Shown piece by piece: positions 1-50,071 of a stretch of DNA of 50,071 nucleotides. The notes below the pieces were generated by a model. It saw only the letters and a list, made by a program, of their open reading frames with translations. It was not told the DNA's origin and did no database searches. The stretch comes from Ruminococcus sp. (GTDB lineage Bacteria > Bacillota > Clostridia > Oscillospirales > Acutalibacteraceae). The position numbers and the translations under genes were made by a program. Numbering within the stretch: the stretch's first letter is position 1; each line of letters starts with the position of its first letter. The stretch covers positions 1 to 50,071 of the forward strand of contig JAFNSO010000037.1 of assembly GCA_017384945.1 (NCBI GenBank). Reading direction: 5' to 3'.

Positions 1-30
1 ACTCCTGTTATTTGGTTTTTCGTCACTACT

Positions 31-59
31 ATTATAACATTTTGGGGCTATGTTGTCTG
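31..59 (-). promoter_or_regulatory. Putative divergent sigma-A promoter for a gene off the left edge
   Basis: Read on the minus strand there is a perfect -10 TATAAT (31-36) and, 17 bases upstream, a weak -35 CAGACA (54-59). Minus-strand bases 1-7 read ACAGGAGT-like and contain AGGAG, which looks like a ribosome binding site. A gene reading leftward therefore probably starts just outside the window. The -35 matches the consensus only partly. Confidence 0.4.
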
Positions 60-156
60 TGTTTTTTTATCATTTTCCCGCGTTTTTGCCAGACTTTTCA
101 AGGTTTTTATGTGGGAAAGTTGAGCGATTAACAATTAACAGAAAGGATGTGGACAA

Positions 157-1560
157 ATGAAAAGAGTTTTGCGAAGGTCTTGGCTTACCTTTGTGGTCGT
201 TATCGCTTTTTTCGGCGGTATGGCTTTTCTTATCGCGGAAACTCTTCTCAGCGCTTCCGACTGGGTCGACCAAGCGTATAACGGTCACATCTCGGGCGCG
301 GGAGGACTTGCTCAGGCGGGCAGCATCACCGACAGAAACGGTGACACGCTGGCTAAAACCGTCAACAAGGAACGCGTCTACCATGAGGACAAAACCACGC
401 GAAAGGCTCTCCTTCATGTTGTCGGAGACAATTCGCTCAACATATCCACGGCGATCCAAAGCCGCTTCCGTTCAGAGCTGACGGGCTACAGCTTCATCTG
501 GGGGCTTAATATGCCCAAGTCGTTTCGAGGCGGCAGGGATATGCAGCTCACCGTCGACGCAAAAACCTGCAAGGCGGCTTACGAGGCGCTCAGCAACTAC
601 GACAGTGGCGCGTGCGTGATTTACAACTACAACACGGGCGAGATTATCTGCTCGGTGAGCGTCAAGGCTTACGACCCGAACAGCCCGCCTAAGATCACAA
701 AGAAAAACGAGGATAAGTACGATGGCGTTTACCTCGACAATGTTCTTTCCTCGACATATACACCCGGTTCGATATTCAAGATCGTGACTGCGGCGGCGGC
801 GATTGAAAACATCCCCGGCGTTATGGAGCGCAAATGGTATTGCTCCGGCAAGGAGGATATCGGCGGCGGAGACGTCACCTGTGTCGGCGAACACGGCACT
901 GTCAATCTTGAACAGGCGTTCGGACATTCCTGCAACATCGTTTTCGCGGAGCTTGCGGTTGAGCTCGGCCCCGAAAAGATGAACGCTATGGCGAAGAAAA
1001 TGGGCATAAAGGCTCAGTTCGACATAAGCGGTGTCAAGACGAAGCAGGGCGTCTACAGCATAAAGAACATAAACAAAAACCAGCTCGCGTGGTCGGGCGT
1101 CGGTCAGTACACCGACCAGGTCAACCCGACTCAGATGGCGATTCTCTGCGGAGCTATCGCCAAGGGCGGAAAATACACAAAACCGTACATAATCAGCGGC
1201 GAAAGCGGCTCGATCCTTTCCGATCTCGGTCTCTCGGCCGCGGGAAGCGAGGGCGGCGAGCTCGTCAAGCCCTCAACCGCGAAGGTTCTGCAAAAGCTTA
1301 TGAGAAGCGCGGTCGTCAACGACTACGGCGACGATATGTTCGGCGGGATGAAGATTTGCGCCAAAACAGGTACGGGTGAAACCGTCAAGGGCGACGAGGA
1401 AAAGAACGACGGCTGGATGATCGGCTACTGCACAGACGAGGATACTCCGCTCGCGTTCGCGTGCGTGTGTCACTCAACGGACGAGTACGGTTATTCCTCG
1501 GCGGGCAAGATCGCGAAGGCGGCAATGCTTCAGGCGAGAAAAAGCTTAAAAAACGACTGA
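157..1560 (+). CDS. Penicillin-binding protein, peptidoglycan D,D-transpeptidase (short class B type)
   Basis: This is a membrane-anchored transpeptidase that would cross-link peptidoglycan stem peptides outside the membrane. One N-terminal membrane helix (about residues 9-30) is followed by a short linker region with the ITDRNGD signature (57-63) and the penicillin-binding domain. The three active-site motifs are visible: SIFK (S205-K208, serine nucleophile), SCN (258-260) and KTG (403-405). At 467 residues it lacks the long pedestal of FtsI or PBP2 and is closer in size to PbpA or elongation/sporulation class B proteins. The start follows AGAAAGGATG. It lies 38 bases before secA with a 12-bp palindrome (1562-1573) between them and may be co-transcribed. 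Family assignment is firm; which cellular process it serves (division, elongation or sporulation) cannot be read from the sequence. Confidence 0.9.
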   Translation: MKRVLRRSWLTFVVVIAFFGGMAFLIAETLLSASDWVDQAYNGHISGAGGLAQAGSITDRNGDTLAKTVNKERVYHEDKTTRKALLHVVGDNSLNISTAIQSRFRSELTGYSFIWGLNMPKSFRGGRDMQLTVDAKTCKAAYEALSNYDSGACVIYNYNTGEIICSVSVKAYDPNSPPKITKKNEDKYDGVYLDNVLSSTYTPGSIFKIVTAAAAIENIPGVMERKWYCSGKEDIGGGDVTCVGEHGTVNLEQAFGHSCNIVFAELAVELGPEKMNAMAKKMGIKAQFDISGVKTKQGVYSIKNINKNQLAWSGVGQYTDQVNPTQMAILCGAIAKGGKYTKPYIISGESGSILSDLGLSAAGSEGGELVKPSTAKVLQKLMRSAVVNDYGDDMFGGMKICAKTGTGETVKGDEEKNDGWMIGYCTDEDTPLAFACVCHSTDEYGYSSAGKIAKAAMLQARKSLKND

Positions 1561-1598
1561 TACGTTTAAACGTTTTAATATGAAAGGAAGAAAACTCT

Positions 1599-4457
1599 AT
1601 GAATCCATTGAAATTATTATTCGGAAATTACTCAAAGCGCGAGGTCAAGCGCGTTCAGCCTATAGCTGACAAGGTTCTCGCGCTCGAGGAAAAATACGCG
1701 GCGATGAGCGAGTCAGAGCTCAAAAAGCAGACCGCGATCTTGAAGGAAAGACTCGCAAACGGCGAGACGACCGACGATATCCTCCCCGACGCCTTCGCGG
1801 TTTGTCGAGAGGGCGCGTGGAGAGTGCTCGGAATGAAGCACTTCCCCGTTCAGATCATCGGCGGTATAATTCTTCATCAGGGAAGAATCGCCGAAATGAA
1901 AACAGGTGAAGGTAAAACACTCGTGGCGACGCTTCCCGCTTACCTTAACGGTCTTACGGGTGAGGGCGTTCATATCGTTACCGTCAACGACTACCTTGCC
2001 CGCCGTGACTCGGAGTGGATGGGCAAGCTTTACCGCTACCTCGGTCTTACGGTAGGTCTTATCGTTCACGACCTCGACAACGACGAGAGAAAGGAAGCCT
2101 ACGCCGCTGACATCACCTACGGTACAAACAACGAGCTCGGCTTTGACTATCTGAGAGACAACATGGTCGTTTACAAGGAGCAGAAGGTTCAGCGCGGTCA
2201 CGCCTTCGCGATCGTCGACGAGGTCGACTCGATCCTCATAGACGAGGCGCGTACTCCGCTTATCATAAGCGGCAAGGGAGACAAGAGCACCGAGCTCTAC
2301 ACTCAGGCCAACCGCTTCGCGAAAACACTCACCGTTCACCGCTTTGCCGAGCTTGACTCCAAGGAGGATATGGAGAGCTACTACGCCGAAAACGGTATCG
2401 ACTACGTAGTAGACGAAAAGGCAAAGACCGCAACTCTCACCCAGAGCGGCGTTAAAAAGGCGGAGGAATTCTTTAACATAGAAAACTTAACCGACCCCGA
2501 CAACCTCACGATTCAGCACCACGTCAATCAGGCGATCAAGGCTAACGGCATTATGAAGCGCGACGTTGATTACGTTGTTAAGGACGGCGAAATCATCATC
2601 GTAGACGAGTTTACGGGTCGTCTTATGTACGGCAGACGCTACAACGAGGGTCTGCATCAGGCGATTGAGGCGAAGGAAGGCGTTAAGGTTCAGAACGAGA
2701 GCAAGACGCTCGCAACGATCACCTTCCAGAACTACTTCCGTCTGTACAAAAAGCTTTCGGGTATGACAGGTACGGCTATGACCGAGCAGACCGAGTTCCA
2801 GGAGATCTACAAGCTCGACGTTGTTGAAATCCCAACAAACAAGCCGCTCGCCAGAATCGATCTCCCCGACTCCGTTTTCCAGACGGAAATGGGCAAGTTC
2901 AACGCCGTTATCGAGCAGATAGTTGAAGCTCACAAAAAGGGTCAGCCTGTGCTCGTAGGTACGATTTCGATTGAGAAATCCGAGCTCCTTTCAAAAATGC
3001 TCAAAAAGCGCGGCATAAAGCACAATGTCCTCAACGCGAAGCAGCACGAGAAGGAAGCGGAGATCATCGCTCAGGCGGGTATGTACGGCGCCGTTACGAT
3101 CGCTACGAATATGGCGGGTCGTGGTACCGATATCATCCTCGGCGGTAACGCCGAGTACCTCGCAAAGGCTTCCATGCGCAAGCAGGGTATTGAGGACGAG
3201 CTCATCGCCGAGGCGACGGGCTACGCCGAGACCGACGACGAGGAAATCCTTGAGGCGCGTAAGATTTTCAAGGAGTTAAACGACAAATACAGCGAGGAAA
3301 TCAAGGAGGAGGCTCAGCAGGTAAGAGACGCGGGCGGACTCTTTATCATCGGCACAGAGCGTCACGAGTCGAGACGTATCGACAACCAGCTGCGAGGCCG
3401 TGCGGGTCGTCAGGGAGACCCGGGTACCTCGAGGTTCTTCCTCTCTACAGAGGACGACCTTATGCGTCTGTTCGGCGGCGACAGAATGAAGGCTATGCTC
3501 TCCAGAATGAACGTCGACGAGGATATGCCGATTGAAAACAAAATGCTCACCAACATCATCGAGGGCTCTCAGGAGAAGGTCGAGCTCAGAAACTTCGGAA
3601 TCCGTAAAGACGTTCTCCAGTACGACGACGTTCTCAACCGTCAGCGTGAGATCATTTACACCCAGCGCGATCAGGTTCTCGACGGCGAGGATCTGCACGA
3701 CACGATCCTCGATATGATCGACAAGAATGTTGCGGAGACCACGGCTCGTTTCCTTCCCGCCGAGGACAAGGAAAACTGGAACATCACCGCCCTGCTTGAC
3801 ACCTACGACGGCTGGGCTATCGAGGACAGAAGCAAGTATAAATTCTCGGACGAGGATATTGAGAATATCGAGGCGGACGAGATCAAGGATATGATCATAA
3901 AGGACGCTCGCGATATTTACGCCGCGAATGAAAAGCTCCTCCCCGAGGAGACCATCCGCGAGATGGAGCGCGTTTACCTGCTCCGCTCGGTTGACACATA
4001 CTGGATGGATCACATTGATAATATGGATCAGCTCAAGGCGGGCATCCACCTGCGCTCCTACGGTCAGCACGACCCCGTAGTCGAGTACCGTCTCGAGGGC
4101 TTCGATATGTTCGACGAGATGATCGCGTCTATTCAGGAGGATACGATAAAGCTTATGCTCACTCAGCCCAAGAGGGTTTACGAGCAGAAGAGAAGAAGAG
4201 AGGCGATTGCCGCTGCGAAGCGTCTCGCCGCGCAGAGAGCTGCCGACGCGAGGGCGGAGAGCTCCGACGATGACGAAAGCGACGTTGTAAAGAACGCGCT
4301 AAAGCGCAAGCAGGTCGCCGAGCCGACTCAGACCTCGGGCGACGGCACAGACTCCGCGAACAAGACAATCCGCAAGGGTAAGAAAATCGGCAGAAACGAT
4401 CCCTGTCCCTGCGGAAGCGGAAAGAAGTACAAGAAGTGCTGCGGCAGAAACGAGTAA
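1599..4457 (+). CDS. secA: Preprotein translocase ATPase SecA
   Basis: SecA is the ATP-driven motor that pushes signal-peptide-bearing proteins through the SecYEG channel, acting at the inner face of the membrane. Walker A (MKTGEGKT, 100-107) and Walker B with the DEAD-like box (DEVD, 207-210) are clear. The second helicase half carries the NMAGRGTDI and [10 protein letters not shown] motifs. The C-terminus ends in the zinc-binding SEC-C tail (C936, C938, C947 and a further Cys, 948), which in other SecAs binds SecB or lipids. Length (952) is normal or slightly long, owing to an acidic and basic stretch before the tail. RBS GAAAGGAAG precedes the start. It is followed 22 bases later by gltX. 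The many exported proteins in this window are presumably its clients, but that link is inference. Confidence 0.98.
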
Positions 4458-4479
4458 TTTTTATAAACGGAGAATAGCT

Positions 4480-5937
4480 ATGGATGTAATCAAACAGGTT
4501 CGCACGCGATACGCGCCGTCTCCGACAGGTTTTATGCACGTCGGAAACCTGCGCACCGCGCTTTATGAATATCTTATCGCAAAATCTCAGGGCGGCGCTT
4601 TTGTGCTCAGAATCGAGGACACCGACCGCGAGAGATATGTCGAGGGCGCTGTTGACGTTATATACGACACGCTCAAGCTGGCGGGTATAAGCCACGACGA
4701 GGGTCCCGACGTCGGCGGAGACTTCGGCCCCTACGTGCAGTCCGAGAGAAAGGATATGTACCTGCCCTACGCCGAGCAGCTCATCAAGGAGGGCAAGGCG
4801 TACCGCTGCTTCTGCACCAAGGAAAGACTCGAAGAGCTCGCGCAGACCTCCGAGTTCGGCGGCTACGACAGACACTGCCGCGATTTGTCCGAGGAGGAGA
4901 TCGCGCAAAAGCTCAAAGACGGCGAGCCCTATGTTATCCGTCAGAAAATGCCGCTCGAGGGAAAAACCACCTTTACGGACGCGGTTTTCGGCGAGATCAC
5001 CGTCGACAACAGCGAGCTGCAGGATCAGATCCTGATCAAGACCGACGGCTACCCGACCTACAACTTCGCCAATGTTATCGACGACCACACAATGGGTATC
5101 ACCCACGTTGTGCGCGGAAGCGAGTATCTGAGCTCAACTCCGAAGTACAATCTTCTTTACGACGCGTTCGGCTGGGAGATCCCGACCTACGTTCACCTTC
5201 CGCTCATTATGGGCAAGAACGAGGACGGCTCCGTCAGCAAGCTCAGCAAGCGCCACGGCTCGACAGGCTTTGAGGATCTTATCAAGGACGGCTACCTCCC
5301 CGAGGCTATCATCAACTACATCGCCCTGCTCGGCTGGTGCCCGAAGGATAACAAGGAGATTTTCACAATGAAGGAGCTCGAGGAAAGCTTCTTTATCGAA
5401 GGAATTTCAAAATCCCCCGCCGTTTTCGATTACGACAAGCTTCTCTGGATGAACGCCGAGTATATAAAGGCTATGAGCGACGAGGAGTTCACCGAGAGAG
5501 CAACGCCTTACTACAGGGAGGCGCTTGGTGATCTGGAGATTGACTACTCAAAGCTCACCGCCATTCTGAAGCAGAGAACAGAAAAATTCACCGACATCCC
5601 CGACAAAATCAGATTCTTTGCCGAGCTTCCCGAGTACGACAAGGAACTGTTTGTAAATAAAAAGAGCAAGACGAACCTCGAGAACTCACCCGCGCTTTTG
5701 CAGGAGGCATACGACCGACTGAGGGCGCTTGACGACTGGAGCTACGACTCGCTTCACGACTGCCTTATCAATATGGCTGTCGAAAAGGAGCTCAAAAACG
5801 GAACCGTACTCTGGGGAGTACGTATTGCCGCCGCGGGTCAGAAGGTGACCCCCGGAGGAGCGTTTGAGATCCTCGAGCTTTTAGGAAGAGAAGAAGCCCT
5901 CAAAAGAATCGAAAAGGGCCTCGAAAAGTTAAAATAA
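4480..5937 (+). CDS. gltX: Glutamate--tRNA ligase
   Basis: A class I aminoacyl-tRNA synthetase that charges tRNA(Glu) in the cytoplasm. The HIGH-type motif is HVGN (20-23), within [17 protein letters not shown], and the KMSKS-type motif is KLSKR (254-258). Length (485) is typical of bacterial GltX with its C-terminal anticodon-binding alpha-helical cage. RBS GGAG lies upstream of the ATG. It sits between secA and glnS with short gaps, so it is probably co-transcribed. Because a separate GlnS follows, this enzyme could be discriminating (Glu only), but the sequence alone does not prove that. No truncation or odd residue is seen. Confidence 0.97.
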
Positions 5938-5954
5938 AACCATCAGGTGATTTT

Positions 5955-7628
5955 ATGGAAAACGAAAAGTTAGTTAATGAAAATTTTATACACAGATTTA
6001 TAAACGAGGACATCGCCGAGGGCGGGGACTATTACGGCAAAAAGGTTCACACCCGTTTTCCGCCCGAGCCGAACGGCTATCTTCACATCGGCCACGCGAA
6101 GGCGGTCTGCGTTGACTTCGGCACCGCCGAGAAATTCTCGGGACTGTGCAACCTGCGTATGGACGACACCAACCCCACAAAGGAGGACGTCGAGTACGTC
6201 GACGCGATAAAAGAGGACATCAAATGGCTCGGCTTTGACTGGGAGGACAGGTTCTACTACGCGTCCGACTACTTTGGGCAGATGTACGACTACGCGGTCG
6301 AGCTGATCAAGAAGGGTCTCGCCTATGTCTGTGAGCTTACGGGCGAGCAGATGCGCGAGTACCGCGGTGACCTTTCGACTCCCGCAAAGTCACCCTACCG
6401 CGACAGACCCGTTGAGGAGAGTCTGGATTTGTTCAGACGTATGAGAGAGGGCGAGTTTGAGGACGGAAAAATGACCCTCAGAGCGAAAATCGACCTCGCC
6501 TCGGGCAATTTCTGTATGCGCGACCCCGTAATTTACAGAATCAATCATATGAGTCACCACCGCACAGGCGACAAGTGGTGCATTTACCCGATGTACGATT
6601 TCGCGCATCCGATCGAGGACGCGATTGAAGGAATCACGCACTCGCTGTGCACGCTCGAGTTTGAGGCGCACAGACCGCTTTACGACTGGGTTGTGGACAA
6701 TATCTCCGCGCCCTCGAAGCCGAGACAGATCGAGTTCGCGAGACTCGGAATCACAAACACCGTTATGAGCAAGCGTAAGCTCCGCCGTCTTGTCGAGGAT
6801 GGCTTTGTCAGCGGCTGGGACGACCCGAGAATGCCGACACTCTGCGGTATGAGACGCAGGGGCTACACACCCGAGTCGATCCGCAGCTTCACCGACCAGA
6901 TCGGCGTTTCAAAGGTAAACTCGACGGTTGAGTACGGCTTTTTGGAGCACTGCCTGCGCGACGACCTCAACGAGAGAGCCGCGAGAGCGATGGCTGTGCT
7001 CGACCCCGTTAAGCTCGTAATCACAAACTACCCCGAGGGCAAAACCGAGGAGTTTGAGGTGGAAAACCACCCCAACCACCCCGAAATGGGAACAAGAACC
7101 GTGACCTTCTCGCGCGAGCTCTTTATCGAGTCGACCGACTTTATGGAGGAGCCGTTCAAGAAGTATCAGCGCCTTTACGTCGGCAACGAGGTCAGGATCA
7201 AGAGCGCCTATATCGTAAAGTGCACAGGCTGCAAGAAGGACGACAGCGGAAAGGTTGTTGAGGTTTACGCCGAGTACGACCCCGAGACAAGAGGAGGAAA
7301 CACCCCCGACGGCAGAAAGGTCAGGGGCACGATCCACTGGGTCAACGCGCTCGATTGTCTAGACGCGGAGGTCAGAATGTACGACGACCTCTTCACGGTC
7401 GAGGATCCCGACGGCGCTGAGGGTGAGTTTACGGACTACATCAATCCCGAGTCGCTCGTTGTGCTCAAGGGCTGCAAGGTCGAAAAAGCCCTCGGCTCCG
7501 CGAAGCCCGAGGATCGCTTCCAGTTTATGAGACAGGGCTACTTCTGCGCCGACTGTAAGGACAGCGGAGAAGGCGCGCTCGTATTCAACCGCGCGGTCGG
7601 TTTGAAGGACAGCTTTAAAAAGAAATAA
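5955..7628 (+). CDS. glnS: Glutamine--tRNA ligase
   Basis: A class I synthetase that charges tRNA(Gln) directly. The N-terminus has [16 protein letters not shown] with HIGH at 44-47, the GlnRS rather than GluRS pattern. The KMSKS-type motif is VMSKR (270-274), preceded by RLGITNT. The C-terminal half is the GlnRS beta-barrel anticodon-binding domain, with paired cysteines CTGCKK and CADCKD. The 557-residue length is normal, with no fused YqeY domain. RBS is weak (CAGGTG). It lies 17 bases after gltX and ends at a strong terminator. Most Firmicutes lack GlnRS and make Gln-tRNA through GatCAB, so its presence is notable and suggests an acquired gene in this lineage (known for some Clostridia). 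Confidence 0.96.
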
Positions 7629-7637
7629 TAAAAAATC

Positions 7638-7686
7638 GGACGGGCAGATTATCACCTGAAATAGATGAATAATCTGCCCGTCCTTT
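7638..7686. terminator. Bidirectional intrinsic terminator between glnS and the convergent surface-protein gene
   Basis: A perfect 15-bp stem (7638-7652 with 7669-7683) encloses a 16-base loop. Plus-strand transcripts continue into TTTG. Minus-strand transcripts continue into GATTTTTTATT, a proper U-run, so it works best for the gene at 7710-9956 and probably also for the secA-gltX-glnS side. Confidence 0.88.
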
Positions 7687-7709
7687 GTGAAGCATTACGA
7701 ATAGCCCTG

Positions 7710-9956
7710 TTATTTTACATTTATTTTACAGCTGAGCCTTCGCTTGCCGTATTTTACCGTGATTACGGCGCTGCCTGACTTTTTGGCGGTTATTTTGCCC
7801 ATATAGTTCACCGATGCGACGCTCTTGTTCGAGGACTTGAAGGTGACGAGCTTCGAGGTTCCCGTGATTTTGAGCGTAAAGGTCTGACCCTTTTTCAGGG
7901 TCATTTTTGTTTTGTTGAGCTTCGCTCTTTTTACCGTGACCTTGATCGACGCGGTGTAGCTTTTGTGCTTGGCGGTTATTGTTGTTTTGCCCTTTTTCTT
8001 TCCCATTATTTTGCCCGCCGAGTTTACGGAGACTATTTTTTTGTTTTTGACCTTGAAGGTCGTGCCTGATTTTCTGACCTGCTTTACGAGGAAGAGGCTC
8101 TGATCCTCATATAGAGTTACGCTCACCTTGTATTTTATCCGAGTTGAGGTTGTTTTTGACGGTGTGGCGGTCGCGGTTGTCGAGGGCTGAGTCGGAGCTG
8201 TTGTTTCGGGGGCTGTTGTCGGCTGAGTTTCCTGTGTGACGGGCTCGGTCTGCGGCTGAGTTGAGGGCTCGAGCTGCGCCTCCTCATAGGTCAGAAAGTG
8301 GATTCCGTACTCCTGCGCGTAGCGCTCAGCCTCGCTGCCTTCCTTTCCGACAAGCGTAAGAAGCGGAGCTCCCGCAAAGGCGTTCTTGCCGATTGAGGTT
8401 ACGCTTTCGGGAATCACGACCCTTTCCAGCGACTCACAGCCGTAGAACGCGGCGTCGCCGATTGCCCTCAGACCATCGGGCAAAATGACGGACGAGAGGG
8501 TTTTGTTGTTCATAAAAACTCCGTTGCCGAGCTCGGTTATGGTATAATTGTCGATGTGCTGCGGCAGGATAACGTTCGGAGAATATACATCAAACTTATT
8601 GAGAATTACTCCGTCGGCGACAGGAGTGTAATAGGTTGACTTCAGCTCCTCGGGGTCGCCCGCGTTGTAATTGGCGGGGATTATCGAGTCAAGGTGATAA
8701 ACAGTGTCTCTGTCGTTCGGCGATTCCTTGATAGATACATAAAACTCGCCGCTCAGATTGAAGCTCAGTCCGTAGATGTTGTATTCAACGGAGGAGGGCT
8801 TTGTGTAGACGACCTCAAAATATGAGGAGCCCGGTTTTGCTCTGAACACCTCGTCTGAGGAGTTGTAGTAAAAATATGTTCCGTCAAAGGCGAGAAAGCA
8901 GAACGCCTTTTCCCAGAAAGCGCCGTCCTTGTTTTTATATACAGTCCAGCGGGTCGTGATTTTTTGCACGACCTTTTCGCTTCCGCTGTCGGCGCGCTTG
9001 ATAAGAGCGCCGTAAATGCTGCTGCTGTAGGCTTGGTTTACGTAGTAGTCGAGGTTTCCGACGCGAAAGATGCAGGTGTTCACCGAACGCCACCACTCGT
9101 TGTCGTATTTTTCGGAGGGGGCTTTTTCGGGGCATATCCAGCTTGTGTGCATATTTGAGTAGTTTTCGAGCTTATCGTTTTTCCTGAGCAGGGCGTCGCT
9201 CATTAAAAAGAAGGTGTGATTTACCTTTCCGAGATTGTCGTAGCTCGGGTCGTCCAGCGTAACGTCCGTGTGGTAGTACTGACCGTCGAGCTTAACGAGA
9301 GCCCACGAGTGCTTAGCCTTCAGGCTTTGGATGTACTGCGAGTCGATTCCGACCTTTGAGAGAAGGTAGTTGTACGCAAGGGTGTAGCCCTCGCATACGG
9401 CGACGTTGTCGACCAGCGCTCCGTAGGAGGTGTAGACGTTGAGCGACTCGTTGTTTTCGTCGAGGTCGTACTCGCAGGAGACGGCGAGCTTGTCGTGCAG
9501 ATAGCGGCATTTGTGAAAATCGCTCCAGCTCTCGTCGACTCCACTGAGGGCGGAGCTCGCGTTTTTGTCGAAGCGCTCGATTTCGGCGGGGATTTTATCG
9601 ACGTCGAAAAGGTAGTAGGGTCTGATTGAGATGAGGATGTTGTCGCTGTAGCGGGCGGTGGACTCAAAGTTTTTGGGGTTTACGTAGAAGATGTCGGGAT
9701 TTTCGCACAGAACGCTTAGGTAGACCGAGTTGATAACGTCGTCGGAAACACAAAAACGCTCAACGGAAATATCCTCGTTGAGCGCACGAAGTTCCTTCGC
9801 GAGATATTCCGCAAAATCAGGATACATCGCGACGATCTGTCTTGCTGTGTACTTTTCAAAAAGATTGACGGAGGAGACCGTCTGAGCCGCGGACGCGGGA
9901 ATGAGCATCTGACAGAAGAGAATTACCGTCAGAATAAGTGACGAAAATCTTTTCAT
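7710..9956 (-). CDS. Secreted transglutaminase-like, LRR and Ig-like (Big_2-type) surface protein
   Basis: An exported multidomain protein. A signal peptide (about 1-24, ending ASA) is followed by a transglutaminase-like cysteine peptidase fold at about residues 145-240 with the triad C188 (AVCEGYTLAY), H216 (HSWALV) and D231 (HTDVTLDD). Two BspA-type LRR_5 repeats follow (about 465-545, pattern AFYGCESLERVVIPESVTSIG). Next come a Thr/Pro/Gln-rich linker and two lysine-rich Ig-like domains at the C-terminus. I start at the ATG at 9956 because GGAG lies 8 bases upstream; the in-frame GTG at 9965 overlaps that ribosome binding site. It has its own perfect promoter. Related multidomain proteins are common in gut Clostridia; the substrate is unknown. 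Whether the triad is active, and whether it cleaves or cross-links, cannot be told. Confidence 0.9.
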   Translation of the reverse strand: MKRFSSLILTVILFCQMLIPASAAQTVSSVNLFEKYTARQIVAMYPDFAEYLAKELRALNEDISVERFCVSDDVINSVYLSVLCENPDIFYVNPKNFESTARYSDNILISIRPYYLFDVDKIPAEIERFDKNASSALSGVDESWSDFHKCRYLHDKLAVSCEYDLDENNESLNVYTSYGALVDNVAVCEGYTLAYNYLLSKVGIDSQYIQSLKAKHSWALVKLDGQYYHTDVTLDDPSYDNLGKVNHTFFLMSDALLRKNDKLENYSNMHTSWICPEKAPSEKYDNEWWRSVNTCIFRVGNLDYYVNQAYSSSIYGALIKRADSGSEKVVQKITTRWTVYKNKDGAFWEKAFCFLAFDGTYFYYNSSDEVFRAKPGSSYFEVVYTKPSSVEYNIYGLSFNLSGEFYVSIKESPNDRDTVYHLDSIIPANYNAGDPEELKSTYYTPVADGVILNKFDVYSPNVILPQHIDNYTITELGNGVFMNNKTLSSVILPDGLRAIGDAAFYGCESLERVVIPESVTSIGKNAFAGAPLLTLVGKEGSEAERYAQEYGIHFLTYEEAQLEPSTQPQTEPVTQETQPTTAPETTAPTQPSTTATATPSKTTSTRIKYKVSVTLYEDQSLFLVKQVRKSGTTFKVKNKKIVSVNSAGKIMGKKKGKTTITAKHKSYTASIKVTVKRAKLNKTKMTLKKGQTFTLKITGTSKLVTFKSSNKSVASVNYMGKITAKKSGSAVITVKYGKRRLSCKINVK

Positions 9957-9992
9957 CTCTAACACTCCAAAAAACCACCTTATTGTATATAT

Positions 9993-10021
9993 ATTATATA
10001 GTATACAAAAGATTATGTCAA
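9993..10021 (-). promoter_or_regulatory. Perfect sigma-A promoter for the transglutaminase/LRR gene
   Basis: On the minus strand TTGACA (10016-10021), a 17-base spacer and TATAAT (9993-9998) match the consensus at all 12 positions. The start codon lies about 37 bases downstream of the -10 box. Confidence 0.85.
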
Positions 10022-10050
10022 TTAGAAAATCTGCTTGTGCACTCTTACGA

Positions 10051-10081
10051 GGTAATTTTTCTTAATTAAGACACATATAAT
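10051..10081 (+). promoter_or_regulatory. Possible sigma-E-like promoter of spoIIID
   Basis: CATATAAT (10074-10081) resembles the sigma-E -10 element CATACANT. A poor -35 match (GGTAATT, 10051-10057) lies 16 bases upstream. spoIIID is transcribed by sigma-E in Bacillus and Clostridium, which motivates the reading. The same bases contain TATAAT but no good sigma-A -35. Confidence 0.4.
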
Positions 10082-10112
10082 CTATTGAAAAACCGACTCA
10101 GGAGGATTATAT

Positions 10113-10388
10113 GTGAAAGCTATTGTCGAAGAACGCGCCGCCATGCTCGGCGAATACATAATCGAGAGCAAGGGGACAGTGCGGGGCGCCGCGAAAAAAT
10201 TCGGAATCAGCAAGAGCACGGTTCACAAGGACGTCAGCCAAAGGCTCAAAAATATAAACCCCACCCTTTACAGAGAGGTCAGAGAAATCCTCGACACAAA
10301 CAAAAGCGAAAGGCATATCCGCGGAGGGATCGCCACCCGCGAAAAATATATGCACGAGAGAAATTCGGCCAAACGGCGTTCGGTTTGA
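10113..10388 (+). CDS. spoIIID: Stage III sporulation transcriptional regulator SpoIIID
   Basis: A small DNA-binding protein that tunes the sigma-E regulon in the mother cell during sporulation, repressing some genes and activating others. The 91-residue product carries the family core: TVRGAAKKFGISKSTVHKD (helix-turn-helix, about 22-40), RLKNINPTLYREVREILD and the basic tail RHIRGGIATREKY. The start is GTG at 10113, seven bases after a strong AGGAGG (10100-10105); the ATG two bases earlier would hit an immediate stop (ATGTGA). It stands alone, divergent from the surface-protein gene and upstream of the ABC operon, which has its own promoter. Its presence argues that the organism forms endospores. 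Confidence 0.96.
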   Translation: MKAIVEERAAMLGEYIIESKGTVRGAAKKFGISKSTVHKDVSQRLKNINPTLYREVREILDTNKSERHIRGGIATREKYMHERNSAKRRSV

Positions 10389-10406
10389 AAAAATAGGTTT
10401 TTTCTC

Positions 10407-10435
10407 TTGACCGAGCCGCATTGAGAGGGTAAAAT
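10407..10435 (+). promoter_or_regulatory. Promoter of the ABC exporter operon
   Basis: TTGACC (10407-10412), a 17-base spacer and TAAAAT (10430-10435) lie 30 bases upstream of the chosen start codon. Each box has one mismatch to the sigma-A consensus. Confidence 0.65.
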
Positions 10436-10465
10436 AATAGGAAAAGGATGAAAAGGAGAGAAGTA

Positions 10466-12805
10466 ATGGGCAAGATATTCAAAAACTTTGTACCGTATTG
10501 GAAGTCCGTACTTCTGATAATTTTGCTCTTGATTGTGCAGGCGTACTGCGACCTGGCGCTGCCGCAGTACACCTCCGATATCATAGACACGGGTATCCAG
10601 AACCACGGTGTGTCTCATATTCTCCCCGCGAAAATGACGGCTGACGAATATGAGTACGCCGCGCTGTTTATGACAAAGGAGGAAGCGGAGAGCTTTCACG
10701 GAGCGTACAAAAAGGACGGAGCTCTGTATTCGCGGGTTCAGAACGACGAGGACAAGCTCAAGGCGCTCGACGACGGGCTGATGGTGCCGATAACGGTCGA
10801 CTATTCGATGTCGGCTGTGTCGCTTGACGCCTTTGTAAAGATGGTCGGCGAAAGCGCGGGCGGCTCGGGGCTTGAAGCGAGCGAGGAAAGCGTAAAAGCG
10901 TTCGCGAAAGCGCTCGGTGCGGAGCTCGAGGTTTTCGACAAGGCTGTGGGCGAAGGAAAAACGCAGAAATGCGTCGACGCTCGTCCCGTTTTCCGCGCGC
11001 TCATAAACGGGGTAAAAATCAATACCCCTCAGGGAGAGATCCCGGTTAAAATCGAAAAGGACAAGCTCCTTTCCGCGCGGGATATGTTTAAAAAGCAGAT
11101 GGACGCGCTCGGCAAGGATACCCTCAAAAGCTCGGGAATCGCCTTTGCCGTAAGCTGCGACAAAAAAGCGGGAGTGGACGTAGACGCGGTGCAGACCTCC
11201 TACCTCTGGACGGCGGGGCTGAAAATGCTGCTCGTCGCGCTTGTTCTCACTACTGCCGCGGTGCTGGCGGGACTGCTGGCGGCACGGATAGGCGCGGGCG
11301 TCGGAATGACGCTCAGGAGCCGAGTGTTCAGAAATGTTATCGGCTTTTCAAACAGGGAGATCGACCGCTTTTCGACCGCGTCCCTCATTACAAGAACGAC
11401 AAACGATATCCAGCAGATTCAGATGGTTTCAACCGTTTTGCTCAGAATGGTGCTTTACGCTCCGATTATCGGCGTCGGCGGCGTAATCAAGGTTATGAGC
11501 ACAGGCGCGGGGATGTGGTGGGTAATCGCCCTCGCGGTCGCGGCTATTATGGCGGTTGTCGCTCTTCTGGTCGGCGTTTCAATGCCGAAATTCAAGCTTA
11601 TGCAGAAGCTCGTCGACAGGGTCAACCTTGTGTCGCGCGAGATTCTGACGGGTATTCCCGTTATACGCGCCTTCAAGCGTGAGGAAAGGGAGGAGGAGCG
11701 CTTCGACGAGGCAAACACCGCGCTCACAAAAACCACCCTCTTTACAAACCGCGTAATGACCTTTATGATGCCGATTATGACGGTGATGATGAACCTTGTG
11801 TCGGTGCTTATCGTTTGGGTCGCCTCGTCGCAGATCAACGAGGGCAATATGCAGGTCGGCGAAATGACCGCGTTTATAACATATTCAATGCAAATTATAA
11901 TCAGCTTTTTGATGCTTACGATGATGTCGATTCTGCTTCCGAGAGCGGCGGTCGCCGCGGGAAGAATCGACGAGGTCGTAAAAACCGACTCGTCCGTTAA
12001 GGATAAGGAGGGCTGCGGGGATATTAAGAAGCCCGACGGAGTCGTCGAGTTTAAAAACGTCAGCTTCCGTTATCCCGCCGCCGAGGAGGACGTGCTCAGC
12101 GGTATAAGCTTCACCGCGCGAAAGGGTCAGACCACCGCGATTATCGGCAGTACGGGCAGCGGAAAATCAACGCTCGTCAACCTTATTGTCCGTCTTTACG
12201 ACGTGACCGACGGAAAAATCCTCGTTGACGGCGAGGATATAAGGGAGGTTTCGATGAAATCCCTGCGCGATGAAATCGGCTACGTCCCGCAGAAGGGGAT
12301 TTTGTTCAGCGGCACCGTAGCGTCGAACCTGCGCTTCGGCAACAAGGACGCCTCCGACGATGAAATCAGACGCGCGGCGGAAATCGCTCAGGCGCTTGAG
12401 TTCATCGAGGACAAGCCCGACAAATTTGACAATCCTATCTCTCAGGGAGGAACGAACGTCTCGGGCGGTCAGAAGCAGAGGCTCTCGATCGCCCGAGCGA
12501 TCGCGAAGAATCCAAGGATTTATATTTTCGACGACAGCTTTTCGGCTCTCGATATGAAAACGGACAAGCTCTTGCGCGCCGCGCTCAAAAAAGAGGTCGG
12601 CGACAGCACCGTTATTATCGTAGCTCAGAGAATTTCGACAATTATGGACGCCGAGCAGATTATTATGCTCGACGAGGGCAGAATCGCGGGTATCGGAACT
12701 CACAGAGAGCTTTTGAGAACCTGTGAGCCGTACCTTGAAATCGCGAAATCCCAGCTCTCGGAAAGCGAGCTCGGTCTCGGAGAGGACGGTGAGCTCAATG
12801 GCTGA
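10466..12805 (+). CDS. ABC exporter half-transporter, degenerate-site subunit with a large extracytoplasmic insertion
   Basis: A membrane domain fused to an ATPase domain, one half of a heterodimeric type IV ABC exporter (multidrug or lipid/peptide type). The first helix (about 14-34) is followed by about 200 mostly hydrophilic residues (roughly 45-245) before helix 2, far longer than the usual external loop. The ATPase has Walker A GSTGSGKST (from 561) and signature VSGGQKQR. Walker B reads IYIFDD, so Asp690 replaces the catalytic Glu, and the H-loop His is Gln721 (VAQRIST). Those changes mark the degenerate member of asymmetric pairs such as TM287/288 or BmrCD. I start at the ATG at 10466 with AGGAG 8 bases upstream rather than the in-frame ATG at 10448. 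It overlaps the next gene by 8 bases. The transported substrate is unknown. Confidence 0.93.
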   Translation: MGKIFKNFVPYWKSVLLIILLLIVQAYCDLALPQYTSDIIDTGIQNHGVSHILPAKMTADEYEYAALFMTKEEAESFHGAYKKDGALYSRVQNDEDKLKALDDGLMVPITVDYSMSAVSLDAFVKMVGESAGGSGLEASEESVKAFAKALGAELEVFDKAVGEGKTQKCVDARPVFRALINGVKINTPQGEIPVKIEKDKLLSARDMFKKQMDALGKDTLKSSGIAFAVSCDKKAGVDVDAVQTSYLWTAGLKMLLVALVLTTAAVLAGLLAARIGAGVGMTLRSRVFRNVIGFSNREIDRFSTASLITRTTNDIQQIQMVSTVLLRMVLYAPIIGVGGVIKVMSTGAGMWWVIALAVAAIMAVVALLVGVSMPKFKLMQKLVDRVNLVSREILTGIPVIRAFKREEREEERFDEANTALTKTTLFTNRVMTFMMPIMTVMMNLVSVLIVWVASSQINEGNMQVGEMTAFITYSMQIIISFLMLTMMSILLPRAAVAAGRIDEVVKTDSSVKDKEGCGDIKKPDGVVEFKNVSFRYPAAEEDVLSGISFTARKGQTTAIIGSTGSGKSTLVNLIVRLYDVTDGKILVDGEDIREVSMKSLRDEIGYVPQKGILFSGTVASNLRFGNKDASDDEIRRAAEIAQALEFIEDKPDKFDNPISQGGTNVSGGQKQRLSIARAIAKNPRIYIFDDSFSALDMKTDKLLRAALKKEVGDSTVIIVAQRISTIMDAEQIIMLDEGRIAGIGTHRELLRTCEPYLEIAKSQLSESELGLGEDGELNG

Positions 12806-14618
12806 TCACGGACCCCGCAGACGACACGGCGGGCCTATGGCTCCCGTTGAAAAGCCGAAGGACTTCAAGGGCTCGATGAAGAAGCTCGTCCGCTACATCG
12901 GCAAATACAAAATCGCAGTCGCGGTCGTTATGTTCTGCGCCGCCGCCTCGACCATATTCGCGGTAATCGGACCCAAAATCCTCGGAAACGCCACAACCGC
13001 TCTCGCCGAGGGCTTGATGAAGAAGATTCAGGGTACGGGCTCGATTGATTTGGGCTTTATCGGGATGGTTCTTGTGGCTGTGCTCGCTTTGTACGGAGTT
13101 TCGGCGCTGTTTATGTTCGTTCAGGGCTGGCTTATGACGGGCGTTACACAGAAGATTTGCTACAGAATGAGAAAGGAAATCTCCGAGAAAATCAACCGTA
13201 TGCCGCTCAAATACTTTGAGAGCCGCACCTACGGCGAGGTGCTTTCGCGAATCACGAACGATGTTGACACCCTCGGAATGGGTCTCAACCAGAGTATTAC
13301 ACAGATCATAACCTCGCTGTGTACGATTATCGGCACGCTCGTTATGATGCTGATGATTTCGACGCTTATGACGCTTATCGCGCTTGTGATCCTGCCTGTT
13401 TCGGCTGCTATCATCGGGATTATCGTCAAGTTCTCGCAGAAGCACTTCCGCAGTCAGCAGGAGGAGCTCGGCACGATCAACGGTATTGTCGAGGAGAGCT
13501 ACGGCGGTCACCTGATAATCAAGGCGTACAACAAGGAGGACGAGACGATCGACGCGTTTGAGCAGAGCAACAAAAGGCTCTATGCCTCGGCGTGGAAGTC
13601 TCAGTTCCTATCGGGAATGATGATGCCGCTGATGATGTTCGTCGGCAACCTCGGCTACGCGGCGGTCGCGCTTTCGGGAGGGCTCCTCGCGATTCAGGGA
13701 ATAATCACGATCGGCGATATCCAGGCGTTTATCCAGTATGTAAAGAGCTTTACCCAGCCGATCCAGCAGGTCTCGCAGGTAATCAATCAGGTGCAGTCGA
13801 TGGCTGCCGCCGCGGAGAGAGTTTTTGAGTTCCTCGACGAGGAGGAAGAGGAGCAGCTCGCGCTCAATCCCGTTGACGTAAGCGCTGTCCGCGGAGACGT
13901 TGAGTTCGAGCACGTGCGCTTCGGCTACAACGAGGACAAAATCATCATCAAGGACTTTTCCGCAAAGGTAAAGGCGGGTCAGCGGATCGCGATCGTCGGC
14001 CCCACGGGCGCCGGCAAGACCACAATGGTCAAGCTCCTTATGCGCTTTTACGACGTGAACGCGGGCGAAATCAAGATTGACGGTCACAACATAAAGGACT
14101 TCAACCGCCGTGAGCTGCGCGACGCGTTCGGAATGGTGCTTCAGGACACGTGGCTGTTCAACGGCACGATTATGGAGAACATCCGCTACGGTCGTCTCGA
14201 CGCGACCGACGAGGAGGTTATCGCCGCGGCAAAGGCGGCTCACGCGCACAGGTTTATTCGCACGCTTCCCGACGGCTACAATATGGAGCTCAACGAGGAC
14301 GCGAGCAACGTAAGTCAGGGTCAGAAGCAGCTTCTCACAATCGCGAGGGCGATTCTCGCGGACAACCCGATTCTGATTCTCGACGAGGCTACCTCCTCCG
14401 TGGACACGGGTACGGAGGCAAGGATCCAGCGCGCAATGCACAATCTTATGAAGGGCAGGACGAGCTTTATCATCGCTCACCGGCTTTCGACAATAAAGGA
14501 CGCCGACCTCATTCTGGTGATGAAGGACGGCGACATAATCGAGCAGGGAACCCATTCTCAGCTGCTCGGGCAAAACGGCTTCTACGCCGAGCTGAACAAC
14601 AGCCAGTTTGAAAACTGA
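12798..14618 (+). CDS. ABC exporter half-transporter, consensus catalytic subunit
   Basis: Partner of the preceding gene. The 606-residue protein has a short Arg/Pro-rich cytoplasmic N-terminus, six membrane helices (about 35-330) and an ATPase domain. Walker A GPTGAGKTT starts at 401, the signature is VSQGQKQ, and Walker B ILILDE (D529, E530) and H561 (IAHRLST) are intact, so this subunit supplies the working catalytic Glu and switch His. The start is the ATG at 12798, overlapping the upstream stop by 8 bases (translational coupling), with GGTGAG before it. An in-frame start further upstream would lie deep inside the first gene and is not credible. Together the two genes make a complete exporter; drug, lipid or peptide export is possible, and sequence does not decide. 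Confidence 0.95.
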   Translation: MADHGPRRRHGGPMAPVEKPKDFKGSMKKLVRYIGKYKIAVAVVMFCAAASTIFAVIGPKILGNATTALAEGLMKKIQGTGSIDLGFIGMVLVAVLALYGVSALFMFVQGWLMTGVTQKICYRMRKEISEKINRMPLKYFESRTYGEVLSRITNDVDTLGMGLNQSITQIITSLCTIIGTLVMMLMISTLMTLIALVILPVSAAIIGIIVKFSQKHFRSQQEELGTINGIVEESYGGHLIIKAYNKEDETIDAFEQSNKRLYASAWKSQFLSGMMMPLMMFVGNLGYAAVALSGGLLAIQGIITIGDIQAFIQYVKSFTQPIQQVSQVINQVQSMAAAAERVFEFLDEEEEEQLALNPVDVSAVRGDVEFEHVRFGYNEDKIIIKDFSAKVKAGQRIAIVGPTGAGKTTMVKLLMRFYDVNAGEIKIDGHNIKDFNRRELRDAFGMVLQDTWLFNGTIMENIRYGRLDATDEEVIAAAKAAHAHRFIRTLPDGYNMELNEDASNVSQGQKQLLTIARAILADNPILILDEATSSVDTGTEARIQRAMHNLMKGRTSFIIAHRLSTIKDADLILVMKDGDIIEQGTHSQLLGQNGFYAELNNSQFEN

Positions 14619-14656
14619 GAAAGCGCGCAGCGCAACCGAGAGGGCAAAATAAATTG
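14619..14656 (+). repeat. Copy 1 of a short dispersed intergenic element
   Basis: Right after the ABC stop codon lies GAAAGCGCGCAGCG followed by CAAC.GAG.G.GCAAAA..AAATT. The same run occurs at 38051-38088, again just after a gene, with one 2-base indel and a few changes. It looks like a small dispersed repeat rather than coding sequence. Confidence 0.5.
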
Positions 14657-14695
14657 TTTATTGCGCGGCTTTTTAATAATTTCTTATCAAAAAAG

Positions 14696-14738
14696 GTCGG
14701 ACGGAAGAGTTCAAAACAAACCCTCCGTCCGACTTTTT
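14696..14738. terminator. Bidirectional terminator between the ABC operon and the beta-helix gene
   Basis: A 10-bp stem (14696-14705 GTCGGACGGA with 14724-14733) is flanked by TTTTT on the plus strand and by a six-base T-run on the minus strand. It sits between convergent genes and can serve both. Confidence 0.88.
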
Positions 14739-14748
14739 CAATTATCAA

Positions 14749-15936
14749 TTACCATTTGTATTTTTTGTTGCCCTTGCTGACTACCTTTGTTCCGCCGAGA
14801 ACCTTGAGCGCGGCAGACGCGCCGTTTTTGGCGTAGAGCTTGTTGTTCTTTACGGTCGTTTTGCCGAATTTGTTGCCCGAGTAGGTGGCGATGTACAGCC
14901 CGTAGCGGCCGCCCTTGAAGGTGTTTGAGCTGAAAAGATTCTTGTGCTTTGAGGTGCTCTTGTTGTTGCCCATTCCCGCGAGGTAACAGCCGACGTTGTA
15001 GTTGTCGTCCTTGCCCTTTGAGTAAGCCTTTGTGTTCTTGACGGTGACTCCCATAACGTTGTGCAGACAAAGCGCCTCTGTCGCCATTCCCGTTACGGTG
15101 CAGCCGATGATTTTGACGTTGGAGTGGTATTTTTTGAGCCACTTTCCGTTTTCCGTGTCGGTTTTGTTGGTGCAGATTCCTCTTGAGCCCGTTACGACGC
15201 AGTTTTTGACGGTTATGTTCTTGCAGACCTGACCGCTTACGTACTTTTTGCCGTAGCTCGCGATTGTGGGCGCTGTCGCCTTTGTCGCGATGTCGATTTG
15301 CAGGGGCTCGGCGTATTTGTCGTTCTTCTGCTTGCCCTTTGCCTCGAGCTTGCATTTGTCAAAGGTCACGTTCTTGCACGCGATAAGCTCGACCGCGTGG
15401 CTGACATAGTTTGTGTCGATCCGCGCGTTTTTGATCGTGATGTTTTGCGCGTGGTTGAAGCGGATGGTCGAGGTGGGTCTGATTGCCTTTGCGTTGTCCT
15501 TTACCTGCCAGGTTCCGCCGTTTATCGTGATGTTTTTGAGCGAGTTGTAGTTGGTTTTTGTGCAGGCGTGGTTAATCAGCGGCTTTTGCGGGTCGGTCTG
15601 AAAAATCGTCGCGCCCTTCGCGTTGATTGTCTTGTTGTTGCCGAGCCAGATCACTCTCTCGATTTTGAACTTCTTCGGGGGAATGACGATCGTGCGCTTT
15701 TTGTTGTCGTTCAGGGCGGCGTTGATTACCCTGCCGTTCTGCGCGGGGTCGCTGCTGACGTTCAGAAGTATGCTTCCGTCATCCTGTTTTGTGCCGATTT
15801 CAATTCCGTTTACCGTTACCGCGCTGCTCTCGGTTTCGACCTCGTCGGCGCAGTAGGTCGCGGAAAACGCCGTTGCCGCGCTCAGTACGGTCAGTGCCGA
15901 AAGCGCGACGCTCAGGGTTCTTTTAAGTCTGTTCAT
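14749..15936 (-). CDS. Secreted right-handed parallel beta-helix protein
   Basis: A 395-residue exported protein. A signal peptide occupies about residues 1-24 or a little beyond (SALTVLSAATAFSA). From about residue 75 the rest is a run of short rungs of the NITI.N..I and NVTF..C form (KNITINGGTW, QNITIKNARI, KNVTFDKCKL, KNITVKNCVV, NVKIIGCTV, GVTVKNTKAY), typical of pectate-lyase-like or GH28-like parallel beta-helices. I see no clear catalytic motif of a named polysaccharide lyase or hydrolase family. The C-terminus is basic. RBS AAGGAG precedes the ATG, and a perfect promoter lies upstream. It may bind or cleave a carbohydrate, or be a structural adhesin; the fold is confident, the function is not known. 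Confidence 0.85.
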   Translation of the reverse strand: MNRLKRTLSVALSALTVLSAATAFSATYCADEVETESSAVTVNGIEIGTKQDDGSILLNVSSDPAQNGRVINAALNDNKKRTIVIPPKKFKIERVIWLGNNKTINAKGATIFQTDPQKPLINHACTKTNYNSLKNITINGGTWQVKDNAKAIRPTSTIRFNHAQNITIKNARIDTNYVSHAVELIACKNVTFDKCKLEAKGKQKNDKYAEPLQIDIATKATAPTIASYGKKYVSGQVCKNITVKNCVVTGSRGICTNKTDTENGKWLKKYHSNVKIIGCTVTGMATEALCLHNVMGVTVKNTKAYSKGKDDNYNVGCYLAGMGNNKSTSKHKNLFSSNTFKGGRYGLYIATYSGNKFGKTTVKNNKLYAKNGASAALKVLGGTKVVSKGNKKYKW

Positions 15937-15973
15937 ATAAATTTACTCCTTCTTATCAGGATAATTTGTATAT

Positions 15974-16002
15974 ATTATACTGCATTTAAATGCTTTTGTC
16001 AA
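15974..16002 (-). promoter_or_regulatory. Perfect sigma-A promoter with a palindrome in the spacer
   Basis: On the minus strand TTGACA (15997-16002), 17 bases and TATAAT (15974-15979) match the consensus fully. The spacer contains the 12-bp perfect palindrome GCATTTAAATGC (15982-15993), which could be an operator for a dimeric regulator. It drives the beta-helix gene. Confidence 0.85.
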
Positions 16003-16013
16003 TAAATTTCCCC

Positions 16014-16041
16014 AAAAAATCGGCCGGAAATTCCGACCGAT
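16014..16041 (-). terminator. Intrinsic terminator of the DUF1015 gene
   Basis: An 11-bp near-palindromic stem (16019-16029 with 16031-16041, one G-U pair) lies immediately after the stop codon. On the minus strand it is followed by a T-run and then GGGG. Confidence 0.75.
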
Positions 16042-16045
16042 CGGG

Positions 16046-17236
16046 TTATTTGATTTTTCTCGCTTCGATGTAGAAGCGCTTGTCCTCGGCGTGACCCATC
16101 GAGAAGGTCTTTCTCGGGAGTGAGCCGTCGGCTTCGATCGCGGGGAAGAGCTCGCTCTTCTCCATTCCGTCGTAAATAAAGCCCAGAGTGTTCTTCTTGC
16201 GGCAGAGCGACTTTACAACGTTCGAGCCGTGGATATAGTCGACCTTTACCTCGGGGTGATTCTCGACGTAGATGTCGATGAAGGATTGCAGGGTGCCTAT
16301 GGGCAGCTTCGCGGTCTGCTTTACGTGAATACTACCCGACGAGGTCGAGGTTATATAGATGAAACGCTGGTTTGCGCCGTGTCCGTTTTCCTCGGTATAC
16401 TCGATGAAGCTCTCGATGAAGTCCTTTTCATCGACGTTGAAGAGTACCCTGTAAATAGGCTCAAACTGGATGCTTTCGTCGTGGATGTTTACAACCTCGA
16501 CGAGGGCGTAGCGCTGGAGCGGATTCTTGTTTTTGTTGTAACATTCCTTGGCGGTCGCGAGCGAGTGGTTACCGTCGCCGACGGCAAAGAGCATTTTGTC
16601 CTCCTTGCCCTTGATAAGACGGTTGAGCGCGTGCTGAACCTCGGAGATCATAGCGTCGTTTAAAAGCCAGCCCTTGATCCTGCCGCCGTCCTTCATCAGA
16701 CGGAAGTCGTAGGCGAGCTTGTAGTCGTATTTGCGGTTTTTGAGCGGTTCAATGACCGAACGCTTCGGGTCGTCGATAAGCAGAAGGATGTGAGGCATAT
16801 CGAGATACGCGTTTTCTCTGATTGCGACTCTCGGAGGGAGCCTGTCCAGTACGGTAGCCTCGGTCGCGCGGATAAGCGAGTCGCTGTCGGCGGAGTAGTC
16901 GTATTCCTCCAGATCGATCAGTCCGACGATTCCGCGGCGGATCGTGTTGTTTGATTCTCTCTCGACGAACATCATCGCGTTTTTGTATTCCTCAAAAACT
17001 CCGTTGTCGAGGTATTCCTTCATAGTTTTGTTGATTTTTTCAACCTTGGCGCTGTTGTCCTTTTCGAGGTAAACCTCGGGAAGAATGATGTTCAGCGCCG
17101 AAGGAGCGTCGCCCGCTATCCTCTTTACGTCCTCCCAGTATTCGGGCTCGGAGGTGTATTGGTCGCAGGCTACAACCGCCCATTTTTCAATATCCTTCTT
17201 GGGAAGAAGAAGGTCGGCGGGATAAAAATGTTTCAT
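16046..17236 (-). CDS. DUF1015 family protein (cytosolic, function uncertain)
   Basis: A 396-residue soluble protein of the DUF1015 family. Recognisable family motifs are PADLLLP and WAVVACDQYTSEPEYW near the N-terminus and LFAVGDGNHSLATAK in the middle. The family is widespread in anaerobes; some members have been tied to free L-serine phosphorylation (SerK), but I cannot say whether this one has that activity. The start is the ATG at 17236, preceded by GAGGGGG; an in-frame TTG at 17260 would lie upstream of that ribosome binding site and is rejected. The gene has its own promoter, divergent from the patatin gene, and its own terminator. No signal peptide or membrane helix is present. Confidence 0.9.
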   Translation of the reverse strand: MKHFYPADLLLPKKDIEKWAVVACDQYTSEPEYWEDVKRIAGDAPSALNIILPEVYLEKDNSAKVEKINKTMKEYLDNGVFEEYKNAMMFVERESNNTIRRGIVGLIDLEEYDYSADSDSLIRATEATVLDRLPPRVAIRENAYLDMPHILLLIDDPKRSVIEPLKNRKYDYKLAYDFRLMKDGGRIKGWLLNDAMISEVQHALNRLIKGKEDKMLFAVGDGNHSLATAKECYNKNKNPLQRYALVEVVNIHDESIQFEPIYRVLFNVDEKDFIESFIEYTEENGHGANQRFIYITSTSSGSIHVKQTAKLPIGTLQSFIDIYVENHPEVKVDYIHGSNVVKSLCRKKNTLGFIYDGMEKSELFPAIEADGSLPRKTFSMGHAEDKRFYIEARKIK

Positions 17237-17281
17237 TTTCGAGTACCCCCTCAAAAACAATTTATTACATAATACAGAATA

Positions 17282-17310
17282 AATATACCATATTTTACAG
17301 TATTTGACAA
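17282..17310 (-). promoter_or_regulatory. Promoter of the DUF1015 gene
   Basis: On the minus strand TTGTCA (17305-17310), 17 bases and TATATT (17282-17287), one mismatch in each box, lie about 45 bases upstream of the ATG. Confidence 0.65.
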
Positions 17311-17401
17311 TATTTTAACAGAGTTTTTTTCTGTCATACGGGTGTTTTTTCTAATATATTATGTCGGAAAGCCGATTAAGGCACTCGATTTCAATTGCTT
17401 A

Positions 17402-17431
17402 TTGACTTGAAAGCGGGTTTTCTTTTATAAT
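17402..17431 (+). promoter_or_regulatory. Promoter of the patatin-like gene
   Basis: TTGACT (17402-17407), 18 bases and TATAAT (17426-17431) lie 24 bases upstream of the ATG, so the leader is very short. Confidence 0.75.
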
Positions 17432-17455
17432 TATACAGAAAAAGGAAGTGACGGT

Positions 17456-18292
17456 ATGACAGGCTTGATTGACGTCGGCGGCGGAACAAGAGGAGTTTTC
17501 GGCGCGGGTGTTTACGACTATTGCATTGACAACGACATTCATTTTGATTATATCGCGGGCGTATCCGCGGGCAGCGGCAACGCCGTGACCTTTCTCGCAA
17601 ACCAGAGGGGAAGGAATCTGCGCTCCTACGACGAGTACGCGTTTAGAAAGGAATATATGAGCTTTTCTCAGCTTTTAAAGACGGGCAGCTACATCAACCT
17701 CGACTACATCTACGGTACCCTGTGCAATTCAGACGGCGAGGACCCGCTCGACTACGAGGCTTTTGCCGCTGACAGGACGGATTTTGACGTTGTCGTCACA
17801 AACGCGCTGACGGGAAAGGCGGAGTATTTTCCGAAGGAGAGCATAAAAAAGGATCACTACGACTGCATAAAGGCGTCGTGCTGCGTGCCTGTTGTGTGCC
17901 GTCCGTACAGGCTTTCGGGGGTCCCGTACTACGACGGAGGAATGAGCGACCCGATTCCGTACAAAAGGGCGTTTGAAAAGGGCTGCGACAAAATCGTCGT
18001 TATTCTCACAAGACCGAAGGATATGTTCAGAGACCCCGCGAAGGACAAAACCGCCTCAAGGCTTTTGAGACGCAAATATCCCCGCGCGTCCGCGGCTGTC
18101 GCTCGGAGAGCCGAGGTTTATAACCGTCAGCTAAGGGCGGTTCTGCTGCTCGAGAAGGAGGGCAAGGCACTGATTCTTGCTCCCGACGACATAAGCGGAC
18201 TGAAAACGCTCACAAAGGACCACGAGATCCTTCGGGCTATGTACAAAAAGGGCTACGAAGAGGCGCGAAAGCTCGGAGATTTCTTAAAATAA
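17456..18292 (+). CDS. Patatin-like phospholipase/acyl hydrolase
   Basis: A 278-residue serine acyl hydrolase that would cleave acyl esters of phospholipids or related lipids with a Ser-Asp dyad. The oxyanion-hole glycine run is GGGTRGVFGAG (8-18), the nucleophile elbow is GVSAG (Ser37) and the catalytic Asp lies in YDGG (Asp160), followed by DPIPY. It has no signal peptide or membrane helix, as in YjjU/RssA-like cytosolic bacterial patatins. RBS GGAAGTG precedes the start. It is a single gene between the DUF1015 gene and the V-ATPase operon, with no clear terminator after it. Natural substrate unknown. Confidence 0.92.
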   Translation: MTGLIDVGGGTRGVFGAGVYDYCIDNDIHFDYIAGVSAGSGNAVTFLANQRGRNLRSYDEYAFRKEYMSFSQLLKTGSYINLDYIYGTLCNSDGEDPLDYEAFAADRTDFDVVVTNALTGKAEYFPKESIKKDHYDCIKASCCVPVVCRPYRLSGVPYYDGGMSDPIPYKRAFEKGCDKIVVILTRPKDMFRDPAKDKTASRLLRRKYPRASAAVARRAEVYNRQLRAVLLLEKEGKALILAPDDISGLKTLTKDHEILRAMYKKGYEEARKLGDFLK

Positions 18293-18355
18293 AAGCAATA
18301 TTTAAAAATTTTGGGCAAATTTCTTTATTTGTCTAAATTTTATACATTAATTTGA

Positions 18356-18384
18356 TTGAATTTCTTTAGAAAATATGATATATT
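18356..18384 (+). promoter_or_regulatory. Promoter of the V-ATPase operon
   Basis: TTGAAT (18356-18361), 17 bases and TATATT (18379-18384) lie about 50 bases upstream of the first operon ATG, in an A+T-rich gap. A small GCGT/ACGC hairpin (18396-18409) sits in the predicted leader. Confidence 0.6.
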
Positions 18385-18434
18385 TTATAGATAAGGCGTT
18401 TTGTGACGCTGACTCTTATTAAGGGAGTGAAAAT

Positions 18435-18746
18435 ATGGCAAAAAATATACTCGACGCGGTACTCGCCGAGGAGGAAAAATCCGCCCGACGCGAGGAACAG
18501 GCTAAGCTCGACGCGCGCGAAAAGCTCGCCGCCGCCGAAAAGCAGGCGAAGGAGTTGATCGCCGACGCAAAGGCTCAGGCTCAGGAGGACGCCCGCAAGC
18601 AGCTCGAAAAGGCTGCCTCGGACGCTGACGCGGAGCTGAAAGCGGCAGGCGAGAAGGCTCGGGCTCAATGCGGGGAGCTTCAAAAAACCGCCGAAAAAAA
18701 CAGAGAAAAGGTTATAAAGGGCGCGGTCGAAAACGTGCTTTTGTAA
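18435..18746 (+). CDS. ntpF: V-type ATPase peripheral stalk subunit (G/H-like, NtpF)
   Basis: A 103-residue, almost fully helical, Ala/Glu/Lys-rich protein with long coiled-coil character (residues about 10-95) and no Trp or Pro. It fits the peripheral-stalk G/H subunit (E. hirae NtpF) that pairs with NtpE to hold the A3B3 head against the membrane subunit I. As the first gene of the operon directly before ntpI it matches the E. hirae order ntpFIKECGABD. RBS AGGGAG precedes the start. Low-complexity coiled-coil sequence alone would not identify it; position decides. Confidence 0.85.
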   Translation: MAKNILDAVLAEEEKSARREEQAKLDAREKLAAAEKQAKELIADAKAQAQEDARKQLEKAASDADAELKAAGEKARAQCGELQKTAEKNREKVIKGAVENVLL

Positions 18747-18783
18747 ACGCTCAGTTTAAGCAAATAAGTGTGGTGATACTGAA

Positions 18784-20763
18784 TTGGCAATAATGAAAAT
18801 GAAAAAGGTTCGGATCGTCGCCCTGCGAGAGGACAGAAAGCGGATTCTGGAGCACCTCCAGGACAGCGCGCTTATCCAGGTCAGAAAGCCCGACAGAAAA
18901 GGCAAGGGCTTTTCGAGAGTGGATATGACCTCGCAGATGCAGGTTTTTGAGAGAAACGTCACGCTCACCGAGCAGGCGCTCAAAATCCTCGGCGAATACG
19001 CGAAGGAGAAGAAGAGCTTGCTCTCCGCGTTTGCCGGACGAAGGGCGGTCGACCCCGACGAAATCGGAGTTATCGCCTCAAAGGCGGGCTCTGTGATCGA
19101 GGTCTCGAAGCGGATTGTCGCCGCGAACAAGCAAATCGCCGACAACGCCGCCGAGAGGGTGAGGATAAATACGACCCTCGCGCAGATGACCCTTTGGCAA
19201 AAGCTCGACATCCCGCTGAATACGGGCGACACAAAGTCGACGGCGGTGTTCGTGGGAACCCTGCCCGCCGCGTACGACGAGAGGAGCTTGTCCGAAAGAC
19301 TGGCGGCGGAGAACCCGAAGCTCGAGTTTGAGCTCGAAATCCAGCACAGCGAGAACAATATGACCTGCGTTGTGCTATTCGCTCCGATAAGTCAGAAGAC
19401 GATGGCGGAGGACGCGCTGAGAAGTCTCGGCTTCGCGAGACCGATGAGTCCGACTCACCTTGTTCCCAAGGAAAAGGTCAGACGGCTCAACAACAGGCTC
19501 GGCGAGCTTGAAAAATCGACCCAAGCGGCGATCGGGGAAATCGAGTCGCTCGCGGACAGGCGCGAGGACATAAAATACACGCAGGATTATTTCAGGATCC
19601 GAGCGGACAAGTACAATGTGATAAACGAGCTCGAGCACACCCGTCATGTGTTTGTAATCAACGGCTACATCCCCGAGGAGGATTGTCCGAAGCTCACAAA
19701 GCTGTGCGACAGGATCGCGACCTGTTACGTTGAGTACGAGGACGCGGGCGACGACGCTCCCGTCAAGCTCAAAAACAACCGCTTCGCGCGACCCGCGCAG
19801 GGAATCCTGACGATGTACGCCGCTCCCTCGCACGCGGACATCGACCCGACTCCGCTGCTCGCGTTCTTCTTCTACTTCTTCTTCGGAATGATGTTCTCCG
19901 ACGCAGGCTACGGACTGTTGATGGTAATAGCTATCGGGATAGTTCTCAAGGTGTTCAAGCCCGATGAAAAAATGCGCAACAACCTAAAGCTCTTCCAGTA
20001 CTGCGGTGTTTCGACCTTCTTCTGGGGACTGATATTCGGCAGTATCTTCGGAGACGCGCCCGCGGCTATGTACAATCTCTTTACGGGCTCAAAGCTGACA
20101 ATGGCTCAGCTTCTTCCGTGGCCGACGCTCGACCCGCAGAAGGACGCGCTTCTGCTTATGGTCGTGTCGATAGCATTCGGTCTTGTGCATATCCTTGTGG
20201 GTATGGGCTGTAAGTTCTACATATGCTTCAGGCAGAAAAAGTACGCCGAGGCGTTCTTTGATACGGGACTGTGGATGCTTATGCTCGTAGGCTTCGCGGT
20301 GCTCGGAGTCGGAATGGCTACGACGCAGACCGTGCTCTATATCGGAGCGGGAATCGCGATCGCCTGCGCCGTGGGTCTTGTGCTCACTCAGGGCAGAGAC
20401 AAAAAGGGCTTCGGCAAGGTGATAGGAGGACTGGCGTCGCTGTACGACGTTACAAGCTACATCAGCGACTTGCTCAGCTACTCGCGCTTGCTCGCGCTCG
20501 GCTTGACGACGGGCGTTATGGCGCAGGTGTTCAATATGCTCGCGTCGATGTTCGGCACAGGCGTTGTCGGGATCATATTCCTGGTTCTGATTATGCTTGT
20601 CGGACACGCAATAAACATCGGACTCAACGCTCTGGGCTCCTATGTTCACACAATGAGACTCCAGTACGTTGAGATGTTCAGTAAATTCTACGAGGGCGGC
20701 GGTAAAGAATTCGAGCCGTTCTCGCTTCAGAGTAAATATATTAAGATTCAGGAGGATAAATAA
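18784..20763 (+). CDS. ntpI: V-type ATPase membrane subunit I (a-subunit)
   Basis: The stator of the membrane motor, forming the ion half-channels next to the proteolipid ring. The N-terminal half (about 1-350) is cytoplasmic with coiled coils. The C-terminal half has about seven or eight membrane helices starting near LLAFFFYFFFGMMFSDAGYG. The essential arginine that faces the rotor lies in SYSRLLALGL (R568). Length 659 is usual. The start is most likely TTG at 18784, since GGTGAT sits six bases upstream and it yields the family N-terminus MAI.KMKK; the ATG at 18793 is the alternative. It ends two bases before ntpK starts. Confidence 0.96.
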   Translation: MAIMKMKKVRIVALREDRKRILEHLQDSALIQVRKPDRKGKGFSRVDMTSQMQVFERNVTLTEQALKILGEYAKEKKSLLSAFAGRRAVDPDEIGVIASKAGSVIEVSKRIVAANKQIADNAAERVRINTTLAQMTLWQKLDIPLNTGDTKSTAVFVGTLPAAYDERSLSERLAAENPKLEFELEIQHSENNMTCVVLFAPISQKTMAEDALRSLGFARPMSPTHLVPKEKVRRLNNRLGELEKSTQAAIGEIESLADRREDIKYTQDYFRIRADKYNVINELEHTRHVFVINGYIPEEDCPKLTKLCDRIATCYVEYEDAGDDAPVKLKNNRFARPAQGILTMYAAPSHADIDPTPLLAFFFYFFFGMMFSDAGYGLLMVIAIGIVLKVFKPDEKMRNNLKLFQYCGVSTFFWGLIFGSIFGDAPAAMYNLFTGSKLTMAQLLPWPTLDPQKDALLLMVVSIAFGLVHILVGMGCKFYICFRQKKYAEAFFDTGLWMLMLVGFAVLGVGMATTQTVLYIGAGIAIACAVGLVLTQGRDKKGFGKVIGGLASLYDVTSYISDLLSYSRLLALGLTTGVMAQVFNMLASMFGTGVVGIIFLVLIMLVGHAINIGLNALGSYVHTMRLQYVEMFSKFYEGGGKEFEPFSLQSKYIKIQEDK

Positions 20764-20765
20764 TT

Positions 20766-21239
20766 ATGAATGGTATCTTTTTCGCGTTAATAGGCGCTTC
20801 AATCGCAACGGCTCTCGCGGGCTTCGGCTCGGCAAAGGGTGTAGGCGGAGCCGCTCAGGCTTCGATGGGTGTTCTCTCCGAGGACTCCTCAATGTTCGGT
20901 AAAATGCTCGTGCTCACGCTTCTCCCGGGTACACAGGGTCTCTACGGCTTCATCGTAGGCTTCCTTATTCTCGTAAACTGCGGCGTTCTCGGCGGCGCTA
21001 TCCCGACTCTCGGTCAGGGTCTCGCTTACCTCGGCGCTTCGCTCGCTATCGGTATCGGCGGTATGGTTTCGGGCTTTGCTCAGGGCAGAGCGGCTGTTTC
21101 GGGTATCGCGATGAGCGCCAAGGACGACAAGAACTTCTCAAAGGCCATGGTCAGCGTAACGCTCGTTGAGATTTACGCTCTTCTCGCCTTCATCGTATCT
21201 CTCCTGGTAGTAATCACCGTCCCCGCTCTTAAGATTTAA
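20766..21239 (+). CDS. ntpK: V-type ATPase proteolipid (rotor ring) subunit K, predicted Na+-binding
   Basis: A 157-residue, four-helix duplicated proteolipid that forms the rotor ring. The ion site looks like the Na+ site known from E. hirae NtpK: L53, T56 and Q57 in LPGTQ, Q106 in GFAQGR, and the carboxylate E135 in VTLVEIYALL. The spacing matches the E. hirae ligands L61, T64, Q65, Q110 and E139. H+-type rings generally lack this full set, so sodium transport is predicted. The start follows GGAGG in the 3' end of ntpI. Codon use is strongly biased towards C/T-ending codons, as expected for a highly expressed subunit. Confidence 0.96.
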   Translation: MNGIFFALIGASIATALAGFGSAKGVGGAAQASMGVLSEDSSMFGKMLVLTLLPGTQGLYGFIVGFLILVNCGVLGGAIPTLGQGLAYLGASLAIGIGGMVSGFAQGRAAVSGIAMSAKDDKNFSKAMVSVTLVEIYALLAFIVSLLVVITVPALKI

Positions 21240-21268
21240 TTGAAATTAAACGGAAAGGCGGTGTCAAA

Positions 21269-21850
21269 ATGAACAGCAAGGACAAAATTTTAAACCGCAT
21301 TGAATCGGATTGCGACAAAATTTGTAAGAAAATCGACGACGAAGCACAGCAAAGGTGCGACGAAATCTTAAACAACGCCCGCAAAACGGCTGAAAAGGAA
21401 AAAGCCGAGGTCGTAAAAAAGACCGAGTCAAGGCTCGCTCAGATGAAGGCGTCCTCCGAAAGCCGCGCGCAGCTCGAAATCCGCAACACCCTGCTCAAAA
21501 AGCGCAGGGAGGAAATCGACAAAACAGTGGACGGGGTTATGAGCTATCTGCTCTCCCTCGGCGACGGCGAGTACTTTGAGCTTTTGTATAAGCTCGCGTC
21601 AAAGCTGCCCGACTCCGACGGCGAGGTTATGCTCAATCAAAGGGACCTCGACAGGCTCCCCTCCGATTTCCGGAGCAGACTCGGCGCCGCGGGGCTCAAC
21701 GCGACGGTATGCTCACAGCCCGCCGATATCGCGGGCGGTATGATATTCAAAAAGGGCAACATCGAGGAAAACCTCTCGTTCTCCGCGATAATCGCTTCAA
21801 ACCGCGACAGTCTTGAGGATTACATCAACCGCGCGCTCTTTGAGCAGTAA
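21269..21850 (+). CDS. ntpE: V-type ATPase peripheral stalk subunit E
   Basis: A 193-residue stalk subunit that binds the top of the A3B3 head. The N-terminal half (about 10-90) is a charged coiled coil (DDEAQQRCDEIL, KTAEKEKAEVVKK); the C-terminal half is the globular alpha/beta domain ending with the family pattern IAGGMIFKKGNIEENLSFS. RBS AAGGCGGTG precedes the ATG. It lies 29 bases after ntpK and 9 bases before ntpC, in the conserved order. It contains two Cys near the N-terminus that may be lineage-specific. Confidence 0.93.
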   Translation: MNSKDKILNRIESDCDKICKKIDDEAQQRCDEILNNARKTAEKEKAEVVKKTESRLAQMKASSESRAQLEIRNTLLKKRREEIDKTVDGVMSYLLSLGDGEYFELLYKLASKLPDSDGEVMLNQRDLDRLPSDFRSRLGAAGLNATVCSQPADIAGGMIFKKGNIEENLSFSAIIASNRDSLEDYINRALFEQ

Positions 21851-21859
21851 GGAGGCGCT

Positions 21860-22825
21860 ATGAGTTTATCATATGAGTATTCCGTCGGCTCGGTAAGAGC
21901 CAGGGAGAAAAGCCTTCTTACGGGAACCGACGTGGAACAGCTCCTCGCCTGCAAAAGCGAGAGCGAGCTTTGCTCGGTTCTTCGGGACAAGGGCTACGGC
22001 GAGGGCGACAGCGTTGACGAGATCCTCGCCGACCATGCCGAGAAAACGTGGGAATATCTGCGCAGCGTCGCGCCCGATTTTGAGATTTTTTCTCCGTTCT
22101 TTGTGGGAAATGATATCCATAATCTAAAGGTCGTTTTAAAGGGAACGATGTCGGCGCGCAAGTATGAGCACCTGCTTTTAAAGCCCGCGGATATCGACAC
22201 GGATATTCTCGTCAAGGCGGTCGAAAACAGAAGGTTTTCTCAGCTTCCCGAGTGGCTGGCAGGGGACGCCGAAAAGGCGTGCGAGCTGCTTTTGCACAAG
22301 GGCGACGCCAGAGAAAGCGACGCGCTTATCGACGCGGCGGCGATGAAGCATATGCTCGAGCTGTCGAAGTCGTATAAAAGCGAGTTTTTACAGGAATATT
22401 TCAGAACCTTAGTGTTCTATAACAATATCAAAATCGCTGTCCGCAGCGCAAATACAAGGGTCACGGCGAATTTCCTTTCGAGCGCTCTCTGCGAGGTAAA
22501 GGACTTCCGCAAAAAGACCGTTACGGACGCGGTTTTAAAGGGTAATCTGCTCGACGAGCTCTCTAAGTTCCGCGAGTACGACTGCGACAAGGCGATGGAG
22601 GAATTCAAAAAATCCCCCTCGGACTTTGAGCGCTTCGTCGATAACAAGCTGATTTTGCTCGCGAAGGACTGCTGCAAGCGCGCAAGCGAGGGCGCTGAGC
22701 CGCTGCTCGGGTACTATCTCGCGTGCGAGGCTGAGAAGAAAATCATCCACATCATCGCGAGCGGGCTGAGAACGGATACCCCAAAGGAAAAAATAAGAGA
22801 AAGGCTGCGTGAGATTTATGGCTAA
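21860..22825 (+). CDS. ntpC: V-type ATPase subunit C (d-subunit)
   Basis: The 321-residue socket that links the central stalk to the proteolipid ring. The sequence is alpha-helical, starting with the family pattern YEYSVGSVRARE and including FFVGNDIHNLKVVLKG; the end (LLGYYLACEAEKKIIHIIASGLR) also matches the family. RBS AAGGAGG is strong. The stop overlaps the start of ntpG by 8 bases, suggesting coupled translation. No anomalies. Confidence 0.93.
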   Translation: MSLSYEYSVGSVRAREKSLLTGTDVEQLLACKSESELCSVLRDKGYGEGDSVDEILADHAEKTWEYLRSVAPDFEIFSPFFVGNDIHNLKVVLKGTMSARKYEHLLLKPADIDTDILVKAVENRRFSQLPEWLAGDAEKACELLLHKGDARESDALIDAAAMKHMLELSKSYKSEFLQEYFRTLVFYNNIKIAVRSANTRVTANFLSSALCEVKDFRKKTVTDAVLKGNLLDELSKFREYDCDKAMEEFKKSPSDFERFVDNKLILLAKDCCKRASEGAEPLLGYYLACEAEKKIIHIIASGLRTDTPKEKIRERLREIYG

Positions 22826-23141
22826 AAATGTTGCCGTAATCGGCGACGCCGAGAGCATAAAGGGCTTTTCCGCTATCGGAATCGACATCTACCCCTGCTC
22901 CGGGAGCGAAGAAGCGGCGCGGCTGCTTAAAAATATTGCCGACAGCGAGACCTACGCTATTATCTACCTCACCGAGCGAGTCTACAACCAGACCGCCAAG
23001 GAGCGTTCAAGATATGAGGAAAGGCTCACCCCCGCCATCATCCCCCTTCCCGGGGTTACGGGCAACGAGGGAACAGGCAGAAAACGGCTCTCGTCCTTTG
23101 TGGAAAAGGCGGTAGGCTCCGACATTATTTTCAACAACTGA
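22818..23141 (+). CDS. ntpG: V-type ATPase central stalk subunit F (NtpG)
   Basis: A 107-residue central-axis subunit that binds subunit D and modulates ATPase activity. The N-terminus [19 protein letters not shown] and the sequence [12 protein letters not shown] match the family's Rossmann-like fold. I use the ATG at 22818, which overlaps the ntpC stop and gives the usual length; an in-frame GTG nine bases earlier would add MRF. It ends 10 bases before the preferred ntpA start. Confidence 0.92.
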
Positions 23142-23151
23142 GGTGAAAGGC

Positions 23152-24906
23152 TTGAAAACAGGAATAATATCTAAGGTCGCGGGACCGCTCGTTATTGCGG
23201 ACGGAATGCGCGACGCGAATATGTTTGACGTTGTCCGCGTAAGCGAAAAAAGGCTTATCGGCGAAATTATAGAAATGCACGGCGAGAGAGCTTCCATTCA
23301 GGTTTATGAGGAGACCTCGGGTCTCGGCCCCGGAGAAAAGGTCGAGTCCACGGGCGCTCCGCTCTCCGTTGAGCTCGGACCCGGACTTATAGGCGCGATT
23401 TACGACGGTATCCAGCGTCCGCTCAACGAGATTATGAAGGTCGCGGGAACAAACCTCACGAGGGGCGTTGACGTTCCCTCTCTCGACCACGGCAAAAAGT
23501 GGAAATTCACCCCCTGTGTCAAGGCGGGCGATAAGGTCAGGTCAGGCGATGTGCTCGGCACCGTTCAGGAGACAGCCGCCGTACTGCACAAAATCCTCGT
23601 TCCGAACAAGGTCGGGGGTACCGTCACCAAAATCAACGAGGGTGAGTTTACGATCGACGAAATCGTCGCCGAGGTTGACGGAAACGAAATCAAGATGTTT
23701 ACTACATGGCCTGTCCGTGTAGGCAGACCATATAAGAAGAAGCTCTCGCCCGACATCCTTCTCACAACGGGTCAGAGACCTATCGACACTCTCTTCCCGC
23801 TCGCGAAGGGCGGCGTCGCGGCTGTTCCCGGTCCGTTCGGCTCCGGTAAGACGGTCGTTCAGCACCAGCTCGCGAAATGGGCTGCCGCCGATATTATCGT
23901 TTACATCGGCTGCGGCGAGCGCGGAAACGAGATGACCGACGTTCTCAACGAGTTCCCCGAGCTTAAAGACCCGAGAACAGGCAACTCGCTTATGGAGAGA
24001 ACGGTTCTTATCGCGAACACCTCCGATATGCCCGTTGCGGCGCGTGAGGCTTCTATTTACACAGGTATCACGATTGCGGAGTACTTCCGCGATATGGGTT
24101 ATACGGTAGCTTTGATGGCTGACTCGACCTCCCGCTGGGCTGAGGCTCTTCGTGAAATGTCGGGTCGTCTCGAGGAAATGCCCGGTGAAGAAGGCTATCC
24201 CGCTTACCTCGGCTCGCGTCTGGCTCAGTTCTATGAGCGCGCGGGAAGAGTGATCGTAAACGGCACCGAGGACACCGAGGGCGCTCTGTCGGTCATCGGC
24301 GCGGTTTCACCCCCGGGCGGCGATATTTCGGAGCCTGTTTCTCAGGCGACGCTCAGAATCGTAAAGGTATTCTGGGGTCTCGACGCTAACCTCGCCTACA
24401 AGAGACACTTCCCCGCCATCAACTGGCTGACAAGTTATTCTCTTTACACCGACCAGCTCGAGGGCTGGTTCAAGGAGAACGCCGCCGAGGACTTTATGGA
24501 GCTCAGAGGCAGACTTATGGCTCTGCTTCAGGACGAGGCGGAGCTCGAGGAAATCGTTAACCTCGTCGGTATGGACGCGCTCTCCGCGGGCGACAGACTG
24601 AAGCTCGAGACCGCCCGCTCGATCCGCGAGGACTTCCTCCATCAGAACGCCTTTGACCCGACGGATACATACACCTCGCTCAAAAAGCAGGTGCTTATGA
24701 TGAGAGCTATTTTAAGCTTCTACGACAAGTCGAACGACGCCCTCGACGGCGGCGCCGACATCGAAATGCTTGTAAATATCCCCGTCCGTGAAAGAATCGG
24801 ACGATATAAATACGAACCCGAAAACAAGATTGACGAGGAGTTCGAGTCGATTCAGACTCAGCTCGACCTCGAAATCGCGGATGTGCTGAAAAGGAGTGAG
24901 GACTAA
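23152..24906 (+). CDS. ntpA: V-type ATPase catalytic subunit A
   Basis: The catalytic subunit that hydrolyses ATP in the A3B3 head. The P-loop is GPFGSGKT (227-234), followed by VVQHQLAKW. The family pattern [15 protein letters not shown] and the A-subunit bulge domain (about 110-190) are present. I prefer the TTG at 23152, six bases after GAGGTG, giving the family N-terminus [19 protein letters not shown] (584 residues); the GTG at 23143 lies inside that ribosome binding site. The stop overlaps the ntpB start by one base (TAATG). Confidence 0.97.
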
Positions 24907-26279
24907 TGCCAAAGGAATACCGCACTATACAGGAGGTCGCGGGTCCGCTTATGATGGTAAGCGACGTTGACGGCGTAAAGTACGACGAGCTCGGCGAAAT
25001 CGAGCTCCCGAGCGGAGAAACCCGACGCTGCAAGGTGCTCGAGGTTAACGGCAGCAACGCTCTGGTACAGCTCTTTGAGTCAGCCGCGGGAATCAACCTC
25101 GCGGGCTCAAAGGTAAGATTTTTGGGGAGGTCGATGGAGCTGCCCGTTTCGCCCGATATGCTTTCGCGCGTATTCGACGGTCTCGGAAATCCGATCGACG
25201 ACGGCCCCGCGCTCATTCCCGAAAAGCGTCTCGACATCAACGGCACGCCGATGAACCCCGCCGCGAGAAACTACCCGCAGGAGTTCATTCAGACAGGCGT
25301 TTCCGCGATTGACGGACTGAACACTCTGGTCAGAGGTCAGAAGCTCCCGATTTTCTCGGCTTCGGGTCTCCCGCACGCCCAGCTCGCGGCTCAGATCGCG
25401 CGTCAGGCGGCGGTTCGCGGCAAAAACGAGCAGTTCGCCGTTGTTTTCGCCGCAATGGGTATCACATTTGAAGAGAGTAACTACTTTATCCAGTCGTTTA
25501 AGGAGACGGGCGCGATCGACAGAACCGTTATGTTCGTCAACCTCGCGAACGACCCCGCGATCGAGCGTATCGCGACCCCGCGTATGGCTCTCACCGCGGC
25601 TGAGTACCTCGCCTTCGACCTCGGAATGCACGTGCTCGTTATTATGACCGACATCACGAACTACGCCGACGCTCTGCGTGAGGTTTCGGCGGCTCGTAAG
25701 GAGGTTCCCGGACGACGCGGCTACCCCGGATATATGTACACCGACCTCGCTACTCTGTACGAGAGAGCGGGTCGACTCAGAGGCAGGGACGGCTCAATCA
25801 CCCTGATCCCGATTCTTACAATGCCCGAGGACGACAAGACCCACCCGATCCCCGACCTTACGGGCTACATCACCGAGGGTCAGATCATCCTCTCGCGTGA
25901 GCTCTACAGAAAGGGCGTTATGCCCCCGATCGACGTTTTGCCGTCGCTTTCGCGTCTGAAGGACAAGGGTATCGGACCCGACCGTACGCGTAAGGATCAC
26001 GCGGCGACGATGAACCAGCTCTTCGCGGCTTACGCCCGAGGCAAGGACGCGAGAGAGCTTATGGTCATTCTCGGCGAGGCGGCGCTTACCGATATGGACA
26101 AAAAGTACGCTCAGTTCGCCGAAGCGTTCGAGAAGGAGTACGTCAGCCAGGGCTTCGAGACCAACCGCACGATCGAGGAAACTCTCGACATCGGCTGGAA
26201 GCTCCTTGAAATCCTGCCGCGCTCCGAGCTCAAGAGAATCAAGGACGATATGCTTGACGAGTTTTACGGAAAGGCGTAA
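24906..26279 (+). CDS. ntpB: V-type ATPase regulatory subunit B
   Basis: The non-catalytic partner of subunit A in the head; it contributes the arginine finger to the catalytic site but lacks a canonical P-loop ([15 protein letters not shown] at the equivalent place). Family patterns seen are [26 protein letters not shown] and [16 protein letters not shown]. Length 457 is normal. The ATG is embedded in the ntpA stop (TAATG) with GGAG about 10 bases before it. It is followed three bases later by ntpD. Confidence 0.97.
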
Positions 26280-26282
26280 GCT

Positions 26283-26945
26283 ATGGCGGTAATGAATGTA
26301 AATCCGACGCGAATGCAGCTTACAAAGCTGAAAAAGCAGCTCAAAACTGCCGTGCGCGGACACAAAATGCTCAAGGACAAGCGCGACGAGCTTATGAGAC
26401 AGTTTTTGGAGCTTGTCAGAGAGACAAAGGAGCTGCGCGAGGAGGTCGAGGCTCAGCTTGAGAACAGCAACAAGCACTTCGTCAACGCCAGCGCGGTTAT
26501 GAGCAAGGAGGCGCTTGACGCGTCGCTGATGTCTCCGAAGCAGCAAATCAACATCGAGACTGCTTCAAAGAACGTTATGAGCGTTGATATTCCGCAGTTT
26601 GAGTCGTCGCTCAGAACCTCGGACAGCGGCGATATCTTCCCCTACGGCTTCGCTTTCACCTCTTTTGAGCTCGACGACGCGATCGTTTCGCTGAACAACG
26701 TCCTGCCCGATTTGATTAAGCTTGCGCAGTACGAGAAGAGCTGTGAGCTGATGAGCGCGGAAATCGAGAAAACAAGACGAAGAGTAAACTCACTCGAGCA
26801 CGTTATGATTCCGAGGTATCAGGATACTATCAAGTATATCTCGATGAAGCTCGAGGAAAACGACCGCTCAAGCCGTACAAGGCTGATGAAGGTCAAGGAT
26901 ATGCTCCTCGACAAGGCGCATAACTACTCGGGTAAGCAACAATAA
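26283..26945 (+). CDS. ntpD: V-type ATPase central shaft subunit D
   Basis: The 220-residue rotor shaft that turns inside the A3B3 head. It consists of N- and C-terminal long helices forming an antiparallel coiled coil: NPTRMQLTKLKKQLKTAVRGHKMLKDKRDEL is interrupted here only for length and spans about 8-38, and the C-terminal helix includes RVNSLEHVMIPRYQ. These patterns are diagnostic. It is the last gene of the operon and is followed by a terminator. The ntpH and ntpJ genes found after ntpD in E. hirae are absent here. Confidence 0.95.
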   Translation: MAVMNVNPTRMQLTKLKKQLKTAVRGHKMLKDKRDELMRQFLELVRETKELREEVEAQLENSNKHFVNASAVMSKEALDASLMSPKQQINIETASKNVMSVDIPQFESSLRTSDSGDIFPYGFAFTSFELDDAIVSLNNVLPDLIKLAQYEKSCELMSAEIEKTRRRVNSLEHVMIPRYQDTIKYISMKLEENDRSSRTRLMKVKDMLLDKAHNYSGKQQ

Positions 26946-26950
26946 AATAC

Positions 26951-26983
26951 AGGCGTCAAGGCTCAGTCTTTGACGCCTTTTTT
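26951..26983 (+). terminator. Terminator of the V-ATPase operon
   Basis: A perfect 9-bp stem (AGGCGTCAA, 26951-26959, with 26970-26978) is followed by a run of T within five bases of the ntpD stop. Confidence 0.88.
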
Positions 26984-27072
26984 CGTATAAGGAAATATTC
27001 ACATTTTAAGTCCGCTATTCCGAAACAGCTTTGTTGAAAAATACAGTTTTTGTCAAAGGGAATTAAAACCGA

Positions 27073-27101
27073 TTGACATTAAAATACCCAGCGATTATAA
27101 T
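27073..27101 (+). promoter_or_regulatory. Perfect sigma-A promoter of the large Ig-like protein
   Basis: TTGACA (27073-27078), 17 bases and TATAAT (27096-27101) match fully. The predicted leader has a short GCAC/GTGC hairpin (27111-27122) and a strong AAAGGAGG. This suggests high expression, as for S-layer-type proteins. Confidence 0.88.
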
Positions 27102-27156
27102 TAGGGTATGCACTAAGGTGCTGAAGTGTTTATCTTTTTTTAAAGGAGGAAATTTT

Positions 27157-30100
27157 ATGAAAAAAGGAGCACTGTTGTTAAAGAAAACAACAGCGGTAAC
27201 CCTCGCGTTACTCGTCGCGATGACAACTCTCTTCTCTTTCAGCCTCTCGGTTGACGCTAAGGCAAAGAAGTATGTCAAGTCAATCAAGGTTTCAAAGAAG
27301 AAGCTGACCCTCACCGCGGGCGATAAAAAGACCGTTAAGGTTACCGTCAAGGTTGCAAAAAAGGCAAGCAAAAAATTCACCGTTAAGACAAGCGATAAAA
27401 AGGTTGCCACAGCCAAGGTTTCGGGCTCAAAGGTCAAGATCGCCGCTAAGAACGCGGGTAAGGCGACCATCACCGTTACCACAAAGGCTAAGGGCAAGAA
27501 GGGCAAGGCTCTCAAGGCAAAGATCACAGTCAAGGTTAAGGGCAAGACCTCCTCGACCTCGATCGAGCCGACAACACCCGCAACAGAGCCCGCCACAACT
27601 CCTGTTGTAACCGAGCCCGCAACTCAGGGACCGACTGACGCTCCCGCGGCTGACAAGCTCGAGATAATCAGCGTTACAGCTAACCCCGAGACAGTTACCG
27701 TAGGCGGTACCTCACAGATTTCCGTTACATCGGAGACAGCGGGCATCGCTGTCGCGAGAGTTGAATATAAATCCTCAAACGACACAATCGCCACAGTTGA
27801 CTCAAACGGCGTTGTTACAGGCAGAACAGCCTCCAACTCACCCGTTGTTATCACGGCTACAGCCTTCGACGCTAACGGCAACTCCGCAAGCGCGACAGTT
27901 AACGTTACAGTCCTCGGCTCAAGCGCGGACGACGCTAAGGTTTCCGAGGTTCCCGAGACTCTCGTACTCGGCAAGGGCGTTTCAAGAAAGCTCAACCCTG
28001 TTGCCGTAAACGCGGGCGCTAACCCCACCTTTGTATACACCTCCGACAACGAGGCTGTCGCTTCGGTAAGCTCCGAGGGTGAAATCACAACAAAGGCTGT
28101 CGGCGAAGCAAAAATCACCGTTACGATCGCGGGCACAACAGCAAGCGCCGTATGCGTCGTTACCGTTAAGGACGTAGCTCTCGGAATCGCTTCCTTCAAG
28201 GCTACTCACGCAAAGATCCTCACAATCGGCTTCACAACCTCTGTAGCCGAGGCTGACAGAGAAAAGCTCACAATCGCTCTCAAGAAGGGCGGCTCCCTTA
28301 TGGACGTTAAGAAGGAGTGGGCTGCGGACGGTATGAGCGTTGACCTCACAACAGACGCTGTTTTCGAGGCTACCGTTTACACTGTAAAGGTAAGCTCCGA
28401 CACGGTTTCAATCGACGAGAACAACAACACCGCCGACTGCACTGTTGAGAAGTACGCCATCAAGGACGTTAAAATCACAACAAAGCGCATCGCCCGTGTC
28501 AACGGCGTAAAGATTTACTTCGACGCTGTCGACAACTACGGCGACAAGATCGAGAACGCCAATCCCGATTGGTTCAACTGGCAGTTCTCCTGCGACGATA
28601 CAAAGGTAAGAACAACCGACATCAAGTATTCGACCGCGAATCCCGATTACATCGTGCTCACAAACTTCAAGGACATTGAGAACGTTGTAGTTGACCAGAC
28701 GGTCATCGGCGTTCAGGCTATCCTCAAGGACAACGCCGAAATCAAGTCCGACAGACACAGCGTTTCCGTTGTTTCACTCGTAATCGACAAGATCGACATC
28801 CTCGACATCGAGACGATCGACGGCGCTAAGTACGTATATCAGCTCAACGAGGACAAGCCCTACAAGCTTATCTACAACGCTGTTGATAACTACGGCGACC
28901 CGATCGACTGGTCGCTCTACAAGCCCAATTCAGAGAATAACGCCTACAACAACACCTTCCAGGCTCATTCCGACAACGAGAAGGTCGTTTCCGCACCTCT
29001 TGTTTTCAACAACGAGCTTATCGTTTACGTAAGAGCTAATCAGCACGGCTCGGCTAATGTTTACGCCGTAGCTACCAACCCCGAATTCAAGTCCTACAAG
29101 ATCGACGTTCTCGAGGCTCCCAAGCCGCAGACGATCATCTTCCCCGATACAAAGGAGCATTCTCTCGTAGCGGGCGAGGACAAGGACTACAAGATTCCCG
29201 TAAGCTTCACAGACCAGTACAAGGAGACTATGACACGCGGAGCCGTTACAAAGGCTGTATTCGACAAGGCGTTCACAGTAAACTCCAGCGACAAGGATCT
29301 CATCGTTTCCTATGAGTCCGACAACGAGAACGATTTCATCGTATTCAACGCAAAGAACCTCACCTCAAAGGTTGAGAAGGTCAACGTTATCTTCACCGCC
29401 TTTGACGACAACGACCAGCCCGTGACCTCGACATTTACGGCTAAGATCGACGAGGAGAGACGTCCCGACTCAATCAAGTTCACAGACGACATCCCGACCT
29501 CACTCGTAGTCGGCGAGACAGCAGAGTTCAAGTTCCGTGTCCTCGACAACAGAGGCGAGCAGTGGACTAACCCTGACGGCGTAGTAGTTGAGATGGACGC
29601 AAGCGACATCGGCGCTTACGTCAAGCTCGTAAAGGTTGAGCTCGACAATGACTGCAACGGCGTTATGAAGATCAAGGGTATCAAGGACAGCACAGTCAAC
29701 CTTGACCCGCACATCACACTCAAGTTCAAGCTCTACTATATGGGTACGGAAATCAGCTCCACAGCCCTCACACCGCCTCAGGTTATCGTTTACAGCAACC
29801 TCGACGACATCAAGGTTTCGGCAAACGTTGACAAGGACGCTTCAATCAAGGCGGGTCAGACAGTTGAGCTCACTCTCACAGCTTACAACAATAACAAGGT
29901 TCTCGAAACCTACAGCCACACCTACACCAAGGTTGAGTTCAGAGAGTACGACAAGGATACAGGAAGCACAGAGAACGACAAGACTCAGCTCGTTACAGTT
30001 GAGTTCGTAAACGGCGTAGCTAAGGTTAACCTCGAGGCTCTCACAGCGGGCAACATCGTATTCGAGGCTACCATCCCCGTAGTCGGTTTCAAGAACGCTA

Positions 30101-30447
30101 TCACTGTTACAACCGCTCCCGCAATCAAGGTCAACGCGGGTGAGGCGAGCGCTTACAACGTTAAGGTTTTAAACAAGGCTAAGACCTTCACAGTCACCTG
30201 CCTTGATAAGAACGGCAACGTTGTTAAGGATTACAAGCCCTCACAGAGCACCTTCATCACTCTCAAGGACAAGAACGGTACCGCCCTCAACGCTGACGAT
30301 TATATCAATAACGTTGCGACAAAGGACGGCGAGGTAATCCCCGAGTTCACCGACGGCGTGCTTTCTCTCACACTCAAGAAGAGCATTCCCACAGGCGCTG
30401 AGCTCACAGTCACAACAGGCTCACTCACAAAAACAATCACAATCTGA
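27157..30447 (+). CDS. Large secreted protein with Ig-like (Big_2-type) domains
   Basis: A 1096-residue exported protein. The signal peptide (about 1-34, ending SVDA) is followed by a very Lys-rich Ig-like domain (about 38-130; pattern KLTLTAGDKKTVKVTVKV) and a Thr/Pro linker (TTPATEPATTP). Further Ig-like domains follow with the Big_2 pattern SSNDTIATVDSNGVVTG and SDNEAVASVSSEGEITTKAVG, and then several more divergent beta-sandwich-like repeats to the C-terminus. No sorting motif, S-layer homology domain, dockerin or transmembrane anchor is seen; the basic first domain might bind acidic wall polymers. The start is ATG 27157 after AAAGGAGG. Perfect promoter, strong ribosome site and frequent use of preferred codons (GAC, AAG, GTT) suggest abundance. 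It could be a surface-layer or adhesion protein; function not known. Confidence 0.9.
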   Translation: MKKGALLLKKTTAVTLALLVAMTTLFSFSLSVDAKAKKYVKSIKVSKKKLTLTAGDKKTVKVTVKVAKKASKKFTVKTSDKKVATAKVSGSKVKIAAKNAGKATITVTTKAKGKKGKALKAKITVKVKGKTSSTSIEPTTPATEPATTPVVTEPATQGPTDAPAADKLEIISVTANPETVTVGGTSQISVTSETAGIAVARVEYKSSNDTIATVDSNGVVTGRTASNSPVVITATAFDANGNSASATVNVTVLGSSADDAKVSEVPETLVLGKGVSRKLNPVAVNAGANPTFVYTSDNEAVASVSSEGEITTKAVGEAKITVTIAGTTASAVCVVTVKDVALGIASFKATHAKILTIGFTTSVAEADREKLTIALKKGGSLMDVKKEWAADGMSVDLTTDAVFEATVYTVKVSSDTVSIDENNNTADCTVEKYAIKDVKITTKRIARVNGVKIYFDAVDNYGDKIENANPDWFNWQFSCDDTKVRTTDIKYSTANPDYIVLTNFKDIENVVVDQTVIGVQAILKDNAEIKSDRHSVSVVSLVIDKIDILDIETIDGAKYVYQLNEDKPYKLIYNAVDNYGDPIDWSLYKPNSENNAYNNTFQAHSDNEKVVSAPLVFNNELIVYVRANQHGSANVYAVATNPEFKSYKIDVLEAPKPQTIIFPDTKEHSLVAGEDKDYKIPVSFTDQYKETMTRGAVTKAVFDKAFTVNSSDKDLIVSYESDNENDFIVFNAKNLTSKVEKVNVIFTAFDDNDQPVTSTFTAKIDEERRPDSIKFTDDIPTSLVVGETAEFKFRVLDNRGEQWTNPDGVVVEMDASDIGAYVKLVKVELDNDCNGVMKIKGIKDSTVNLDPHITLKFKLYYMGTEISSTALTPPQVIVYSNLDDIKVSANVDKDASIKAGQTVELTLTAYNNNKVLETYSHTYTKVEFREYDKDTGSTENDKTQLVTVEFVNGVAKVNLEALTAGNIVFEATIPVVGFKNAITVTTAPAIKVNAGEASAYNVKVLNKAKTFTVTCLDKNGNVVKDYKPSQSTFITLKDKNGTALNADDYINNVATKDGEVIPEFTDGVLSLTLKKSIPTGAELTVTTGSLTKTITI

Positions 30448-30460
30448 TTGAATAATTTTC

Positions 30461-30489
30461 GGAGGTCGGCTAAGGTCGGCCTCCTTTTT
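30461..30489 (+). terminator. Terminator of the Ig-like protein gene
   Basis: A 7-bp G+C-rich stem (30461-30467 with 30478-30484, one G-U pair) is followed by TTTTT, 14 bases after the stop codon. Confidence 0.85.
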
Positions 30490-30503
30490 CTTCAATATTT
30501 TAA

Positions 30504-30860
30504 AAATATGAAACTTTTTCGCTCCTTGATGACATCCCCGGAACCGTGAGAAGTATCGGCATATACGCGTTCAGCGGCTGCAAAAGCCTTGCGAAAATCA
30601 ACATTCCGCGCAGCGTCATCTCGATCGCTGACGGCGCGTTTTGGAAAGCCGCCGACAATTTTATAATCAAGGGCTATAAGGATTCCGAAGCCCACAGATA
30701 CGCAATCAAAAACCGAACAAGATTCTTTAACCTCGAAACTAACGAGGTAATCGACTACGGCAAGAAGAACACCATGAAGGCGTCGGCAAAGACAAAGACC
30801 ATAAAGGCAAAGAAGCTCAGAGCGAAGAAGCAAACGAAACCAAGGAATACAAGTCGCTGA
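30504..30860 (+). pseudogene. Remnant of a BspA-type LRR surface protein gene
   Basis: The open stretch encodes part of two LRR_5 repeats ([35 protein letters not shown]) and a Lys-rich tail. It has no signal peptide, no ribosome binding site and begins inside a repeat directly after an upstream terminator. The tail runs out of frame: from about 30836 a different frame continues to a stop at 30893-30895 with a sequence ending KTIVIIKIK, like the C-terminus of the surface protein at 43337-46558 (VRVRIK). The simplest reading is a 5'-deleted and frameshifted paralogue. A GTG at 30546 could be a start but has no support. Confidence 0.65.
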
Positions 30861-30900
30861 GCATTAAGACGATCGTTATAATAAAAATCAAATAATAATA

Positions 30901-30936
30901 AACTCCCTCTGCGTCCGGAACGCAGAGGGAGTTTTC
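30901..30936. terminator. Bidirectional terminator at the end of the pts operon
   Basis: A perfect 14-bp stem (30901-30914 with 30920-30933) has a 5-base loop, with T-rich flanks on both strands. It ends minus-strand transcription from ptsI and could insulate the plus-strand remnant. Confidence 0.88.
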
Positions 30937-30998
30937 AGGTTTTAAGCCGGGAGTTATTGGCGGCGCTCTGTCATAGCAGCGTCCGCCCAACACATTAT

Positions 30999-32699
30999 TT
31001 ATACAATGCTTTTCAGATATTCGGTGACCTCGGCTTCGGTAGCCATTGCCATTACCTTTTCGACAACCGCGTCAGCCTCCGCCTTTGTCCACTTGGCGAT
31101 GTTTTTTCTCACCTTGAGGACGGACGGCGCGGATACGCTGAACTCCGTCAGTCCGAAGGAAAGCAGCAGCGGTATCATCATCGGGTTCGCCGCCGCCTCG
31201 CCGCACATTCCGACGGGGATCTCGGCTTCCCTCGCGCATTTGATGATTCGCTGAATCATCATCAGCACGCTGGGCTGGAACGGTGAGTAAAGGTACGCTA
31301 CGTCGCTGTTTCCTCTGTCAGCCGCCATTGTGTAGCCTGTGAGGTCGTTTGTGCCGATCGAGAAGAAGTCCGCTTCCTTTGCGAGCAGGTGAGCGATCAC
31401 GCCCGAAGCCGCTGTTTCGGTCATAACGCCTATCTTGATGTTTTCGTCAAACTCAATGCTTGAGGCTCTCAGGTCTGCCTTGGCCTCCTCGACGAGCTCC
31501 TTGCCCGCTCTGAGCTCCTCGACCGCCGTGATAAGCGGGAACATTATCCTTACGTCGCCGAAAGCGCTCGCGCGGAGTATCGCCTTTAGCTGTGACTTAA
31601 AGAGGTCGCGGTGTCCGAGACAGTAGCGGATCGCGCGGTAGCCCATAAACGGGTTTTCCTCCTTCTCGAGTCCGAGGTAGGGGATTTCCTTGTCGCCGCC
31701 GATGTCGAGCGTTCTAATAATCAAGCCCTTGCCCTTCAAGACAAGCGCCGCCTGCTTGTAGGCTTCAAACTGCTCGTCCTCGGTCGGAAGGGCGTTTCTG
31801 TCCATAAACAGGAACTCGGTGCGGAACAGTCCTACGCCCTCGCCGTCCGCTTCCATAGCCTTGACCGCGTCCTTCGGGGTGCCGATGTTGCAGAAAAGCT
31901 CGTACTCGTTGCCGTCGGCGTCGGTCGTCTTTTTGCCGCGGTAGTTCTCGAGCTCGCGCTTCTCGCGCAAGAAGGCGTCGCGCTTCGCGGAGTAGAGCTG
32001 AACGTCGTCCTCCGACGGAGCCGTGACTACTATGCCCTCGCTACCGTCAACGATGATCTGCTCGCCCGAGGAGAGCTTTGAGGTCGCGCCCTCAACGCTG
32101 AGTACGGCGGGGATTTCGAGCGCTCTCGCGAGGATCGCCGAGTGCGAGGTCTGCGAGCCTGTCTCGGTTACGATTCCGACGATGTTGTCCTTGTTTATGC
32201 CCGCGGTCATCGAGGGGGTCACTTCCCTCGCGACAAGCACCGTGCCCGCGGGGGCTTCGCTTATTTTAACGGTTTTTACACCGAGCAGTATGCTTAAAAT
32301 CGCGGTCTTTATATCCTTTACGTCGGCGGCGCGCTGGGCGGTCACCTCGTCGCCCGTCGCGGAAAACGCCTCGATAAACATATCGCAAATCGACTCAAGC
32401 GCCGCTTCCGCGCACTGACCGCCTGTGATCTGGGCTTCCATTGTGCCGATCATTCCCGGGTCCTTGATCATATAGATGTGTCCCATAAGGATTTCGGCTT
32501 CCTTTTCACCCGCGGACTTTTTGACTGCCTCCGCCTGTTCGGCTGTTTCCTCACAGAACGCCTCGACCGCGTCCCTGAACCGCTTTAGCTCAGCGTCGGT
32601 GTCGGCGACCTGCTTGGGCTGGTATTCGAGCGAGTGCTCCTCGACTATCATTACCTTTCCGATTCCGATGCCCTCGGAGGCGGCTATACCTTTTAACAT
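30999..32699 (-). CDS. ptsI: PTS enzyme I (phosphoenolpyruvate-protein phosphotransferase)
   Basis: Transfers phosphate from PEP to HPr, the first step of all PTS uptake. The active histidine is H186 in GSQTSHSAI. The C-terminal PEP-binding TIM-barrel has RTEFLFMDR, GTNDLTGYTMAADRG and the cysteine-containing GMCGEAA. I start at ATG 32699, six bases after GAGGTG, giving 566 residues; an in-frame GTG at 32708 lies in the ribosome site. It is the last gene of fruR-fruK-fruA-ptsH-ptsI. A 12-bp intercistronic hairpin separates it from ptsH. Confidence 0.97.
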   Translation of the reverse strand: MLKGIAASEGIGIGKVMIVEEHSLEYQPKQVADTDAELKRFRDAVEAFCEETAEQAEAVKKSAGEKEAEILMGHIYMIKDPGMIGTMEAQITGGQCAEAALESICDMFIEAFSATGDEVTAQRAADVKDIKTAILSILLGVKTVKISEAPAGTVLVAREVTPSMTAGINKDNIVGIVTETGSQTSHSAILARALEIPAVLSVEGATSKLSSGEQIIVDGSEGIVVTAPSEDDVQLYSAKRDAFLREKRELENYRGKKTTDADGNEYELFCNIGTPKDAVKAMEADGEGVGLFRTEFLFMDRNALPTEDEQFEAYKQAALVLKGKGLIIRTLDIGGDKEIPYLGLEKEENPFMGYRAIRYCLGHRDLFKSQLKAILRASAFGDVRIMFPLITAVEELRAGKELVEEAKADLRASSIEFDENIKIGVMTETAASGVIAHLLAKEADFFSIGTNDLTGYTMAADRGNSDVAYLYSPFQPSVLMMIQRIIKCAREAEIPVGMCGEAAANPMMIPLLLSFGLTEFSVSAPSVLKVRKNIAKWTKAEADAVVEKVMAMATEAEVTEYLKSIV

Positions 32700-32724
32700 A
32701 TTTTTCACCTCTTTATCAGTATAA

Positions 32725-32755
32725 GCGGCAAGCGGCTAAAACCGCCACTTGCCGC
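32725..32755 (-). other. Intercistronic hairpin between ptsH and ptsI
   Basis: A 12-bp stem (32725-32736 with 32744-32755, one G-U pair) has a 7-base loop and no following U-run. It is therefore unlikely to terminate. It may stabilise the upstream ptsH message and so help make more HPr than enzyme I (inference). Confidence 0.6.
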
Positions 32756-32778
32756 CTTGCTTTCTTGCTTTTTAGTAA

Positions 32779-33042
32779 TTACTCGCCGAAGCCGCTCTCG
32801 ATCATCTGAACTGCCTCTGCCAGAGCCTCGTTCTCGTCGGCGCCTGTCGCGACTACCTCGATCTCGTTGCCGCACTTGATGCAGGCAGCGATAATATTCA
32901 TAAGGCTTTTAGCGTTGACGTCGGAGCCGTTGTGCTTCAAAACGACGTCGCTCGAGTATTTAGCCATAGCTGTCGCGAAGGTTGACGCGGGGCGCATATG
33001 AAAGCCCTGAGCGTTTACGATTGTAAGTTTTTTAGATACCAT
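32779..33042 (-). CDS. ptsH: PTS phosphocarrier protein HPr
   Basis: An 87-residue phosphocarrier that passes phosphate from enzyme I to the EIIA domains. His15 lies in NAQGFHMRPAS. Ser46 lies in AKSLMNI, the HPr-kinase site used for CcpA-dependent catabolite repression in Firmicutes, so a HPr kinase is expected elsewhere in the genome. RBS AAAGGAG is strong. It lies 30 bases after fruA in the same operon. Confidence 0.97.
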   Translation of the reverse strand: MVSKKLTIVNAQGFHMRPASTFATAMAKYSSDVVLKHNGSDVNAKSLMNIIAACIKCGNEIEVVATGADENEALAEAVQMIESGFGE

Positions 33043-33072
33043 AGTTTTTCTCCTTTTATTTAACTGAAATTT

Positions 33073-35001
33073 TTATGTTCTTTTCTTCATAAGGATGGCA
33101 AGCATAATCATTCCGAGAAGAGCACCGATTATGAGAGCGACGAAGTAGAAAATCGGATTTCCGATTGTCGGAAGTACGAAGATACCGCCGTGAGGAGCCA
33201 TAAGTGTGCAGCCGAAGAACGCCGAAAGCGCGCCTGCCGCCGCCGAACCGACGATACAGCTCGGGATTACCTGCAAGGGATGACCCGCAGCGTAGGGGAT
33301 AGCACCCTCTGTGATGAAGGAGAGACCCATAATGTAGTTGACGGGGCCGCTCTTTCTTTCTTCCTCAGACCACTTGCTCTTGAAGAAGGTCGTCGAGAGA
33401 GCGATCGCGATGGGAGGTACCATACCGCCGATCATAACCGCGGCCATAATCATATAGGTCGCGTTGTTGGGTGAGTTGGCAAGGAGTCCTGCCGCTGTAA
33501 CGTAAGCCGCCTTGTTGAACGGGCCGCCCATATCAATCGCCATCATACCTGCGAGCAGAGCGCAGAGAGGAACGATCATTGCGGGGTTCTGGGACATAGC
33601 GGTAACTCCGTTTGTCATACCTGTGTTGATCAAGCCCATTACGGGGTTGACGGCGCACATCATAACGCCGACGATTCCGAGACCCGCGAGCGGGTAAATC
33701 AGAACGGGCTTGATTCCTTCCAAAGCGCGGGGCAGACCGTCGCACAGTCTTTCAATCATCTTCATAAGCCAGCCTGCGATGAAGCCCGCGAGAAGAGCGC
33801 CGAGGAAGCCCGAAACGGAGGTTGAGTCTCCGCCGGGAGCCGCGAAGGTCGCGCCGACCGCGGCGAGCGAGCCGCCTACAAAGCCGACGAGAAGTCCGGG
33901 TCGGTCAGCTATGGACATAGCGATGAAGCCCGCGAGAATCGGGAGCATAAAGCCGAACGCGACGCCGCCGATAGATTTGAACCAAGCGGCAACGGGAGTA
34001 GCCGAGCCGAAGTTGCCGTCCTGCGGAGCGCCGCAGGCAGCGTCAATGAGGAACGCGATAGCGATAAAGATACCGCCCGCTACAACGAACGGGAGCATGT
34101 GCGATACGCCGTTCATAAGGTGCTTGTAAAGCTTACGTCCGAAGCTCTCGTCGCCGATGTCTTCGGAGGCGGAAGCCGCCTTGACGGAGTGGAAAACGGG
34201 AGCCTGACCGTTTACTATCTTGTTTATGAGTTCCTCGGGCTTGTGAATGCCGTCGGCAACCTTTGTGGAGATTACGGGCTTGCCGTCAAAGCGAGCCGTC
34301 TCAACGCTCTTGTCGGCGGCGATGATGATTCCGTCGCACTCCGCGATTTCCTTCGCCGTGAGTACGTTCTTCGCTCCGCCCGAGCCGTTTGTCTCGACCT
34401 TGATTGTAATTCCCATCTGTTCGCCCGCCTTGGCGAGCGCCTCAGCCGCCATATATGTGTGAGCGATACCTGTCGGGCAGGCTGTTACGGCGAGAACGCG
34501 GTAGCCTGTCTGAGCGGGAGCCGCCGCCTTGGGCTCGTCGGGGAATTTCTCGGTTTCCTTGTCGTCGATGATTCTGAGGAATTCGTCGGCTGACTTTGCC
34601 GCCTTGAGCTTCGCGGTGAAGTCGGGATCCATAAGCATCTGCATCATCCTCGCGAGTACCTCGAGGTGAACGTCGCCGTCGAGAGTCGCCGCTATCATAA
34701 AGATGAGCTTGCAGTCTGCGCCGTCGGGAGCGTCATAGTTAACGCCCGAGGGAACGGTTATTGCGGTGAGCGCGGGAGCCTTTACAGCCTCGCTCTTCGC
34801 GTGCGGGATTGCAACCTCCATTCCGATGGCGGTCGTGCCCATTTCCTCACGTTTCAGAATGCCTTCCTTGTACGCCGCGGCGTCCTTAAGGTTTCCGCAT
34901 TTTTCGTGGAGTGCCACGAGCTTGTCGATAGCGTCTCTCTTGTCTTTGACGGATACGCCAAGAGAAATGCCTTGCTTTTTCAGCAAATCAGTAATACGCA
35001 T
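33073..35001 (-). CDS. fruA: Fructose-specific PTS enzyme IIABC
   Basis: Imports and phosphorylates fructose to fructose 1-phosphate. One 642-residue chain carries all three domains. EIIA has its active His67 in VAIPHAKS. EIIB (about 167-265) has its active Cys175 in VTACPTGIAHTYMAAEAL. EIIC (about 285-640) begins LMNGVSHMLPFVVAGG and has several membrane helices. The domain order A-B-C is the usual FruA form in Firmicutes. RBS AAGGAGG precedes the start. Neighbouring fruK, which uses fructose 1-phosphate, supports the specificity. Confidence 0.95.
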   Translation of the reverse strand: MRITDLLKKQGISLGVSVKDKRDAIDKLVALHEKCGNLKDAAAYKEGILKREEMGTTAIGMEVAIPHAKSEAVKAPALTAITVPSGVNYDAPDGADCKLIFMIAATLDGDVHLEVLARMMQMLMDPDFTAKLKAAKSADEFLRIIDDKETEKFPDEPKAAAPAQTGYRVLAVTACPTGIAHTYMAAEALAKAGEQMGITIKVETNGSGGAKNVLTAKEIAECDGIIIAADKSVETARFDGKPVISTKVADGIHKPEELINKIVNGQAPVFHSVKAASASEDIGDESFGRKLYKHLMNGVSHMLPFVVAGGIFIAIAFLIDAACGAPQDGNFGSATPVAAWFKSIGGVAFGFMLPILAGFIAMSIADRPGLLVGFVGGSLAAVGATFAAPGGDSTSVSGFLGALLAGFIAGWLMKMIERLCDGLPRALEGIKPVLIYPLAGLGIVGVMMCAVNPVMGLINTGMTNGVTAMSQNPAMIVPLCALLAGMMAIDMGGPFNKAAYVTAAGLLANSPNNATYMIMAAVMIGGMVPPIAIALSTTFFKSKWSEEERKSGPVNYIMGLSFITEGAIPYAAGHPLQVIPSCIVGSAAAGALSAFFGCTLMAPHGGIFVLPTIGNPIFYFVALIIGALLGMIMLAILMKKRT

Positions 35002-35037
35002 ATTAACCCTCCTTGGTTAAAGATTTTGAGAAGAGAC

Positions 35038-35940
35038 TCAGAATTTTTTCAGAAGCTCTTCGATTTTATCCTTTGTGGCAAGCCCGGGGAGGAACGCCGT
35101 GGCGTTTCCGCAGACGCTGCCTAGTTTCAGAGCGTAAGGGTAGCTTTTTTCCTTTTCATAGCCCGCGACGAAGCCCGCTACCATTGAGTCGCCCGAGCCG
35201 ACGGTGTTGATTACCTTTTCCTTGAGCACTCCCGCCTTGTGAACCGCGCCCGTCTCGTCGACGAGCATAGCTCCCTCGCCGCCGAGGGAAATCAGCACGT
35301 TCCTCGCGCCGAGCTCCTGAAGCTTGCGCGCGTATTTGACGGTGTCCTCCTCGCTTTTGACCTCAACGTCGAAGATTTCCGAGAGCTCCTGACGGTTGGG
35401 CTTTATGAGGAAGGGCTTGTATTTCAGCGAGTTGACGAGAAGCTTTTTGGTCGCGTCAACAACGATTCTGACGTCCTTTTCCTGAACTCTTTCGAGCATA
35501 AGCTCGTAGGTGTCGTCGGGCAGGGTGTTCGGGATACTGCCCGCGAGAATCAGCGTGTCGCCGCTCTGGATATGGTCGAGCTTGAGCATAAGCCTGTCGA
35601 GCTCGTCGGGGTTGATGTGCGGTCCCTGAGCGTTGATTTCGGTTTCCTCGCCCGCCTTGATTTTGACGTTTATGCGGGAAATCCCCTCGCGGAGCTTGAT
35701 GAAATCGGTCGTTATCCTGTCGTTGCGGATTCCGTTTTCAATCGCCTCTCCCGTGAAGCCCGCCACAAATCCGAGGGCGGTGCTGTCGAGGTCGAGCTCG
35801 GCAAGCACGAGGGAAACGTTGATTCCCTTGCCTCCGAAGTAAAACTCCTCGCTGTCGGTTCGGTTGGTGATACCGTTTGTAAGCTTTGAGAGCCTTACGA
35901 TATAGTCAATCGAAGGATTAAGAGTAATGGTATAAATCAT
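35038..35940 (-). CDS. fruK: 1-phosphofructokinase
   Basis: A PfkB-family sugar kinase that converts fructose 1-phosphate to fructose 1,6-bisphosphate. Family signatures are FGGKGINVS (N-terminal), LIKPNRQELSEIF and NTVGSGDSMVAGF with the catalytic base D251. Length 300 is typical. Its ATG overlaps the fruR stop by four bases (ATGA), and AAAGGAGGT sits inside the end of fruR, so the two are translationally coupled. It directly precedes fruA. Tagatose-6-phosphate kinases are close relatives, but context supports FruK. Confidence 0.95.
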   Translation of the reverse strand: MIYTITLNPSIDYIVRLSKLTNGITNRTDSEEFYFGGKGINVSLVLAELDLDSTALGFVAGFTGEAIENGIRNDRITTDFIKLREGISRINVKIKAGEETEINAQGPHINPDELDRLMLKLDHIQSGDTLILAGSIPNTLPDDTYELMLERVQEKDVRIVVDATKKLLVNSLKYKPFLIKPNRQELSEIFDVEVKSEEDTVKYARKLQELGARNVLISLGGEGAMLVDETGAVHKAGVLKEKVINTVGSGDSMVAGFVAGYEKEKSYPYALKLGSVCGNATAFLPGLATKDKIEELLKKF

Positions 35941-36686
35941 TTAGCTACCTCCTTTATGATTGTTTCGCTGTTGAAATTTTTGTCGGGAAGATAATCGGTG
36001 ACGATACAGCACTTCACCAAGGGTGAGAAGGTCACGGGAAAAACGCGCCTGAATTTTGTGTGGTCGGCAAGCACAAAGGAGGCGTTCGCCTTGAAAATAG
36101 CGGTTTCCTTGATGTTCGCCTCGTCGATGTCGGGGGTCGTGAAGCCCGCGGTGAGGTCGATTCCGTTTGTGCCGAGAAACGCCTTTGAAAAGTTGAAGCT
36201 TCTCAGGTTCGAGACAGCCTCGGTGCCGATTATCGCTTCGGTGGCGGGCTTGATTTTGCCGCCGATAATGTAGACCTTGAAGCCCTTTTGCAGAAGCTTG
36301 CGCCCGTGGGCTATCCCGTTGGTGATGTAGGTCGCCTTGTCGTTGGTTATGAAGTCTATAAGACGCGAGGTGGTCGTGCCCGCGTCGATAAAAACAAAGT
36401 CGCTGTCGTTGATAAGCGTCGCGGCGTATTTGCCGATAGCGGTTTTTTCCTCGCGCATAATAGCCTCGCGCGAGACAACGCTGTCCTCAAAAAAGCCCTC
36501 GTGACGCTTTACCGAAGCGGCTCCGCCGAAAAATTTCCTTATTCTCCCGAGCTCGTCAAGCGCCGTCAGGTCTCGTCTGACGGTTGATTCCGAGGTGTTG
36601 AGCAGCTCGGCGAGCTCCGCGACGGTGACGGTATTGCGTTCGTTTATGATGTTTTCGATTAGCTGATATCTTTCATTGTTGAGCAA
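35937..36686 (-). CDS. fruR: DeoR-family transcriptional regulator of the fructose operon
   Basis: A 249-residue repressor. The N-terminal winged helix-turn-helix has the DeoR signature (VTVAELAELLNTSESTVRRDLTAL interrupted for length, about residues 17-40), followed by LGRIRKFFGGA. The C-terminal sugar-phosphate sensor fold has DFVFIDAGTTTSRLIDF and SFVLADHTKF. FruR proteins of this type typically respond to fructose 1-phosphate. The start codon is TTG at 36686, seven bases after AGGGGTG. It is the first gene of the operon, immediately behind the promoter, so autoregulation is likely. Confidence 0.93.
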   Translation of the reverse strand: MLNNERYQLIENIINERNTVTVAELAELLNTSESTVRRDLTALDELGRIRKFFGGAASVKRHEGFFEDSVVSREAIMREEKTAIGKYAATLINDSDFVFIDAGTTTSRLIDFITNDKATYITNGIAHGRKLLQKGFKVYIIGGKIKPATEAIIGTEAVSNLRSFNFSKAFLGTNGIDLTAGFTTPDIDEANIKETAIFKANASFVLADHTKFRRVFPVTFSPLVKCCIVTDYLPDKNFNSETIIKEVAK

Positions 36687-36706
36687 AGTCAGTCACCCCT
36701 GATTGT

Positions 36707-36734
36707 ATTATATCATTTATTTTATCAATGTCAA
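36707..36734 (-). promoter_or_regulatory. Promoter of the fru-pts operon with a possible FruR operator
   Basis: On the minus strand TTGACA (36729-36734), 16 bases and TATAAT (36707-36712). The run ATTGACAT recurs about 46 bases upstream (around 36776-36786), a repeated spacing that could mark FruR binding sites. The promoter is well supported; the operator is only suggestive. Confidence 0.75.
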
Positions 36735-37021
36735 TAAGAAAAGTATAAAAATTTAGTAATAAGTTGAAAAATATATGTCAATATGTAAAATTGTTCTGAA
36801 CCTTGTGATTAAAAGCAATCAAAAATATGGTTAAATTTTATCATATTCAATTTTGCAAAACCGAATATTTTTTTGAAAAACAAGGCTATCTATGTGAAAA
36901 GCATACAAAAAACACCTCGGCTTTTAGTTAAAATAGATGTATAGAAGAGCCGAAATACCAAATTAACACAAAACTGTAAATACTTTTCACGAAAAATTAC
37001 AATATTGTATGCGATTTTTAG
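36735..37021. other. A+T-rich divergent intergenic region
   Basis: This region separates the fru-pts operon from the small membrane-protein gene. It is very A+T-rich, contains the second ATTGACAT copy and a weak CGGCT/AGCCG pairing around 36915-36957. I see no convincing gene or structured RNA in it. Confidence 0.5.
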
Positions 37022-37050
37022 TTGAGATGTAAAAACTAATTTGATATAAT
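37022..37050 (+). promoter_or_regulatory. Promoter of the small membrane protein
   Basis: TTGAGA (37022-37027), 17 bases and TATAAT (37045-37050). The leader contains a GGGCGC/GCGTCC hairpin (37076-37090) just upstream of AAGGAGG. Confidence 0.75.
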
Positions 37051-37109
37051 AGCCTTGGAGAAATCCATATTTACAGGGCGCTAAGCGTCCGAGTTTATAA
37101 GGAGGTAAA

Positions 37110-37511
37110 ATGATGGGTTCAAAGTTATTAAAGGTTATCAGTATTCTGATGATTGTATTCGCGGGCATCGGCATTGTTATGGAGATTATTCTCTTTAGCG
37201 GTTTGGCTGTTCTTGCAAGCGTAATCGGCAGCAACATGGGAATGTACACTTTCGCTGTTATAATCGGTCTTGTAGGCTGCGTTGTAGAGCTTGTTTCCGG
37301 TATTCTCGGCGTTAAGAACTGGAATGTTCCCGAGAAGGCTCAGACTTGCGTTATCTGCGGTATCGTATGCGTTGCTTTCCAGGTTCTTTCTAACATCCTT
37401 GTTCTCGTAAGCTACAGCCAGGGCTTCAACGTATTCTCACTTTTGATAGGTCTTGTTGTTCCTGTACTCTATCTCGTAGGTGCGTTCCAGCTTAAGAATC
37501 AGAATTCTTAA
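37110..37511 (+). CDS. Small four-helix membrane protein of unknown function
   Basis: A 133-residue integral membrane protein with four predicted helices (about 8-25, 28-42, 48-70 and 78-128 in two segments), short loops and a polar C-terminus (FQLKNQNS). I do not recognise a specific family; it resembles small DUF-type four-helix proteins common in Firmicutes. Two adjacent ATG codons (37110 and 37113) follow AAGGAGG; the second has slightly better spacing. Strong promoter and ribosome site suggest good expression. A hairpin follows, then a lipoprotein gene about 100 bases downstream, which may share its transcript. Confidence 0.85.
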   Translation: MMGSKLLKVISILMIVFAGIGIVMEIILFSGLAVLASVIGSNMGMYTFAVIIGLVGCVVELVSGILGVKNWNVPEKAQTCVICGIVCVAFQVLSNILVLVSYSQGFNVFSLLIGLVVPVLYLVGAFQLKNQNS

Positions 37512-37524
37512 TCATTAGGATTTC

Positions 37525-37552
37525 AGGGCAGGAGAGTGAGCTCTTCTGCCCT
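37525..37552 (+). terminator. Hairpin after the small membrane-protein gene, possible weak terminator
   Basis: A 12-bp stem (37525-37536 with 37541-37552, one G-U pair) has a 4-base loop and is followed by ATGCCTTTTC. The U-run is short and displaced, so it may only partly terminate. Confidence 0.55.
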
Positions 37553-37614
37553 ATGCCTTTTCTGAAAGGAATTTACCGCTTTGGTTTAAGCGGAAGAATA
37601 AAGGAGAATAGAAA

Positions 37615-38040
37615 ATGAAAAAAACTATCAGAATGTTTGCGCTCGCGCTTGTAATCGCGCTCAGCATTTCGCTGTTCGCTTCCTGCGGCGGCGCGACTGA
37701 CATCGACCTCGACGGGGTTGATTACTCGAGCGTTTCGCTTACTATCAAGGAAAGCGACTTCGACAAGATGGAGGAGTTCCTCAAGGAGCTCGAGTCGGGC
37801 AAGTACGACCGCAACGTTGTTAAAATCACGGGTGAAAACGCGACAAGACAGAGCAACTGCACAATCCTTGTCAAGGACGGCAAGGGCACAGGCCGCGGAG
37901 TTTCGTGGGAGGTAATCGACGGCAAATACCCCGACGACTATCCCGCTGACGGCGCAAAGATCACAATTACGGGCGTTCTCGTAAAGAACGACAGCGGAGC
38001 CAGAGTGCTTATGGTTCCCGCCGATAAGATTGAGAAATAA
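37615..38040 (+). CDS. Small lipoprotein
   Basis: A 141-residue exported lipoprotein. The signal peptide ends in a lipobox FASC with the lipidated Cys at 24. The mature part is short and acidic and finishes with a beta-rich stretch (GAKITITGVLVKND, ARVLMVPADKIEK), which may be an OB-like fold; this is a weak inference. RBS AAAGGAG precedes the ATG. I recognise no specific family. It follows the four-helix membrane protein in the same direction and ends before a strong terminator. Confidence 0.88.
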   Translation: MKKTIRMFALALVIALSISLFASCGGATDIDLDGVDYSSVSLTIKESDFDKMEEFLKELESGKYDRNVVKITGENATRQSNCTILVKDGKGTGRGVSWEVIDGKYPDDYPADGAKITITGVLVKNDSGARVLMVPADKIEK

Positions 38041-38050
38041 AAAACATAAA

Positions 38051-38088
38051 GAAAGCGCGCAGCGAGCAACTGAGTGCGCAAAAAAATT
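38051..38088 (+). repeat. Copy 2 of the short dispersed intergenic element
   Basis: Shares GAAAGCGCGCAGCG and the following CAAC.GAG.G.GCAAAA pattern with 14619-14656. Both copies directly follow a gene. Flanking GCGC ends could pair. Confidence 0.5.
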
Positions 38089-38104
38089 ATGCTGTGAAAG
38101 CATC

Positions 38105-38142
38105 AACCGGGTAACCCTTTCGGGCTACCCGGTTTCTTTTTT
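38105..38142 (+). terminator. Terminator of the lipoprotein gene
   Basis: A 9-bp stem (AACCGGGTA, 38105-38113, with 38126-38134) encloses a smaller CCC/GGG pairing and is followed by TTCTTTTTT. Confidence 0.88.
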
Positions 38143-38170
38143 GGGGCTTAATGCAACAGCCCCGTTTGTT

Positions 38171-39553
38171 TTATTTTACCTTGACCTTAAGCCTGAGCGT
38201 TACACCGTTAACAATGATTTTTAACGATGTTTTGCCGCGCTTTCGTCCCCTGACAGTCAGCGTCGCTGCTGATTTTTTTGAGGTGATTTCGGCGATTTTG
38301 GTGTTTTTATAGGTGTTCTTAACGTTTGAGGCCTTGCCTGTAATACTTACCCTTACGGTCTTGCCTTTTCTGACGGTGACAGATTTTTTGCTCAGCCTCG
38401 GCGAAGTCGTGACCTTGACCGATACTTTAAGCCTTCCGCCGCCCGAAAGGGTTGCCGAGATGATCGCGCTGCCCTTTTTCAGTCCTGTGACGGTTCCGTT
38501 TTTGACGGTTACAGCCTTCGCGTTCGAGGTTTTCCAGCCTGTTGCCTTACTGTCGGCGGTCATGAGCTTAAGCTTTTCGCCCGCCTTTAGCTTTACGGAG
38601 GATTCTATATTCTTTTGAGTATTACTTTCAGTCGCTTTCTGCGGAATACCTGTTGTTTCCCCGGGAGTCTCTGTTGTTTCCTTGGGAATCTCTGTTGTTT
38701 CCTGAGGAGTGGGTTCTTCACTCGGAGTGTTATCGACCTTTACGGTCTTGACGTTATCTACCAACTTGCTTGAGAGCCAAGCCGCGCGGCTTATCATCCA
38801 GTCGGCGCAGAAATCATACGCGCCCTTAAAATCATTGGTGTATACCGTGTCCGCCGTATTGACGTAGCAGGTGTTGGAGTCCTCGTCGTAAACTGCGGTT
38901 TTAAGGCGGCTGTGGTCTGCTATCCATTCCGATGTTTTAAGCTTCCAACCGCGTGTGTAGTTCATTTCGGCGCTGTCCTTGAGGAGATTATAGTATTTGT
39001 GAGGTTATTGAATCGTTTTCCTCAAAAGAGAAATCGCAGATATATAATGTTCCTTTTCTTACGACAAAATCGCCCTTTGCCGTTTCGTCGACGTAAACGA
39101 GGTTTTTGTCAATATAAAAAGCGCCGTCCGTCCAGTTTTCACTGTTGTTGTAATACGCTGTGTCCGAAAAAGAGGACCCGCGGAGTTGGAGGGGCTTTTC
39201 GGGGGGTCGATGGAGGCAAGATTTGTACAGCCCGAAAACGCCCCGTGACTGATATAAGAAACGCTTTCGGGGATAGTCACGCTTGTGATGCTTTTGTTAT
39301 TCGCGAAAGCGTTGAAACCGATATAAACGACGGTTTTTCCTTGGAGCTCGGAGGGGACGACAAGCACCTTTTCGCTTCCTGTGTAACGCATAATAGTCGC
39401 GCTGTTACCGTATGCCGTGTATTCGTAATCGCCGCTTTTCAGAGTTTCGGCGACATCGGGCTCGATGTCGGTCTCAGCGGCGAAGCACATTACCGATGAG
39501 GATGAGATCACAGTCAAAACGGAGATCGCGATCGCGATAAGTTTTTTGAACAT
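38171..39553 (-). pseudogene. Broken surface-protein gene: LRR N-terminus and CotH-like/Ig-like C-terminus
   Basis: Three reading frames carry consecutive pieces. First (39553 to about 39190): a signal peptide (to about residue 25) and LRR_5 repeats (AFANNKSITSVTIPESVSYIS, shown in part) read on to NLASID, then go out of frame. Second (about 39180 to 39005): a shifted frame continues the same fold with AYYNNSENWTDGAFYIDKN, a classic BspA-type rung, to a stop. Third (about 38995 to 38171): YYNLLKDSAEMNYTRGW and DFCADWMISRAAWLSS resemble the C-terminal end of CotH-type kinases, followed by a Thr/Pro/Glu linker and two Lys-rich Ig-like domains. At least two frame breaks and a probable internal deletion are needed. 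Sequencing error could explain one break but not the missing middle. RBS AAGGAAAG precedes the first ATG. Confidence 0.7.
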
Positions 39554-39663
39554 AAAAACTTTCCTTTATGACGGATTTGAATGTTTTTGCTTATTATATC
39601 ATTGATAGCTGAAGTTCATCTGAAGATATAGTTTTTACATTAAAAAAGCGGGTTTTTTAAAGC

Positions 39664-39691
39664 AAAAAACGGGGCTGTTTTCACAGCCCCG
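39664..39691 (-). terminator. Terminator of the minus-strand amylase gene
   Basis: A 9-bp stem (39670-39678 with 39683-39691) has a TTTC/GAAA tetraloop and, on the minus strand, is followed by six T. It lies 10 bases after the amylase stop. Confidence 0.9.
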
Positions 39692-39700
39692 CGGTGTAGA

Positions 39701-42700
39701 TTATTCAGAATATTCGCTCCAGGCTGCGCCGTCGAATACCATTCCCGTCTTGGGGAAGGTGAGGTCGCCCGTCTGGTCGCCGTTTGTGTTGAAGATCACG
39801 CAGGTCGCTCCGTCGGGAACCTCCGCCTTGTATATGCCGTCCGAGACCTTTTCGGCGTCGGTACCCGGCCAATTCATCATTTCCTTGTTACTTTCCGACC
39901 AGAAGTAAGCGCGAACGCCGTTCCAGTTGGTGTTCTTGAAGTAGACGTACTGCTTCTGAGCCTCTGTCGGCGGCTCGGTCTTGGGAGCCTCAGTTGCCGC
40001 CGCCTGAGTCGCCTGAGTCGCGGGGGTCGTCGCGGCGGGGGTCTTTGAGCCGCCCTTCTTGCCGCAGTTGCCGCACTTGTCAAAGAACAGAGCGGAGTAG
40101 AGCTGTATGCAGGTCGCGTCCTTGACGGAGACGAGGTTGTTTCCGTCGCAGTCAGCCGCCGCGAGTCCCGTTCCCGTCAGATTCGCGAGCAGGGCGATGT
40201 GACGCTGTACGAGTGTCGCGTCCTTGACGTTGATGTTCGAGTCGAGGTTAGCGTCGCCGATAAGGTACTCGCCGCTCACGATCGGAACTCCCGTCGCCTG
40301 AGTCGCCTGCGTCTCCTGAGTAGCCTGCGTCTCCATTTCGTAGTGAGACCAGCTCGAGCCGTTGTACATCTGATTTGACGAGGGGATTTTAATATCGCCC
40401 GTCTTGTTGCCCGCGTTGTCCGAGAAGATACACATATTGTATTCCTTCGGGAAGGTAATCATATAGATGTTGTCCTTGTACTTCTTCATTGAGACGCCCG
40501 GCCACGATACGGGCGAGGAGGTCGTTCCCTCAGTCCAGTAGTAGATCGTCGGGGAGGAGAACTTTGCCGAGGAGTTATCGAAGAAGATTATGTTGACCTT
40601 GTCGGGGTCGGGAGCAGTCGGAGGCGGGGGAGTCTGACCGTTGTACGGCTCCCACTTGTTGTCCGCCATAAATATCATATTCGTCTCGGAAATATCGAGA
40701 CCCTTAGCCATTTCACCCGGGTAACGCTTGCCGCCGCCGTTTTCGCTGAATATTACACAGCCGTTGGTGAGCTCGTCCTCGACCTCGTAGTAGTAGAGGT
40801 TAAGCGAGCTGTCAAGCGTCATCGGCTTGCCCGGCCAGGCTCCGTTTGACTTTGCCTCGCTGCCGCTTTCGTCGTAGATGTAGGCGTTGACGCTCGACCA
40901 GTTGTAGGAGGTGTTGTCAAAGTAGATCCTCGTGACCGCGTTGCGATCCTTCTTTTTGAAGGAGTAGGATTTTTCGAGCTCGTCTGCGCCGTTTTTAGCC
41001 GAGATAACAACGTCAAAAATCGTGCCGTCTTCGATCCCGTCGCCGATTTTGAAGGACTGACCGTTGACTACCTTGAACGGAGCGCCGCCGTTGACGGAAG
41101 CCATCGCCGAGTCCGCGCCGCGGATAGAGAAGGTGACGGTCTGACTGTCGTAGAAGCCGTAGATGCCCGAAAGACTCATATGTATCGAGGACTGGGGACC
41201 CTCAATGAGGATAGTGCCGCAGTCGCCCGAGTTGAATTTTGCCTTGCCGCCCGCGACGGTAGCCTTTGTTCCGTCGTAGACGTTTGTTACGACCGCCTTG
41301 TTGCCCCAGATCGAGGAAACGTTTACTTCGATTTCCTTGTTCTTGGGAGCGCCGATGACCGCGATAACCTCGTCGGTCATTTCGCCGTTGTCATAGGAAC
41401 GTGAGAAGGTGTAGCCTGTTTCGGCGTTGTAAGCGGAAATCTGCTGGTGCTTGCCCGCGCCGATCGCGACGTGCTTTTTGCGGAAGGTGCCGACCTTCTG
41501 CCAGTGAGCGAGCACCTTTTGGTCGATGCTTGACCAGTTCATATCGGAACGGAGCGAGTGACCCGAGCCGCCGTGTCCGTCAAAGCCCATTCCCGCGACG
41601 GTCGGACGGTTTGTCTCGTCGCCGTAGAAGGTCTGGATCGCGCCCGGCATAAGCTGGAACGCCGAGCCCTGATAGATAAGGCTGTCGCTGCTGTCTCTCG
41701 CCGCGAGAGCCGAGTCGTGAGAGGAAATGTATGTGAGAACGTTGTGACCCGCGTCGTTGTTGAGTGCTTCGGCGTAGCCCTGATAGACTCCGTTAATGCT
41801 CGAAACACCCGGAACGCCCGAGCCCGAGAAGCCGAAGTTGATCATTGAGTCAAAGCCGCCCTCGGTGAAGTAGTCGCCGTTGCCGAGGCTCTTGTAGTCC
41901 CAGCATTCGCCCGTCATCCAGAAGTCGTCCTTCCAGTTCGCGCCCGCCTTTGTCGGGTTTTTCTGTCTCCACTGCTTGAGAGCCGCTACGCAGGCGGTCT
42001 TGAGCTTTTTCCAGGAGGCTTTTTCGACGTGCTTTGCGGTATCGCAGCGGAAGCCGTCGACGCCGTAGGTCGAAACCCATTCGGAGAGCCATTTTACGAT
42101 GTAGTTTGAGACAGAGTCGGAGCCGCCGTACTTTGCGGTCTTGGCGCTGAGAGTGCCCTCCTTCTGCCACTTTGTCTTTAGGATCGGGGGAAGCGAGACG
42201 CTCTTGCTCTGCTCGGTTCGGAAGTCGGGCAGACCCGCGAGACAGGAGGTCAGCTCGTCGCCGCCGTCGCCGCCGGTGTAGCCCGCGAGACCCGAGCGGA
42301 TCCAGTCGTTGCCCCACCATTGACCCCAAGCGGAGCCGCCGCCCTCGTAGTCGATGTAGTCGTGCAGGCTGTTGACTCCCGTGAGCTTGTAGACGTAGGA
42401 CTCGGCCTTGCTCTTGTCCTTGAAGGCTCCGAAGTTGTAGGTGAGCATATCCTTGATCGTGTTGTAGCCCGCGTGGTTCATAACGATGTCCATAATAACG
42501 CGGATACCGTGTTTGTGGGCTGTGTCGACCATTGTCTGAAATTCCTGACGCGTACCGAAGTTCAGATCGGGCTCGGTGTAGTCGAGAACGTAGTAGCCGT
42601 GGTAGGAGTAGTGAGAGAAATCCTGAGGCTCGCCCGGGGTAACATAGCCGTGGATCTGCTCGTAAGGAGCCGAAAGCCAGATCGCGTTTGTACCCAGCTT

Positions 42701-43036
42701 GTCAAAATAACCCTCCTCGATTTTCTTTGTGATTCCCGCGAAGTCGCCGCCGTGGAAGGTTCCGGGGTTGCTCTGCCAGCCCGAAAGCGGCGAGCCGCCC
42801 TTGTCGGTGGCGCGGCCGTAGGAATGGTCGTTGGAGGTGTTTCCGTTAAAGAAACGGTCGGTCAGCAAAAAATACACCGACGCGTTGTCCCACGAGAAAT
42901 CGTCGGGATTTTGGAGCTTAATCTTTTGGTTATAGCCTGTGTCTGTCTTTTTGTCGGCCGCCTCAACGGGCACAGCCGAAAAAGCGCAGCATATGCACAG
43001 ACAGATACAAAGCATTACTGCCAATGCTCTTTTCAT
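39701..43036 (-). CDS. Secreted GH13 alpha-amylase with CBM26-like modules and an internal dockerin
   Basis: A 1111-residue extracellular starch-degrading enzyme. The signal peptide (about 1-26) ends VEA. The GH13 barrel (about 50-610) has region I DIVMNH (183-188), region II DGFRCDTAKH with nucleophile D332, region III GECWDY with acid/base E377, and region IV SHDS with D441. Starch-binding CBM26-like modules lie at about 702-800 and 814-900 and at the C-terminus (about 1030-1111), each with the aromatic pattern IYFDN...W....YIY and WPG. A type I dockerin (about 926-985) sits between the second and third modules, with two calcium-loop repeats each ending VKDAT, followed by a CGNCGKKGG cysteine turn. 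I start at ATG 43036 after AAAGGAAG; upstream in-frame codons lie in the promoter region. It is divergent from the plus-strand starch genes. Confidence 0.95.
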   Translation of the reverse strand: MKRALAVMLCICLCICCAFSAVPVEAADKKTDTGYNQKIKLQNPDDFSWDNASVYFLLTDRFFNGNTSNDHSYGRATDKGGSPLSGWQSNPGTFHGGDFAGITKKIEEGYFDKLGTNAIWLSAPYEQIHGYVTPGEPQDFSHYSYHGYYVLDYTEPDLNFGTRQEFQTMVDTAHKHGIRVIMDIVMNHAGYNTIKDMLTYNFGAFKDKSKAESYVYKLTGVNSLHDYIDYEGGGSAWGQWWGNDWIRSGLAGYTGGDGGDELTSCLAGLPDFRTEQSKSVSLPPILKTKWQKEGTLSAKTAKYGGSDSVSNYIVKWLSEWVSTYGVDGFRCDTAKHVEKASWKKLKTACVAALKQWRQKNPTKAGANWKDDFWMTGECWDYKSLGNGDYFTEGGFDSMINFGFSGSGVPGVSSINGVYQGYAEALNNDAGHNVLTYISSHDSALAARDSSDSLIYQGSAFQLMPGAIQTFYGDETNRPTVAGMGFDGHGGSGHSLRSDMNWSSIDQKVLAHWQKVGTFRKKHVAIGAGKHQQISAYNAETGYTFSRSYDNGEMTDEVIAVIGAPKNKEIEVNVSSIWGNKAVVTNVYDGTKATVAGGKAKFNSGDCGTILIEGPQSSIHMSLSGIYGFYDSQTVTFSIRGADSAMASVNGGAPFKVVNGQSFKIGDGIEDGTIFDVVISAKNGADELEKSYSFKKKDRNAVTRIYFDNTSYNWSSVNAYIYDESGSEAKSNGAWPGKPMTLDSSLNLYYYEVEDELTNGCVIFSENGGGKRYPGEMAKGLDISETNMIFMADNKWEPYNGQTPPPPTAPDPDKVNIIFFDNSSAKFSSPTIYYWTEGTTSSPVSWPGVSMKKYKDNIYMITFPKEYNMCIFSDNAGNKTGDIKIPSSNQMYNGSSWSHYEMETQATQETQATQATGVPIVSGEYLIGDANLDSNINVKDATLVQRHIALLANLTGTGLAAADCDGNNLVSVKDATCIQLYSALFFDKCGNCGKKGGSKTPAATTPATQATQAAATEAPKTEPPTEAQKQYVYFKNTNWNGVRAYFWSESNKEMMNWPGTDAEKVSDGIYKAEVPDGATCVIFNTNGDQTGDLTFPKTGMVFDGAAWSEYSE

Positions 43037-43082
43037 TTCAAAACTTCCTTTCAGGCGCGGTTTCAGCCGCGTATTCATTTTC

Positions 43083-43111
43083 ATTATATTGTCCGAGTGA
43101 GATATTTTCAA
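43083..43111 (-). promoter_or_regulatory. Promoter of the minus-strand amylase gene
   Basis: On the minus strand TTGAAA (43106-43111), 17 bases and TATAAT (43083-43088). The leader contains a GCGGCTGAAACCGC hairpin shortly before the ribosome site. No clear catabolite-response element was seen in the 300-bp divergent region. Confidence 0.72.
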
Positions 43112-43273
43112 TACCAAAACTCCATTTGTAATTTTAATCAGCTTTATGCACAAACAGCGACTTGAAAATCTGTGTATTTTAACCTACAAAATTTTTGTGT
43201 CCGATAGTTAAAATTTGTTCACTCCCGAAATTTAAAAAATCAGCGTGGAATTTTACATTTTCTCTATATAATG

Positions 43274-43302
43274 TTGACAAAAGGCGGTTATTTTGATACC
43301 AT
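43274..43302 (+). promoter_or_regulatory. Promoter of the plus-strand starch locus
   Basis: TTGACA (43274-43279), 17 bases and a weak TACCAT (43297-43302) lie 35 bases before the start codon. The perfect -35 with poor -10 suggests an activator or moderate strength. Confidence 0.55.
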
Positions 43303-43336
43303 AAAATTAGCTATATCCGCTAAGGAGGAGAAACAA

Positions 43337-46300
43337 ATGAAAACAAAGCTGCAAAAATTTTTAGGCATATTTTTGTCGCTGACAATGGTAATAAGCCTTG
43401 TTCCCGTGACGGCGTTTGCCGATGACGGAGAGGAAGGCTCGGGCGGCGCTCATACATTTTCACAGCCTACCTACGTCTGGGCGGACGATTTAAAGAGCTG
43501 TCTTGCCGAGATGGTCTGTGAGGACGACCCCGAGCTCACCGTAAGGGAGAACTCGGAGAACATAAGCCTCTCCGAGCACAAGGACGCGACCTGTGAGGAA
43601 AAGGGCTTTGACAAGTACGAGGCGGTTTTTGAAAACGAAAGCTTCACAAAGCAGGAGAAGCTTGTTGAGATCGACAAGCTCGGCCACGACTGGGGCGAAT
43701 GGGAGGTCGACACTCCCGCGTCCGAGGGCAAGGCGGGCAAGGAGATCCGCCGCTGTAAGCGCGACGAGTCGCATTTTGAGGAAAGAGACATCCCCGCGAT
43801 AATCGTCGAGTTCAAGCTCTGGGTCAACGGCGAGCAGATTTCGACCGACAACAAGGAGGTCGCCTGCGGCAAGGGAACGGCTGTGTTTGATTCTTCCTCG
43901 AACACCCTGACCCTCGACAACGCGGAAATAAAAACTCCCCACGAATATTCAAAGGACAAAAAAGCCCTCATATACAGCGGAGTGAGAAACCTGACGATCG
44001 TTTTGAAGGGCGAAAGCTCCCTCGTCGGCAACGAGGAAACACCCGACGGCTTTGTCGCCGCGAATGGCTGTAACCTCAACGTAAGGGGCGACGGAAAGCT
44101 CTCCGTAAACGACACCGCCTACGGAATATACATCGAGGGCGGAGATTTTGACTGCGACTCTTCTGAGCTCGAGATAGCCTCAAAAAATTCGTCGGGTCTC
44201 TGGGTCGGAAGAAACATCACCTTCACAAGGGCTACCGCGAAAATATCGACGAACAGCCCCTACTTCAACGCCGTCAATTCGGACGTTGACGGAACGATCA
44301 CCGTGACCGACAGCGACGTCGAGGTGAGCTCAAAGAAGGCGGCTGTGCGCTTCGGCGGCGGCGACGACGACAACACTCTTCATCAGCTCGTACTGAACTC
44401 GGGAAGCCTGAAAATCGAGTCGGGCTCCGACTACGGAATCCTCGTCTGGAACTACTACAATCCCGCGACGGGCTTGGCGGCTCCGAACGGAAAAATCATC
44501 GTCAACGGCGGTACACTCGACGTCACCTCGGCTTCGGGAGCGGCGAACGTCGGCGACGTTACGATCGCGGACAAAATGAACTTCGCCTCGGGCGAGGCTC
44601 TTTCCGACAGCGGAAGGGTCGTTCTGACCGACGGAGTTGTCGAGTACAAGCTCTGGGTCAACTCTCAGAGAATAACAAGCGAGAAAACAGAGGTCAAATG
44701 CGGCGACGGCAAGGCGGTCTACGACGCAAAAAGAAGAACCCTCACCCTGAGCGGCGCGACGGTCTCAAAGGCTTACGAGTTTGTCGAGAAGAACTCCGCG
44801 TTCATTTACAGCGAGATACACCACCTCGACATCGAGCTCGAGGGTGAAAACAAGCTCGAGGGCGAAGCCACCTACGGAATAAACACCGCGAAGGGCTGTG
44901 ATTTGTGCATAGTCGGCAACGGCTCGCTGAGCGTAGCCTCGGTGGACAACGGCGTTCGCGTCGGCGACGAGCAGGACGACAAGGGCAGTCTCAACATCAA
45001 CGACGCCGTCGTTAAAATCAGAGCCAAATCCGGTACGGGACTGTGGGTTCGCAAGGACATCGACATCAGCAAGAGCGACGTTGAGGTTCTGACCGACAGC
45101 CCATACTTCAACGCCGTAGTCTGCAACTATGACGGCACAGTTACACTGACCGATACAAAGCTTTCGGCGTCCTCAAAGAGAGCCGCGATTCACTTCGGAA
45201 ACGGCGACGAGGACTATTCCGAGCACAATTTTGTTATGAATTCAGGCACTCTCAAGCTCGAGAGCCTCGCCGATTACGCCATCTTTGTCGATAACAGCCG
45301 CGACCCGTATTCGGGCGAGACCGCGCTCAACGGCTCGGTTCACGTTAACGGCAGGGTCGAGCTCAATTCGATGTTCGGCGGCACAAATCTTCCGAAGGAA
45401 AGTATCACCTACGGCAGAGATATGGTCTTTACCTACGGCGACTCCCTGTGTGACGGGGGCAAGGTCGTCGTAAAGCCGAAGGATATGATTTTCCCGTCCT
45501 ACGTTGTCAAAAAGGACGCGACCTGCACCGAGGACGGCGTTCAGGCTCACTACGAGGACGGCAAGCTCCTGTTCAGGGACAAGGACGGCAACGAGCCCGT
45601 CACCGCGGAGCTTCTGATCATCCCCGCGACGGGTCACAGGTGGGGCGAGCCCGAGTACGAGTGGGACGACGAGACAAAGACCGTCACGGGCAAGGTCGTC
45701 TGCGAAAACGACGAGACCCACGTCGAAATCGAGACAGTCGAGTACACGACTATCACCGTCAAGGGTCCCTCCTGCTCCGAGGAGGGTCAGACGCTCGACA
45801 TCGCCGACTTCAAGGGCGAATTGTTCAAAAAGCAGGTCTCGAGACCTCACGCTATCCCGAAAACCGAGCACAAGTGGGGCGAGCCCAAGTACGAGTGGGC
45901 GGACGATTATTCAAGCTGTACCGCGAGGGTGGTCTGCAAGAACGACCCCGAGCATATCCTCGAGGAGACCGTGACGGATATCCCCGTCACTCAGCTCGAG
46001 GGCGAAACCACCTACACCGCCATGTTTGAGAACAGCGTGTTCGGGATGAGCACGATCACCATAAAGGATACTCCGACTCTTCCCGAGCCGATAACCGAGA
46101 CCACCGAGCCGACGACCGCAGAGCCGACTCAGGCTCCGACGACTGTTGAGCCGACCGAGCCGACGACCGCAGAGCCGACGACCGTTGAGCCGACCGAGGC
46201 TCCGACTCAGAAGGCGACTGAAAAGCCAAAGACGGAGAAGAAGGAAAACCCTGTCTCCGTCAAAAAGTCAAAGACAAAGACGCTCAGAAAAAAGACCCTG

Positions 46301-46558
46301 AAAGCAAAGAAGCTCTCGGCAAAGCTCATTACGATCAAAAACGCCAAGGGCTCCGTCAAGGTCGTCAAGATAAGAAACGGCAAAAACGACAAGCTCTTCA
46401 ATAAAATCAAGGTCAACTCAAAAACAGGCGAAATCACCTTCAAGAAGGGCAAGTACTCAAAGGGTACGTTCAAAATCAAGCTGAAAATAACCGTCTCGGG
46501 CAACTCGGCTTATAAAAAGAAAACACTTAAAGCGACCGTCAGGGTCAGAATAAAATAG
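43337..46558 (+). CDS. Secreted surface protein with duplicated beta-helix halves and repeated Trp-rich modules
   Basis: A 1073-residue exported protein. The signal peptide ends AFA (28). Two homologous blocks of about 270 residues begin VEFKLWVNGEQIS and VEYKLWVNSQRIT; each carries the rungs ALIYSGVRNLTI, GLWVGRNITF, DSPYFNAV and YGILV, consistent with parallel beta-helix (carbohydrate-binding-like, DUF4353-like) folds. A separate Trp-rich module occurs three times (Y.WADD..SC.A..VC.NDPEH at the N-terminus and twice after the helices, with GH.WGE lead-ins). Then come a Thr/Pro/Glu linker and a Lys-rich C-terminal domain ending VRVRIK. No dockerin or catalytic motif is visible. The start is ATG 43337 after AAGGAGG. 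It lies 36 bases before a dockerin amylase and is probably co-transcribed, suggesting a role at the starch-binding surface; function unproven. Confidence 0.9.
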   Translation: MKTKLQKFLGIFLSLTMVISLVPVTAFADDGEEGSGGAHTFSQPTYVWADDLKSCLAEMVCEDDPELTVRENSENISLSEHKDATCEEKGFDKYEAVFENESFTKQEKLVEIDKLGHDWGEWEVDTPASEGKAGKEIRRCKRDESHFEERDIPAIIVEFKLWVNGEQISTDNKEVACGKGTAVFDSSSNTLTLDNAEIKTPHEYSKDKKALIYSGVRNLTIVLKGESSLVGNEETPDGFVAANGCNLNVRGDGKLSVNDTAYGIYIEGGDFDCDSSELEIASKNSSGLWVGRNITFTRATAKISTNSPYFNAVNSDVDGTITVTDSDVEVSSKKAAVRFGGGDDDNTLHQLVLNSGSLKIESGSDYGILVWNYYNPATGLAAPNGKIIVNGGTLDVTSASGAANVGDVTIADKMNFASGEALSDSGRVVLTDGVVEYKLWVNSQRITSEKTEVKCGDGKAVYDAKRRTLTLSGATVSKAYEFVEKNSAFIYSEIHHLDIELEGENKLEGEATYGINTAKGCDLCIVGNGSLSVASVDNGVRVGDEQDDKGSLNINDAVVKIRAKSGTGLWVRKDIDISKSDVEVLTDSPYFNAVVCNYDGTVTLTDTKLSASSKRAAIHFGNGDEDYSEHNFVMNSGTLKLESLADYAIFVDNSRDPYSGETALNGSVHVNGRVELNSMFGGTNLPKESITYGRDMVFTYGDSLCDGGKVVVKPKDMIFPSYVVKKDATCTEDGVQAHYEDGKLLFRDKDGNEPVTAELLIIPATGHRWGEPEYEWDDETKTVTGKVVCENDETHVEIETVEYTTITVKGPSCSEEGQTLDIADFKGELFKKQVSRPHAIPKTEHKWGEPKYEWADDYSSCTARVVCKNDPEHILEETVTDIPVTQLEGETTYTAMFENSVFGMSTITIKDTPTLPEPITETTEPTTAEPTQAPTTVEPTEPTTAEPTTVEPTEAPTQKATEKPKTEKKENPVSVKKSKTKTLRKKTLKAKKLSAKLITIKNAKGSVKVVKIRNGKNDKLFNKIKVNSKTGEITFKKGKYSKGTFKIKLKITVSGNSAYKKKTLKATVRVRIK

Positions 46559-46594
46559 ACTAAAGGCTAAGACGAAAATCGGGAGGAGACTCAT

Positions 46595-49360
46595 ATGCGT
46601 TATATAAGGAAGGGCGCGGTCATTCTGCTTGCGCTGTGCGTGGTGCTCGGCGCTTTTGCGCTCGCGCCCGCGGCAGGCGCGGCGAGTACGATTTATCTCG
46701 ACGCTTCGGCGGTCTCGATCGGCAACGAGGCGTGGTACGTATGGACTTGGGGAGGAGTTACCGACTCGTGGGTCAAGGGTCAGACCGACTCAAAAAGCGG
46801 TTACCTGAAATTCGACAACGTCGGCTCCTACGTGATTTTCGCGCGTATGGACAAAACAAAGTCTCCCTCCTGGGACAGCGGAACCCTCTGGAACAGAACG
46901 GGGGATTTGTACGTCGAGAACAATATGTACGAAATAACGGGCTGGGGCTCGGGCTACGGCGCTGAGCTCCCGGGCTACTGGAAGGAGTACAAGCCCGACT
47001 CCGAGGTCTCGGGAGACCTTCCCGACACCGAAACAGCCAACTATGAGCTTGCGGAAAACATCAACGACGGAATGGTTTTGCAGGCTTGGAACTGGAGCTA
47101 TGCAAACACCTCCGCTATGCTCGAAAAGGTCAAGGCGGCAGGCTTTACGACGATCCAGATTTCGCCCCCGCAGGTGATCTGCGCCGAAACAAAGGGTCAG
47201 CCCGTCAACAGCAAGACGGCAGGCTGGTGGGCTTACTATCAGCCCGCGGCGTTCAGGCTCAACGACCTCGAGGACAACGCCCTCGGCACAAAGCGCGAGC
47301 TCTTCACCCTTATCGCGAGAGCTCACCAGATGGGAATAAAAATCATCGCGGACGCGGTAATCAACCACGTCGGCGGCAACGAATACAAAAACTACAGCGA
47401 CACAAACCCCTTAAACCACGTCAACGACAGGGTCAAGTACTACGAGCCCGAGCTCTGCTCGAGCACAAACTACTTCCACACCCCTTGGGTGAGTATGAGC
47501 TACAAGGAGCGTTACAGCGACGGCTACTCCGACTACGACATCGAGCAGGATTTAACCCAGCACGCTCAGTCAAATCTCCCCGACCTGAACACCGCTCACC
47601 CATATGTTCAGGACAAGATCTACACCTACCTCAAGGAGCTCGTTGACGCGGGTATCGACGGCTTCCGCGTTGACGCGGCGAAGCATATCGAGACCCCGTC
47701 CGACACCTACTTCAAGTCGGATTTCCTGCCGAACACCCTCGGCAAGGTCACCAAATACGCAAAATCAACGTACAACAAGGACCTTCTCTGCTACGGCGAG
47801 ATCATCGGCGCCTGCGGCGACGGCAGAAGCTGCGACGAGTACACTCCGTTTATGAAGGTCAGCGACACGGGAATGTACTGGGACATCGCGGGCAACGTCC
47901 ACGGCGGCGACGCGGCGAAGGTCATCCCGATGAACACCTACTTTACCTCAAAGTCAAAGTCCGTCCTCTGGAACGAGAGCCACGACTCATTCTGTGACGG
48001 CTCGACCACCGACTGCTCCGAGGTCGAGCTCAACAAGCGCTGGGCGGCGTGCGCCGCGCGCGATACAATAACCGCGATGTACTTCGCCCGTCCGAACAAA
48101 ATGACTCAGGAGCTCGGAGTCGCGAGCGAAAGCTACTGGGCTAACTGGTCGGTCAGAGAGGTAAACAACTTCTCGAACATCTTCGCGGGTCAGGGCGAGT
48201 ACCTCTCCCACGGCTCGAACGTTGCCGTGATAGGCAGAGGTCAGAAGTCGAACAACGGCGGCGCTGTGCTTATAAACTGCGACTTCGGAACGACAAAGAG
48301 CGTCTCCGACGTTCCCGTCTACACCCTCAGAGACGGCGCCTACCACGACCGGATCTCGGGCAACACCTTCACCGTAAAGAGCGGCAGGCTCTCGGGCAAA
48401 ATCGGCGACACGGGAATCGCCGTTCTGTACAAAGACCAGCTCCCCGTCGTTTATGCCGACGAAAGCCGCAGATATTACGACGACAGCGTAAGCGTCACCG
48501 TCAACTCAAAGCGCGCCGACCGCTCGACCTACGAGTACAACGGCGGCGAGCCCGTCGAGTTCTCGGGAAGCAAGGCGATAACCCTCGGAAGCGCGTCCGA
48601 CCAAATCGGCGCGACCTACAAGCTGACCGTCAAGGGCTACCTGAAAGGCAAGCTTGCCGCCGAGGAGACCTACGAGTACACAAAGGACGTCCCCGACGAA
48701 AAGCTCGAGATAACGCTCGACACCAACTCGGTTTCGGGCTGGAGCTCGAATCCGAGCATTTACGCGTGGAACAGCGTTACCCAGACTCCGCTTAGCTCGT
48801 GGCCGGGGATAAAAATGAACGGAAGCTCGGGAAAATACACCTTCTCACTCGACAGAGACTACGACAGGATAATATTCAGCTCGGGCTCGGCTCAGACCGT
48901 GGACATCCCCGTTTTTGACAGCTCGGATTTTATAATTCAGGGAACAAAAGCTCAGAACAGCGGCGGCACCGAGTGCAACAACGTCAAGCGGAACCTCAGT
49001 CTCTACAAGGGACAAAAATACTACCCGGGTCTCGACGAGCCCCCGACAACAACGGAGCCTACAACGGAACCTGTGACAACATCAGAGCCGACGGAGCCGA
49101 CAACGGAGCCCACGGAGCCTGTGACAACATCAGAGCCGACGGAACCGACGACGGAGAAGCCGTCTGTAAAGGGCGACGTTAACGGCGACGGGATTTTCGA
49201 TGTAAGAGACGTGACGATGATAAAACGTTACGTCGTAAAGCTCATAACCTTCACAGAAGAGCAAATCCGCATAGCCGACGTGAACCGCGACGGAGCGATC
49301 GACGTCCGCGACGCGACGAAAATGCAGAGAATCATCGCCAAGATAGATACGTTCGACTAA
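46595..49360 (+). CDS. Secreted GH13 alpha-amylase with C-terminal dockerin
   Basis: A 921-residue extracellular amylase. The signal peptide (about 1-29) ends AGA. An N-terminal beta module (about 31-135, YVWTWGG and W.SGTLWN) looks starch-binding. The GH13 barrel (about 155-560) has region I DAVINH (253-258), region II DGFRVDAAKH with nucleophile D360, region III YGEIIG with acid/base E402, and region IV ESHDS with D464. A CBM26-like module follows (about 710-790, SIYAWN...LSSWPG), then a Thr/Pro/Glu linker and a type I dockerin (about 859-921) with two calcium loops, each followed by VRD.T. RBS GGGAGGAG precedes the ATG. It is the second gene after 43337-46558. The dockerin implies assembly on a cohesin protein encoded elsewhere. 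Confidence 0.95.
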   Translation: MRYIRKGAVILLALCVVLGAFALAPAAGAASTIYLDASAVSIGNEAWYVWTWGGVTDSWVKGQTDSKSGYLKFDNVGSYVIFARMDKTKSPSWDSGTLWNRTGDLYVENNMYEITGWGSGYGAELPGYWKEYKPDSEVSGDLPDTETANYELAENINDGMVLQAWNWSYANTSAMLEKVKAAGFTTIQISPPQVICAETKGQPVNSKTAGWWAYYQPAAFRLNDLEDNALGTKRELFTLIARAHQMGIKIIADAVINHVGGNEYKNYSDTNPLNHVNDRVKYYEPELCSSTNYFHTPWVSMSYKERYSDGYSDYDIEQDLTQHAQSNLPDLNTAHPYVQDKIYTYLKELVDAGIDGFRVDAAKHIETPSDTYFKSDFLPNTLGKVTKYAKSTYNKDLLCYGEIIGACGDGRSCDEYTPFMKVSDTGMYWDIAGNVHGGDAAKVIPMNTYFTSKSKSVLWNESHDSFCDGSTTDCSEVELNKRWAACAARDTITAMYFARPNKMTQELGVASESYWANWSVREVNNFSNIFAGQGEYLSHGSNVAVIGRGQKSNNGGAVLINCDFGTTKSVSDVPVYTLRDGAYHDRISGNTFTVKSGRLSGKIGDTGIAVLYKDQLPVVYADESRRYYDDSVSVTVNSKRADRSTYEYNGGEPVEFSGSKAITLGSASDQIGATYKLTVKGYLKGKLAAEETYEYTKDVPDEKLEITLDTNSVSGWSSNPSIYAWNSVTQTPLSSWPGIKMNGSSGKYTFSLDRDYDRIIFSSGSAQTVDIPVFDSSDFIIQGTKAQNSGGTECNNVKRNLSLYKGQKYYPGLDEPPTTTEPTTEPVTTSEPTEPTTEPTEPVTTSEPTEPTTEKPSVKGDVNGDGIFDVRDVTMIKRYVVKLITFTEEQIRIADVNRDGAIDVRDATKMQRIIAKIDTFD

Positions 49361-49372
49361 ACGAAACGCAAT

Positions 49373-49420
49373 AAACGGGATTGACCCAAAGCTCAGACGA
49401 GCGGGAGTCAATCCCGTTTT
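49373..49420 (+). terminator. Terminator of the plus-strand starch locus
   Basis: A perfect 13-bp stem (49373-49385 with 49407-49419) has a 21-base loop and is followed by TTTTATGTTTT. Confidence 0.85.
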
Positions 49421-49445
49421 ATGTTTTACATATCCTGTTTCCAAA

Positions 49446-49534
49446 ATGTTGCCGATGTTGCCGCGAGATGCAGCCCTTCTCAAAAACGCTTTCTTTTTAG
49501 GAACCGATGTTTTTATCGGCAACATCGGCAACAT
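49446..49534. repeat. Hairpin unit A of the right-end array
   Basis: A perfect 18-bp inverted repeat. The left arm is two tandem copies of ATGTTGCCG (49446-49463); the right arm is its exact complement (49517-49534). The 53-base middle resembles the core of units B-D (AGCCCTTCT and GGAACCGATGTTTTT). Confidence 0.9.
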
Positions 49535-49597
49535 ATTAATATACACATAATATACAATATATAATAACTGTGTTTATATATAAAAATATCAATATAA

Positions 49598-49710
49598 AGC
49601 TTGTTGCAGGTGGAGCAGGTAAATGTAGCCCTTCTTAAAATCACTTCTTTTTAAGGAACCGATGTTTTTACCTGCTCCATCTGCTCCATAATAAATTCTC
49701 ACACTTTTTG
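49598..49710. repeat. Hairpin unit B (113-bp tandem unit)
   Basis: The left arm (49601-49623) and right arm (49667-49689) pair over 19 of 23 positions. The heptamer GGAGCAG occurs once in the left arm and twice, inverted, in the right. The outermost left copy is GTTGCAG. The core contains CCTT...AAGG, a second inner stem. Confidence 0.9.
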
Positions 49711-49823
49711 AGCTTGTTGCAGGTGGAGCAGGTAAATGCAGTCCTTCTTAAAATCACTTCTTTTTAAGGAACCTATGTTTTTACCTGCTCCATCTGCTCC
49801 ATAATAAATTCTCACACTTTTTG
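49711..49823. repeat. Hairpin unit C (113-bp tandem unit)
   Basis: Nearly identical to unit B, with arms at 49714-49736 and 49780-49802. It differs mainly at two or three core positions (GCAGTCC for GTAGCCC, CCTATG for CCGATG). Confidence 0.9.
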
Positions 49824-49936
49824 AGCTTGTAGCAGTTGTAGCAGGTAAATGTAGCCCTTTTCAAAATCACTTCTTTTTAAGGAACCTATGTTTTTACCTG
49901 CTACATCTGCTACATAATAATTTCTCACACTTAATT
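49824..49936. repeat. Hairpin unit D (113-bp tandem unit with switched arm sequence)
   Basis: Same spacing and core as B and C, with arms at 49827-49849 and 49893-49915. All four arm heptamers are GTAGCAG instead of GGAGCAG, so the arms still pair (21 of 23). Confidence 0.9.
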
Positions 49937-50071
49937 AATATCTACTGAACAACCCCCAATTTCAAACTGCGGATAATCAGCCATAACATCTCCGCCCTCA
50001 ACTTCTCAATCTTCCTCAGATTTAGAAGCAAGACGGACATAGCAATGCTGTGGCAAGTCGTTTCTTTTAGC
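49937..50071 (-). other. Right-edge segment with a possible partial minus-strand gene end
   Basis: No complete gene. On the minus strand the edge frame reads KRNDLPQHCYVRLASKSEED and stops at 50006, and the same frame then continues VMADYPQFEIGGCSVDIN to a second stop. An alternative frame is open from the edge to 49942 (LRKIEKLRAEMLWLIIRS). Either could be the 3' end of a gene lying to the right; neither is recognisable. Confidence 0.3.

What the first reader, a model, noticed from the sequence alone, without database searches (positions are those of the whole stretch)
49446..49936. Array of four large hairpins whose arms covary from unit to unit
Three exact-length 113-bp tandem units plus one diverged upstream unit each form a long hairpin. 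Within a unit the arm is two tandem 9-mers and the other arm is their complement; between units the 9-mer changes (ATGTTGCCG, TGGAGCAGG, TGTAGCAGG) while core and flanks stay nearly constant. Changes in both arms together mean base pairing is maintained, yet the pairing sequence itself is allowed or selected to vary. That is unlike REP elements, terminators or CRISPR repeats, and resembles a family of recognition hairpins with switchable specificity, either as DNA (HUH nuclease, recombination or replication site) or as processed RNA.
Basis: seen in the sequence. Interest (0 to 1): 0.85.

Follow-up and report, generated by a model that had tools for sequence, protein, structure and literature searches.

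The report
Orphan replication origins with switchable tags
The four hairpins look like stray copies of the DNA start site that certain mobile elements use to copy themselves; their variable arms are probably binding tags for the elements' replication enzyme, and two amino acids of that enzyme appear to predict which tag it reads, which could be tested in the laboratory.

Summary
Four hairpins of 87 nt (49447-49914) have arms made of paired 7-bp repeats (TGNNGCA type, 9-bp period) around an AT-rich core. Four more lie elsewhere in this genome, and the family occurs in 26 of 150 genomes of the genus. The same kind of hairpin sits right after the stop codon of P4-family primase-helicase genes in viral contigs, a Bacillus plasmid and this genome's contig C20. 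That is the published place and layout of PICI/SaPI and pRN1-type replication origins. The arms covary only inside the repeats, not in the bases between them, which fits inverted protein-binding iterons rather than a base-paired RNA. Across 49 primase/origin pairs, primase residues 804 and 803 predict the variable dinucleotide far better than any other of 340 columns; lysine 804 goes with G in 16 of 16. The window copies are orphans: 0 of 56 copies not linked to a primase show a primase trace within 500 nt. Neighbouring copies carry different tags in 14 of 15 pairs, but chance gives 83%. Best reading: displaced origins of P4-type replicons. Whether the host uses them, for example as decoys, is open.

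The parts
49447..49533 (+). Orphan origin hairpin 1; four repeats of type TGTTGCC at 49447-49453, 49456-49462 and, inverted, 49518-49524, 49527-49533
   Evidence: the same 17-mer occurs in both arms of the hairpin after the primase gene of viral contig L385
49602..49688 (+). Orphan origin hairpin 2; repeats TT/GA on the 5' side, GA/GA on the 3' side
49715..49801 (+). Orphan origin hairpin 3; repeats TT/GA and GA/GA
49828..49914 (+). Orphan origin hairpin 4; all four repeats TGTAGCA; core 0.96 identical to that of the primase-linked hairpin on contig C20
49598..49936 (+). Three 113-bp tandem units (hairpin plus about 26 bp of nearly constant spacer)
49931..50071 (.). End of a repeated sequence, probably an insertion sequence, at which the array and the contig stop; five copies, all at or within 3 bases of a contig end

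Best explanation
Each hairpin is a copy of the replication origin of a mobile element (phage, satellite or plasmid) that replicates with a P4-family primase-helicase. The arms are two inverted pairs of 7-bp iterons around an AT-rich core. Inferred working: the C-terminal domain (Pfam Pox_D5) of the primase-helicase binds the iterons on both sides, two helicase rings load head to head, and the core melts. The arms vary because elements switch iteron type together with two residues (803 and 804 of the C20 protein) that read the variable dinucleotide. The copies in the window have no primase gene: they are orphan origins on the chromosome, which recombine with each other and perhaps with incoming origins. 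Shown here: anatomy, family, place after primase genes, residue-repeat association, absence of primase traces. Inferred: binding, melting, how orphans arise and move.
For: Own genome (89% complete): the only TIGR01613 match is followed 6 nt after its stop by a hairpin with nearly the same core. The distance from stop to hairpin is 4-28 nt in 12 loci: L040, L286, L230, L232, L234, L235, L236, L238, L215, L321, L157, L311; it overlaps the gene end in L233 and is 139 nt in L323. In 63 distinct viral primase loci an inverted repeat of at least 17/20 lies near the stop in 26, in 0 of 63 control windows of the same loci (at least 16/20: 34 against 2). Published origins: PICI origins lie just 3' of the initiator gene with two iteron sets flanking an AT-rich region; the pRN1 100-nt stem-loop after its primase-helicase gene, with the replication operon, suffices; the SaPI Rep C-terminal domain reads iterons and the isolated Cch2 C-terminal domain binds its putative origin. 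Residues 804 and 803 rank first and second of 340 columns (corrected uncertainty 0.65 and 0.62, next 0.28); with automatic labels only, 45 pairs, 0.63 and 0.59 against 0.27. Profile match to PDB 7ola, a DNA primase, E 1.1e-19.
Against: No replication or binding was measured. In L237 the hairpin lies about 1.2 kb upstream of the primase gene. In 29 of the 63 viral loci no inverted repeat of 16/20 was found near the stop, though some of these have shorter arms or repeats seen by eye. Of 66 distinct primases 17 were left out of the code test: seven have other or mixed repeats (for example TGCGCA, TGGGGAC, TGTTAATCA), one has its hairpin elsewhere, in nine I found none in the stretch searched. The 49 pairs include near-identical proteins (for example L350, L351, L377, L215). 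Exceptions to the code: E804 with TA once; alanine 804 with TA (6) or TT (3); Q804 with TC (3) or TG (1). No structure could be predicted, so the place of residues 803/804 in the fold rests on the Pox_D5 match to residues 737-811.
Confidence: 0.86

Rival explanations
1. Host-kept decoys: each orphan origin with another iteron type draws the primase-helicase of one class of invading element away from its own origin, or fires there and aborts the infection. It would resemble the 'phage-encoded resistance' given by extra copies of a phage origin in dairy bacteria.
For: G017 has five hairpins of five types and no TIGR01613 match. In pairs with cores at least 0.85 identical, repeats agree less within a genome (0.34, 38 pairs) than between genomes (0.68, 48 pairs). 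1 of 53 hairpins overlaps an ORF of 150 aa or more, 44 of 53 random segments do. Between gltD and pyrG one orphan differs at 1 of 87 positions in two species whose flanking gene pieces are 75% and 84% identical. Precedent: PMC6356513, passages.
Against: Unlike neighbours in 14 of 15 adjacent pairs are not beyond chance: two random copies differ in 83% of draws, P = 0.25, and two of the 15 pairs are the same ancestral pair in G012 and G017. Without the window's own genome the within-genome agreement is 0.59 (14 pairs), near the between-genome value. G150 has five of six copies of one type; G020 and G095 have like pairs. 124 of 150 genomes show none. Degenerate copies exist (L308, L309, L312, L313). 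High identity at one locus could come from transfer or conversion. No protection data.
Confidence: 0.15
2. Inert by-products: pieces of element origins captured on the chromosome, then sometimes duplicated in tandem; the different types are snapshots of element lineages that switched iterons.
For: No flank common to the family, no primase traces, intergenic places, patchy distribution, site without hairpin in other genomes, hybrid hairpins with unlike arms (L319, L298, L293), degenerate copies.
Against: Repeats stay matched while spacers and cores drift; the C93 pair has identical cores but different repeats, which plain duplication does not give; the gltD-pyrG copy is more conserved than its flanks.
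Confidence: 0.53
3. Recombination or attachment sites: elements enter by crossing over between their origin and a chromosomal copy.
For: L291 and L298: aligned stretch 97% identical over 1930 bases, but core and 3' arm of the hairpin replaced; hybrids with arms of two types; mosaic first unit in G012 compared with G017 (by eye).
Against: No element between two hybrid hairpins was seen in the fetched stretches, which are mostly about 8 kb or less; element hairpins sit at the primase gene.
Confidence: 0.15
4. Arm matching is produced by hairpin-templated mutation (one arm copied from the other during replication), without selection for binding.
For: Concerted change of repeats with little change of core (window units 3 and 4; the C93 pair).
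Against: Spacer bases inside the same stem do not match (128 of 212 cells); the repeats follow the primase residues across elements.
Confidence: 0.08
5. A structured or processed RNA.
For: Strong predicted folding.
Against: The tested minus strands fold too; no Rfam match; covariation confined to repeat positions.
Confidence: 0.03

Closest known systems
PICI/SaPI replication origins (PMC6092414: abstract, passages and section 6; PMC7581432: passages)
   Same: Immediately 3' of the primase/initiator gene; [quoted passage not shown] SaPI5 Rep-type initiators share the Primase_Cterm/D5 domain
   Different: Here two 7-bp iterons per side on a 9-10 bp period, forming a near-perfect hairpin; the window copies are orphans in an array
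pRN1-type stem-loop origin of Sulfolobus plasmids, also proposed for phage BIP-1 (PMC4234260: abstract and passages)
   Same: About 100-nt stem-loop (21-nt stem, 58-nt loop at 75 C) after a primase/SF3 helicase/winged-helix gene; stem-loop sequence diverges while the structure is kept
   Different: The passages seen name no iteron code; here the arms vary at the repeats, and copies occur away from any primase gene
Phage origin as resistance, 'PER' (PMC6356513: passages)
   Same: An origin outside an active element that can draw replication proteins, effect dependent on copy number
   Different: PER is a 302-bp phage region; here natural short orphan arrays with mixed repeat types, effect unknown

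Membership tests
PICI/SaPI-type origin | Immediately 3' of the primase-helicase gene | tested here: met
   For element copies: 4-28 nt after the stop in 12 named loci. Not met by the four window copies, which have no primase trace within 500 nt, so these are not filed as working origins.
[quoted passage not shown]
   Two 7-bp repeats on each side of an AT-rich core
PICI/SaPI-type origin | Replicates with its own Rep | not testable with these tools
   No experiment
PICI | Element with int, xis, regulator pair and phage-dependent induction | not tested
   Contig C20 is 11 kb; a primase, a resolvase domain and, by eye, an integrase-like ORF at the contig end were seen; no element was delimited
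pRN1-type stem-loop origin | Stem-loop of about 100 nt after a D5/SF3 primase-helicase gene, stem diverging and structure kept | tested here: met
   For element copies and the family as a whole; the window copies lack the gene
CRISPR array | Constant repeat with unique spacers | tested here: not met
   In the window the repeated part varies and the 26-bp spacer is nearly constant; cas genes were not searched
REP element | Constant palindrome with GTAG/GGAG foot and a RAYT gene in the genome (recalled) | not tested
   No RAYT search was made; the arms are not constant
MITE | Fixed ends with target duplication | tested here: inconclusive
   No flank common to the family, though pairs in one genome share some; no clear duplication by eye at gltD-pyrG
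Rfam RNA families | Score above the gathering cut-off | tested here: not met
   0 matches in the window

The most novel reading that the evidence does not exclude
Rumen Ruminococcus species keep chromosomal arrays of short decoy origins, diversified in iteron type, as a heritable repertoire against P4-type mobile elements; the elements escape by switching two residues of their primase together with the iterons.
Probability: 0.12. Interest if true: 0.92.

Novelty: new variant of a known kind. Interest (0 to 1): 0.68.

Why it matters
If the two-residue code holds, the origin specificity, and so the compatibility and competition, of a large class of phages, satellites and plasmids could be read from sequence. 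Orphan origin arrays of mixed type would be a little-known chromosomal feature: either a fossil record of origin switching or a simple form of immunity.

Tried and rejected
Exact core pattern in genome and viral collections: 0 hits. A pattern on the 3' arm gave 88 and 68 stretches; a filter on the 5' arm kept 25 places, two of them (L162, L187) by eye chance matches. Phage and plasmid collections by DNA: one weak hit each; the Bacillus badius plasmid hit led to the primase. Remnants of eroded elements: no primase similarity within 500 nt of 56 orphans; the same search found 13 of 19 primase-linked copies, the six missed being five called on the opposite strand and L237. Fixed-end transposon: no flank common to the family (seven orthologous or duplicate copies left out); but L289/L290 share 126 nt downstream, L300/L301/L304 share 67-144 nt upstream and L301/L303 30 nt downstream. 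An insertion sequence as carrier: the repeat at 49931-50071 only abuts the array. Diversity of array neighbours beyond chance: not shown. In one search the high identities of L402 are an artefact of a short, frameshifted row; it is also among the 49 pairs and was dropped. Twelve labels were fixed by hand, from the hairpins with the protein tails in view; one search repeats the test with automatic labels only. The literature searches are narrow: in their listings and in the passages read I saw no report of orphan arrays of such origins or of a two-residue code, which is not proof of absence.

Full report
What is there. The window ends with four hairpins of 87 nt at 49447-49533, 49602-49688, 49715-49801 and 49828-49914; the last three sit in exact 113-bp tandem units. 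Each 5' arm has two 7-bp repeats with starts 9 bp apart, each 3' arm has two inverted ones, and the core is AT-rich. They fold far better than shuffles. They lie after a dockerin-bearing alpha-amylase gene (46595-49360) and an inverted repeat at 49373-49419 that looks like a terminator (no terminator scan was run). At 49931 begins a repeated sequence found five times in the genome, each time at or within 3 bases of a contig end, so the array may continue beyond the contig.

A family. Four more copies lie on contigs C93 (two), C54 and C20. A covariance model from 23 chosen copies finds the family in 26 of 150 genomes of the genus, own included, and in 3 of 294 other genomes of an order sample; two of these three (G401, G350) have it after a primase gene, the third (G182) shows no primase in the 6 kb fetched. 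Many of the public records with a full hairpin are titled Ruminococcus sp. or Clostridiales.

What varies. On the 23 copies the 22-bp stem is paired in 90.5% of cells, and all seven pairs with changes on both sides are repeat positions (columns 1, 3, 4, 7, 12, 13, 16). The spacer columns 8, 9, 17 and 18 have none. On 53 genus copies, repeat cells are complementary in 702 of 742 cases, spacer cells in 128 of 212; five degenerate or other-type copies (L308, L309, L311, L312, L313) were dropped before that count. So the constraint seems to be that one short word occurs four times, twice inverted, not that a stem pairs. All four words have the same variable dinucleotide in 32 of 53 copies.

What it is. 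The genome's only TIGR01613 match is an 818-aa primase on C20 (Pfam D5_N, Pox_D5, DUF5906). A hairpin whose core is 0.96 identical to that of window unit 4 starts 6 nt after its stop. The Bacillus badius plasmid pPM400 has the same arrangement, its gene annotated 'phage/plasmid primase, P4 family'. Of 17 viral loci fetched with this primase, ten show a hairpin at the gene end: L230, L231 (same sequence), L232-L236, L238, L239 and L240 (L240 by eye and again as L404). L237 has it upstream of the gene. Three distant ones (L241-L243) have GGTGGCGCA-type and L244 TGGGAGGG-type repeats, L246 showed none, all by eye; L245 holds only the front of the gene. A wider scan kept the best 80 of 106 loci, 63 distinct by their last 200 residues: a 17/20 or better inverted repeat lies near the stop in 26 of 63, in 0 of 63 control windows. 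One viral contig (L385) carries exactly the repeat of window unit 1 in both arms, 13 nt after its primase stop. Papers describe this place and layout as the origin of PICIs (PMC6092414: abstract, passages, section 6) and of pRN1 (PMC4234260: abstract and passages). PMC7581432 (passages; [quoted passage not shown]

A recognition code. I paired 49 of 66 distinct primases with a TGNNGC repeat type; 17 were left out (seven other or mixed repeats, one hairpin elsewhere, nine with none found). Among 340 alignment columns, residues 804 and 803 of the C20 protein carry by far the most information on the second variable base (corrected uncertainty 0.65 and 0.62; next 0.28). Lysine 804 goes with G in 16 of 16; S803-E804 with TC in 8 of 8; S803-Q804 with TC in 3 of 3; G803 with TA in 13 of 13; alanine 804 with TA (6) or TT (3); N803-E804 with TA (1); E803-Q804 with TG (1). 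With automatic labels only (45 pairs, L402 dropped) the two columns stay on top (0.63, 0.59, next 0.27). The second base needs 18 changes on a tree of the helicase part, against a mean of 24.6 (minimum 20 of 200) for shuffled labels: some clustering by descent, but many switches. The 49 include near-identical proteins, and the other columns, which share the same descent, are the control for that. Pairs such as L398/L391 (94% identical helicases, AK with GG against SQ with TC) and L356/L357 (90%, SE with TC against AL with TA) switch both together. In pairs less than 65% identical, the same dipeptide goes with the same base in 47 of 49, different dipeptides in 159 of 702 (these counts include the faulty row L402). 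Both residues lie inside the Pox_D5 match (737-811); that this is a winged-helix domain with the residues in its wing is recalled, not tested, as structure prediction was off.

The orphans. One search covered 71 chosen sources and gave 142 matches, 75 places once strand doubles are removed. At 19 a primase relative is linked; the other 56 have no primase relative in the fetched stretch, and none has a primase trace within 500 nt on either side. One of the 56 is from another genus (L322). 1 of 53 genus hairpins (two of them primase-linked) overlaps an ORF of 150 aa or more, 44 of 53 random segments do. Within a genome cores are alike (0.83 over 74 pairs) but repeat types are no more alike than between genomes (0.264 against 0.262 over 1274 pairs). 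The two C93 copies have identical cores but different repeats. Adjacent copies differ in type in 14 of 15 pairs, and G017 carries five types in five copies with no TIGR01613 match. Against a kept repertoire: two random copies differ in 83% of draws, so 14 of 15 is not beyond chance (P = 0.25); two of the 15 pairs are one ancestral pair; at core identity of at least 0.85 repeats agree at 0.34 within genomes (38 pairs) against 0.68 between them (48 pairs), but without the window's genome the first value is 0.59 (14 pairs). G150 has five of six copies of one type.

How they change. At the C93 site, 19 fetched relatives of a flanking gene, out of 50 other genomes matched, have no hairpin. Between gltD and pyrG, G020 and G451 share a hairpin that differs at 1 of 87 positions while the flanking gene pieces are 75% and 84% identical. 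Of 15 genomes that could be measured among 30 fetched, 12 have a gap of 14-67 nt without it, and G083 has a different TTGTCCC repeat there. In L291 against L298 the reverse holds: 97% identity over 1930 bases, but core and 3' arm of the hairpin were replaced. Hybrids with two arm types occur (L319, L298, L293). This points to recombination between origins, and perhaps to selection at some sites.

Judgement. That the hairpin is an origin of the PICI/pRN1 kind is well supported by place, anatomy and the residue link, but no function was measured. The known part is the origin type. New, as far as the narrow searches show, are the orphan arrays and the two-residue code. I do not call the window copies working origins: they lack their primase.

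Noticed in passing
window 49931-50071: 141 bases that recur, 99-100% identical, on contigs C57, C14, C13 and C58, always at or within 3 bases of a contig end; probably an insertion sequence end that broke the assembly.
   Followed up: partly
L431 (G083), between gltD and pyrG: A different repeat array with TTGTCCC words on a 9-bp period sits at the place where G020 and G451 have the hairpin.
   Followed up: no
L311:4047-4952 minus strand (G156): Primase ORF that appears to lack the middle of the gene but is still followed by a hairpin with TGTAGAC repeats.
   Followed up: partly
L157:11421-11503 and 11562-11644: Two origin hairpins in tandem after a primase gene in a viral contig, so doubling also occurs in elements.
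   Followed up: no
L300, L301, L304 (G150), upstream flanks: A GC-rich dispersed repeat lies beside several orphan hairpins of this genome.
   Followed up: no
window 39701-43153 and 46595-49360: Two amylase genes; the second carries a dockerin and a CBM26 starch-binding module.
   Followed up: no
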